Shown here piece after piece: positions 1 to 36,477 of a stretch of 36,477 bases of DNA (within the stretch, counting starts at the first letter, position 1; every line of letters begins with the position of its first letter). Location: the NCBI GenBank assembly GCA_024401305.1, contig JAKSLI010000033.1, positions 1-36,477 on the forward strand. The letters run 5' to 3'. The DNA is from Bacteroidaceae bacterium. GTDB taxonomy: Bacteria > Bacteroidota > Bacteroidia > Bacteroidales > Bacteroidaceae. The translations under genes were made by a program, and so were the position numbers. Below the pieces are notes generated by a model. The model was given only the letters and a program-made list of their open reading frames with translations. It was not told the DNA's origin and ran no database searches.

Positions 1-726
1 GACATCTACGGCGCTATCAAGCGTAACGCTCTCCTCGAGAACGTAACAGTTGCTGAAGATGGTACAATCGACTTCGCTGACAAGTCAGTTACTGAGAACA
101 CTCGTGTTTCTTACCCAATCAACCATATCAACAACATCCAGCCAGGTTCATCTGCACCAGCTGCTAAGAACGTTATCTTCCTCTCTGCTGACGCATTCGG
201 TGTACTTCCTCCAGTATCTATCCTTACTCCAGAGCAGACTCAGTACTACTTCCTCTCTGGTTTCACAGCTAAGCTTGCTGGTACAGAGCGTGGTATCACA
301 GAGCCAACTCCTACATTCTCAGCTTGCTTCGGCCAGGCATTCCTCGAGCTTCACCCAACAAAGTACGCTCAGGAACTCGTTAAGAAGATGAACGCTAACG
401 GTGCTAAGGCATACCTCGTAAACACTGGTTGGAACGGTACTGGTAAGCGTATCTCTATTCCTGATACACGTGGTATCATCGATGCTATCCTCGACGGTTC
501 TATCCTGAGCGCTCCAACAAAGAAGATCCCTTACTTCGATTTCGAGGTTCCAACACAGCTCAACGGTGTTGCTTGGGGTATTCTTGACCCACGCGATACA
601 TATCAGGATCGTTCTAAGTGGGAAGAGAAGGCTAAGGATCTTGCTGCTCGCTTCATCAAGAACTTTGATAAGTACACTACAAACGAGGCTGGTAAGGCTC
701 TCGTTGCTGCAGGTCCACAGCTCTAA
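1..726 (+). CDS. pckA: Phosphoenolpyruvate carboxykinase (ATP), C-terminal part
   Basis: ATP-dependent PEP carboxykinase interconverts oxaloacetate + ATP and PEP + CO2 + ADP. In Bacteroidales it usually runs in the CO2-fixing direction during succinate formation. The window opens inside the gene in frame 1 and shows the last 241 codons. Recognisable family blocks are NTRVSYPI, the nucleotide-proximal stretch [26 protein letters not shown], the block around TPTFSACFG, and [13 protein letters not shown], followed by the usual end ALVAAGPQL. The 5' end lies outside the window. Codon use is strongly biased (ctc, gct, aac), as expected for a highly expressed central metabolic enzyme. A strong terminator follows at about 785. 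Identification is secure. Confidence 0.97.
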
Positions 727-784
727 TATAGCTTAAGTATAAAGAGACATCTTTAATTACAAATCTATATTCTCTATTTTGCTG

Positions 785-821
785 GAAGCCCTGTCCGCGA
801 GGATGGGGCTTCTTTCGTTTT
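785..821 (+). terminator. Rho-independent terminator after pckA
   Basis: The stem GAAGCCC / GGGCTTC (785-791 with 806-812) encloses an inner TCC-GCGA-GGA tetraloop hairpin and is followed by a T-rich tract to 821. It separates pckA from the downstream yigZ, whose start follows only about 14 bases later. Confidence 0.85.
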
Positions 822-834
822 ATAAAAAAGGATT

Positions 835-1422
835 ATGGAAGACCTCTACAAGACAATCGCTGCCACATCTGAAGGCTACTACACACAGTTGAAGAGTAAG
901 TTCTACTCTTTCGCCATTCCTGTTGACACTGTCGATCAGGTTAAGGACATCGTTGCACAGTATCGCAAGAAGTATTACGATGCCCGTCATGTGTGTTATG
1001 CATACGTCATTGGTCCTGACAAGTCAGAGTTTCGCGCCAACGATGATGGCGAACCTTCAAGCACTGCCGGCAAACCGATACACGGACAGATTGTCTCTCG
1101 CGATTTGACGAATATTCTTGTCATTGTTGTTCGCTACTATGGAGGCGTTAATCTTGGAACAGGCGGACTTATTGTGGCATATCGTTCTGCAGCCCAGGAA
1201 GCGTTGGATGCTGCCGAGATAGTGGAAAAGCAGGTGGAAGAGGTCATCGTCCATAACTTCCAATATGCGGAAATGAATGCTGTAATGAAAGTAGTAAAAG
1301 ACACAAAATGCACAGTAATCGCACAGAATTTTGACAATGACTGCACAATAACTCTTAAAATAAGACAATCTGAGGCAGAAAATTTGAAGGAGAGATTGAA
1401 AAAGATTGCTTTTGGACAGTAG
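835..1422 (+). CDS. yigZ: YigZ/IMPACT (UPF0029) family protein
   Basis: This 195-aa protein has the IMPACT/YigZ two-domain layout. The N-terminal UPF0029 domain carries the family signature DDGEPSSTAGKPI near residues 71-83 and the stretch VVRYYGGVNLGTGGL near residues 98-112. A C-terminal ferredoxin-like half (DUF1949-like) follows. The molecular role is not settled; eukaryotic IMPACT acts on Gcn2 signalling and bacterial YigZ has been crystallised without a clear activity. The ATG at 835 is preceded by an A-rich AAAAAAGGATT and sits just after the pckA terminator. I see no good promoter box in the short gap. Length is typical for the family. Confidence 0.93.
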   Translation: MEDLYKTIAATSEGYYTQLKSKFYSFAIPVDTVDQVKDIVAQYRKKYYDARHVCYAYVIGPDKSEFRANDDGEPSSTAGKPIHGQIVSRDLTNILVIVVRYYGGVNLGTGGLIVAYRSAAQEALDAAEIVEKQVEEVIVHNFQYAEMNAVMKVVKDTKCTVIAQNFDNDCTITLKIRQSEAENLKERLKKIAFGQ

Positions 1423-1440
1423 TAATTGATGATTTTTTTC

Positions 1441-1448
1441 TAACTTTG
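1441..1448 (+). promoter_or_regulatory. Bacteroidetes -7 box (TAACTTTG)
   Basis: TAACTTTG matches TAnnTTTG and lies about 75 bases upstream of the LacI-type regulator start. The predicted start of transcription is near 1455. No convincing TTTG -33 element is seen at the usual distance of about 20 bases. Confidence 0.6.
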
Positions 1449-1523
1449 CACAGCTAAAAATAGGCAAACAACTAACTTGACTAAAACAAACCAACCACCA
1501 CAAAACTAAGCGATCAATAATTT

Positions 1524-2585
1524 ATGGCAAAGATTAGAATAAAGGATATCGCAGAGCAGGCCGGCGTGAGCGTAGGCACTGTTGACCGCATTCTTCATAA
1601 TCGTCCAAATGTTTCGGCTTCGGCAAGGAAAAAGGTTGAAGAAGTTCTTGAGAAAATCAACTACAAGCCGAACATGTATGCTTCTGCCCTTGCTTACAAC
1701 AAGGAATACATTTTCTATGTTCTTATGCCAAAGCACTCTTCTGAAGCCTATTGGGCAGAGATAGAAGAAGGTGTTCAGAAGGCTTGTGAGCATAGAAGCG
1801 ACTTCAATGTCGAGACAAAGATTCTTTACTATTCGCGCTACGATGCCGACGATTTCATGAAGCAGTGCAACATCTGCATTGATGCACAGCCCTCTGCCGT
1901 TGTCCTCGTGCCATCGCAAGTTGATATCACAAAGATGTTTGCCGAGAAACTTCATGAGCAGAACATTCCGCTGATGCTTCTCGACTCATACCTTCCAGAA
2001 CTCAATCCGCTCTCTTTCTTTGGCCAGGATTCTTTCTCAAGTGGCTATTTCGCTGCAAAGATGCTCATGCTCCTTGCCCGTAACGACAAGCAGATCATGA
2101 TGATGAAGCAGATGAAGAACGGCAGGGTGTCAAGTAAGCAGCAGGAAAACCGTGAGATTGGTTTCCGCAACTATATGCGAGCTCATTACCCAGAGGTGGA
2201 AATCCTTGAGCTCGACCTTCCGCTCGATGTAGAGCGCGAGAAGTACTCAGAGATGCTTGAGGAGTTCTTCGATTCGCATCCAGAGGTGCATAACTGCATA
2301 ACATTTGCTTCAAAGGCATACCTTGTGGGCGAGTTCCTCAGTTTCACGAAGCGTCAGGATGTGAAGATTATGGGTTACGACATGGTGCCAAAGAATGCAG
2401 CATGCCTTCGCCAAGGTTCCATCTCGTTCCTTATCGCACAGCACGCTTTCATGCAGGGCTTCCATTGCATCGATGCCCTCTTCAAGCATATCGTACTCAA
2501 GCAGGAAGTTAAGCTTGTAAACTATATGCCTATCGAACTGCTTTCAAAGGAAAATGTGGACTTCTACCATAGAACGCAGATTTAA
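1524..2585 (+). CDS. LacI-family transcriptional regulator
   Basis: A 353-aa regulator with an N-terminal LacI helix-turn-helix (residues about 4-24, IKDIAEQAGVSVGTVDRIL) followed by the hinge region ASARKKVEEVLEKINYKPN. Residues 60-350 form a periplasmic-binding-protein-like effector domain. The HTH has VGTVDRIL rather than the common PATVSRVL, a variant seen in Bacteroidetes sugar-responsive members. The effector is unknown. Its stop codon overlaps the start of the lipase gene (TAATG at 2583-2587), so the two are probably co-translated. The -7 box at 1441 is the likely promoter. Confidence 0.92.
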   Translation: MAKIRIKDIAEQAGVSVGTVDRILHNRPNVSASARKKVEEVLEKINYKPNMYASALAYNKEYIFYVLMPKHSSEAYWAEIEEGVQKACEHRSDFNVETKILYYSRYDADDFMKQCNICIDAQPSAVVLVPSQVDITKMFAEKLHEQNIPLMLLDSYLPELNPLSFFGQDSFSSGYFAAKMLMLLARNDKQIMMMKQMKNGRVSSKQQENREIGFRNYMRAHYPEVEILELDLPLDVEREKYSEMLEEFFDSHPEVHNCITFASKAYLVGEFLSFTKRQDVKIMGYDMVPKNAACLRQGSISFLIAQHAFMQGFHCIDALFKHIVLKQEVKLVNYMPIELLSKENVDFYHRTQI

Positions 2586-3640
2586 TGATTAACAATTTCT
2601 TTCGCAGATTATTCCTGTCCGTAACGCTCTTGTCGCTCTTTGCCTCGTTGAGCGTTGCCCAAAACAGCGATGTTGCCAAGCAGACAACATCTGGCAAAAG
2701 TCGCCCAAAGGTGGCTCTTGTACTTGGTGGCGGCGGTGCCAAAGGTGCTGCTGAGGTCGGCGTCTTGAAATATATTGAGCAGTCGGGCGTACCTGTTGAC
2801 ATGATTGTTGGCACAAGCATCGGCAGTATCGTCGGTGGCTTGTATAGCGTTGGCTATCGTGCCGAGCAACTCGACAGCATGTTCCGTTCGCAGGAATGGC
2901 TTGACCTGCTAACCGGCCACGATTCAAACCGTAGCGATAAACTCTATGAGAAGAAGGATGGCGTAACATACGTGCTCGGTTTTCCCATTGGCTCAAAGCG
3001 AAAACCGGAGGACGATTCCAAGATTTCAAGCTATGGCATTGGACTGCTGAAAGGCGACAGCATAGAGAACATGTTGGAGAGAATGACGCAAACGCCTGAT
3101 TCCGTTGCCTTCGACAAACTGCCGATTCCTTATCGTTGCGTGGCTGCCGACATCAATTCCTTCGAGGAAGTGGTGCTGAGCAGCGGAAATCTAAACAAGT
3201 CGATGCGTGCAAGCATGGCTATACCTGTAGTCTTCCGACCAGTAATCATCAATGGCAGAACACTTGCCGACGGCGGAATGATGAATAATCTGCCTGTCGA
3301 TGTGGCAAAGGAGATGGGTGCCGACATTGTGATTGCCGTTGACCTTTCGGTGAATAAGCAGGAACATACTCGTTACGATACCGACGAACTGTTTGGCGAT
3401 TTGAAGGATCTCGGTGTCTTTAAGATGCTGAAATGGGCGATAGAGCGTCCTGATAAGTTCAAGTATAAGGACAATGTTGAGGCTGCCGACATCCATATCC
3501 ACCCAACGCTGAAAGGATATTCCGCAACCGATTTCAGTTCAAAGAAGATCTCAGAGATGATAGCCATAGGCGAAAAGGCTGGCGAACAGGCGTTGCCGGA
3601 ACTGAAGAAACTTAAGGAAAGATTAAGTAATGGAAAATAA
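2585..3640 (+). CDS. Patatin-like phospholipase, exported
   Basis: A 351-aa patatin/RssA-type serine lipase. An N-terminal hydrophobic signal (residues about 8-25, ending SVAQ) predicts export. The oxyanion loop GGGGAKG is at 48-54, the nucleophile elbow GTSIGS places Ser78, and the catalytic Asp is D229 in ADGGMMNN, giving the Ser-Asp dyad. It is much shorter than the Bacteroidetes patatins fused to a BamA-like beta-barrel, so it should be periplasmic and soluble. The start overlaps the LacI-type gene by one base, and its end overlaps the next gene by 11 bases, giving a tight operon. Substrate is presumably phospholipid, by family only. Confidence 0.93.
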   Translation: MINNFFRRLFLSVTLLSLFASLSVAQNSDVAKQTTSGKSRPKVALVLGGGGAKGAAEVGVLKYIEQSGVPVDMIVGTSIGSIVGGLYSVGYRAEQLDSMFRSQEWLDLLTGHDSNRSDKLYEKKDGVTYVLGFPIGSKRKPEDDSKISSYGIGLLKGDSIENMLERMTQTPDSVAFDKLPIPYRCVAADINSFEEVVLSSGNLNKSMRASMAIPVVFRPVIINGRTLADGGMMNNLPVDVAKEMGADIVIAVDLSVNKQEHTRYDTDELFGDLKDLGVFKMLKWAIERPDKFKYKDNVEAADIHIHPTLKGYSATDFSSKKISEMIAIGEKAGEQALPELKKLKERLSNGK

Positions 3641-4175
3641 GGAATACTTAGACAATTACGAGATAACAATCTATAAGGCTATTCACGAATTCTTGCTTTC
3701 AAAAGGCGAGGTTGACAAGATGAAGCCGGATGCTCCAGACATTGAAGACATGTGGGAGCGTATCTGCCAGTCGTATATGACGGATGGCGTTCGCGAGTTC
3801 AACGGCTATCCTACGGTTTCCATCGGTTGGATGATGTTCATCGGAATGGCTGTCGCACAACTTTGGGATGAGGATTGGGAGAAATATTCCAAGGAGAAAG
3901 ACCTCTATTTCATGCTTCGTGAGGTTCGCGGCTTTGATTGCCTTGATGAATATATCTGCGAGGATGTGCTGAAACTCAATCCTGACGAGGCCAAGGCACT
4001 GACAAAGCTCGTTGGCGATGTGGCAGTCTTGGCCCATCGTGCATTGCTTCGCGAAGGCTTTGAACCAGGAACACCAATGGCTTTCCACGCATACATTCGC
4101 ACAATTCATCAGATGTATCTCTCGGGAGCTGCCGTACAACTGAAGCGAATGGGTTACCGCATGTCCAAGTTGTAG
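3630..4175 (+). CDS. Conserved hypothetical protein (181 aa)
   Basis: I do not recognise a named family. The 181-aa product is acidic at the N-terminus, lacks a signal peptide, and seems largely alpha-helical and cytosolic, with tryptophan-rich motifs (DMWERICQSY, SIGWMMFIGMAVAQLWDEDW) and a conserved-looking end (AAVQLKRMGYRMSKL). It overlaps the lipase gene by 11 bases and is followed by a very strong terminator, so it is the last gene of the LacI-lipase operon. Function unknown. Confidence 0.82.
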   Translation: MENKEYLDNYEITIYKAIHEFLLSKGEVDKMKPDAPDIEDMWERICQSYMTDGVREFNGYPTVSIGWMMFIGMAVAQLWDEDWEKYSKEKDLYFMLREVRGFDCLDEYICEDVLKLNPDEAKALTKLVGDVAVLAHRALLREGFEPGTPMAFHAYIRTIHQMYLSGAAVQLKRMGYRMSKL

Positions 4176-4207
4176 GATAAAACGAATTATTTCCAACTTT
4201 AAATACA

Positions 4208-4254
4208 AAAAAGGGTTCTGTAAATTCCGATGTTGAATTTATAGAACCCTTTTT
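4208..4254. terminator. Bidirectional terminator, 20-bp stem
   Basis: A nearly perfect 20-bp stem (4208-4227 with 4235-4254, one G-T pair) around a 7-base loop, with A-run and T-run on the two sides. It sits between convergent genes and can serve the plus-strand operon ending at 4175 and the minus-strand operon ending at 4260. Confidence 0.93.
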
Positions 4255-4259
4255 CTTTT

Positions 4260-5000
4260 TTATATCAGTTGCTTAAGGAACTGTAGGATGGCGATTTGAT
4301 CCTCAGTTTCTTTCCACTTCAGATTTTTAGCCTTGATATAAGCTTTCAGCTTTTTTTCGGCGTTTTTGTCGAGTTGGTCGTAGCACTCTCGTGGTATGGC
4401 GCGGAATGCCTTTCCCTTCACGACGAAGTAGTTCACGTTGTTTATCTGCAGTTTCTGACCGTCGCTCCTTTTCAGGAACAGTTCCTTATAGTTTTCGTTG
4501 AACTCGCCTGGCATGTGGATGTTTGCGTAGTTCAAGTGTCCGTTCCAGTTTGCCCTTACGCTAACCTCCATGTTTTCCCTTGCATAGAGGGCAAGACCTT
4601 GGTTATATCCTCTGTCTATTACATCGTAGTTTATGTAAGAATGGTTCATGAGCATAGCATCCTCTTCCTCGTAAATCTGTCGCATAGGCATATTGTTTAC
4701 GAAACGGTAAACCTCCTTGTCTATGATGGCACATTGGAACTTTGAGAGTGAAACTCGGGCGATTTTTCCATTGTAATCGATGCAGTCCAATGACTGCGCA
4801 CGTAGATGGAAGTTCAGTTTTGCCATGCTTACGGTGTCGTTGTTGTAAACAACCACACCTTTCTGGAAATCCTCCAAGAGGTAAGGCCAGTTTGTAGTAG
4901 GCACATATCCTTGTCTTCCGTTAACCTGCGCATCTGCTGTTACGCAGAATGTCGTGCAGAGAAGAAACGAGATAAGAGTCTTTAGGAACGAATTCTTCAT
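4260..5000 (-). CDS. Secreted hypothetical protein (246 aa)
   Basis: A 246-aa protein with a clear signal peptide (KTLISFLLCTTFCVTADA, cleavage near residue 24). The mature part begins with a Gly/Arg/Tyr segment, then a mixed alpha/beta region with DTVSMAKLNFHLRAQSLDCI, a shape seen in Bacteroidetes secreted proteins of unknown function. The last 60 residues are lysine-rich. No catalytic motif is visible. It is the last gene of the minus-strand cluster headed by the S51-like peptidase, 18 bases after the esterase stop. Confidence 0.8.
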   Translation of the reverse strand: MKNSFLKTLISFLLCTTFCVTADAQVNGRQGYVPTTNWPYLLEDFQKGVVVYNNDTVSMAKLNFHLRAQSLDCIDYNGKIARVSLSKFQCAIIDKEVYRFVNNMPMRQIYEEEDAMLMNHSYINYDVIDRGYNQGLALYARENMEVSVRANWNGHLNYANIHMPGEFNENYKELFLKRSDGQKLQINNVNYFVVKGKAFRAIPRECYDQLDKNAEKKLKAYIKAKNLKWKETEDQIAILQFLKQLI

Positions 5001-5018
5001 AATAAACGAGTTGTTGGT

Positions 5019-5756
5019 TTATAGCGGATCAATGTTCCACATAACATGCGGCAACTGCTTTTCCCACCAAGGCCAGTCGTGGTCGCAGTCGAAACCCCAA
5101 TAGTCGAACCATGCAGGGATGCCTTTCTGGCAGAGAACGGTGTCGAGTTCGCGAGTGGAAGCGAGGGTTATGTCCTCCCAACGACCCTGTCCGATGGTAA
5201 CAACAATCTTGTTCTTGCGGTAAAGTTCCATCCAAGGGTGGTCTTCCGGCATGTTGCGAAGGAAGTCGATAGGGGAGTTTGCGTAAGTCAGTTCGTCAGC
5301 ATAGAGAGGGAAACCGTCGGAAGCACTGTAAAGGCCAGACATGGCAATGAGGGTGTCGAAGATGTCTGGGCGACGGAAGAAGAAGTTTGCAGCGTGCATG
5401 GCTCCCATTGAACAGCCTGTGACCATGAAAGTCTCTTGGTCCCAATAGCGGATGTTTGGCATCAGTTCCTCTATAATATAATTGAACCAACGCTCATGCT
5501 GCTCGATGCGCCAGCGGTTGTCGCCACCGGTGTTCGACCAAGTCTCCCAGTCGATGCCGTCAACGCAGATTACTCTTAGTCTGCCAGCTTCAATCCAAGG
5601 TGCAAGCGCGTGGATCATTCCTCGGTCGGCAAAGTCATAGAAGCGGCCGTCCTGAGAAGGGAAGGCTATCATTCCGTGGCCTTTGTCGCCGAAGACCTTG
5701 TATTCCATGTCGCGATTCAGGTAGCGACTGTACCATTTGTGGTATTGTACGTTCAT
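5019..5756 (-). CDS. Putative alpha/beta-hydrolase esterase
   Basis: A 245-aa protein of the esterase D/feruloyl-esterase-like group (PF00756 type). The nucleophile elbow GCSMGA gives Ser116. An acid is expected around residues 170-205, and the histidine may lie in CDHDWPWW near the C-terminus. There is no signal peptide, so it should act in the cytosol. Many Trp, Asp and His residues line the predicted active-site face. It follows the ATP-grasp gene, separated by repeat element A (5771-5896), and may hydrolyse an ester or thioester made or used by that cluster; this is inference from neighbourhood. The ATG is followed by NVQYHKWYSRYL, a plausible native N-terminus. Confidence 0.85.
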   Translation of the reverse strand: MNVQYHKWYSRYLNRDMEYKVFGDKGHGMIAFPSQDGRFYDFADRGMIHALAPWIEAGRLRVICVDGIDWETWSNTGGDNRWRIEQHERWFNYIIEELMPNIRYWDQETFMVTGCSMGAMHAANFFFRRPDIFDTLIAMSGLYSASDGFPLYADELTYANSPIDFLRNMPEDHPWMELYRKNKIVVTIGQGRWEDITLASTRELDTVLCQKGIPAWFDYWGFDCDHDWPWWEKQLPHVMWNIDPL

Positions 5757-5770
5757 AATGAATTTTTATG

Positions 5771-5896
5771 TTCGAAGCGAGCTTCGAGGCTACAAAGTAC
5801 AGGCTACAGAGTACAGGCTACCATCCGGAAGGAAAGGCCCTTTAGTTTGTAGTCTGTAGCTTGTAGCCTCAACATTCGCATTTCGCGAATGTTGAA
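5771..5896. repeat. Composite inverted repeat element A (7-bp-unit class)
   Basis: Order along the plus strand: hairpin TCGAAGC-GA-GCTTCGA (5772-5787); five 7-bp units of type AGGCTAC/AGAGTAC (5787-5821); core CATCCGGAAGGAAA (5822-5835) followed by GGCCCTTTA; units GTTTGTA, GTCTGTA, GCTTGTA, GCCTC (5845-5870); second hairpin with an 11-bp stem TCAACATTCGC / GCGAATGTTGA (5869-5895). The two unit arms are roughly reverse complements. The element ends at the ATP-grasp stop codon (5897-5899) and lies in the mRNA between the ATP-grasp and esterase cistrons. Confidence 0.85.
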
Positions 5897-7093
5897 CTAT
5901 ATTCTGTCGTAAATATCAGCGAGGAAGTTGTCCTTTTCCTGCTCTGTACTGAACTGTGCGATGTAAGTCTGGTTGCCCATGGCAGGTGCGAGGGCGTCAG
6001 GCATACGGTCCCATTGCTTGAGGGCATAGCGGTATTTCTCCATCATTGCGTTGTGGTCGAGGCGATAAGTTACGCCATCACGACGGCCAGCGAATACGCA
6101 GTAGTAGTTTTCAGGAGTGTTAGGCTGGTTGCTCTTGTCGTAAGTAATCATGTCAGCCCAAATCTTATAGACGTCAACAGCATGTGCATAGTTGAGCATA
6201 TCAGGAGTGAAACCGCCACCAGGACGCATGTTTACTTCCAAGGCAACGAAGTCGCCCACATTGCCAAGACCACGGTGAGCGCGGTCGAGACGGAAGAACT
6301 CAAGATGAACGAAGCGGCTCTTTACGTTGAAAGCCTTAACAGTCTGGCGACCCCAGAAGCGGAGGTTCTCGTTCATCTCCTTCTCTACGTGATATACAGA
6401 GTCGAGATTGTTCTTCACGATGTCTGAGATAGAAGGAGGACAGATGCTCCAAGATTCGAAGAGAGGGTTGCCGTGAGAGTCGATGATGGCATCGTAGTCG
6501 CAGATGTTACCTGTTACATATTCCTCTATTACATAGTCGTTTACGTCGGCTACTGTGTTGAAGAAGTTCTCAAGCTCCTGGTCGTTGTTGATCTTGTAAG
6601 TGCCGTTGGCACCAACACCAACATCCGGTTTTGCGAAGATTGGATAGCCAGCCTCACCAGCAAACCACTTCACAGGATGGAAACCTTCGCTTGCCTTAAT
6701 CTGGCGAGCAGTACGGATACCGCCCTGAGCGTAGTATTTCTTCATCTCCGACTTCTCCTTGATGGCAGAAATCTGGTCGAGTTTCAAACCTGTGTTGATG
6801 TTGAAATCAGTGCGGAGGCGAGCGTCCTGCTCAAGCCAATATTCATTGTTTGACTCAAGCCAGTCGATGCGGCCGTGCTTCCAAGTGAAGAAAGCGCATG
6901 CACGATAAACCTCATCGTAGTTCTCGAGGCTTGACACCTTGAAGTATTCCGTGAGAGAGTTCTTGAGCTCTGGCTTGAGAGAGTCGTAATCCTGATCGCC
7001 GACGCCAAATACGCTGACGCCGTTGCCCTTCAATGCAGCGCAGAACTTCCACGCTGTGTCAGGGAAATTTGGGGAAATGTAAACGAAGTTCAT
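5897..7093 (-). CDS. ATP-grasp domain carboxylate-amine ligase, substrate unknown
   Basis: A 398-aa ATP-grasp enzyme. Visible features are an N-terminal Rossmann-like segment (YISPNFPDTAWKFCAAL), the ATP-binding lysine region FAKPDVGVGANGT (K155 and the glycine loop 159-165), the hinge acids VIEEYV (190-191), and the metal ligands HLEFF (E265) and ALEVNMRPGGG (E286, N288). Such enzymes join a carboxylate to an amine through an acyl phosphate. The specific substrate cannot be read from sequence. It lies between an S51-like peptidase and an esterase on the same strand. A 15-bp repeat unit (AATCTGTAAATTGTA) lies just upstream of its ATG. Confidence 0.9.
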   Translation of the reverse strand: MNFVYISPNFPDTAWKFCAALKGNGVSVFGVGDQDYDSLKPELKNSLTEYFKVSSLENYDEVYRACAFFTWKHGRIDWLESNNEYWLEQDARLRTDFNINTGLKLDQISAIKEKSEMKKYYAQGGIRTARQIKASEGFHPVKWFAGEAGYPIFAKPDVGVGANGTYKINNDQELENFFNTVADVNDYVIEEYVTGNICDYDAIIDSHGNPLFESWSICPPSISDIVKNNLDSVYHVEKEMNENLRFWGRQTVKAFNVKSRFVHLEFFRLDRAHRGLGNVGDFVALEVNMRPGGGFTPDMLNYAHAVDVYKIWADMITYDKSNQPNTPENYYCVFAGRRDGVTYRLDHNAMMEKYRYALKQWDRMPDALAPAMGNQTYIAQFSTEQEKDNFLADIYDRI

Positions 7094-7120
7094 AACTGTG
7101 AATTACAATTTACAGATTTA
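7094..7120 (-). repeat. Pre-start repeat unit upstream of the ATP-grasp gene
   Basis: Read on the minus strand this is TAAATCTGTAAATTGTAA followed by TTCACAGTT and the ATG. The same AATCYGTAAATTGTA unit occurs before aroQ, lolE and ruvB. Confidence 0.75.
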
Positions 7121-7147
7121 TCTGTTTAGTTTTTGTTTTACTAATTC

Positions 7148-7178
7148 GATTTAGTGTTTAGTGTTCAGTGTTTAGTGT
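7148..7178. repeat. Four 7-bp units (GTTTAGT), overrunning a gene end
   Basis: Units GTTTAGT, GTTCAGT, GTTTAGT, GTTTA in tandem. On the minus strand they encode the last codons and the TGA stop (7165-7167) of the S51-like peptidase. The same unit occurs four times at 18811-18838. Confidence 0.88.
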
Positions 7179-7917
7179 TTATAGCGCATAGCCTTCCGTT
7201 CTTGAGAAGCTTGCGCTCACCATCGGAGCAGACCTTGCGTTTCTTGCCCTTGTTCATGAGGTAAGCTTCACCGCGAAGTTCGGTTGTGCCATCCTTGATG
7301 ATGAAGAAAGAGCCGTCGTTGAGAAGGTAGATAGGGTGCTCCATGCTGTCTGCCTTGGCAATGTCGTTGATGATATGCTTGCCGGCAAGCACCATGTCCT
7401 TAAGAGTCTGGAGGTGTGGGAGAATGTTCACATCGGTGAGAGCTAGACCCTTGCGGTGATATTTGTACTTAGGGTCGAGCACTTCCTCGTCCATCTCTGG
7501 TGGTGAATAAACATTGTCTGCGCAGTTCATTGAACCGGCACTGATGGTAAGCAGTACGCCGTCGAAGTTCTTTATGCGCTGCTTGAGCTTTATCTGCTTG
7601 AGGAAGTCATTCTCTGTTGGCACATGTCCACCGCAGATGAAGATGAAGTTTGCTTCCTTCAACATTCGCTCAGCCTCAGATTCCGTGCGGCGGTCGAGCA
7701 CTTCATAGTGGTCGAAGGCGAGGTCTGCGTTCTCGAAACATTCGCGCACTTCCCATGCCATGCGGTCTGTTATCTCCACATCGTCAGGGAAGGATGAAAT
7801 CATAACACAGCGGATAGGGTGGGCGAGTGACGCCTTCAGTTCGTCGATGAGTCCGTTTGCGGGATTAAGTTCACCTGCCCAACCGAGAGTATGGCTACTT
7901 GTAAGATATAAAGTCAT
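7165..7917 (-). CDS. Peptidase S51 (PepE/cyanophycinase-like) family protein
   Basis: A 250-aa class I glutamine-amidotransferase-like protein of the S51 type. TISAGSMN gives the expected nucleophile Ser126 (compare SAGA in PepE), GGHVPTEN at 96-103 is the equivalent of the GGN oxyanion strand, and H168 is a candidate for the catalytic histidine. No signal peptide is seen. Known S51 enzymes remove Asp-X dipeptides or degrade cyanophycin, a polymer made by an ATP-grasp enzyme; here it stands directly before an ATP-grasp gene, which suggests a linked role, by inference. The final residues INTKH and the stop codon are encoded by the 7-bp repeat at 7148-7178, so the native C-terminus has been altered. 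Confidence 0.87.
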   Translation of the reverse strand: MTLYLTSSHTLGWAGELNPANGLIDELKASLAHPIRCVMISSFPDDVEITDRMAWEVRECFENADLAFDHYEVLDRRTESEAERMLKEANFIFICGGHVPTENDFLKQIKLKQRIKNFDGVLLTISAGSMNCADNVYSPPEMDEEVLDPKYKYHRKGLALTDVNILPHLQTLKDMVLAGKHIINDIAKADSMEHPIYLLNDGSFFIIKDGTTELRGEAYLMNKGKKRKVCSDGERKLLKNGRLCAINTKH

Positions 7918-7960
7918 TTTATTATTTACGATTTTTGATGTATGATGTATGATTGTGGCC

Positions 7961-8008
7961 AGTCTTTAGCCTTTAGATTTTAGCCTTTAGCCTCGAAGCT
8001 GCTTCGAA
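7961..8008. repeat. Half element B in the S51 mRNA leader
   Basis: 7-bp units AGTCTTT, AGCCTTT, AGATTTT, AGCCTTT and AGCCTC are followed by the palindrome TCGAAGCTGCTTCGA (7993-8007). On the minus-strand mRNA the hairpin would be within the first 20 bases of the transcript, followed by AGGCTAA units. A second 7-bp run (ATGTATG twice) lies at about 7936-7952. Confidence 0.8.
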
Positions 8009-8016
8009 TTATTGTG

Positions 8017-8024
8017 CAAAATTA
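8017..8024 (-). promoter_or_regulatory. -7 box for the S51/ATP-grasp/esterase cluster
   Basis: CAAAATTA on plus reads TAATTTTG on minus. The predicted transcript starts near 8010, giving a leader of about 93 bases that begins with hairpin half element B. Confidence 0.7.
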
Positions 8025-8141
8025 CGCATTTTTTGGCAAAAAAGATGAATTTTAGCGACCTAAAGAATACCAAATGGCGCGAAAACAAAGCATAAAATAA
8101 AAAATCTGAAGCTAAAATACACATTATTAAAATATAATTAC

Positions 8142-8149
8142 TAATTTTG
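8142..8149 (+). promoter_or_regulatory. -7 box for hflX (near-leaderless)
   Basis: TAATTTTG ends only 8 bases before the hflX ATG at 8158. With the usual 7-base distance to the start of transcription, the leader would be about two bases. Confidence 0.7.
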
Positions 8150-8157
8150 CATCGTAT

Positions 8158-9405
8158 ATGAAAGAATTTGTAATATCAGAAGTAAAGGCGGAAACTGCGA
8201 TTCTTGTGGGTTTGATTACACCGCAGCAGAACGAAGCCAAGACAAACGAATATCTCGACGAACTGGAGTTTCTTGCCGATACTGCCGGAGCCGTCACCGT
8301 GAAGCGTTTTACGCAGAAGGTGCAAGGTCCGAGCCAGGTAACGTATGTTGGTAAGGGAAAGCTTCAGGAGATAGCGCAGTATATTCGTGATGAAGAAGAG
8401 ATGGAGAGGGAAATCGGTATGGTAATCTTCGACGATGAACTTTCGGCTAAGCAGATACGCAACATAGAAGCTGAGCTGAAGGTAAAGATCCTTGACCGTA
8501 CATCACTCATTCTCGACATCTTTGCAATGCGTGCGCAGACATCCAACGCCAAGACACAGGTGGAACTCGCGCAGTATCGCTATATGCTCCCTCGCCTCCA
8601 GCGACTCTGGACTCACCTTGAGCGTCAGGGTGGTGGCTCTGGTTCCGGCGGCGGTAAAGGTTCGGTAGGTCTTCGTGGACCAGGTGAAACCCAGCTTGAA
8701 ATGGACCGCCGTATCATCCTTTCGCGCATGTCATTGCTCAAGGAACGACTTGCGGAAATCGATAAGCAGAAGACAACGCAGCGCAAGAACCGCGGTCGCC
8801 TTATCCGTGTGGCTCTTGTGGGCTATACAAACGTGGGCAAATCTACCATCATGAACCTGCTTTCGAAAAGCGATGTCTTTGCGGAGAACAAGCTCTTCGC
8901 AACGCTCGACACCACTGTCCGCAAGGTTGTCGTGGAGAATCTTCCGTTCCTTCTCGCTGACACTGTTGGCTTTATCCGCAAGCTTCCTACAGACCTAGTT
9001 GACTCTTTCAAGAGCACACTCGATGAGGTTCGCGAAGCAGACCTTCTCGTTCATGTGGTGGATATCTCACACCCGGACTTCGAAGACCAGATAAAGGTTG
9101 TTGACAAGACCCTCGCCGACCTTGGCTGTGCCGAGAAACCGCAGATGATAATCTTCAACAAGATCGACGCTTACACTTGGGAGGAGAAGGAAGAAGACGA
9201 CCTCACTCCTAAGACAAAGCGCAACATCACGCTCGAGGAACTCCAGCAGACATGGATGGCAAAGACTCCAAACTGCCTCTTCATATCTGCCCGCGAGAAG
9301 ACCAACATCCAGGAGATGCGCGACACCCTCTACACTACCGTCCGCCAGCTCCATGTGCAGAAGTATCCGTACAACGATTTCCTGTATGAGATAGACCCCC
9401 AATAG
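8158..9405 (+). CDS. hflX: GTPase HflX
   Basis: A 415-aa ribosome-associated GTPase that splits or rescues stalled 70S ribosomes. The N-terminal HflX domain includes VTYVGKGKLQEI near 61-72 and is followed by a glycine-rich linker (158-168, GGGSGSGGGKG). The G domain shows G1 GYTNVGKST (222-230), G3 DTVGFIRKLP, and G4 NKID. The ATG start is supported by the conserved N-terminus MKEFVISE. The -7 box at 8142 puts transcription start almost at the ATG. The stop codon TAG (9403-9405) overlaps the first bases of repeat element F. Confidence 0.97.
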   Translation: MKEFVISEVKAETAILVGLITPQQNEAKTNEYLDELEFLADTAGAVTVKRFTQKVQGPSQVTYVGKGKLQEIAQYIRDEEEMEREIGMVIFDDELSAKQIRNIEAELKVKILDRTSLILDIFAMRAQTSNAKTQVELAQYRYMLPRLQRLWTHLERQGGGSGSGGGKGSVGLRGPGETQLEMDRRIILSRMSLLKERLAEIDKQKTTQRKNRGRLIRVALVGYTNVGKSTIMNLLSKSDVFAENKLFATLDTTVRKVVVENLPFLLADTVGFIRKLPTDLVDSFKSTLDEVREADLLVHVVDISHPDFEDQIKVVDKTLADLGCAEKPQMIIFNKIDAYTWEEKEEDDLTPKTKRNITLEELQQTWMAKTPNCLFISAREKTNIQEMRDTLYTTVRQLHVQKYPYNDFLYEIDPQ

Positions 9406-9562
9406 ACCCCCTCTAACTCCCCCACAGGGGGGGAGGACTTCCCCGTCCTCAGAAGGTAATCATACTTCATACACCTGATAATTAATAACTTAAAACTGCT
9501 TTCACCCACCAAAGCATATAAAAATCTCCCTCCCTTAGGGGGAGGGTAGGGGTGGGGTTCCT
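9404..9562. repeat. Composite inverted repeat element F (C/G-rich class)
   Basis: Fills the gap from the hflX stop to the DUF4954 start. The left part begins AGACCCCCTCTAACTCCCCC and has its own hairpin CTCCCCC-ACA-GGGGGGGAG. The right part has hairpin CCCTCCC-TTA-GGGGGAGGG and ends GGGGTTCCT directly at the ATG. The left arm's reverse complement resembles the right arm. The centre (about 9450-9525) is AT-rich. Size and layout match elements J and K. Confidence 0.8.
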
Positions 9563-11293
9563 ATGTATCGCAGTCTAAACATTGATGAAATTGAGCAGTT
9601 GCAGCGACAGGGCTGTACTGCCGAGAACTGGAGAAGCATCACGGTTGCTGATGATTTCTCTCCAGAGTATGTTCGTGGCGTTGACTTCTACGGTGAAGTT
9701 TCGCTTGGTGCCTTTAACAAGGAAGTGGAAATCGCTCCTAACGTGAAGCGTCATTCTGGCGTATATCACTCGGCAATAGGCAATTATGAGATTGGCAACG
9801 ACTGTTACATCTCAAAGGTCGGCTTGCTTCAGAACACAGGCGAAGCGGAAGTGAAGACAAAGACCATTGCAGTCCTCAACGAGGCTGGCGACGGCAATAT
9901 CGTGGCTTTCAACGGACTGACAAGCAACATTGCCGCGCTGATGGTTTATTGCAACAAGCACAACAGCCAGGCTTACGAGAACCTCAAGAACCTTGTTCGC
10001 AACGAGACTCTCTCCATCAACGCTTCTTTCGGCAAGGTTGGTCATGACACTATCATCCACGACGTGAAGGAAATCATCAACTGTCAGATAGGTAACTACT
10101 GCGAGATCACTGGTGCTCAGCGTCTTACGGAATGTTCTATCGAAGGCTCCGGCGATGCAAACATCTACGTCGGAACAGGTGTTGTCATGGAAGACTGCAT
10201 TCTCGTGAACGGTGCTTCCGTGCTCAACAATGCTCTCCTTTCAAACTGCTTCATCGGCGAGGCTTGTACAATCTCCAACGGTTTCCAGGCAGAAAACTCA
10301 GTATTCTTCGCAAACTCTTACATGAGCAACGGCGAGGCTTGCGCTGCTTTCTGCGGTCCGTTCTCTGCTTCTCACCACAAGAGCACGCTGCTCATCGGTG
10401 TTGACATCTCGTTCTACAACGCAGGTTCTGCTACAAACTACTCAAACCACGCCTACAAGATTGGTCCTGTTCACTACGGAACCCTCGAGCGCGGCAGCAA
10501 GACAGCTAGCGGTGCGCACATCCTTCATCCTGCCAACATCGGTGCGTTCTCCATGTGCATGAACAAGATCTCCACACATCCTGACACAAGCAACCTTCCT
10601 TTCTCTTACCTCTTCGGCGATGGCAAGAAGACATACCTCGTGCCTGCCCGCAACCTCCTCACCCTCGGTACTTACCGCGACGTGAACAAATGGCCAAAGC
10701 GCGACAAGCGTGAGAGCAACTACAAGCGCTCCCTCATCAACTTCTCATGGCTCTCTCCATACGTTGTTGAGAAGATAGAGAAGGCCATCGACACCCTCGA
10801 GTATATCCAGAAGGAGTACGGCTACGACGTTGACGAGTACGAATACAACGGAACAATCATCCGTCGCGGTTCCCTCTTGCGCGGTCTTGAGATCTACCGT
10901 CAGGCACTTCTCATGTTCGTCCACATGAACAAGGAGAACATCACTACCGACTCTTACGAGCGCGAATACATCCAGCAGTGGCACGACCTCGGCGGTCTCC
11001 TCCTGCCAAAGGTTGACCTCGACAACATCATCGCCGGCTTGGAATACAACGACTACAAGTCTGTCGAGGTTCTTGAGACATCCCTTTCTGACGCATTCAA
11101 CTCTTACGGCACATACCTTGAGCAATATACGCTCTACATCATTGACAAGTACTTCGCTGATGTTGACACCCTCGACGAGGATGCAGAAGACGCTTACGCC
11201 GAGTGGATAGAAGCCATCAAGGCAGACGCCGCAAAGGAATATGCAATGGGCGATGTCGAGAAAGAAGCCTACGAAGGGCTGAAGATTGAATAG
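9563..11293 (+). CDS. DUF4954 family protein with left-handed beta-helix
   Basis: A 576-aa Bacteroidetes-type DUF4954 protein. The first half has repeated hexapeptide-like turns typical of a left-handed beta-helix (IGNYEIGNDCYI, IINCQIGNYCEI, TECSIEGSG, EDCILVNGASV). A conserved block SASHHKSTLLIGVDISFYNAGS lies near the middle; the C-terminal 180 residues are helical and acidic. Beta-helix proteins of this kind are often acyl- or nucleotidyl-transferases, but the activity of this family is not known to me. No signal peptide. The start at 9563 directly abuts element F, and element C begins three bases after the stop. Confidence 0.9.
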   Translation: MYRSLNIDEIEQLQRQGCTAENWRSITVADDFSPEYVRGVDFYGEVSLGAFNKEVEIAPNVKRHSGVYHSAIGNYEIGNDCYISKVGLLQNTGEAEVKTKTIAVLNEAGDGNIVAFNGLTSNIAALMVYCNKHNSQAYENLKNLVRNETLSINASFGKVGHDTIIHDVKEIINCQIGNYCEITGAQRLTECSIEGSGDANIYVGTGVVMEDCILVNGASVLNNALLSNCFIGEACTISNGFQAENSVFFANSYMSNGEACAAFCGPFSASHHKSTLLIGVDISFYNAGSATNYSNHAYKIGPVHYGTLERGSKTASGAHILHPANIGAFSMCMNKISTHPDTSNLPFSYLFGDGKKTYLVPARNLLTLGTYRDVNKWPKRDKRESNYKRSLINFSWLSPYVVEKIEKAIDTLEYIQKEYGYDVDEYEYNGTIIRRGSLLRGLEIYRQALLMFVHMNKENITTDSYEREYIQQWHDLGGLLLPKVDLDNIIAGLEYNDYKSVEVLETSLSDAFNSYGTYLEQYTLYIIDKYFADVDTLDEDAEDAYAEWIEAIKADAAKEYAMGDVEKEAYEGLKIE

Positions 11294-11295
11294 GG

Positions 11296-11409
11296 TTCGC
11301 GACTTGTCGCGAGGCTAAAAGCTAAAGGCTACAGAGTACAGGCTACCATTCGGATGGAAAGTCTGTAGTCTGTAGTTTGTAGCCTGTAGCCTCGAAGCAA
11401 CGCTTCGAA
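11296..11409. repeat. Composite inverted repeat element C (7-bp-unit class)
   Basis: Order: hairpin TCGCGAC-TT-GTCGCGA (11297-11312); units AGGCTAA, AAGCTAA, AGGCTAC, AGAGTAC, AGGCTAC (11312-11346); core CATTCGGATGGAAA (11347-11360); units GTCTGTA, GTCTGTA, GTTTGTA, GCCTGTA, GCCTC (11361-11393); hairpin TCGAAGC-AAC-GCTTCGA (11392-11408). Same plan as element A, with different hairpin sequences that keep pairing. Confidence 0.9.
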
Positions 11410-11410
11410 T

Positions 11411-11456
11411 AAAAAATAAAAGCCTGCCTCTCGAAAAGAGAAGCAGGCCTTTATTT
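11411..11456. terminator. Terminator between DUF4954 and rplS
   Basis: The stem GCCTGC / GCAGGC (11422-11427 with 11443-11448), with an inner CTC/GAG pairing, is flanked by an A-run on the left and a T-rich stretch on the right. It can serve rplS on minus and DUF4954 on plus. Confidence 0.75.
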
Positions 11457-11480
11457 TGCATTGAGCAAGAAGGCGGATTA

Positions 11481-11843
11481 TTAGTCCTTCTTTGTGTTGA
11501 CACGCTTTTCAGCGATGCGAGCCTTCTTACCAGTGAGCTTGCGGAGGTAGTAGAGCTTAGCACGACGTACCTTACCACGCTTGTTTACTTCAATGCTGTC
11601 GATGCTTGGTGACTCGATAGGGAAGATACGCTCTACACCTACTGTACCTGACATCTTACGAACTGTGAAACGCTTCTTGTCACCATGACCAGAGATCTTG
11701 ATAACTACGCCACGATAGAGCTGGATACGCTCCTTAGAACCTTCGATAATCTTGTATGCCACTGTTACAGTGTCACCAGGACCGAAAGATGGGAACTCTT
11801 TGCCTGTAGCAAATGCTTCCTCAGCAACTTTGATTAAATCCAT
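11481..11843 (-). CDS. rplS: 50S ribosomal protein L19
   Basis: A 120-aa L19 homologue. Family blocks are [53 protein letters not shown] (positions about 57-79) and [16 protein letters not shown]. It sits at the 30S-50S interface. The gene is transcribed alone from a TAATTTTG box at 11935-11942, leaving a leader of about 85 bases. Length is normal for the family with a short basic tail. Confidence 0.98.
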
Positions 11844-11857
11844 TTTATTATATGAGT

Positions 11858-11914
11858 TTAGAGAGTTGAGTGTCCCTTAGCGCAACATAGATAGGCAACA
11901 CTTCTTCCTTCCAT
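11858..11914 (-). CDS. Possible upstream ORF in the rplS leader (18 codons)
   Basis: Within the predicted rplS leader, an ATG at 11914 opens an 18-codon frame ([18 protein letters not shown]) that stops 14 bases before the rplS start. It has two adjacent cysteine codons. A frame this short arises often by chance, so it is only a candidate leader peptide. Confidence 0.2.
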
Positions 11915-11934
11915 AGGTTACGCCAAAAGCGGTG

Positions 11935-11942
11935 CAAAATTA
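11935..11942 (-). promoter_or_regulatory. rplS: -7 box for rplS
   Basis: CAAAATTA on plus reads TAATTTTG on minus. The predicted start is near 11928. The 7-bp tandem repeat at 11950-11980 covers the -33 position. Confidence 0.75.
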
Positions 11943-11949
11943 CAAAAAA

Positions 11950-11980
11950 GTTTAAAGTTTAAAGTTTAAAGTTTAAAGTT
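11950..11980. repeat. Tandem GTTTAAA repeat, 4.4 copies
   Basis: Four perfect GTTTAAA units (11950-11977) followed by GTT. It lies immediately upstream of the rplS -7 box, so copy-number change would move or alter the -33 region. Confidence 0.95.
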
Positions 11981-12044
11981 TTCGGTCGTGTAATTGACAT
12001 AGATAGCGCATTTCGGACACAAAGGGAAAATATTCCTTGAAAAG

Positions 12045-12076
12045 TTTGCTCATTTCCTAAAATAGTTATACCTTTG
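12045..12076 (+). promoter_or_regulatory. Promoter of tRNA-Met (TTTG, 20 bases, TACCTTTG)
   Basis: TTTG at 12045-12048 and TACCTTTG at 12069-12076 are separated by 20 bases, the best full promoter match in the window. Predicted start is near 12083, about 24 bases before the mature tRNA. Confidence 0.8.
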
Positions 12077-12106
12077 CACCCGCTAAACGAAAGAATAGCA
12101 CGCGAT

Positions 12107-12180
12107 GGCGGGGTAGCTCAGCTGGTTAGAGCGTCGGATTCATAATCCGGAGGTCGCGGGATCGTGACCCGCCCCCGCTA
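12107..12180 (+). tRNA. tRNA-Met (CAT anticodon)
   Basis: A full cloverleaf can be drawn. Acceptor GGCGGGG pairs with CCCCGCT with one G-T pair; D arm GCTC/GAGC; anticodon stem TCGGA/TCCGG with loop TTCATAA, anticodon CAT at 12141-12143; variable AGGTC; T arm GCGGG/CCCGC with loop ATCGTGA; discriminator A. The CCA end is not encoded. The T loop has A where T54 is usual. Elongator methionine is most likely, but an isoleucine tRNA with lysidine cannot be excluded from this sequence alone. Confidence 0.93.
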
Positions 12181-12183
12181 CAG

Positions 12184-12220
12184 AAAAAGGACTTGTGATT
12201 CATATCGCAAGTCCTTTTTT
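12184..12220. terminator. Terminator after tRNA-Met, bidirectional
   Basis: Stem AAAAAGGACTTG (12184-12195) pairs with CAAGTCCTTTTT (12208-12219), with further pairing of TGAT to ATCG inside. It also lies just beyond the end of the convergent gene at 12255. Confidence 0.9.
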
Positions 12221-12254
12221 CGTTATTCAGGTTTCGTAAAATACCTTAGAATCC

Positions 12255-12872
12255 TTAGAATCCGTTTCCTTTCCACTTTATGGTCTTCTGCTTCTTGGTG
12301 CCGTTCTTATACCATGAAGTGGCGATGATGTCCTTGCCTGTGCGTGGCAGCGTGTAGGCTATCTCGCAGTTCTCATTGCCGTATGGGAACTTTGTCCTGA
12401 GGTCGTCTTCGTCAGTCAACTTCTTCGTTGAGTTGCTGTAGCGGTAGAAGGAAATGCCGTCATATTGTCCCGGGTCGTACTTGCCATTGGTGTAATAAGC
12501 CATGCTGGTTGCTACAATCTTGTGCTTGTTGTCTGACTCGTTCCAATAGCACATCTCTATTCTCATCTTGCTGTTTCCGTACTTGTCTTCGTAGAGGATA
12601 TAGCCGTTCTTAAGGTCAACGACGAAGTTTACATTCTTTTTCTGCGCCTTGCCCTGCTTGTAACGGTTCCATGCTTCCTTAACGCCGTTGTGGCTTTCTC
12701 CGAACGGGCTTTCGCAAGCGTCGCCATCGCTGCCACTGTCGCTGAGCATTGCGGTAAGGAAGTCGCCGATGTTTGGACTTGTACCCTTATATTTAACAGG
12801 AATGGATACATACTGTGCTGACATTGCAAGCGTGAAGCAAGTCAGCAGAAGAGTCATAAGTTTTCGTTTCAT
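12255..12872 (-). CDS. Secreted hypothetical protein of the metal-receptor operon
   Basis: A 205-aa protein with a signal peptide (MKRKLMTLLLTCFTLAMSAQ, cleavage near residue 19). The mature part has an acidic Ser/Asp/Cys segment (SDSGSDGDACESPFGES) and several Tyr/Trp-rich strands, consistent with a small beta-rich periplasmic protein. No known domain is recognised. It is the third gene after a TonB receptor and an HMA protein, 17 bases after the HMA stop, so a role in metal handling is possible but only by position. Confidence 0.8.
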   Translation of the reverse strand: MKRKLMTLLLTCFTLAMSAQYVSIPVKYKGTSPNIGDFLTAMLSDSGSDGDACESPFGESHNGVKEAWNRYKQGKAQKKNVNFVVDLKNGYILYEDKYGNSKMRIEMCYWNESDNKHKIVATSMAYYTNGKYDPGQYDGISFYRYSNSTKKLTDEDDLRTKFPYGNENCEIAYTLPRTGKDIIATSWYKNGTKKQKTIKWKGNGF

Positions 12873-12889
12873 AATTGTTGAATGTTTTC

Positions 12890-13174
12890 TTACTTCTTCT
12901 TGATATCGTAACCAATCTTCTTGAATGCGGCAACGAAATCATCGTACTTTGTTTTCTTCTTGTCGTAAACGATGGTTACGGTTTGATTAGGCACAGAAGT
13001 GATTATTTTCTTTGTACCTTTTACGAAACGGATGTTTGACTTGATTCTGTTTTCACATCCTTCGCAGTGCATGGCTGGTGTGGTTGTGACTACGAGGGTG
13101 TCTGCTGTCTTGTTTTCTGCGCTCATGTTGAGTGTGCAGAGTGCCATAATGGCAAGTAAAAAGAGTTTCTTCAT
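12890..13174 (-). CDS. Exported heavy-metal-associated (HMA) domain protein
   Basis: A 94-aa protein with a signal peptide (cleavage near residue 19, NMSA-E) followed by a single HMA fold. The metal site MHCEGC (residues 35-40) is the classical MxCxxC motif that binds Cu(I) or similar soft metals. It is likely a periplasmic metallochaperone. It lies 9 bases downstream of the TonB-dependent receptor, and the pair suggests outer-membrane import of a metal or metal complex and hand-over in the periplasm. Metal identity is not determined by sequence. Confidence 0.92.
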   Translation of the reverse strand: MKKLFLLAIMALCTLNMSAENKTADTLVVTTTPAMHCEGCENRIKSNIRFVKGTKKIITSVPNQTVTIVYDKKKTKYDDFVAAFKKIGYDIKKK

Positions 13175-13183
13175 AATAAGGCT

Positions 13184-15241
13184 TTATATTTTTACCCTTA
13201 CCCCGATGTATGCCATCGCGCCTTCGATAGGTCCCCATACTTGTGTGGCATCGAAGGTTGGCTGCCATGGGTTGGCAGCTCCGATGATAGGGTTCTTTAT
13301 CTTGTAGTTCGTGAGGTTTTCGCCTCCAGCATAGATGCTGAAATAGCGGAACTCGCGTGTGATTTGTGCTTGCAATTGGAAAAAGGCAGGGTAGGTGGTG
13401 AGGTCGCTGTCGGCGAGGTAATAGAAGTGGCCTGGACCGTTGAGCTGACCAGTGACATCAAACTGCCAGAGTTCCATCGGTGTCTTGTAGGAGAGGGTGA
13501 GCAGACCCTTGTATTTCGATGTCAAAGGGCGTTGCTTGAGTCCGATATGCTCGTAGGTGGTGCGAGCATCGTTGTAGCGGAAAGCAGCTGTTGCCGAGAA
13601 ACCTTCGAAGAATGGGTAGGTGGCATCAATCTGAACTGTGTGACTGTAGCTCGTACCATGAAGTTGACTGAAATGGAAAGCGCGGTTGGGAGCGGGGATT
13701 CCTTGCCATACTTCTGTATCCACACTTACGACGAGTTGCTTTAGGAAGTCGGTGTAGTAGTACTCAGCATTAAGTTCAAGAGACTTTTCGCCAACGGGAA
13801 TGTTGAGATTGGCGGATATTCCGTAATTCCAAGCTTCCTCGCGGAAGAATCCAAATCCGTTGTTTGTCTCGCCATCGCAGCGGAACTGCCTACCACTTGC
13901 CATGAGCGGCACATTCTCTGCCCACGCATTTGCCGTACGATAACCCTTGCCGGCAGAGGCACGAAGGGTAATGACGCTCGAAGGAGAGTACTTCAGATGG
14001 AGTCGAGGAGTGACGAAACTTCCCCAGAGATTGCTGTAGTCATAGCGCAAACCAGCCATGGCAGTGAACTTATCGCCAAGCTTGTATGTGTATTGGGCGT
14101 AGATGCCGGAGACTGTTTCTGAAGACCCTCTCTTATCCCCCTTAAAAGGGGAAGACGCCATCCGGGTTGGAAAGTCTCCCTCTAAGGGAGATTCAGAGGG
14201 TCTTTCGTTATAGCGATCGTAGTTGAGTGAGGCTCCGGTGGCAAGGTTATGGTACTCGCCGAAATCAGTTTCGTACATGAATTGCGCGTAGCCGTTGGTC
14301 TGCTTGATGTCGTATTGGTCGTAGCCGAAGCGGTTCTTTGCGTCATGGATGGAACCGTGGAGCATGAGTGCGACACTCTCGTTGCGGTCTGCGTTGATGG
14401 TAAAACCGTTCTTCCACATCAGTGTGTAGCGGTTGGTGGCTTGCTCTATGCCGTAATGCTGCACGCCACTGCTGTGATGATGGCTCATACCGCTTTGGCG
14501 CTCGTCCTTCAATCCTTGTATTGCAAGCTGGCTTATCCATCCCGGAGAGACGTATGCCATACGCCACATGGCGTTGTATTGCCTCTGTTTCGGCATATCC
14601 ATGAAACCGTCGCCGTTGCCGTCGTGGTCTGTCTGGCGGTCTTCGTAATGCAGCAGGATGCTTGTGGAAAGCTTGTCGGTAAGATGAATGCTCGCGTCTG
14701 CATTGCCCTCAACCTTCATGTTTGAGTCGAAGTAGGCATTGCCTCTAACGCCGTCAGTGCCCTGTGGCTTGGCGAACTCAATGTTTATCTGACCGGTAGT
14801 GCTCTCGTAGCCGTTCTTCACGCTCGATGCTCCCTTGCTTACCTGAATGCTCTGCATCCATGTGCCAGGGATATAGCCAAGGGAATAAGGGATGGCTGCG
14901 CCTCGAAGGTTCGGAATATTCTCCGTGAGCATCTGGACATAAGTGCCACTGAGACCAAGGAGCTTTATCTGCTTTGCACCGGTGGCGGCATCAGAGTAGC
15001 TGACATCCACAGAAGGATTGGCAACGAACGACTCGCCGAGATTGCAGCAGGCAGCACGAAACAGTTCCGCCTTGCCGATGAGTTCCATGTTCTCCGTGCG
15101 ATAGTTAGCCTTTCCGTTCTTTGACTTAACCACCACCTCCCTCAACTCATGGTTGCCGGACAACGAGTCTTCCTGCGCCATCGCCATGAGAGGCAACAGA
15201 GCCAGAAGCAAGTGTAATATGAGATACTTCTTGATTGTCAT
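13184..15241 (-). CDS. TonB-dependent receptor, probable metal uptake
   Basis: A 685-aa outer-membrane receptor. Residues 1-22 are a signal peptide, the plug domain covers about 35-160 (REVVVKS, IKLLGLSGTYVQMLTENIPN, QVSKGASSVKNGYESTTGQINIE), and the remainder is a beta-barrel ending in an amphipathic strand AYIGVRVKI. A His-rich loop GMSHHHSSGVQHY (251-263) fits metal binding. It lacks the N-terminal carboxypeptidase-like domain common in SusC-type proteins. Residues about 346-374 are encoded by palindromic element G inserted in frame, adding a Ser/Pro/Gly-rich peptide in a barrel loop. First gene of a three-gene operon; -7 box at 15293. Confidence 0.93.
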   Translation of the reverse strand: MTIKKYLILHLLLALLPLMAMAQEDSLSGNHELREVVVKSKNGKANYRTENMELIGKAELFRAACCNLGESFVANPSVDVSYSDAATGAKQIKLLGLSGTYVQMLTENIPNLRGAAIPYSLGYIPGTWMQSIQVSKGASSVKNGYESTTGQINIEFAKPQGTDGVRGNAYFDSNMKVEGNADASIHLTDKLSTSILLHYEDRQTDHDGNGDGFMDMPKQRQYNAMWRMAYVSPGWISQLAIQGLKDERQSGMSHHHSSGVQHYGIEQATNRYTLMWKNGFTINADRNESVALMLHGSIHDAKNRFGYDQYDIKQTNGYAQFMYETDFGEYHNLATGASLNYDRYNERPSESPLEGDFPTRMASSPFKGDKRGSSETVSGIYAQYTYKLGDKFTAMAGLRYDYSNLWGSFVTPRLHLKYSPSSVITLRASAGKGYRTANAWAENVPLMASGRQFRCDGETNNGFGFFREEAWNYGISANLNIPVGEKSLELNAEYYYTDFLKQLVVSVDTEVWQGIPAPNRAFHFSQLHGTSYSHTVQIDATYPFFEGFSATAAFRYNDARTTYEHIGLKQRPLTSKYKGLLTLSYKTPMELWQFDVTGQLNGPGHFYYLADSDLTTYPAFFQLQAQITREFRYFSIYAGGENLTNYKIKNPIIGAANPWQPTFDATQVWGPIEGAMAYIGVRVKI
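14122..14204. repeat. Palindromic element G inside the TonB receptor gene
   Basis: Perfect 10-bp terminal inverted repeats AAGACCCTCT / AGAGGGTCTT (14122-14131 and 14195-14204). Inside are hairpins CCCC-TTAAAA-GGGG and TCTCCCT-CTA-AGGGAGA, and the centre CATCCGGGTTGGAAAGTCT (14159-14177), which matches the cores of elements A and C. The reading frame stays open through it. Confidence 0.9.
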
Positions 15242-15292
15242 TTCGTCAGGAATCCGATGTGTTGTCGTAATCCTTTTGCGCTATTTTGAGTG

Positions 15293-15300
15293 CAAAGTTA
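15293..15300 (-). promoter_or_regulatory. -7 box for the TonB receptor operon
   Basis: CAAAGTTA on plus reads TAACTTTG on minus. The predicted start is near 15286, giving a 45-base leader. Confidence 0.65.
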
Positions 15301-15320
15301 ATAGTAAGAAAAGAGAAAAG

Positions 15321-15340
15321 CAACAGAAATGGCAAAAAAA
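15321..15340 (+). repeat. Direct repeat CAACAGAAATGGCAAAAAA, copy 1
   Basis: The 19-bp sequence recurs at 15645-15663. Both copies are preceded by an A/G-rich stretch and followed by a GTGTTT or ATGTTT motif, so similarity extends to about 40 bases. Copy 1 overlaps the region upstream of the receptor promoter. Confidence 0.9.
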
Positions 15341-15536
15341 GCATGTTTCTATATTTTTCATGAGATATTTGTCAATAAATTAAGCTTATAAGACTTATCT
15401 CTTGGTTGCATATAAGTATAATAAGTCCGATTTGTTGATTGATTCTAATTGGTTGATTCTAAAGATGTTGTGATTTTCCCGACCTGTTTCTTTGTTCAAG
15501 GAAACTTTTCCTGATGTTTTTTCATGGCGGGGAAAA

Positions 15537-15603
15537 CTTTCCTTCCATAGCAAGGAAAGTTGTCATGCTAAGGATGACAGTTGTCCTTGCTATGGAAGGA
15601 AAG
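15537..15603. repeat. Large inverted repeat L (20-bp perfect arms)
   Basis: Arms CTTTCCTTCCATAGCAAGGA (15537-15556) and its exact reverse complement (15584-15603). An inner hairpin TGTCAT / ATGACA (15561-15566 with 15574-15579) continues the stem. The right end GGAAGGAAAGGCCCT is identical to 15 bases of element A's centre. There is no T-run after it, so it is not a standard terminator. Confidence 0.9.
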
Positions 15604-15644
15604 GCCCTCAGAACATAACAAACAAAGAAAATTGAAGAAAAATA

Positions 15645-15663
15645 CAACAGAAATGGCAAAAAA
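15645..15663 (+). repeat. Direct repeat CAACAGAAATGGCAAAAAA, copy 2
   Basis: Identical over 19 bases to 15321-15339. It lies about 50-70 bases upstream of the predicted GH97 transcription start, a position compatible with a regulator site. Confidence 0.9.
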
Positions 15664-15698
15664 GGGTGTGTTTACTTGCGGTTTTCTTGAAATAATTA

Positions 15699-15706
15699 TA
15701 CTTTTG
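15699..15706 (+). promoter_or_regulatory. -7 box for GH97 (predicted leaderless)
   Basis: TACTTTTG ends four bases before the ATG at 15711, so the predicted start of transcription (about 15711-15713) falls in the start codon itself. Confidence 0.65.
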
Positions 15707-15710
15707 CATT

Positions 15711-17723
15711 ATGAAAAAGCTTGTATCTTGTTTTATTCTAATGTGTGTTGCCATTGTTGCAAATGCGAAACAATGGACGGTTTCATCACCTGACAACCAG
15801 TTGAAGGTTACCGTTGAGGCTGGCAGAACGCTTACATGGACGATCGCCCATGAAAACACTGTGGTGCTTGCTCCATCTGCCATTTCCCTGAACCTCGGCA
15901 GTGATGGCGTGCTCGGCGCCAATGCGAAGGTTAAGGGCGCTGCTGCCAAGACTTTCAACGAGACAATTAGCCCTGTTGCATACAAGAAGGCTACCGTTGA
16001 GAACAGCTACACGCAGCTCCTTCTCAACTGCAATGGCGGCTACAAGGTGGAGTTCCGCGTGTATAACGACGCTGCTGCCTATCGTTTCGTTACCGAGAAG
16101 AAGGGCAAGATTAAGGTGATCGACGAGACTGCCGAGTTCAATTTCAACAGCGACTACAAGGCGTTCATACCATATATCAACGACAATCGCGGTGGTTACA
16201 AGTACAGCTATTCGTTCGAAAGCTACTATGACGAAAAGCCCCTCTCGCAGATGTATGCCGATTCGCTCGCCATCACTCCGCTTCTCGTGGATATTGAAGG
16301 CGGCAAGAAGGCTGCGATAATGGAAGCCGACCTCGACGATTACGCGGGAATGTTTCTTGTAAAGGGCGACAAGCCGAACTCTCTGAAGGCTGCTTTCGCT
16401 CCTCTCCCTCTCGAAGGCGATTGGGGCGGTTGGATGGAAATGAACTATATTCCATCGAAGTGCGCCGACTACATTGCTGAAACAGATGGCGCGAGGGCTT
16501 TCCCTTGGCGTGCTGTCGTGGTAAGCACGGATGATAGCCAACTGCTTTCTTGCGACCTCTCGGTAAGACTTGGCAAGAAGTCGCAACTTGCTGATACTTC
16601 ATGGATCAAGCCGGGTAAGGTGGCTTGGGATTGGTGGAACACTACAAATGTCACTGGCGTTGACTTCAAGGCTGGCATGAACACCGACACTTACAAATAC
16701 TTCATTGATTTCGCGGCTGCCAACAAGCTTGAATACATCATCATCGACTGCGGTTGGAGTGGCAGCAAGAACGACTGGAAGGGCAGCACGCTGATGCATT
16801 GTGTTCCGGAAATCAATCTTGAGGAAATCATCGCCCATGGCAACAAGAAGGGTGTCGGCGTGATCCTCTGGGCTAGCTGGGCTTTGTGCGACAAGGAGCA
16901 TGACATAGCCTTCCCCCACTATGCGAAGATGGGCGTGAAGGGCTTCAAGGTGGATTTCCTTGATGCCGACGACCAGAAGATGATTCGCTCGATGAAGAAA
17001 ATCGTGCAGACTGCTGCCGACAACCATCTGCTCATCGACCTTCACGGCATGAAGCCTACCGGTCTTCAGTATGCTTATCCGAACATCGTGAACTTCGAGG
17101 GCGTGAAGGGTCTTGAGAACTGCAAGTGGGCTGGCATGGAAGGCGACCAGTCGAAAGAAGACTTCCTTCGCTATGACGTGAGCATTCCGTTCATCCGCAC
17201 CCTCTGCGGACCTATGGACTACACTCCTGGTGCCATGAACAATGCGCAGCGAAACATGTTCCGACCTATCAACGACCATCCGATGAGTCAGGGCACACGC
17301 GTTCATCAGATGGCTATGTACACCATGTACGATGCACCGCTGCAGATGCTTTCCGATTCGCCTACTGCTTACATGAGGAACCAGACATGTACGGACTTCA
17401 TCGCTGCCGTGCCTACTACATTCGATGAGTCGATTCCGTTGGAGAGTAGGGTGGGAGAGTACTGCACCGTCGCTCGCAGAAAAGGCGGCGATTGGTGGGT
17501 AGCAGCAATGACAAACTGGACTCCTAGACAGCACAAGCTCTCTCTCGATTTCCTTCCTGCGGGCAAGGAATTCAATATTGTGATCTTCCAGGATGGCGCT
17601 AACGCAGATACGGAAGCCACTGACTACAAGAGGCTCACTGCTACGGTCAATTCCACTGCCGTGCTTAATGTGAACATGGCTCCAGGTGGCGGTTGGACTG
17701 CGCATATCTCGCCTGTGGAATAA
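15711..17723 (+). CDS. GH97 family retaining alpha-glycosidase (alpha-galactosidase type)
   Basis: A 670-aa glycoside hydrolase with a signal peptide (cleavage near residue 19, VANA-K), an N-terminal beta-sandwich (WTVSSPDNQLKVTVEAG onward), a (beta/alpha)8 barrel from about residue 300 (AWDWWNTTNVTGVDFKAGMN, YIIIDCGWSG) and a C-terminal beta domain. The barrel segment KGFKVDFLDADDQ places Asp415, which corresponds to the nucleophile of the retaining GH97b alpha-galactosidase of Bacteroides thetaiotaomicron as I recall it; inverting SusB-type members lack this Asp. So a retaining mechanism on alpha-galactosides is likely. Transcription is predicted to start at the ATG. Its stop directly abuts the stop of the convergent asparaginase. 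Confidence 0.95.
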   Translation: MKKLVSCFILMCVAIVANAKQWTVSSPDNQLKVTVEAGRTLTWTIAHENTVVLAPSAISLNLGSDGVLGANAKVKGAAAKTFNETISPVAYKKATVENSYTQLLLNCNGGYKVEFRVYNDAAAYRFVTEKKGKIKVIDETAEFNFNSDYKAFIPYINDNRGGYKYSYSFESYYDEKPLSQMYADSLAITPLLVDIEGGKKAAIMEADLDDYAGMFLVKGDKPNSLKAAFAPLPLEGDWGGWMEMNYIPSKCADYIAETDGARAFPWRAVVVSTDDSQLLSCDLSVRLGKKSQLADTSWIKPGKVAWDWWNTTNVTGVDFKAGMNTDTYKYFIDFAAANKLEYIIIDCGWSGSKNDWKGSTLMHCVPEINLEEIIAHGNKKGVGVILWASWALCDKEHDIAFPHYAKMGVKGFKVDFLDADDQKMIRSMKKIVQTAADNHLLIDLHGMKPTGLQYAYPNIVNFEGVKGLENCKWAGMEGDQSKEDFLRYDVSIPFIRTLCGPMDYTPGAMNNAQRNMFRPINDHPMSQGTRVHQMAMYTMYDAPLQMLSDSPTAYMRNQTCTDFIAAVPTTFDESIPLESRVGEYCTVARRKGGDWWVAAMTNWTPRQHKLSLDFLPAGKEFNIVIFQDGANADTEATDYKRLTATVNSTAVLNVNMAPGGGWTAHISPVE

Positions 17724-18773
17724 CTATCTTCCGAACTCCCCGGCAATAGCTGTCTGCATAGCCGCCTTCACTCTCTGTTGGTCCTTGTGTTCTCCCTGCA
17801 TCACCATGAGTTTCGTGACGGTGGCTTCCACTGTGGCATCTTCTCCACTTATGACGCCTGCTTGCGAGAGGTGGTAGCCTGTGTCGTAGCGCCCCATCTC
17901 CACCTTTCCCGAGAGGCATTGGCTTACATTAATTATATTGACACCCTTGTCGGTAGCCTTCTTTAGCAGGTCTATCATCCAAGGTTGCTGCGGAGCATTG
18001 CCGCTGCCGTATGTTCGCATCACGACGGAACGCAGTTCGGGAGCATCGGTAACATGAGAGATTATGCTCTCCTGAACGCCCGGGAAGAGAGAGAACACCA
18101 CCACATTCGGGTCAATCTGCTTGTGGGTTACAAGCGGTTTGCTGAAGTCGGGCTTCAGTATGTTTGCCTCGTGGTAATTGATGTTTATGCCGGCATCGCC
18201 GAGATGCGGGTAGTTGAACGAGTCGAACGCAGCGAAGCCTTCCGCATTTATCTTTGTGGCACGGTTGCCGCGAAGGAGTTTTCCACTGAAATATATGCAA
18301 ACTTCCGGAACGATAGGCAGTCCGTCCTTATACGCCGCAGCCACCTCAATGCTTGTGATAAGGTTCTCCTTTCCGTCTGTGCGAAGCTTGCCGATAGGCA
18401 GTTGGCTACCCGTAAGCACCACAGGCTTTGTGAGATTCTCAAGCATGAACGAAAGTGCTGAGGCTGTGTAAGCCATCGTGTCGGTGCCATGGAGGATGAC
18501 GAAGCCATGGTAGTCGTGGTAGTTGTTTTCTATTATCTCCACCATCTGCACCCACTTCTCAGGCTGCATGTCGCTGGAGTCAATCGGCGGTTCAAACTGA
18601 TAGGTATCGACGCTAATGCTTATCCGCTTGAATTCCGGCACACATTCCATGAGGTGGTCGAAGTCCAACGGCTCCAATGCACCCGTCTTTGGATTCTCGT
18701 CCATGCCGATTGTTCCACCGGTATAAATGAGCAGAACACGCTTTTCTGTAGGATAATTATGGTTGTTTTTCAT
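17724..18773 (-). CDS. ansA: Type I L-asparaginase
   Basis: A 349-aa cytosolic asparaginase hydrolysing L-Asn to L-Asp and ammonia. The first catalytic Thr lies in IYTGGTIGM (residues 16-24, Thr21), the second in ILHGTDTMAYTASAL (near residue 100), followed by VVLTGSQLPIG and the Lys-containing RTDGKENL. No signal peptide is seen, which separates it from periplasmic type II enzymes. It is transcribed divergently from uxaC across a 7-bp repeat tract, with a TAATTTTG box at 18796. The 3' end meets the GH97 stop with no base between (TAACTA), and no terminator is visible for either. Confidence 0.95.
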   Translation of the reverse strand: MKNNHNYPTEKRVLLIYTGGTIGMDENPKTGALEPLDFDHLMECVPEFKRISISVDTYQFEPPIDSSDMQPEKWVQMVEIIENNYHDYHGFVILHGTDTMAYTASALSFMLENLTKPVVLTGSQLPIGKLRTDGKENLITSIEVAAAYKDGLPIVPEVCIYFSGKLLRGNRATKINAEGFAAFDSFNYPHLGDAGININYHEANILKPDFSKPLVTHKQIDPNVVVFSLFPGVQESIISHVTDAPELRSVVMRTYGSGNAPQQPWMIDLLKKATDKGVNIINVSQCLSGKVEMGRYDTGYHLSQAGVISGEDATVEATVTKLMVMQGEHKDQQRVKAAMQTAIAGEFGR

Positions 18774-18795
18774 TTCTTAATCAATTTTATGTGAG

Positions 18796-18803
18796 CAAAA
18801 TTA
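18796..18803 (-). promoter_or_regulatory. ansA: -7 box for ansA
   Basis: CAAAATTA on plus reads TAATTTTG on minus. The leader is about 16 bases. The -33 region falls in the CACTAAA repeat. Confidence 0.72.
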
Positions 18804-18810
18804 AGAAAAA

Positions 18811-18838
18811 CACTAAACACTAAACACTAAACACTAAA
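18811..18838. repeat. Tandem CACTAAA repeat, 4 perfect copies
   Basis: Four exact 7-bp units lie between the two divergent -7 boxes (ansA at 18796-18803, uxaC at 18847-18854). The reverse complement unit GTTTAGT is the same as at 7148-7178. Confidence 0.95.
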
Positions 18839-18846
18839 TTTTTTCA

Positions 18847-18854
18847 TAACTTTG
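18847..18854 (+). promoter_or_regulatory. uxaC: -7 box for uxaC
   Basis: TAACTTTG. The predicted start is near 18861, leaving a leader of about 143 bases that contains GACTTAT / ATAAGTC half-sites (18910-18934). Confidence 0.7.
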
Positions 18855-18909
18855 CAGCATACAACCTTAATATTGCTAACTACACTTAGCAGAAAATCAA
18901 TGAATCTGA

Positions 18910-18934
18910 CTTATCCGCCTTATACATAAGTCTC
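18910..18934. promoter_or_regulatory. GACTTAT...ATAAGTC inverted repeat in the uxaC leader
   Basis: Arms GACTTAT (18910-18916) and ATAAGTC (18928-18934) with an internal CTTAT-AC-ATAAG, and a further ATAAGT just after. Similar half-sites occur at 15385-15427 before GH97. This may be an operator for a carbohydrate regulator or only leader structure. Confidence 0.4.
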
Positions 18935-19003
18935 ATAAGTTTTATTTATTGACTAGAATATAACTGACAATTCAGAACTAATAACTTAAAACCAAAATAC
19001 TAT

Positions 19004-20410
19004 ATGAAGAAATTTATGGACGAAAACTTCCTGCTTGACAACGAAGTGTCACAGGAACTTTACCACCAGCATGCGGCTAAGATGCCTATCATCGACTACC
19101 ACTGTCACCTCATCCCTGCTATGGTAGCTAACGACCACAAGTTCAAGTCAATCACTGAACTTTGGCTTGGCGGCGACCACTACAAGTGGCGTGCTATGCG
19201 TACTAACGGTGTTGACGAGCGCTTCTGCACTGGCAAGGATACATCTGACTGGGAGAAGTTCGAGAAGTGGGCTGAGACAGTGCCTTACACTTACCGCAAC
19301 CCTCTCTACCACTGGACTCACCTTGAGCTCAAGACTGGTTTCGGCATCGACAAGCTCCTCTCTCCAAAGACTGCTCGTGAGATCTTCGAAGAGTGTAACG
19401 ACAAGCTCCAGAACGATCCTTCTTACACTGCTCGCGGTTTCATGCGTCGTTACAACGTAGAGCTCGTTTGTACTACTGACGACCCAATCGACGACCTTCG
19501 TTACCACAAGCAGACTGTTGAGTCTAACTTCGAAATCCGCATGATTCCTGCTTGGCGTCCTGACAAGGCTATGGCTGTTGACAACACAGCAAACTTTGCT
19601 GCATACGTTCATCAGCTTGAAGAGGCTGCTGGCGTTACTATCTCTAACTTCCAGAGCTTCATCGACGCTATCCAGAAGCGCCACGACTTCTTCCACGAGA
19701 ATGGTTGCCGCCTTTCTGACCACGGTATCGAAGAGTTCTACGATGAGCCTTACACAGACTCTCAGATTGAAACAATCTTCGAAAAGGCTATGCGCGAGCA
19801 GGAACTCTCTAAGGAAGAGGTTCGCCAGTTCAAGCACTGCATGCTCAAGGTCTTCGCTGAGCAGGATTACGAGGCAGGATGGACACAGCAGTACCACTAT
19901 GGCGCTATCCGTGACAACAACTCAAAGATGTTCAACATCCTCGGTCCTGACACAGGTTTCGACTCTATCGGTGAGTTCAATACAGCTAAGGCTATGAGCC
20001 ACTTCCTCAACGAACTCAACGCAGAAGGCAAACTCACACGCACTATCCTCTATACTCTCAACCCATGTGCCAACGAGGTTATCGCTACTATGCTCGGTAA
20101 CTTCCAGGACGGTTCTTGCCCAGGTAAGATCCAGTTCGGTTCAGGTTGGTGGTTCAACGATCAGCTCGATGGTATGCGTCGTCAGATGGATGCTCTCTCA
20201 GTGCTCGGTCTTCTCTCTCGCTTCGTAGGTATGTTGACAGACTCTCGCTCATTCCTCTCTTACCCACGCCACGAGTACTTCCGTCGTCTCCTCTGTAACA
20301 TCCTTGGTACAGATGTTGAGAAGGGTCTTATCCCATACGACATGGAGAACCTCTCTCGCATGGTTGAGGATATCTCTTACAACAACGCAAAGAACTACTT
20401 CAAGTTCTAA
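19004..20410 (+). CDS. uxaC: Glucuronate isomerase
   Basis: A 468-aa uronate isomerase converting D-glucuronate to D-fructuronate (and galacturonate to tagaturonate), first step of hexuronate breakdown. The metal-binding motif DYHCHL (31-36, His33 and His35) opens the barrel. Other family blocks are WKAMR-like YKWRAMRTNGV, LVCTTDDPIDDLRYH, and FGSGWWFNDQLDGMRRQMDALS near the C-terminus, followed by the end MVEDISYNNAKNYF. Codon bias resembles highly expressed genes here. No other uxu/kdg gene is next to it. Promoter box at 18847; half element D and a terminator follow. Confidence 0.97.
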   Translation: MKKFMDENFLLDNEVSQELYHQHAAKMPIIDYHCHLIPAMVANDHKFKSITELWLGGDHYKWRAMRTNGVDERFCTGKDTSDWEKFEKWAETVPYTYRNPLYHWTHLELKTGFGIDKLLSPKTAREIFEECNDKLQNDPSYTARGFMRRYNVELVCTTDDPIDDLRYHKQTVESNFEIRMIPAWRPDKAMAVDNTANFAAYVHQLEEAAGVTISNFQSFIDAIQKRHDFFHENGCRLSDHGIEEFYDEPYTDSQIETIFEKAMREQELSKEEVRQFKHCMLKVFAEQDYEAGWTQQYHYGAIRDNNSKMFNILGPDTGFDSIGEFNTAKAMSHFLNELNAEGKLTRTILYTLNPCANEVIATMLGNFQDGSCPGKIQFGSGWWFNDQLDGMRRQMDALSVLGLLSRFVGMLTDSRSFLSYPRHEYFRRLLCNILGTDVEKGLIPYDMENLSRMVEDISYNNAKNYFKF

Positions 20411-20425
20411 ATCTTCAATAAATGG

Positions 20426-20482
20426 CGATTGCCGTTATCGAGGCTAATAGCTGATGGCAAATGACTAACTGCCAAAGGCAAT
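20426..20482 (+). repeat. Half element D after uxaC
   Basis: A small hairpin CGAT-7 bases-ATCG (20426-20440) leads into 7-bp units AGGCTAA, TAGCTGA, TGGCAAA, TGACTAA, CTGCCAA, AGGCAAT (20441-20482). The fourth base of every unit is C. The hairpin-then-GAGGCTA start matches the left half of elements A and C. Confidence 0.65.
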
Positions 20483-20490
20483 GAAAACTA

Positions 20491-20528
20491 CAGCGATGCA
20501 TCTTGGATGAAGGTGCATCGCTGTTTTC
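20491..20528 (+). terminator. Terminator after uxaC
   Basis: Fourteen-bp stem CAGCGATGCATCTT (20491-20504) with AAGGTGCATCGCTG (20510-20523), a 5-base loop, one G-T pair and a following TTTTC. Confidence 0.88.
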
Positions 20529-20579
20529 ATTTCTGACTCATGTTAAAGCGGGGCACTTGTAGTATAGGGTACGCAGAGT

Positions 20580-20608
20580 GTTCCCTAGTTTGTTCCCTAG
20601 TTTGTTCC
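20580..20608. repeat. 12-bp tandem repeat GTTCCCTAGTTT
   Basis: Two exact copies (20580-20591, 20592-20603) plus GTTCC. It lies between the uxaC terminator and the serpin 3' end. No role can be read from it. Confidence 0.9.
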
Positions 20609-20617
20609 GACAGGAGG

Positions 20618-21910
20618 TTATCCTGCCTTTGGGTTATTAACAACGCCAAGGAAGAGGATGACGCCAGTTGTCTTCTCGCGCATACCGAAGATGAATGGTC
20701 GGTTGAGAATAAGTGAAGGTCTCTCTACTGTAGGTCCTCCGCCAGTACTGCCTCCTCCCATATCAGATACAGCAGCTCCTTCTGCACCATCCTCATCAAC
20801 AATGAACTTTGCTTTCTGCAAGGCTGATTGAATGTATATGCCTTGATCTGCTATGCCTTTAAAGTCTGCTGTAGATGCATTGAACATACTTGTACAGCCT
20901 AGATTCTTGAAACAGTCAGTCAATTCAACAGTGAAAGCAACTTCGTATTTTGGAATTGAAACATGGGCGGATTTAGTCTCTTTGCCATCAGACAGTTTTT
21001 TCCAGTTTTCTTTCATATAAGAAAAAGTAGATTTAAGCGTCTTGCCGTCTTCTGGAAGGGCAAAGAATAAATCAAATTTCTCAGACTTTCCCATATCAAA
21101 GAAGCCGATTCTCATATCATTGTCCTTATAATAAACTATTTTCTTATAAGCTTCCATGAAGTCTGTTGTTACCTGTCCGTCGCTTGTCGTGAATACATTT
21201 GGGTATGTCCAAAGCTTATCAAAGGCTTCTGTCCAAGGTGCTTTAACATACGTGGCGTTTAGAAGAGCGAATATATTAGGCAATTGGTTTGGGGCGTTTA
21301 TTAATGTTGGTATCATGCCGAAAGTCTTTTCAGAGCACCATTTGTTTATGTCGTTAACAGTCTTCTGCGTTTGCAGATCAGCAGGGTTCGTGTCAGCAAG
21401 GTACATGTCCTTCAACGTATTGATGAACGGCGACTTCATGGTCACGTTTTGGTTATACCAGATGGCATTGGAAGAAACGAACTTCACGGTAGGGTCAATC
21501 TGCGTAAGACCTTCCGTTAGGACATTGAAATAGCAGTTGATGCTTGATTTGCTCATGCCGTCAAGTCCAAGGAGAGCAGTTACCTCGCTGCTTGTTTTTC
21601 CGTTCGCACCGTTATTGAGCATGGCAAGGTCAACAGCCATGCTGAAAGGAGAGAATACCACATTCTCAGTATTATGCTCTTTCAGTATCTCTGCAAACAC
21701 ATTCCATGCGAAGTCGTTGGCTGCGCTATTAAGTTCAAGATACTTCTCCGGCACATTGATGCGACCTTCGGAGATGATGTTTTCAACCTTTTCTACAGGT
21801 TCCTCTGCAGGTACATCTACTATAGGATTGTCAGGAGTGATGTCATCCTGCGTGCTGTTGCATGATAGCAACGTGGCAATAGCCAGAGCAGAGAGAAATA
21901 GTTTTTTCAT
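20618..21910 (-). CDS. Serpin-family protease inhibitor, lipoprotein (miropin-like)
   Basis: A 430-aa serpin starting at the ATG at 21910, where a lipoprotein signal (SALAIATLLSC, Cys17) begins; the frame is open further upstream but lies beyond the promoter box at 21952. The core has NDFAWNVFAEIL, NVVFSPFSMAVDLAMLNNGA and the C-terminal signature NRPFIFGMREKTTGVILFLGVV. The hinge EDGAEGAAV (373-381) has the small residues needed for loop insertion, so it should inhibit by the serpin trap. By the 17-residue rule P1 falls near Thr389 in a very glycine-rich loop (384-392, MGGGSTGGG). It probably sits on the cell envelope and protects against proteases, as for miropin of Tannerella. Confidence 0.93.
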   Translation of the reverse strand: MKKLFLSALAIATLLSCNSTQDDITPDNPIVDVPAEEPVEKVENIISEGRINVPEKYLELNSAANDFAWNVFAEILKEHNTENVVFSPFSMAVDLAMLNNGANGKTSSEVTALLGLDGMSKSSINCYFNVLTEGLTQIDPTVKFVSSNAIWYNQNVTMKSPFINTLKDMYLADTNPADLQTQKTVNDINKWCSEKTFGMIPTLINAPNQLPNIFALLNATYVKAPWTEAFDKLWTYPNVFTTSDGQVTTDFMEAYKKIVYYKDNDMRIGFFDMGKSEKFDLFFALPEDGKTLKSTFSYMKENWKKLSDGKETKSAHVSIPKYEVAFTVELTDCFKNLGCTSMFNASTADFKGIADQGIYIQSALQKAKFIVDEDGAEGAAVSDMGGGSTGGGPTVERPSLILNRPFIFGMREKTTGVILFLGVVNNPKAG

Positions 21911-21951
21911 ATCAGTGTAAGGTTTAATTGGTTTCTGAGTTTTTTCTGCTG

Positions 21952-21959
21952 CAAAATTA
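21952..21959 (-). promoter_or_regulatory. -7 box for the serpin gene
   Basis: CAAAATTA on plus reads TAATTTTG on minus. The predicted start near 21945 gives a 35-base leader and rules out the longer upstream frame as the start. Confidence 0.72.
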
Positions 21960-22243
21960 TTAAGTATTTTTGTAACTAACAAACCATTCTTGAGATTGTA
22001 ATGCCATTTTTCGCGCAAAAAGAGGCTATATAACTGATTATCATGCAAATGCAAAAAACAAAATGCAATGTGTTTTGCGGCTGATGTTTCCTGAACAAAT
22101 CTTTTCTCTCGATACATTTCCACAAAACACCATTACAGTTTGTTTTTATTTATCACATTGATGTTCAATACATTACCCTACAAAATCTCAAATAAAGGCA
22201 TTGACATTTTACCTTTTCGTATTAGAATATCAAAGTTTTTTCG

Positions 22244-22251
22244 TAAATTTG
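22244..22251 (+). promoter_or_regulatory. -7 box for the secreted protein/regulator pair
   Basis: TAAATTTG, with a predicted start near 22258, about 20 bases before the ATG at 22278. Confidence 0.68.
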
Positions 22252-22277
22252 CCGAGTCATAACAATTTCAATCTTGC

Positions 22278-23033
22278 ATGAAGCAATACCTTTTCTTATT
22301 TATCTTGCTTTTCTCATCAGCAGCCTTCGCCCAAGATGTCTGGACGGAAGGAACAACTTGGGTTATTGATTTTAACGCCCAAATATGGGATGATGATGAG
22401 AAGAAAATGGTAGAACATCCTCAAACCTCCTACACCCTTACTTCGAGCGTGGAAGTGGAAGGCGTATCATACTTCCCCTTGGTAAGAACCATAGAAGAGA
22501 AAAGCTATATCGTCGCTTACATCCGCAGCGAACGTGGCGACTCTCTCGTGTATTCTAGGGTTGTTGGATTTGATGGTTATCTGTATCCGGACATGTTGCT
22601 TTTTGATTTCACCAAGAGCTTTGAATACGGTGACTCATTCCGTTATGGAACTGACATGGAAATACGTGAGATGTATATTAGTAATGACTATCCCATTGAA
22701 TACATCCACGATGTCATAGAAGAAGGAGACTGTCTGCCAATCTGGAATGACATGATATATAAATTAGGTCCTGTACATGGACCACTCGAACTGTTTTTTA
22801 TAAAAGGCGGTAATAATGGAAGCAAGCCCAAAACAACCAACGTTAGCCACATTCTTTTTGGTACAAGGAAAGGGGCTCATGCGGAAATAGACTTCGATCC
22901 TGCAACGGGCATTGTCCGTCGCTTTATATTCATTGATGAAAACAATCATATCTATGACCTACAAGGACGCAAGTTATGTTCCATTCCAGAGAAGGGCATA
23001 TACATTAAGAATGGTAAAAAATATATAAGATAA
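22278..23033 (+). CDS. Secreted protein with type IX-like C-terminal motif
   Basis: A 251-aa protein with a signal peptide (residues 1-18, ending AFAQ). The body is beta-rich (TTWVIDFNAQIWDDDEKKM, TSYTLTSSVEVEGVSYFPL). The C-terminus (IYDLQGRKLCSIPEKGIYI then NGKKYIR) is the short conserved tail seen on many Prevotella secreted proteins and resembles type IX secretion sorting tails. The rest is not a family I recognise. Its stop overlaps the start of the next gene (TAATG), so it is co-translated with a regulator of the TPR-TM-HTH type and may be its sensed partner or target; inference. Confidence 0.85.
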   Translation: MKQYLFLFILLFSSAAFAQDVWTEGTTWVIDFNAQIWDDDEKKMVEHPQTSYTLTSSVEVEGVSYFPLVRTIEEKSYIVAYIRSERGDSLVYSRVVGFDGYLYPDMLLFDFTKSFEYGDSFRYGTDMEIREMYISNDYPIEYIHDVIEEGDCLPIWNDMIYKLGPVHGPLELFFIKGGNNGSKPKTTNVSHILFGTRKGAHAEIDFDPATGIVRRFIFIDENNHIYDLQGRKLCSIPEKGIYIKNGKKYIR

Positions 23034-24445
23034 TGACTAAAGGATTTTATATATTACTGGTTGCTTGTGTGCTTATGGCATCCTGCACCGGCAATGTCAA
23101 TGGCACGGGACTGGGTGGAAAATATGACTCTACCGCAGTGACTCGCTCTTTCCTAGAAAAGGGCAAAGCGATAAAGGAGGAAAATGCGGACTCTGCATTG
23201 GCGTTGATTCTCAATGCCGTGGACTATTGTCACGGATGCGAACCACAATTGAGATATGATGTCTATAAGACCATTTCGGAAATGTATGAGGCTAAGAACC
23301 TCTGCGACCAACAGCAGAAATATCAGCGGCTTATGGTTGATGTTGCGTGAGCTATGGACGACAAACAGAAGGAGGCAGAGGCTTTCCTCAGGATATCCAT
23401 GACGGACATGACGATGGGAGAACTCGACAACTCGCTCGCAGATGCAAGGAAAGCCAGCGAACTGGCACTGGCTGATTCGCTGGAATTCAAGGCAAACTGC
23501 CAACTTGTGCAGACGCAAGAGTTCCTGCAAAAGGAGATGTCTGACTCTGCCGACTTCCATCTCAAGGCTGCAAAACAGATTTGTCCGCTGATAGACAAAG
23601 GAGAGATGTACCGTCTGTCGGAGGCGTATGTGCTTTCCGCCATGAACGACAACGGAAAAATGGAAGCAACCATCAATGAATACAAGGCTGACGGCAGCGT
23701 ATTCCTCAGCGCAGAGCTGACGAGGTTATTGATGTCAACGCACGAGAGCCTAGGCAACTGGCAGAAAGCCTACCGTGACGCCACGGAGCTGCTGCAACTG
23801 ACAGACAGCATTTCGCAGAAGGAAGCGTCGGAATCAATGGCTCGCATACACGAACTCCAGCACGAGCAGCAGATGGAACGCAACCGCGCCGAGAGGGAAT
23901 CGGAGCGTGCTAAACTGTTTCTATCGTCGGCTGTCGTTCTGCTTCTTCTGCTCATAGCGAGCCTTATAGCACTCTTTTTCAGGAAGAAAGCTATCGCTGC
24001 ACACGCTCACGAACTGGAAGCCTTGCAACTTGCCGATGACCTTCAGGCAAGCGAAGCAAGAGCAAAGGAAAAGAGTGTCTTCCTACAAAAGCTTTATTAC
24101 GAGCATCTATACGCTATAATACTCCCTATCCTGAATGCCAACCGTGGAAAGTCGGGAGGCATAAACCTGAAGGAAACTTCATGGAAACTGATTGAAGAGA
24201 ACACGGATATGGTACTTCCTGGCTTCACATCAAAGCTTCGTCGTAAGCATCCGTCACTATCTACGGAGGATGTCCGCTTCTGCTGTCTTGTTTCCATGCG
24301 TGTTCCAAACTCCGTCATCGCAGACGTTTACGGAATAGCAGCTTCTTCAGTATCTACTCGAAAGCATAGGATGAAGAAGAAACTGGACGCAGACATCAAC
24401 GAACAGACAATAGAAGAGTATCTGGGGTCAATACATATCGGATAG
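23033..24445 (+). pseudogene. TPR-TM-HTH membrane regulator split by an in-frame TGA
   Basis: Two frames, 23033-23350 (105 aa) and 23354-24445 (363 aa), are in the same reading frame and separated by one TGA (23348-23350) and one codon. Together they make the standard Bacteroidetes regulator: lipoprotein signal with Cys18 (LVACVLMASC), TPR-like helices, a transmembrane segment (LFLSSAVVLLLLLIASLIAL), a coiled coil, and a C-terminal LuxR-like HTH (VRFCCLVSMRVPNSVIADVY then SSVSTRKHRMKKKL). A CGA-to-TGA change would explain the stop. An ATG three bases after TGA could allow re-initiation, giving a membrane HTH half without its exported sensor part. Confidence 0.85.
23354..24445 (+). CDS. C-terminal part of the split regulator (possible re-initiation product)
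   Basis: A 363-aa frame starting at the ATG right after the TGA stop. It holds the remaining TPR-like helices (1-165), one membrane segment (about 189-212), a charged coiled coil and the HTH near the C-terminus. It has no signal peptide of its own, so the TPR part might not be exported and topology could differ from the intact protein. Whether it is made depends on re-initiation at 23354. Confidence 0.6.
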   Translation: MDDKQKEAEAFLRISMTDMTMGELDNSLADARKASELALADSLEFKANCQLVQTQEFLQKEMSDSADFHLKAAKQICPLIDKGEMYRLSEAYVLSAMNDNGKMEATINEYKADGSVFLSAELTRLLMSTHESLGNWQKAYRDATELLQLTDSISQKEASESMARIHELQHEQQMERNRAERESERAKLFLSSAVVLLLLLIASLIALFFRKKAIAAHAHELEALQLADDLQASEARAKEKSVFLQKLYYEHLYAIILPILNANRGKSGGINLKETSWKLIEENTDMVLPGFTSKLRRKHPSLSTEDVRFCCLVSMRVPNSVIADVYGIAASSVSTRKHRMKKKLDADINEQTIEEYLGSIHIG

Positions 24446-24518
24446 GGCATAGATTTCAGCCCGTTTTAACCTGACAATAAATACGCAAAAATAGACAGGC
24501 ATTTTTTGGGGTATAACA

Positions 24519-24550
24519 AGAAACGGAACCGTATTAGCGACTCCGTTTCT
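24519..24550. terminator. Probable bidirectional terminator
   Basis: A 9-bp stem AGAAACGGA (24519-24527) with TCCGTTTCT (24542-24550) between the convergent regulator and ruvB genes. The T tracts are short, so it may be weak. Confidence 0.55.
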
Positions 24551-24560
24551 CTGTTTCTTA

Positions 24561-25586
24561 TTAGTCAAAAAGGCCGGGTGACATGATGTTTCCCTTGTAT
24601 GGGTTGCGGCCAAAATGTTCGTAGGCAAGCTGTGTTGCCATACGACCGCGGGATGTTCTGTTGATGAATCCTTCCATGATGAGGAATGGTTCGTAAACTT
24701 CTTCAACTGTGCCTGCATCCTCACCGATGGCTGTTGCTATGGTTGAGATGCCGACTGGTCCGCCAGCGAACTTGTCGATGATAGTAAGAAGGATCTTGTT
24801 GTCGATTTCATCGAGTCCGTATTTGTCGATCTTAAGCGATTCGAGTGCCTTCTTCGTGATGCTGAGGTTTATGCGACCGTCACCAAGAACCTGCGCAAAG
24901 TCGCGAACGCGGCGAAGGAGCGAGTTTGCAATACGAGGCGTACCGCGAGAGCGTGATGCAATCTCGTAAGCAGCCTCAGGTGCTATTGGCACATCAAGGA
25001 GCGATGCTGAACGCGTGATGATCTTGGAGAGTGTCTCTGGGTCGTAATACTCAAGGTGCATGTTTATGCCAAAACGAGCACGGAGAGGTGCTGTGAGCAG
25101 ACCGCTACGAGTTGTTGCGCCGACAAGCGTGAACGGTGAAAGGTCTATCTGTATGCTTCGTGCAGATGGACCCTTGTCTATCATGATGTCTATGCGATAG
25201 TCTTCCATCGCCGAGTATAGATACTCCTCAACGACAGGCGAAAGGCGGTGGATCTCGTCGATGAAAAGCACATCGTTTGGCTCGAGTGAGGTGAGAATGC
25301 CTGCAAGGTCGCCCGGCTTGTCAAGGATAGGTCCACTGGTAAGCTTGAAACCGGCACCTAGTTCGTTGGCAATGATGTTTGAGAGAGTGGTCTTTCCGAG
25401 TCCAGGAGGTCCGTGGAGTAGGGTATGGTCGAGTGGTTCGCCACGCTTCAATGCTCCCTTCACGAAGACGCGAAGGTTGTCAACGACATCCGGCTGTCCG
25501 CTGAAGTCGTCGAAGCAGAGCGGGCGCAAGGCTTTCTCGAAGTCCTTGTCGCTCTTTGCGGCTGTTTTTCTTATATCGAAGTCCAT
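24561..25586 (-). CDS. ruvB: Holliday junction branch migration ATPase RuvB
   Basis: A 341-aa AAA+ motor that moves Holliday junctions with RuvA. Visible are the family start [11 protein letters not shown], Walker A GPPGLGKT (59-66), Walker B FIDEIHR (near 108-114), sensor 1 VGATTRSG, the arginine-finger region LRARFGI, and the C-terminal winged helix ending [12 protein letters not shown]. Last gene of the mlaE-to-ruvB run. The 45-base gap to lolE is filled entirely by the AATCYGTAAATTGTA repeat. Length is normal. Confidence 0.98.
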
Positions 25587-25631
25587 CGGGGATTTACGGA
25601 TTTACAATTTACAGATTTACAATTTACGGAT
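25587..25631 (-). repeat. Pre-start repeat filling the lolE-ruvB gap
   Basis: On minus the gap is made of alternating 8- and 7-bp units, AATCCGTA or AATCTGTA and AATTGTA, running from the lolE stop to CCCCG before the ruvB ATG. There is no other sequence in the gap. Confidence 0.9.
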
Positions 25632-26855
25632 TTATTTCTTGCTGAAATAGCGTACAGGATACCAAGTGGCAATCCATGAAACGATAACTACAGTGACAAA
25701 GACCAGAAGGATGTCGAGCGGATGGACACTGACAGGGTAGGCATCGACGATGAAGCTGCCTTGCGATTGTCCGAGTGCTACGAATCCGAATGTTTGCTGA
25801 AGCCAGCAGATTAGGAGTCCGAGGATGAGTCCGATGACAGCACCTATTATTGCTATCATGCGTCCTTCATAGAGGAAAATCTTTGCCACCTGATTGTCGC
25901 TTGCACCGAGTTTTCGGAGTGTTTCGGCATCTTCCTTCTTGTCGATCATAAGCATTGAGAGCGAACTGACGATGTTGAACGATGCAACGATGAGGATGAA
26001 CGAGAGGAAGATGTAGGCAATGAGCTTCTCAATCTCCATGATGTTGAAGGTTTCAGCCTGCTGTTCGTAGCGATCCTTTACCACGAATTCGTCGCCAAGC
26101 GTCTGCTTGATGTTCTTCTTTACGGATTCAAGGTCGGAACCCGGCTTCAGGCGAAGGTCGAGTGCTGTGATCATGCCTTGCTGTCCGAAGAGGTTGCGTG
26201 CGAAGTTGATAGAGGTAATGATGTAACTCTTGTCATACTTTGCTTGCTGGACAGAGAATATCACGCCCGGCGACATCACGGAATCAACCACGAAAGCTTC
26301 CGATGGGTCGTTAAGTTCCACGAGCTGACCTTCTTTCTGTGGTGCGTAGAGCTGTAGGAAATCAGAGAAATGTGCAGAGGCTCCAAGCTGGTCGGCGAGT
26401 CGGATGCCGAGGATACCGAACTCCAAGTTAGCAGCATGAAGCGAGAAATCGCCGTCGCCGTAAAGGATGGAGTTGATGTTTGTGAGTTGGTTGAAATTGT
26501 CTTCCACACCCATCACGGTCACCATGGCCTGCTTGCCTTTGTACATGGCGAGAGCCTTCTCCTCAACAACCTCTGTGGCTACTTCCACTTCTGGCAATGT
26601 CTTGACTTTCAGAAGTTTGTCGTTGTCGGCACTGAAAGACTTTCCCCTTGCAGGCGTAATCTGCACTTGTGGGTCAAAGGAAGTGAAAAGAGTCGCCACC
26701 AAGTCATGGAATCCATTGAAAACGCTGAGCGTGACAATGAGTGCCAAGGTAGCTACAGCCACGCCAAGCATACTGACCAAGCTGATCAGGTTGATGGCAT
26801 GCGTGCTCTTCTTTGAGAACAGGTAGCGACGGGATATGAATAGAGGGAAGTTGAT
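25632..26855 (-). CDS. lolE: LolC/E-family lipoprotein-releasing ABC permease, unusual start
   Basis: A 407-aa inner-membrane permease that works with a LolD-type ATPase to release lipoproteins toward the outer membrane. The N-terminal segment NFPLFISRRYLFSKK then AINLISLVSMLGVAVATLAL is the conserved LolE start with TM1. A large periplasmic domain (about 65-270) follows, then three TM segments (LIAYIFLSFILIVASFNIVS; MIAIIGAVIGLILGLLICWL; ILLVFVTVVIVSWIATW). No ATG, GTG or TTG exists at the conserved N-terminus; the expected initiator codon reads ATC at 26855-26853 (or ATT at 26867). The next TTG, at 26780, would cut off half of the first helix. Repeat sequence lies directly upstream. Confidence 0.85.
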   Translation of the reverse strand: MNFPLFISRRYLFSKKSTHAINLISLVSMLGVAVATLALIVTLSVFNGFHDLVATLFTSFDPQVQITPARGKSFSADNDKLLKVKTLPEVEVATEVVEEKALAMYKGKQAMVTVMGVEDNFNQLTNINSILYGDGDFSLHAANLEFGILGIRLADQLGASAHFSDFLQLYAPQKEGQLVELNDPSEAFVVDSVMSPGVIFSVQQAKYDKSYIITSINFARNLFGQQGMITALDLRLKPGSDLESVKKNIKQTLGDEFVVKDRYEQQAETFNIMEIEKLIAYIFLSFILIVASFNIVSSLSMLMIDKKEDAETLRKLGASDNQVAKIFLYEGRMIAIIGAVIGLILGLLICWLQQTFGFVALGQSQGSFIVDAYPVSVHPLDILLVFVTVVIVSWIATWYPVRYFSKK

Positions 26856-26879
26856 GGGATTTACAATTTATGGATTTAC
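26856..26879 (-). repeat. Repeat spanning the aroQ stop and lolE start
   Basis: On minus: ATTGTAAATCCA then TAA then ATTGTAAATCCC then the lolE coding region. The first unit encodes the last residues (IVNP) and stop of aroQ. Confidence 0.88.
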
Positions 26880-27290
26880 AATTGAACTAACAGCCATTTC
26901 GTAGCCTTTGAGTCCGAAGCCGATGATGATTCCACTGGCAACAGATGAGATGTAAGAGTGGTGGCGGAACTCTTCGCGCTGATGTACATTACTGATATGC
27001 ACCTCGATGACAGGTGTCTTGATGGCAGCAATGGCGTCATGGAGGGCAACGGATGTGTGAGTGTAAGCACCAGCATTGAGAACGATGCCGTCGTAAGAGA
27101 ATCCAACTTCGTGGATCTTGTTTATCATCTCGCCTTCGATGTTGCTCTGGTAATATTCTATCTCAGCATCAGGGAACTTTGCCTGAAGTTGTGGGAGATA
27201 GCTCTCGAAAGAGTTGTTGCCATAGATGCCAGGTTCACGGACACCGAGGAGATTGAGGTTCGGGCCATTGAGGACCAATATCTTTTTCAT
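26868..27290 (-). CDS. aroQ: Type II 3-dehydroquinate dehydratase
   Basis: A 140-aa dodecameric-type dehydroquinase of the shikimate pathway. Family blocks are LNGPNLNLLGVREPGIYG (residues 7-24, Tyr23), QSNIEGEMINKIHE, NAGAYTHTSVALHDAI and EVHISNVHQREEFRHHSY, which hold the Arg, His and Glu active-site residues. The C-terminal IVNP and the TAA stop (26868-26870) come from the 7/8-bp repeat, so the tail differs from the ancestral one. The ATG directly follows another repeat copy. Part of the minus-strand run between purT and lolE. Confidence 0.96.
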   Translation of the reverse strand: MKKILVLNGPNLNLLGVREPGIYGNNSFESYLPQLQAKFPDAEIEYYQSNIEGEMINKIHEVGFSYDGIVLNAGAYTHTSVALHDAIAAIKTPVIEVHISNVHQREEFRHHSYISSVASGIIIGFGLKGYEMAVSSIVNP

Positions 27291-27371
27291 TTACAATTTA
27301 CGGATTTACAAATTTAGCGAAAGAGTCATTTTACTCCCCTCCCATTATGGGGAGGGGGTGGGGGAGAGGCC
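27291..27371 (-). repeat. Element I filling the purT-aroQ gap
   Basis: From the purT stop: GGCCTCTCCCCCACCCCC, a hairpin of CCCCTCCC with GGGAGGGG (27336-27357), a 20-base spacer, then AATTTGTA, AATCCGTA, AATTGTA directly before the aroQ ATG. It joins the C/G-rich class to the 7/8-bp class in one gap. Confidence 0.82.
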
Positions 27372-28526
27372 TTACAGTACCGTATCAGCCAAGCGCTTTG
27401 CCTTGTCGCGGAGAGCGTCGAGGTCTGCATCGACATCACCGTATGTGAGAACAACAGCCATTCGTCTGCCCTTATGGCAGTTAGGCTTGCCGAATACGCG
27501 GATGCGAGCGTTCTCTTCTGAAAGTACATCGCGGAGGTTGTATTCAAGAGGCTTGTCGCTGTCTTCCTTTGCAAGAACAACGGCAGAAGCGCCAGCATGT
27601 TCAAGCTTTATGCTATGGATAGGAAGTCCGAGTACGGCACGACAGTGAAGCTCAAACTCTGAGAGGTTTGTTGTGTGACCGAGAGTTACCATGCCTGTGT
27701 CGTGTGGACGAGGAGAAAGTTCAGAGAATACTACGCCATCTTTTGTAAGGAAGAACTCAACGCCCCAGATGCCAGCACCTGTAAGTGCAGCAGTGACCTT
27801 CTCTGCCATGTCCTGAGCATCCTTCAAATCCTTTTCGGAAATGGCGTATGGTTGCCAGCTTTCGCGATAGTCGCCGCCTTTCTGTACATGTCCGATAGGA
27901 GGGCAGAAGAGTGTAGGACCGTTCTCCTGAGTGACAGTGAGAAGGGTAAACTCTGAATCGAAGCGGATGAATTCCTCTATGATAATCTCCTTTACATCGC
28001 CACGGCTACCTTCCATGGCATCGTCGAATGCCTTGCGAAGCATAGAGGCTTCCTTTACGATGCTCTGGCCGTGACCAGAAGATGACATGAGAGGCTTGAT
28101 GACGCAAGGGTAACCGATTACCTTTGATGCCTCTTCAAGCTGCTCGTATGTTGTAGCGTAGAAATACTTTGCTGTTCGCAGTCCGAGTTCCTTTGCTGCA
28201 AGATCACGAATAGCCTTGCGGTTCATCGTGAAGTTTACGGCGCGTGCAGAAGGCACAACCTTTATGCCCTGCTCTTCGAAGGCGTAAAGACGCTCTGTGC
28301 GGATAGCTTCGATTTCAGGGACGATGATGTCTGGGTTGTGCTTCTTGACAACAGCGTCAAGAGCATCGCCATCGAGCATGGAGAAAACCTCACGCTCGTC
28401 AGCAACCTGCATGGCAGGAGCATTGTCGTATTTGTCACAAGCCACGATATGGCAGCCTTTTCTCTGTGCGGCAATAACGAATTCCTTGCCGAGCTCGCCT
28501 GAGCCTAAAAGAAGAATCTTCTTCAT
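27372..28526 (-). CDS. purT: Formate-dependent GAR transformylase PurT
   Basis: A 384-aa ATP-grasp enzyme making formyl-GAR from GAR, formate and ATP in purine synthesis. Blocks: [12 protein letters not shown] (5-16), [24 protein letters not shown], the ATP loop [12 protein letters not shown], and the metal-binding [16 protein letters not shown]. It follows mlaF by 10 bases. Length is typical. Confidence 0.97.
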
Positions 28527-28536
28527 GTTTGTTTGC

Positions 28537-29304
28537 TTAATGTTGATGTTGAGTAGTTTCTAATTTGATTTTCTTGAATAAGTCGGAAGCGAAGATGAAA
28601 TCGTTGAGACGCTTGTTGTCGGAGGTCATGATCTCGTCTTTCGTACCTTCCCATCCCTTCTCGCCTTGGTAGAGGAATATTATTCTGTCGCCAATGCCCA
28701 TTACGGAGTTCATGTCATGGGTATTGATGATTGTGGTGATGCCGAAATCTTCCGTGATGCCATGAAGGAGATCGTCGATGACGAGCGATGTCTTTGGGTC
28801 AAGGCCCGAGTTAGGTTCGTCGCAGAAGAGGTATTTTGGGTTCAGTACGATGGCACGGGCAATGGCAACACGCTTCTGCATACCACCGGAAATCTCACCC
28901 GGATACTTGTTCTGGGCATCGATGAGGTTCACGCGGTCAAGGCATTCCTGAGCACGCTTCACACGCTCTTTGTATGTCATGTCAGAGAACATGTCGAGCG
29001 GAAACATGACATTCTCAAGTACGGAAAGCGAGTCGAAAAGAGCTGCTGCCTGGAATATCATTCCCATCTCACGGCGCAAGGCTGCAACCTCATGCTTGTT
29101 CATGGAACGCAGCACGCGGTCGTCGTAAAGCACTTGTCCGCCAGTAGGGGAGAGCAAGCCCACGAGAGTTTTCATCAGAACGGTTTTTCCAGAACCACTC
29201 TGACCGATGATGAGGTTTGTCTTGCCGTCCTCGAACTTGTAGTTCAAGCCTTTCAAGACCTCCTTGTCTTCAAAACTCTTGCGTAAATCTTTTATTTCAA
29301 TCAC
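28537..29304 (-). CDS. mlaF: MlaF-type ABC transporter ATPase
   Basis: A 255-aa ATPase of the phospholipid-trafficking (Mla/Ttg2) class. Walker A GQSGSGKT (34-41), Q loop [12 protein letters not shown], signature ISGGMQKR, Walker [14 protein letters not shown] and H loop NTHDM are all present. It works with the permease encoded just before it to move phospholipids between membranes. The start is GTG at 29304. The His-containing C-terminal tail TTQHQH is short. Downstream purT is only 10 bases away. Confidence 0.93.
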
Positions 29305-29322
29305 CTTGTTTGTTTACAATTT

Positions 29323-29430
29323 CTACCCCTCAAGCTCCCCTAAGGGGAGATGTTAATAGTCTTGCGAGGTGTTATTTGTTGTTAAATAATTCTATTCATT
29401 TATAGATTCCCCCTTGGGGGGATAGGGGGT
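29323..29430 (-). repeat. Element H filling the mlaE-mlaF gap
   Basis: On minus: the mlaE stop TGA runs into CCCCCTATCCCCCC with hairpin CCCC-CAAG-GGGG, an AT-rich centre of about 55 bases, then hairpin CTCCCC-TTA-GGGGAG (29335-29349), AGGGGT and a short AAATTGTAA motif before the GTG start. Arms are loosely reverse complementary. Confidence 0.78.
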
Positions 29431-30176
29431 CAACTGAGCAGCTGAGTGAGGAACACATCGCTGAAGAGTATCAGTACGCTTGACGACACAACGGCTGTCG
29501 TACTTGCCTTGCCCACTTCCACGGAACCGCCTTCTACTTTGTAGCCGCAATAAGACGCGACACTCGAGATAATGAACGCGAAGAAGAGCGACTTTATGAT
29601 ACTCATGTACATGAACCACGCCTTGAAATCGTGTTGCAGACCGAGCGTGAGGTCGTCAACGGACAGGATTCTTCCGAAGACAGCCGTGGCATAAGCACCT
29701 ATAATGCCCGATAGTGAAGAGAATATCACCAGCAACGGCATTATCGTAACAAGGCCGAGAATCTTGGGAAGTATGATGTAATTGGCTGAATTCACACCCA
29801 TGATGTCAAGTGCGTCGATTTGCTGTGTGACGCGCATCGTACCAATCTCGGATGCAATGTTGGAACCAACCTTACCTGCGAGAATCAAGCACATGATTGA
29901 AGAGGAGAACTCAAGGAGCATGATTTCACGAGTGGTGTAGCCAGATACCCAGCGAGGCATCCAAGGCGACTGGATGTTAAGCTTCATCTGAATGCAAATA
30001 ACGGCACCGATGAAGAACGAGATGAGCAACACGATGCCGATGGAGTCGATGCCGAGAGCCGACATCTCCTTCACATACTGCTTCATGAACATTCGCATGC
30101 GGTCTGGCCTGCTGAACGCTCTGCCCATAAGCATCAAGTAACTTCCGAAACTATGTAAGTATTTTAATATAAGCAT
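29430..30176 (-). CDS. mlaE: MlaE-type ABC transporter permease
   Basis: A 248-aa MlaE permease with about five membrane segments (IGIVLLISFFIGAVICIQM; FSSSIMCLILAGKVGSNIAS; ILGLVTIMPLLVIFSSLSG). The conserved EIGTMRVTQQIDALDIMGVN loop, which contacts the ATPase, is present near the middle. It begins the six-gene minus-strand run. The -7 box at 30187 puts transcription about four bases before the ATG. mlaD/mlaC-like genes are not in the window. Confidence 0.93.
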   Translation of the reverse strand: MLILKYLHSFGSYLMLMGRAFSRPDRMRMFMKQYVKEMSALGIDSIGIVLLISFFIGAVICIQMKLNIQSPWMPRWVSGYTTREIMLLEFSSSIMCLILAGKVGSNIASEIGTMRVTQQIDALDIMGVNSANYIILPKILGLVTIMPLLVIFSSLSGIIGAYATAVFGRILSVDDLTLGLQHDFKAWFMYMSIIKSLFFAFIISSVASYCGYKVEGGSVEVGKASTTAVVSSSVLILFSDVFLTQLLS

Positions 30177-30186
30177 AAATTCGCTG

Positions 30187-30194
30187 CAAAGTTA
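30187..30194 (-). promoter_or_regulatory. -7 box for the mlaE-ruvB run (near-leaderless)
   Basis: CAAAGTTA on plus reads TAACTTTG on minus. The predicted start near 30180 lies about four bases before the mlaE ATG at 30176. Confidence 0.68.
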
Positions 30195-30257
30195 CGGAAT
30201 TTTATTGTTTATTGTGCAAAAAAAGAAATGTAAAATGCGAAATACAAAATAAAATTG

Positions 30258-30265
30258 TAATTTTG
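30258..30265 (+). promoter_or_regulatory. lptB: -7 box for lptB
   Basis: TAATTTTG, predicted start near 30272, leader about 25 bases. It is divergent from the mlaE promoter. Confidence 0.72.
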
Positions 30266-30296
30266 CACCGTAAAATATGAATTTTGACATTCTCTC

Positions 30297-31127
30297 ATGG
30301 AAGATAATAACATTATAACAGCACAAGACACTCCAAAGCCTGAACCGCATCGCGCCGTTTTGCGCACAGAAGGCTTGGTGAAGAAATATGGTATGCGAAC
30401 AGTGGTCAACGATGTGTCGATCAATGTCCGCCAAGGAGAGATTGTGGGTTTGCTCGGACCTAATGGTGCCGGTAAAACCACTTCTTTCTACATGACTACC
30501 GGACTTGTTGTGCCTAATGCCGGCCGCATCTTCCTTGATGACGAGAACATTACAAAAGACCCTGTTTACAAGCGTGCCCGCAAAGGCATTGGCTATCTCG
30601 CCCAGGAGGCAAGTGTTTTCCGCAAGATGTCTGTGGAAGACAATATCCTTTCCGTATTGCAGATGCGCCAACGCCCTAAGGAATATACGAAGAAACAGTG
30701 GAAAGAGTATATTGAAGAGAAACGCGAAAGCCTTATTGACGAGTTCCGACTGAACAAGGTGCGCCGAAATCTTGGCGACCAGCTCTCGGGTGGAGAGCGT
30801 CGTCGTACGGAGATTGCACGATGCTTGGCCATAGACCCTAAGTTCATCATGCTAGACGAACCGTTTGCCGGCGTTGACCCTATTGCAGTTCGCGACATCC
30901 AGAAGATTGTTTGGCACTTGAAGTTCCGCAACATCGGTATTCTTATTACCGACCATAATGTGCAGGAAACACTCTCCATTACCGACCGTGCTTACCTTCT
31001 TTTCGACGGAACAATCTTTACAGAAGGAACTCCGGAAGAGTTGGCTGCCAATGAAGTTGTGCGTGAGAAGTATCTTTCTGACGACTTTGAACTTAAGCGC
31101 AAGCGCTTCGACGACGAAGATATTTAG
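30297..31127 (+). CDS. lptB: LPS export ABC transporter ATPase LptB
   Basis: A 276-aa ATPase powering lipopolysaccharide extraction with LptFGC. After a 20-residue N-terminal extension come Walker A GPNGAGKT (54-61), Q-loop region [17 protein letters not shown], signature LSGGERRR, Walker [14 protein letters not shown] and the switch His in [10 protein letters not shown]. The [14 protein letters not shown] motif is typical of LptB rather than branched-chain amino-acid ATPases. priA starts 5 bases after the stop. Confidence 0.96.
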
Positions 31128-31132
31128 AGATA

Positions 31133-33475
31133 ATGACGATAAATGTTATTGTGCCGCTACCCCTTGAAGGCACATTCACATATTCCGTACCAGCTTCGCT
31201 CAAGGAAAAGGTGAAGCTAGGCTGTCGTGTGCTTGTGCCATGGGGCAAGACTAAGCACTATCTTGCTGTGGTGGATAGCGTGGACGAAACTGGCGATGTG
31301 CAGGTTGGCTATGAGGTTAAACCTATAGCATCGGTGGTTGATGAGGTTCCGATTGTCACCAAGGCACAGTTGCAGCTATGGCATTGGTTGTCAGATTATT
31401 ATCTCTCTCCGATAGGCGAGGTCATGAACGCTGCCCTCCCTGCTGGATTGAAGCAGGAGGACCGCTATAAACCGAAGACGGAAACATGCGTTAGACTCAA
31501 TTCAAAGCTTGCTTCTGAACGCAATCTCCACATCGCACTGAATGTGCTTAAGCGTGCCCAAAAGCAAGCGGAAATGTTTTGCTGCTTTCTTGAACTCAGC
31601 GGTTGGGATAGACTTTCAAACGGAATCTCACAACAAAGCCCTTCTGTCAGCACCTCAGCCACCGTTCCCGAAACGTCCGCTTCGGGTATATCAGAACTCA
31701 CCCGTGACGAGCTCCTCAACGCCTCTCATGGCAATACCGCCACTCTTCGCCAACTCATAAAGCGCGAATTCCTCGAAGAATACGAGCGCGAGATTGGCCG
31801 ATTGAACAATCTCTCGCTTCAACCTTACAAGCAGATTAACCAACTTAACGCCACTCAGCAGGATGCCTACAACAAGGTTCTGATGCAATTCCTTCAAAAA
31901 AATGTGGTGCTCTTGCATGGCGTAACATCTTCTGGAAAGACCGAAATATATATCCATCTCATTCAACGAGCCATTGAACGCCATGAGCAGGTGCTGTATC
32001 TCATGCCGGAAATAGCCCTTACTGTTCAGATGCGCCAGCGCTTGCAGGCAGTATTCGGAAACCGTCTTGGCATCTATCATTCAAAATACAGTGATGAAGA
32101 GCGTGTGGAGATATGGCAGAAACAACTCTCAGGCGATCCTTACGATGTTATTCTAGGCGCTCGCTCTGCAGTGTTTCTCCCATTCCAAAAGCTCGGACTT
32201 GTCATCATTGACGAAGAACACGAAACGAGTTTCAAGCAGGCTGACCCTGCTCCTCGCTATCACGCTCGTTCGGCTGCCATAATGCTTGCCCACTGGGCTG
32301 GTGCAAAGACGCTTCTCGGCACGGCTACGCCTTCTGCGGAAACTTATTCTAACGCATTGCCAACAGAGAAAGTACCTGCCGCAAAATATGGTCTTGTGGA
32401 ACTTACCCAGCGCTTCAAAGGCATCGAACTTCCTGAAATCAAGGTTGTTGACATCAAGGAACTTCGCCGCCGCAAGATGATGTACGGCTCGTTCTCGCCA
32501 GATTTGCTGAACGCCATGAAAGAGGCTCTCGCAAACGGAGAGCAGGTTATCTTGTTCCAGAACCGTCGTGGTTTTTCTCACATGATGCAATGCAGCACTT
32601 GTGGTTGGACACCTCGCTGCGAACGTTGCGATGTTAGTCTTTCGTACCATAAGACCACAAACATGCTTACTTGCCACTATTGTGGCTTCACTTACCAGAT
32701 GCCTTCCAAATGCCCTGCATGCGAAGCTACGGACATTCGACATCATGGACTTGGCACGGAGAAGATAGAGGAACAGCTGCTTGAGTATATTCCGGATGCA
32801 AAGGTGGCAAGAATGGATTTGGATACTACTCGTACTCGCTCTGCCCATGAACGCATCATCGACGACTTTGCCAAGGGACATACGAATGTGCTGATAGGTA
32901 CGCAGATGATTACCAAGGGTTTGGACTTCAAGAATGTGTCGGTTGTGGGTATCATAAATGCCGATTCTCTCCTGAACTTCCCTGACTTCCGCGCTTATGA
33001 GCATGCGTTCATGATGCTGTCGCAAGTGGCAGGTCGTGCAGGTCGCCATGGCAAGCGGGGAACGGTCTATCTGCAAACTACACAGATGCAATTGCCTGTT
33101 ATCACACAGATCGTGAACAACGACTTCCCTGGTTTCTTCCGCGATCTGATGATAGAGCGAAGGATGTACAACTATCCGCCGTTCTCTAATATAATATATG
33201 TGTACCTGAAGCACAAGAACCAGAACACTGCCAACAGCGCTTCCATAGAGATGACCTACCGATTGAAGCAAAGGCTTGGCGACAAGGTCCTCGGGCCGGA
33301 AACGCCTTTCGTAGCTGTGGTGAAATCAATGAATATCCGTCGCATCATGATAAAGCTTGAGAATGGCATCAGTTTGCAGAAGGTGCGTGAATTTCTGCGC
33401 TATTGCCAGAGCGAACTCATGAAGGACAAACGCTACTCTTCATTGACGATGTATTATGATGTTGACCCGTTGTAA
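31133..33475 (+). CDS. priA: Primosomal replication restart helicase PriA
   Basis: A 780-aa 3'-5' helicase restarting stalled forks. The N-terminal 3'-DNA-binding domain (1-110) is followed by a Ser/Thr-rich low-complexity linker (165-190). Walker A is GVTSSGKT (263-270), the DEEH box is at 360-363, and the zinc-binding module has CSTCGWTPRCERCD and CHYCGFTYQMPSKCPAC. Motif QVAGRAGR and a C-terminal lobe ending YYDVDPL complete it. Co-transcribed with lptB (5-base gap). Confidence 0.97.
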   Translation: MTINVIVPLPLEGTFTYSVPASLKEKVKLGCRVLVPWGKTKHYLAVVDSVDETGDVQVGYEVKPIASVVDEVPIVTKAQLQLWHWLSDYYLSPIGEVMNAALPAGLKQEDRYKPKTETCVRLNSKLASERNLHIALNVLKRAQKQAEMFCCFLELSGWDRLSNGISQQSPSVSTSATVPETSASGISELTRDELLNASHGNTATLRQLIKREFLEEYEREIGRLNNLSLQPYKQINQLNATQQDAYNKVLMQFLQKNVVLLHGVTSSGKTEIYIHLIQRAIERHEQVLYLMPEIALTVQMRQRLQAVFGNRLGIYHSKYSDEERVEIWQKQLSGDPYDVILGARSAVFLPFQKLGLVIIDEEHETSFKQADPAPRYHARSAAIMLAHWAGAKTLLGTATPSAETYSNALPTEKVPAAKYGLVELTQRFKGIELPEIKVVDIKELRRRKMMYGSFSPDLLNAMKEALANGEQVILFQNRRGFSHMMQCSTCGWTPRCERCDVSLSYHKTTNMLTCHYCGFTYQMPSKCPACEATDIRHHGLGTEKIEEQLLEYIPDAKVARMDLDTTRTRSAHERIIDDFAKGHTNVLIGTQMITKGLDFKNVSVVGIINADSLLNFPDFRAYEHAFMMLSQVAGRAGRHGKRGTVYLQTTQMQLPVITQIVNNDFPGFFRDLMIERRMYNYPPFSNIIYVYLKHKNQNTANSASIEMTYRLKQRLGDKVLGPETPFVAVVKSMNIRRIMIKLENGISLQKVREFLRYCQSELMKDKRYSSLTMYYDVDPL

Positions 33476-33551
33476 ATGCAACTGTAAGTGGTTATTTAAT
33501 CGTTTTTACCTATTTTTTGTCAATATATTTGCAAGAAAAGAAAAAGATTTA

Positions 33552-33559
33552 TAACTTTG
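33552..33559 (+). promoter_or_regulatory. -7 box for the His-rich protein
   Basis: TAACTTTG, predicted start near 33566, 17 bases before the ATG at 33583. It shows that the longer open frame from 33517 is not the gene start. Confidence 0.72.
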
Positions 33560-33582
33560 CAGCGTCAAAAACTATCGGAAAC

Positions 33583-33909
33583 ATGGAAGAAGCAGAATCA
33601 CAAAACAAACATCATAGCCATAACCAAGAGCATCATCATAGCCATCACAGCCATCATCATTCGCATGGCTCGGACAAACTTACCAAGGGTGAGAAGCGCC
33701 ACGCCATAAAGAAACTGCGCAGTTTCATGCGTGCTGTAAGGCATTTCAAGAAGTCGTGTCATAGCGATGTGGAATTCCAAATGGAAGTTCGCCGCTATTT
33801 CTATGACAATTTCCATGGATTCGAACGCCACTGGCTGCGTCATCATTGCCCTATAATTAAAAGGATCAAGCTCCTTTTCTATGGGGTAAACATAAAGAAC
33901 ATACACTAA
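33583..33909 (+). CDS. Histidine-rich small protein (108 aa)
   Basis: A 108-aa cytosolic protein. Residues 10-29 are dominated by His (HHSHNQEHHHSHHSHHHSHG), suggesting binding of Ni, Zn or Cu. The remainder is very basic and helical (KLTKGEKRHAIKKLRSFMRA) with two Cys (SCHSD, HHCPI). I know no named family for it. It could store or buffer metal or, given the basic part, bind nucleic acid; both are inference. The start is set by the promoter at 33552. A strong terminator follows. It is a single-gene unit after priA. Confidence 0.85.
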   Translation: MEEAESQNKHHSHNQEHHHSHHSHHHSHGSDKLTKGEKRHAIKKLRSFMRAVRHFKKSCHSDVEFQMEVRRYFYDNFHGFERHWLRHHCPIIKRIKLLFYGVNIKNIH

Positions 33910-33928
33910 TTCTTATAGAGATAAAAAT

Positions 33929-33967
33929 AAAAGTCTCAGTGAAATTATATGTTTCGCTGAGACTTTT
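33929..33967 (+). terminator. Terminator after the His-rich gene
   Basis: A 16-bp stem from 33929-33944 with 33952-33967 (AAAAGTCTCAGTGAAA and its complement, one T-G pair) around a 7-base loop, ending in a T-run. Confidence 0.92.
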
Positions 33968-33980
33968 TTGTTGAAATATG

Positions 33981-33988
33981 TAACTTTG
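33981..33988 (+). promoter_or_regulatory. Orphan -7 box 14 bases after a terminator
   Basis: TAACTTTG with a predicted start near 33995 and no ORF immediately after it. It could be a distal promoter for etfB or give a small RNA from about 33995 to 34110. Confidence 0.5.
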
Positions 33989-34020
33989 CGTTATTTTTTT
34001 CAGGTACATACCTTTATATC

Positions 34021-34069
34021 TGCACAAAAAAACGATAGTGTGCACAAAGAAATCAAGAATGTGCATATT
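34021..34069 (+). promoter_or_regulatory. Three phased TGCACAAA-type direct repeats upstream of etfB
   Basis: TGCACAAA at 34021 and 34041 and TGCATATT at 34062, spaced 20 and 21 bases (two helical turns), ending about 47 bases before the etfB -7 box. This spacing is typical of sites for a regulator binding one DNA face. Confidence 0.5.
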
Positions 34070-34115
34070 AAGAAATAAATTGGAGTTTTTGTGTTATTTT
34101 TATATAATTATTGTG

Positions 34116-34123
34116 TAAATTTG
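34116..34123 (+). promoter_or_regulatory. -7 box for etfBA
   Basis: TAAATTTG, predicted start near 34130. The leader of about 74 bases contains half element E. Confidence 0.7.
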
Positions 34124-34134
34124 CAGCCGCTATG

Positions 34135-34180
34135 TGCCTTTAGCCTTTAGTTTTGGCCTATAGCCTCGACAACGTCGAAT
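34135..34180 (+). repeat. Half element E in the etfB leader
   Basis: Units of about 7 bp (GCCTTT, AGCCTTT, AGTTTTG, GCCTAT, AGCCTCG) end in hairpin TCGAC-AAC-GTCGA (34166-34178). It matches the right half of elements A and C, again with a different but paired hairpin. Confidence 0.78.
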
Positions 34181-34203
34181 AAAATAACACATTAATAAAA
34201 GAT

Positions 34204-35073
34204 ATGAAACTAAACATTATTGTGCTTGCAAAGCAAGTGCCGGACACAAGAAATGTTGGCAAGGACGCTATGACAGCGGAAGGCACTATCAACCGTGCCG
34301 CTCTTCCAGCAATCTTCAATCCGGAAGACTTGAACGCGCTCGAACAGGCGCTTCGTCTTAAAGAACAGAATCCAGGCTCTACAGTGGGTATATTGACAAT
34401 GGGCCCTCCACGCGCTGCAGAGATTATTCGTCAGGGTCTTTATCGTGGTGCCGATACTGGTTGGCTTCTTACTGACCGTCTCTTCGCCGGCGCCGACACT
34501 CTCGCTACTTCTTACGCCCTCGCTACAGCCATCAAGAAGATTGGCAATGTAGATGTTGTCATCGGTGGTCGTCAGGCTATCGACGGTGATACTGCGCAGG
34601 TAGGTCCACAGGTAGCTCAGAAGCTCGGTCTTTCTCAGGTAACTTATGCTGAGGAAATCGAGAAGTGCGAAGATGGCAAGCTCACTATCCGTCGTCACAT
34701 CGATGGTGGTATCGAACTCGTTGAGGCTCCAATGCCTATCGTAATCACTGTAAATGGTTCTGCTGCTCCTTGCCGTCCTTGCAACGCAAAGCTCGTCATG
34801 AAGTACAAGCGTGCAAATGTGCCTCTCGAGCGCACAGAGGATATGCCATACAAGGAGCTCTACGAAGAGCGCCCATACCTCACACTCAACCAGTGGAGCG
34901 TAGCTGACGTTGATGGCGACCCAGCACAGTGCGGTCTCTCAGGCTCACCTACTAAGGTTAAGGCTATCAAGAACATCGTATTCCAGGCTAAGGAGAGCAA
35001 GACTCTCACTGGCTCTGACGAGGATCTCAATAGCTTCATCAAGGAACTCCTCGACGAGAAGATTATCGGATAA
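34204..35073 (+). CDS. etfB: Electron transfer flavoprotein, beta subunit
   Basis: A 289-aa EtfB. Family blocks: VLAKQVPDT (8-16), NPEDLNALEQALRL, the AMP/FAD-proximal DVVIGGRQAIDGDTAQVGPQ (near 118-137) and YKRANVPLERTEDM. With EtfA it carries electrons between acyl-CoA dehydrogenases and the quinone pool or, in bifurcating forms, ferredoxin; the GRQAIDGDTAQVGP type resembles forms in anaerobes. The leader has half element E and an upstream phased-repeat site. Co-operonic with etfA, with element J between. Confidence 0.96.
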   Translation: MKLNIIVLAKQVPDTRNVGKDAMTAEGTINRAALPAIFNPEDLNALEQALRLKEQNPGSTVGILTMGPPRAAEIIRQGLYRGADTGWLLTDRLFAGADTLATSYALATAIKKIGNVDVVIGGRQAIDGDTAQVGPQVAQKLGLSQVTYAEEIEKCEDGKLTIRRHIDGGIELVEAPMPIVITVNGSAAPCRPCNAKLVMKYKRANVPLERTEDMPYKELYEERPYLTLNQWSVADVDGDPAQCGLSGSPTKVKAIKNIVFQAKESKTLTGSDEDLNSFIKELLDEKIIG

Positions 35074-35074
35074 A

Positions 35075-35233
35075 AGACCTTCCCCCTTCCCCTTCCTTCT
35101 TGGACGGGGAGAGATTACATAAGGGGGCAGAACTCTTACCCATATCAATAGTATAAATCATAAAACTCTAATTCCCCAAAGAGCAAAACATTTACTCCCC
35201 CGTCCTGAAAGGAAGGGGTTAGGGGAAGGTCCT
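35075..35233. repeat. Composite inverted repeat element J (etfB-etfA gap)
   Basis: 159 bases filling the gap. The left arm starts AGACCTTCCCCCTTCCCC and runs through CCTTCCTTCTTGGACGGGG; the right arm (35195-35233) has CTCCCCCGTCCTGAAAGG, AAGGGGTTAGGGG and ends AAGGTCCT at the ATG. The arms are close to reverse complements over about 38 bases. The AT-rich centre contains ATAAAACTCTAATTCCCC, shared with element K. Confidence 0.93.
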
Positions 35234-36256
35234 ATGAACAACGTATTTGTATATATAGAAATCGAAGGCACACAGGTTGCCGAAGTTTCTCAAGAGCTTC
35301 TGACCAAGGGTCGCAAGCTCGCCAATACTCTCGGCGTACAGCTCCACGCTGTTGTTGCCGGCACAGACATCAAGGGCAAGGTGGAGAGCCAGATTCTCCC
35401 TTATGGCGTTGACAAGCTCTTCTGCTTCGACGGTCCTGCACTCTTCCCTTACACATCAGCACCTCACACTTCAATCCTCGTGAACCTCTTCAAGGAAGAA
35501 GAGCCACAGATCTGTCTCATGGGTGCTACAGTTATCGGCCGTGATCTCGGTCCTCGCGTTTCTTCTTCTCTTACAAGCGGTCTTACTGCCGACTGTACAG
35601 AGCTTGAGATTGGTGAGTACGACGAGAAGAAGTCTGGCAAGCACTGGGATCAGCTCCTCTATCAGATCCGTCCTGCTTTCGGTGGTAACATCGTTGCTAC
35701 TATCGTAAACCCAGAGCACCGTCCACAGATGGCTACAGTTCGTTCTGGCGTTATGCAGCGCGAGATTCTCGACGAGAACTACAAGGGCGAGGTTGTTTAC
35801 CCAGACGTAACAAAATATACTTCTGCTGAAGACTATATCGTAAAGGTTCTCGAGCGTCACGTTGAGGCTGCTAAGCACAACCTCAAGGGTGCTCCAATCG
35901 TTGTAGCTGGTGGTTACGGCGTTGGCTCAAAGGAGAACTTCGACATGCTCTTCCAGCTCGCCAAGGAACTCCACGGTGAGGTTGGTGGTAGCCGCGCAGC
36001 AGTAGATGCTGGTTGGGTTGACCACGATCGTCAGATTGGTCAGACAGGTGTCACTGTTCACCCAAAGGTTTACTTCGCAGTAGGTATCTCTGGCCAGATC
36101 CAGCACATCGCAGGTATGCAGGATTCAGGCATCATCGTTTCAATCAACAACGACCCTAACGCTCCAATCAACAAGATTGCTGACTACGTTATCGTCGGCG
36201 ACTGCGAAGAGGTAGTTCCAAAGCTCATTAAGTATTACAAGCAGAATAATAAGTAA
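35234..36256 (+). CDS. etfA: Electron transfer flavoprotein, alpha subunit
   Basis: A 340-aa EtfA. The N-terminal half has the beta-like fold (VAEVSQELLTKGRKLANTLG; MGATVIGRDLGPRVSSSLTS). The C-terminal FAD domain has VVAGGYGVGSKENFDMLFQL, GGSRAAVDAGW (near 252-262), the GQTG motif QIGQTGVTVHPKVYFAVGIS and SINNDPNAPINKIADYVIVG. The ATG abuts element J, which ends AAGGTCCT; the right arm AAGGAAGGGG would also serve as a purine-rich upstream region. Confidence 0.96.
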   Translation: MNNVFVYIEIEGTQVAEVSQELLTKGRKLANTLGVQLHAVVAGTDIKGKVESQILPYGVDKLFCFDGPALFPYTSAPHTSILVNLFKEEEPQICLMGATVIGRDLGPRVSSSLTSGLTADCTELEIGEYDEKKSGKHWDQLLYQIRPAFGGNIVATIVNPEHRPQMATVRSGVMQREILDENYKGEVVYPDVTKYTSAEDYIVKVLERHVEAAKHNLKGAPIVVAGGYGVGSKENFDMLFQLAKELHGEVGGSRAAVDAGWVDHDRQIGQTGVTVHPKVYFAVGISGQIQHIAGMQDSGIIVSINNDPNAPINKIADYVIVGDCEEVVPKLIKYYKQNNK

Positions 36257-36416
36257 AGACCTTCCCCCTTACCCCTTCCTTTCAGGACGGGGAGAGAATA
36301 CATTAAGGGGCAAATATCTTTATCTTACCTATAGTATAAATTATAAAACTCTAATTCCCCTAAGAGAAGAACATATTATTCCCCGTCCTGAAAGGAAGGG
36401 GTTAGGGGAAGGTCCT
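36257..36416. repeat. Composite inverted repeat element K (after etfA)
   Basis: 160 bases, clearly homologous to element J in arms and centre (shared AGACCTTCCCCCTT, GTATAAAT, ATAAAACTCTAATTCCCC, GTCCTGAAAGGAAGGGG, TTAGGGGAAGGTCCT). It runs exactly from the etfA stop to the next ATG. Confidence 0.93.
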
Positions 36417-36477
36417 ATGATTAATCCATCAATAGAATTCCACCTTCATCACCCATTGATGAAGCGTATCGTTGACC
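36417..36477 (+). CDS. Start of a gene, probably acyl-CoA dehydrogenase (partial)
   Basis: Only 20 codons are in the window. The N-terminus INPSIEFHLHHPLMKRIVD resembles the start of the acyl-CoA dehydrogenase that follows etfBA in other Bacteroidales, as I recall it. Position in the operon supports this. The ATG follows element K directly. Confidence 0.5.
   Translation, partial: MINPSIEFHLHHPLMKRIVD

Follow-up and report, generated by a model that had tools for sequence, protein, structure and literature searches.

The closest described systems are the REPINs, BIMEs and REP sequences associated with RAYT (Y1) proteins. Like the family described below, these are many-copy, mostly intergenic and lineage-specific repeats in the portions of the literature cited here (PMC3116915, PMC3733652, PMC6006769), consisting of inverted pairs of palindromic half-units able to form one long hairpin, and hybrid dimers of different units occur. 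The BrickBuilt MITEs of Porphyromonas gingivalis likewise belong to the Bacteroidales, are intergenic and combine a tandem repeat with inverted-repeat ends, as presented in the sections cited (PMC4596501). The TAACTGA heptamer repeats of Beggiatoaceae, Cyanobacteria and some Bacteroidetes are likewise intergenic tandem 7-bp words, patchy across lineages, and in the sections cited the intergenic regions of some relatives are shorter and free of the repeats (PMC4679880).

We identified two palindromic elements, A and C, in a 36,477-nucleotide stretch of DNA (the window) from a Bacteroidaceae bacterium (GCA_024401305.1, 86% complete; hereafter the source genome). As the sequence-only reading had recognized, both follow one plan: an outer hairpin, an arm of heptads, a near-palindromic core of the CCATCCGGATGG type, an arm of complementary heptads and a second outer hairpin. 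Element A begins with the stem TCGAAGC/GCTTCGA (5772..5787), followed on the plus strand by GGCTACA AAGTACA GGCTACA GAGTACA plus GGCTA (5788..5820), the core CCATCCGGAAGG with one mismatch to CCATCCGGATGG (5821..5832), the minus-strand words GGCTACA AGCTACA GACTACA AACTAAA (5841..5868) and a hairpin with the 11-bp stem TCAACATTCGC (5869..5895). In element C the stem TCGCGAC/GTCGCGA (11297..11312) precedes the plus-strand words GGCTAAA AGCTAAA GGCTACA GAGTACA plus GGCTA (11313..11345), the core CCATTCGGATGG, also with one mismatch (11346..11357), the minus-strand words GGCTACA GGCTACA AACTACA GACTACA (11364..11391) and the stem TCGAAGC/GCTTCGA (11392..11408). The tandem heptads are present as first described; however, the five units counted per arm come to four complete heptads and a partial fifth. 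The placement of both elements at stop codons also holds, with the right hairpin of A separated by a single base from the stop codon of a minus-strand gene (5897-7093; plus-strand coordinate 5897) and the left hairpin of C starting 3 nt past a stop codon that ends at 11293.

On both strands 5771-5890 and 11300-11409, stretches that miss a few outer-hairpin bases, fold more strongly than any of 200 dinucleotide shuffles (z −6.1 to −7.7), and a shorter piece of element A gives z −5.1. At Rfam gathering scores the window matches only a tRNA. Between A and C lies a half-element, B (7921..8007, minus strand), with the hairpin TCGAAG/CTTCGA at 7993-8007 and heptads of the GGCTAAA type. It has GGCCA in place of the core and, beyond that, words of another kind (ATACATC), and it matches the covariance model described below weakly (E 0.008).

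A and C are members of a large dispersed family of palindromes, of the order of a hundred copies in the species, that is probably mobile. The heptad pattern, allowing at most one mismatch, gives 262 matches in the source genome, none with the reversed control and none in 59 other genomes of the same genus. Similarly, CATYCGGNNGGAAA has nine matches in the source genome and none with the reversed control. The sequence-only reading had asked for a covariance-model search of this genome, and further members were indeed found: a model built from seven elements identifies 12 distinct elements at E ≤1e-5, seven of them outside the model, in a 417-kb sample consisting of the window and 20 stretches from five contigs picked for CATYCGGNNGGAAA matches. 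Elements A, C, L145, L148 and L142 were core matches known beforehand, and L146:16040 and L155 were not. That only these two elements exist is therefore refuted, since there is a family, its hairpins vary with pairing kept, and the base-paired model matches elsewhere.

The exact core occurs at 15 sites in the source genome (control, none). With one mismatch allowed there are 52 matches compared with six in the control, many of them clearly coding and not counted as elements. Six of 11 facing pairs in the source genome carry the core with two or fewer mismatches, and five carry it only with three or more; core frequencies from the 417-kb sample are biased because its stretches were chosen by their CATYCGGNNGGAAA match. 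Like REPs and REPINs, the elements have a high copy number, are mostly extragenic and contain inverted palindromic units able to fold together. Inverted arms are present, but the target-site duplication that marks MITEs was not seen at the one clean gain or loss site (below).

Pairing is kept in most outer hairpins while their sequence changes. At 19 of 30 array ends the hairpin pairs with its own partner, compared with a mean of 3.0 and a maximum of 10 in 2000 partner swaps, and 14 distinct stems were found. Against elements of other species the base-paired model gives 82 matches (best E 2.6e-11), whereas the same model without base pairs gives 11 (best E 0.008). In the seven-element alignment both sides have changed in six of 28 arm and core pairs. 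The proposed change of hairpin sequence with pairing kept is supported by this own-partner pairing; however, the other 11 ends have no perfect 6-bp stem at the outer-hairpin position, and the RNAalifold covariation term of the alignment is +1.2, which is not favourable. Exchange of modules is part of the pattern, as the left stem of A is the right stem of C.

The core recurs in other genomes between quite different arms. Exact copies number 18 in G198 and 94 and 75 in the core-rich sister species G210 and G211, where a random 12-mer is calculated to occur about 0.2–0.3 times, and in all three genomes the core is flanked by mirror-image arms built from quite different tandem words. Sites in these genomes were located by the exact core, and those at L061 and L063 by protein search. 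In the source genome, G198, G210 and G211, arms match their own partner better than swapped arms. Not anticipated was that conservation lies in the centre, which recurs in other genomes between unrelated words. A search of the order with CCATCCGGATGG gave matches in 51 genomes. Among the 30 loci read, 29, all in other genomes, show no mirror arms around it on inspection, and the remaining one is a C-rich palindrome within a gene of the source genome. In 39 relatives, 21 of which have CATYCGGNNGGAAA matches, no mirror arms were seen at the 27 loci read of 28 (L026 left out). A 17-letter word was found in 10 stretches of viral contigs, with no two-armed core element within about 140 bases of each; some of these stretches contain other arrays resembling GGCTAAA/GGCTGAA.

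Of 13 relatives compared at the gene junction of element A, 12 retain both genes, −4 to 29 nt apart and with no element, compared with 140 nt in the window, and the thirteenth (L070) has a different neighbour. These empty sites are too diverged for a target duplication to be read. The closest relative has no element beside the neighbours of element C, and the two genes are not adjacent there. Core-bearing palindromes of another, C-rich arm type sit in frame inside protein genes of the source genome, which fits insertion. They resemble the Rickettsia palindromic elements, which are palindromes inserted in frame within protein genes, whereas A and C are intergenic and made of heptads. A reading of the core as a coding motif (HPDG) was rejected, as the reading frame differs among the coding inserts.

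For the mobilizing enzyme, the foremost candidate, though unproven, is a Y1 (HUH) transposase. In G211, half-cores with a hairpin stand in opposite orientation on both sides of a Y1 transposase gene. Two Y1 genes were found in the source genome, which is 86% complete, and neither 3.2-kb locus contains the core, the words or inverted repeats of at least 11 bp; thus no RAYT gene flanked by the repeats, as for REPs, was found there. Of 15 genomes tested, 13 have Y1 genes, core-rich and core-poor alike, and with the source-genome copies unflanked the Y1 transposase was rejected as a shared cause. The source genome also has one RVT_1 (reverse transcriptase) gene.

Several explanations compete with mobility. 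The elements could be stem-loops selected at gene ends, where they would protect message 3' ends, tune operon expression or stop transcription bidirectionally, their sequence drifting with compensatory change. We regard this as unlikely, though it accommodates the strong folding of A and C on both strands and the placement of 16 elements, of which 11 lie between codirectional genes, two between convergent and one between divergent genes, with two undetermined (crude longest-ORF gene calls, element ends set by hand). T-runs (at least five T in eight bases, no more than 12 nt past the stem) occur at five of 19 outer hairpins compared with 0.08 of random, mostly coding, positions. The right hairpin of A and the hairpin of B scored as terminator-like in a scan that found seven sites (shuffles, 7.2), and in G198 and G210 several elements built of 9-bp words have an A-run before the stem and a T-run after it, like bidirectional terminators. 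An earlier scoring found T-runs at none of eight cores, three of which are C-rich palindromes in genes, and its scored end overshoots in A; with T-runs found at the hairpins themselves, the case against a terminator role is weaker. However, 14 of the 19 hairpins have no T-run, element C adjoins a separate terminator-like hairpin that a relative keeps without C, and the genes flanking A lie only −4 to 29 nt apart in relatives. Selection on host RNA also leaves unexplained the one core common to unrelated words and the core palindromes within coding genes. An improbable alternative is that the arrays maintain themselves by mutation, with slippage making heptads and replication template switching keeping the arms complementary, and neither function nor transposase involved. 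Stems can arise and become fixed by template switching according to the part of the work cited (PMC8794818), the hairpins are often perfect yet diverse, and words intergrade within single arrays (GGGTAAA, GACTAAA, GGCTAAA and GAGTAAT at L154:16220). Mirrored words are slightly more frequent in an element's own arms than with right arms swapped among elements (0.40 vs 0.32, p 0.08). However, the two arms do not mirror each other's word order more than their composition predicts (14 of 35 words vs 12.2 expected, p 0.29, nine elements), and on this result the earlier suggestion of templated formation, tested as copying of arm word order, is not supported. Nor does self-maintenance give a reason for the shared core in distant genomes, the dispersal to many sites in one species or the absence at orthologous sites.

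The sister species bear on a further alternative, in which an enzyme would break CCATCCGGATGG and repair from other copies would rewrite both arms and let other pieces enter between two cores. At three of six comparable core sites both arms are of another word type, with core and flanks retained, and plain insertion does not explain these sites because place and core persist while both arms differ. The comparison covers these six; L272:4886, L272:8462, L277:6799 and L281:3045 fall outside the partner stretch or have no syntenic flank. Pairs of cores enclosing unrelated inserts (32, 157 and 268 bp), and a shared site (L272:11699/L293) with one insert in only one of the two species, also fit a cut site. 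We consider it quite improbable nonetheless: the enzyme is hypothetical, inserts between two cores could equally be neighbouring elements, and the core is often imperfect in the source genome. Gradual word change is also possible, because only two of the seven positions distinguish the word types, both of which occur in one array (L293). Related to this, and similarly improbable in our judgement, is that CCATCCGGATGG is a transferable 'hub' on which a Bacteroidales enzyme acts, rewriting both arms in concert. Any short tandem word beside the core would then become mirrored about it, and each species would have its own arm 'dialect' at sites whose position and core are retained. A 148-bp word palindrome without a core is a clean gain or loss between the sister species, in favour of the mobile repeat described below; no target duplication was seen at this single clean site, which holds a related core-less palindrome. 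Chance or assembly artefact has next to no likelihood. The genomes compared are for the most part drafts or metagenome bins, and the relative G208 has at least one foreign-looking contig, 98% identical to the source genome over 3 kb. However, the counts against controls (262 heptad matches and 15 core sites vs none) rule it out, and two core-rich genomes are separate isolates with separate accessions.

Our tentative preference, which we put at just under an even chance, is that A and C are two copies of a REPIN/BIME-like palindromic repeat, non-autonomous and probably mobile, that has multiplied in the species. This reading builds on the observed anatomy, the many copies, the pairing kept at most hairpins as sequence changes, their lineage-specific presence and the core standing between other word types elsewhere. 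The unit would be a half-element of outer hairpin, about four heptads and half a core, two of which would be joined head to head at the palindromic core near CCATCCGGATGG. A single-stranded DNA or RNA form could fold into one long stem with the core as cap and two small flanking hairpins, and copies may spread by transposition in trans of a folded single-stranded form, as is thought for REPINs, for which excised single-stranded or circular junctions are reported (PMC3116915). The machinery or the host would need the folding rather than the sequence, with the core as the part recognized. Counting against a mobile repeat are that no transposition was seen, that no target duplication marks the one clean gain or loss site, that variation lies in the ends and conservation in the centre, the sister-species sites with both arms changed, the array ends without a perfect stem, the imperfect cores, the unfavourable RNAalifold term, and the unflanked and widespread Y1 genes. 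As the sister genomes have different arm 'dialects' at shared sites, they make stem change by compensation, copying or replacement directly testable, along with any role of a core-binding enzyme.

Compared with known systems, the family differs from the BrickBuilt MITEs, whose description in the sections cited (PMC4596501) has a 23-bp tandem unit between leader and tail and includes no core-centred mirror arms. The TAACTGA repeats consist of one fixed word repeated directly, for the most part immediately ahead of start codons in the type genome, and the sections cited describe no palindromic core or outer hairpins (PMC4679880). A repeat of that type was rejected here, as the A/C family has different words in both orientations about a core. 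The resemblance to REPINs is closer. However, in the accounts cited above REPINs have at the foot of the hairpin a constant, unpaired tag, GTAG or CGTC, and are accompanied by a RAYT gene, whereas the A/C family has neither the constant tag nor a RAYT beside its source-genome repeats. No consistent GTAG was found 0–2 nt from the hairpin foot: GGCTACA is outermost at only 10 of 30 array ends, where GTAG then falls on the opposite strand, 2 nt from the stem, and the other ends start with other heptads. The A/C family also conserves its centre and not its ends, with arms of tandem 7- or 9-bp words. If the reading as a mobile repeat is true, the elements would represent an abundant class of bacterial palindromic repeats that conserve structure and a central 12-mer and leave most of the remaining sequence free, the reverse of REPINs.

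Two intergenic elements in the window, A (5772-5895) and C (11297-11408), share one plan, as the sequence-only reading had proposed. From the outside inward, each consists of a 7-11 bp hairpin, four heptads with part of a fifth and a near-palindromic core, followed by the mirror image. The heptad layout of that reading stands, while its count of five units per arm is corrected to four and a partial fifth. A further copy, B (7921-8007), has one arm. The stretches of A and C fold with z scores of -6.1 to -7.7 on either strand (against 200 shuffles), and the sole Rfam family matched in the window at gathering scores is tRNA. The left stem of A is the right stem of C, so modules are exchanged as well. 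The window also holds two TTTAGTG heptad arrays without the core (7149-7180 and 18808-18839), 97% reverse complements 11.6 kb apart, and two 184-nt copies (35054-35237 and 36237-36420) that share 79% identity, carry long C/G-rich arms in inverted orientation and may form a further family of palindromic repeats.

The sequence CATYCGGNNGGAAA has nine matches in the 3.2 Mb home genome and none in the reversed control. The heptad pattern GGSTAMARGSTAMARRSTAMARGC, allowing at most one mismatch, gives 262 matches there with overlaps counted (control 0), and none of 59 other same-genus genomes examined has a match. The closest named relative, G208, has nine over three contigs. One G208 contig (L256, G208:C8) is 98% identical to home stretch L225 (G000:C41) across the 3 kb compared, whereas identity to the home genome is about 80% on the G208 contig that carries the A locus; on this comparison we take the L256 contig, and so at least one heptad-bearing contig of the G208 bin, to be probably foreign. 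A regular expression was run over 417 kb, made up of the window and 20 stretches of five contigs, each picked for a core match; in this sample it found 30 arrays of heptads, with 11 pairs facing each other. The core lies in the centre of six of these pairs at up to two mismatches and of eight at up to three; all five with centres of at most 25 nt carry it at zero or one mismatch, and in three long-centred pairs the match is no better than in shuffles. A seven-element covariance model found 12 distinct elements in the same sample at E 1e-5 or better, five of them model members and seven outside the model, bearing out a family beyond A and C. Extrapolated from the counts, the copy number in the home genome is of the order of 100.

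The earlier claim that hairpins change in sequence while pairing stays is upheld in part. Of the 30 ends of arrays, 19 carry a perfect stem, 6 bp or longer, at the first heptad, where shuffled sequence gives 0.4 on average and never more than 2 in 200 shuffles; 14 different stems occur among them. When 3' arms are swapped among ends, the 19 paired ends drop to 3.0 on average and to 10 at most over 2000 swaps. On the other side, 11 ends lack such a stem, and the covariation term of the seven-element alignment, where the outer hairpins are poorly aligned, is unfavourable (+1.2). Some stemless ends (L146:16066, L149:6100, L156) have a hairpin one or two words farther outward, and the two L144 arrays look like chance coding matches. 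Six of the 28 predicted arm and core pairs in the alignment are changed on both sides.

The exact core, CCATCCGGATGG, occurs in 51 of 149 genomes of the order, home included (chance expectation for a random 12-mer, about 0.2-0.3 occurrences), and exceeds five copies only in the home genome (15) and G198 (18). Among 13 genomes reached via named relatives there are 94 copies in G210, 75 in its sister species G211, 10 in G212, two in G208, one in G219 and none in the other eight. Thirty loci from the order-wide search were read; 29 of them lie outside the home genome, and in none of the 29 were mirror arms apparent to the eye. Arm words in the core-rich genomes include the 7-bp AAAAATG/AAGAATG, GAATAGT, AAAAGTC and GAATTAT, the 9-bp GATTACACG and longer words; further arms in the home genome are made of GAGTAAT, are of the AATTAGAG type or form a C-rich palindrome. 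The two arms flanking a core match each other better than swapped arms do, scoring 15.8 vs 8.7 in the home genome (10 cores), 29.2 vs 17.4 in G198 (13), 21.0 vs 12.5 in G210 (30) and 16.9 vs 10.4 in G211 (19). Matching arms do not occur at every core, since scores of at least 15 are reached at 4/10, 12/13, 21/30 and 9/19 cores, respectively. The home-genome heptad model was searched against 62 loci drawn from G198, G210, G211 and 13 protein-fetched relatives, the majority of loci being core-selected, and matched 82 times at E 1 or below (best 2.6e-11, both strands counted); among the protein-fetched relatives these lie solely in L061 and L063. Stripped of base pairs, the model gave 11 matches (best E 0.008). 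By these models, what is common to the genomes is pairing and the core, not the words. Because a long stem by itself earns score and most loci were core-selected, the matches are a shared design and not proof of common descent.

Cores in G210 and G211 also bracket unrelated pieces of 32, 157 and 268 bp; such inserts, each enclosed by two core copies set within word arms, lie at L257:1500-1681, L269:1500-1792 and L302:4043-4099. In the home genome, C-rich palindromes with the core sit in frame within genes, some genes having more than one: an FAD-dependent protein (L226:1965-2045), an ArsP-type permease with an HMA domain (L227:1965-2050) and a kinase/RapZ-C/nucleotidyltransferase fusion (L152:10190-10260 and 11790-11860). 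Their Pfam domains remain recognisable. A similar C-rich piece without an exact core lies inside a gene at L160:2260-2300, presumably glucosidase-like from its reading.

At the A junction, where 140 nt separate the genes in the window, 12 of 13 relatives (L059-L069, L071) have the same two genes consecutive with a gap of -4 to 29 nt and no element; the thirteenth (L070) has a different neighbour gene. The two neighbours of C are non-adjacent in G208. Another open frame, which we take by eye to be miaA-like, begins there within a few nucleotides downstream of the first, and at the second a terminator-like hairpin is kept and the element is absent.

The sister species G210 and G211 are 91-94% identical over the stretches compared. 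At three of six comparable core sites (L273/L294, L277/L290, L281:15338/L345), both arms are switched between AAAAATG and GAATAGT with core, place and flanks kept. At one site the words are the same (L061/L063); at another (L272:11699/L293) they are also the same, and a hairpin insert is present together with a second core that is partial; one site is found in G210 only (L281:5223). A 148-bp word palindrome without the core (L061:7253) is cleanly missing in G211, with no target duplication seen at the site.

We tentatively favour, at a little short of even confidence, non-autonomous mobile palindromes with conserved folding, and the concerted change of both arms is the point that this explanation handles worst. 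The two arm word types of the sister species are distinguished by two of their seven positions, and both occur within one array (L293), so the arm words may have been homogenised gradually. That mutation itself maintains the palindromes is improbable. Recent templated copying of whole arms is disfavoured, since word order is mirrored no more than composition predicts (14/35, 12.2 expected, p 0.29). A nested element (L154:16185-16410) has outer GGCTAAA-type and inner GAGTAAT-type words with intermediates between.

Structures serving the host as RNA are a rather unlikely explanation. A T-run follows the stem at 5 of 19 outer hairpins in the home genome, compared with a share of 0.08 for random positions, most of which are coding; some hairpins may thus be terminators, without this being a general role. 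An enzyme that cuts the core and itself rewrites the arms is quite improbable. As for candidate enzymes of the favoured mobile palindromes, the home genome encodes two Y1 (PF01797) proteins, and the stretches examined around their genes contain no words, core or long inverted repeats. On its upstream side, a 152-aa Y1 gene in G211 (L238:1141-2140) has three half-core units, and two more lie downstream in the opposite orientation; a GTGCTACGCAC hairpin adjoins every unit. The Y1 of G212 (L309:4231-5420), 53% identical to that of G211, is flanked by a different inverted array of hairpins, AGAGCCCCAAAGGGGCG, that lacks the core. Because Y1 matches occur in 13 of the 15 genomes tested, these enzymes are candidates and not proven agents.

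Judged by titles and abstract openings, the open-licence literature searched on the core sequence, Prevotella/Bacteroidales palindromic or heptamer repeats, Bacteroidetes RAYTs, BrickBuilt, template switching, BIMEs and Rickettsia elements contained no description of this layout; the core sequence led to a mannosidase study alone, likewise without one at that level. Comparison was made with parts of PMC6006769, PMC3733652, PMC4679880, PMC8794818, PMC4596501 and PMC3116915. A Y1 with the motif YIRNQEKHH resembles, on that motif alone, subclass 1.2 of PMC6006769. According to that paper, typical terminal structures are generally lacking in this subclass; the G212 gene has its hairpin array. Arms within one home-genome element frequently differ in variant (in L145, left AAA-type and right ACA-type), a likeness to the hybrid REP dimers described in PMC3733652.
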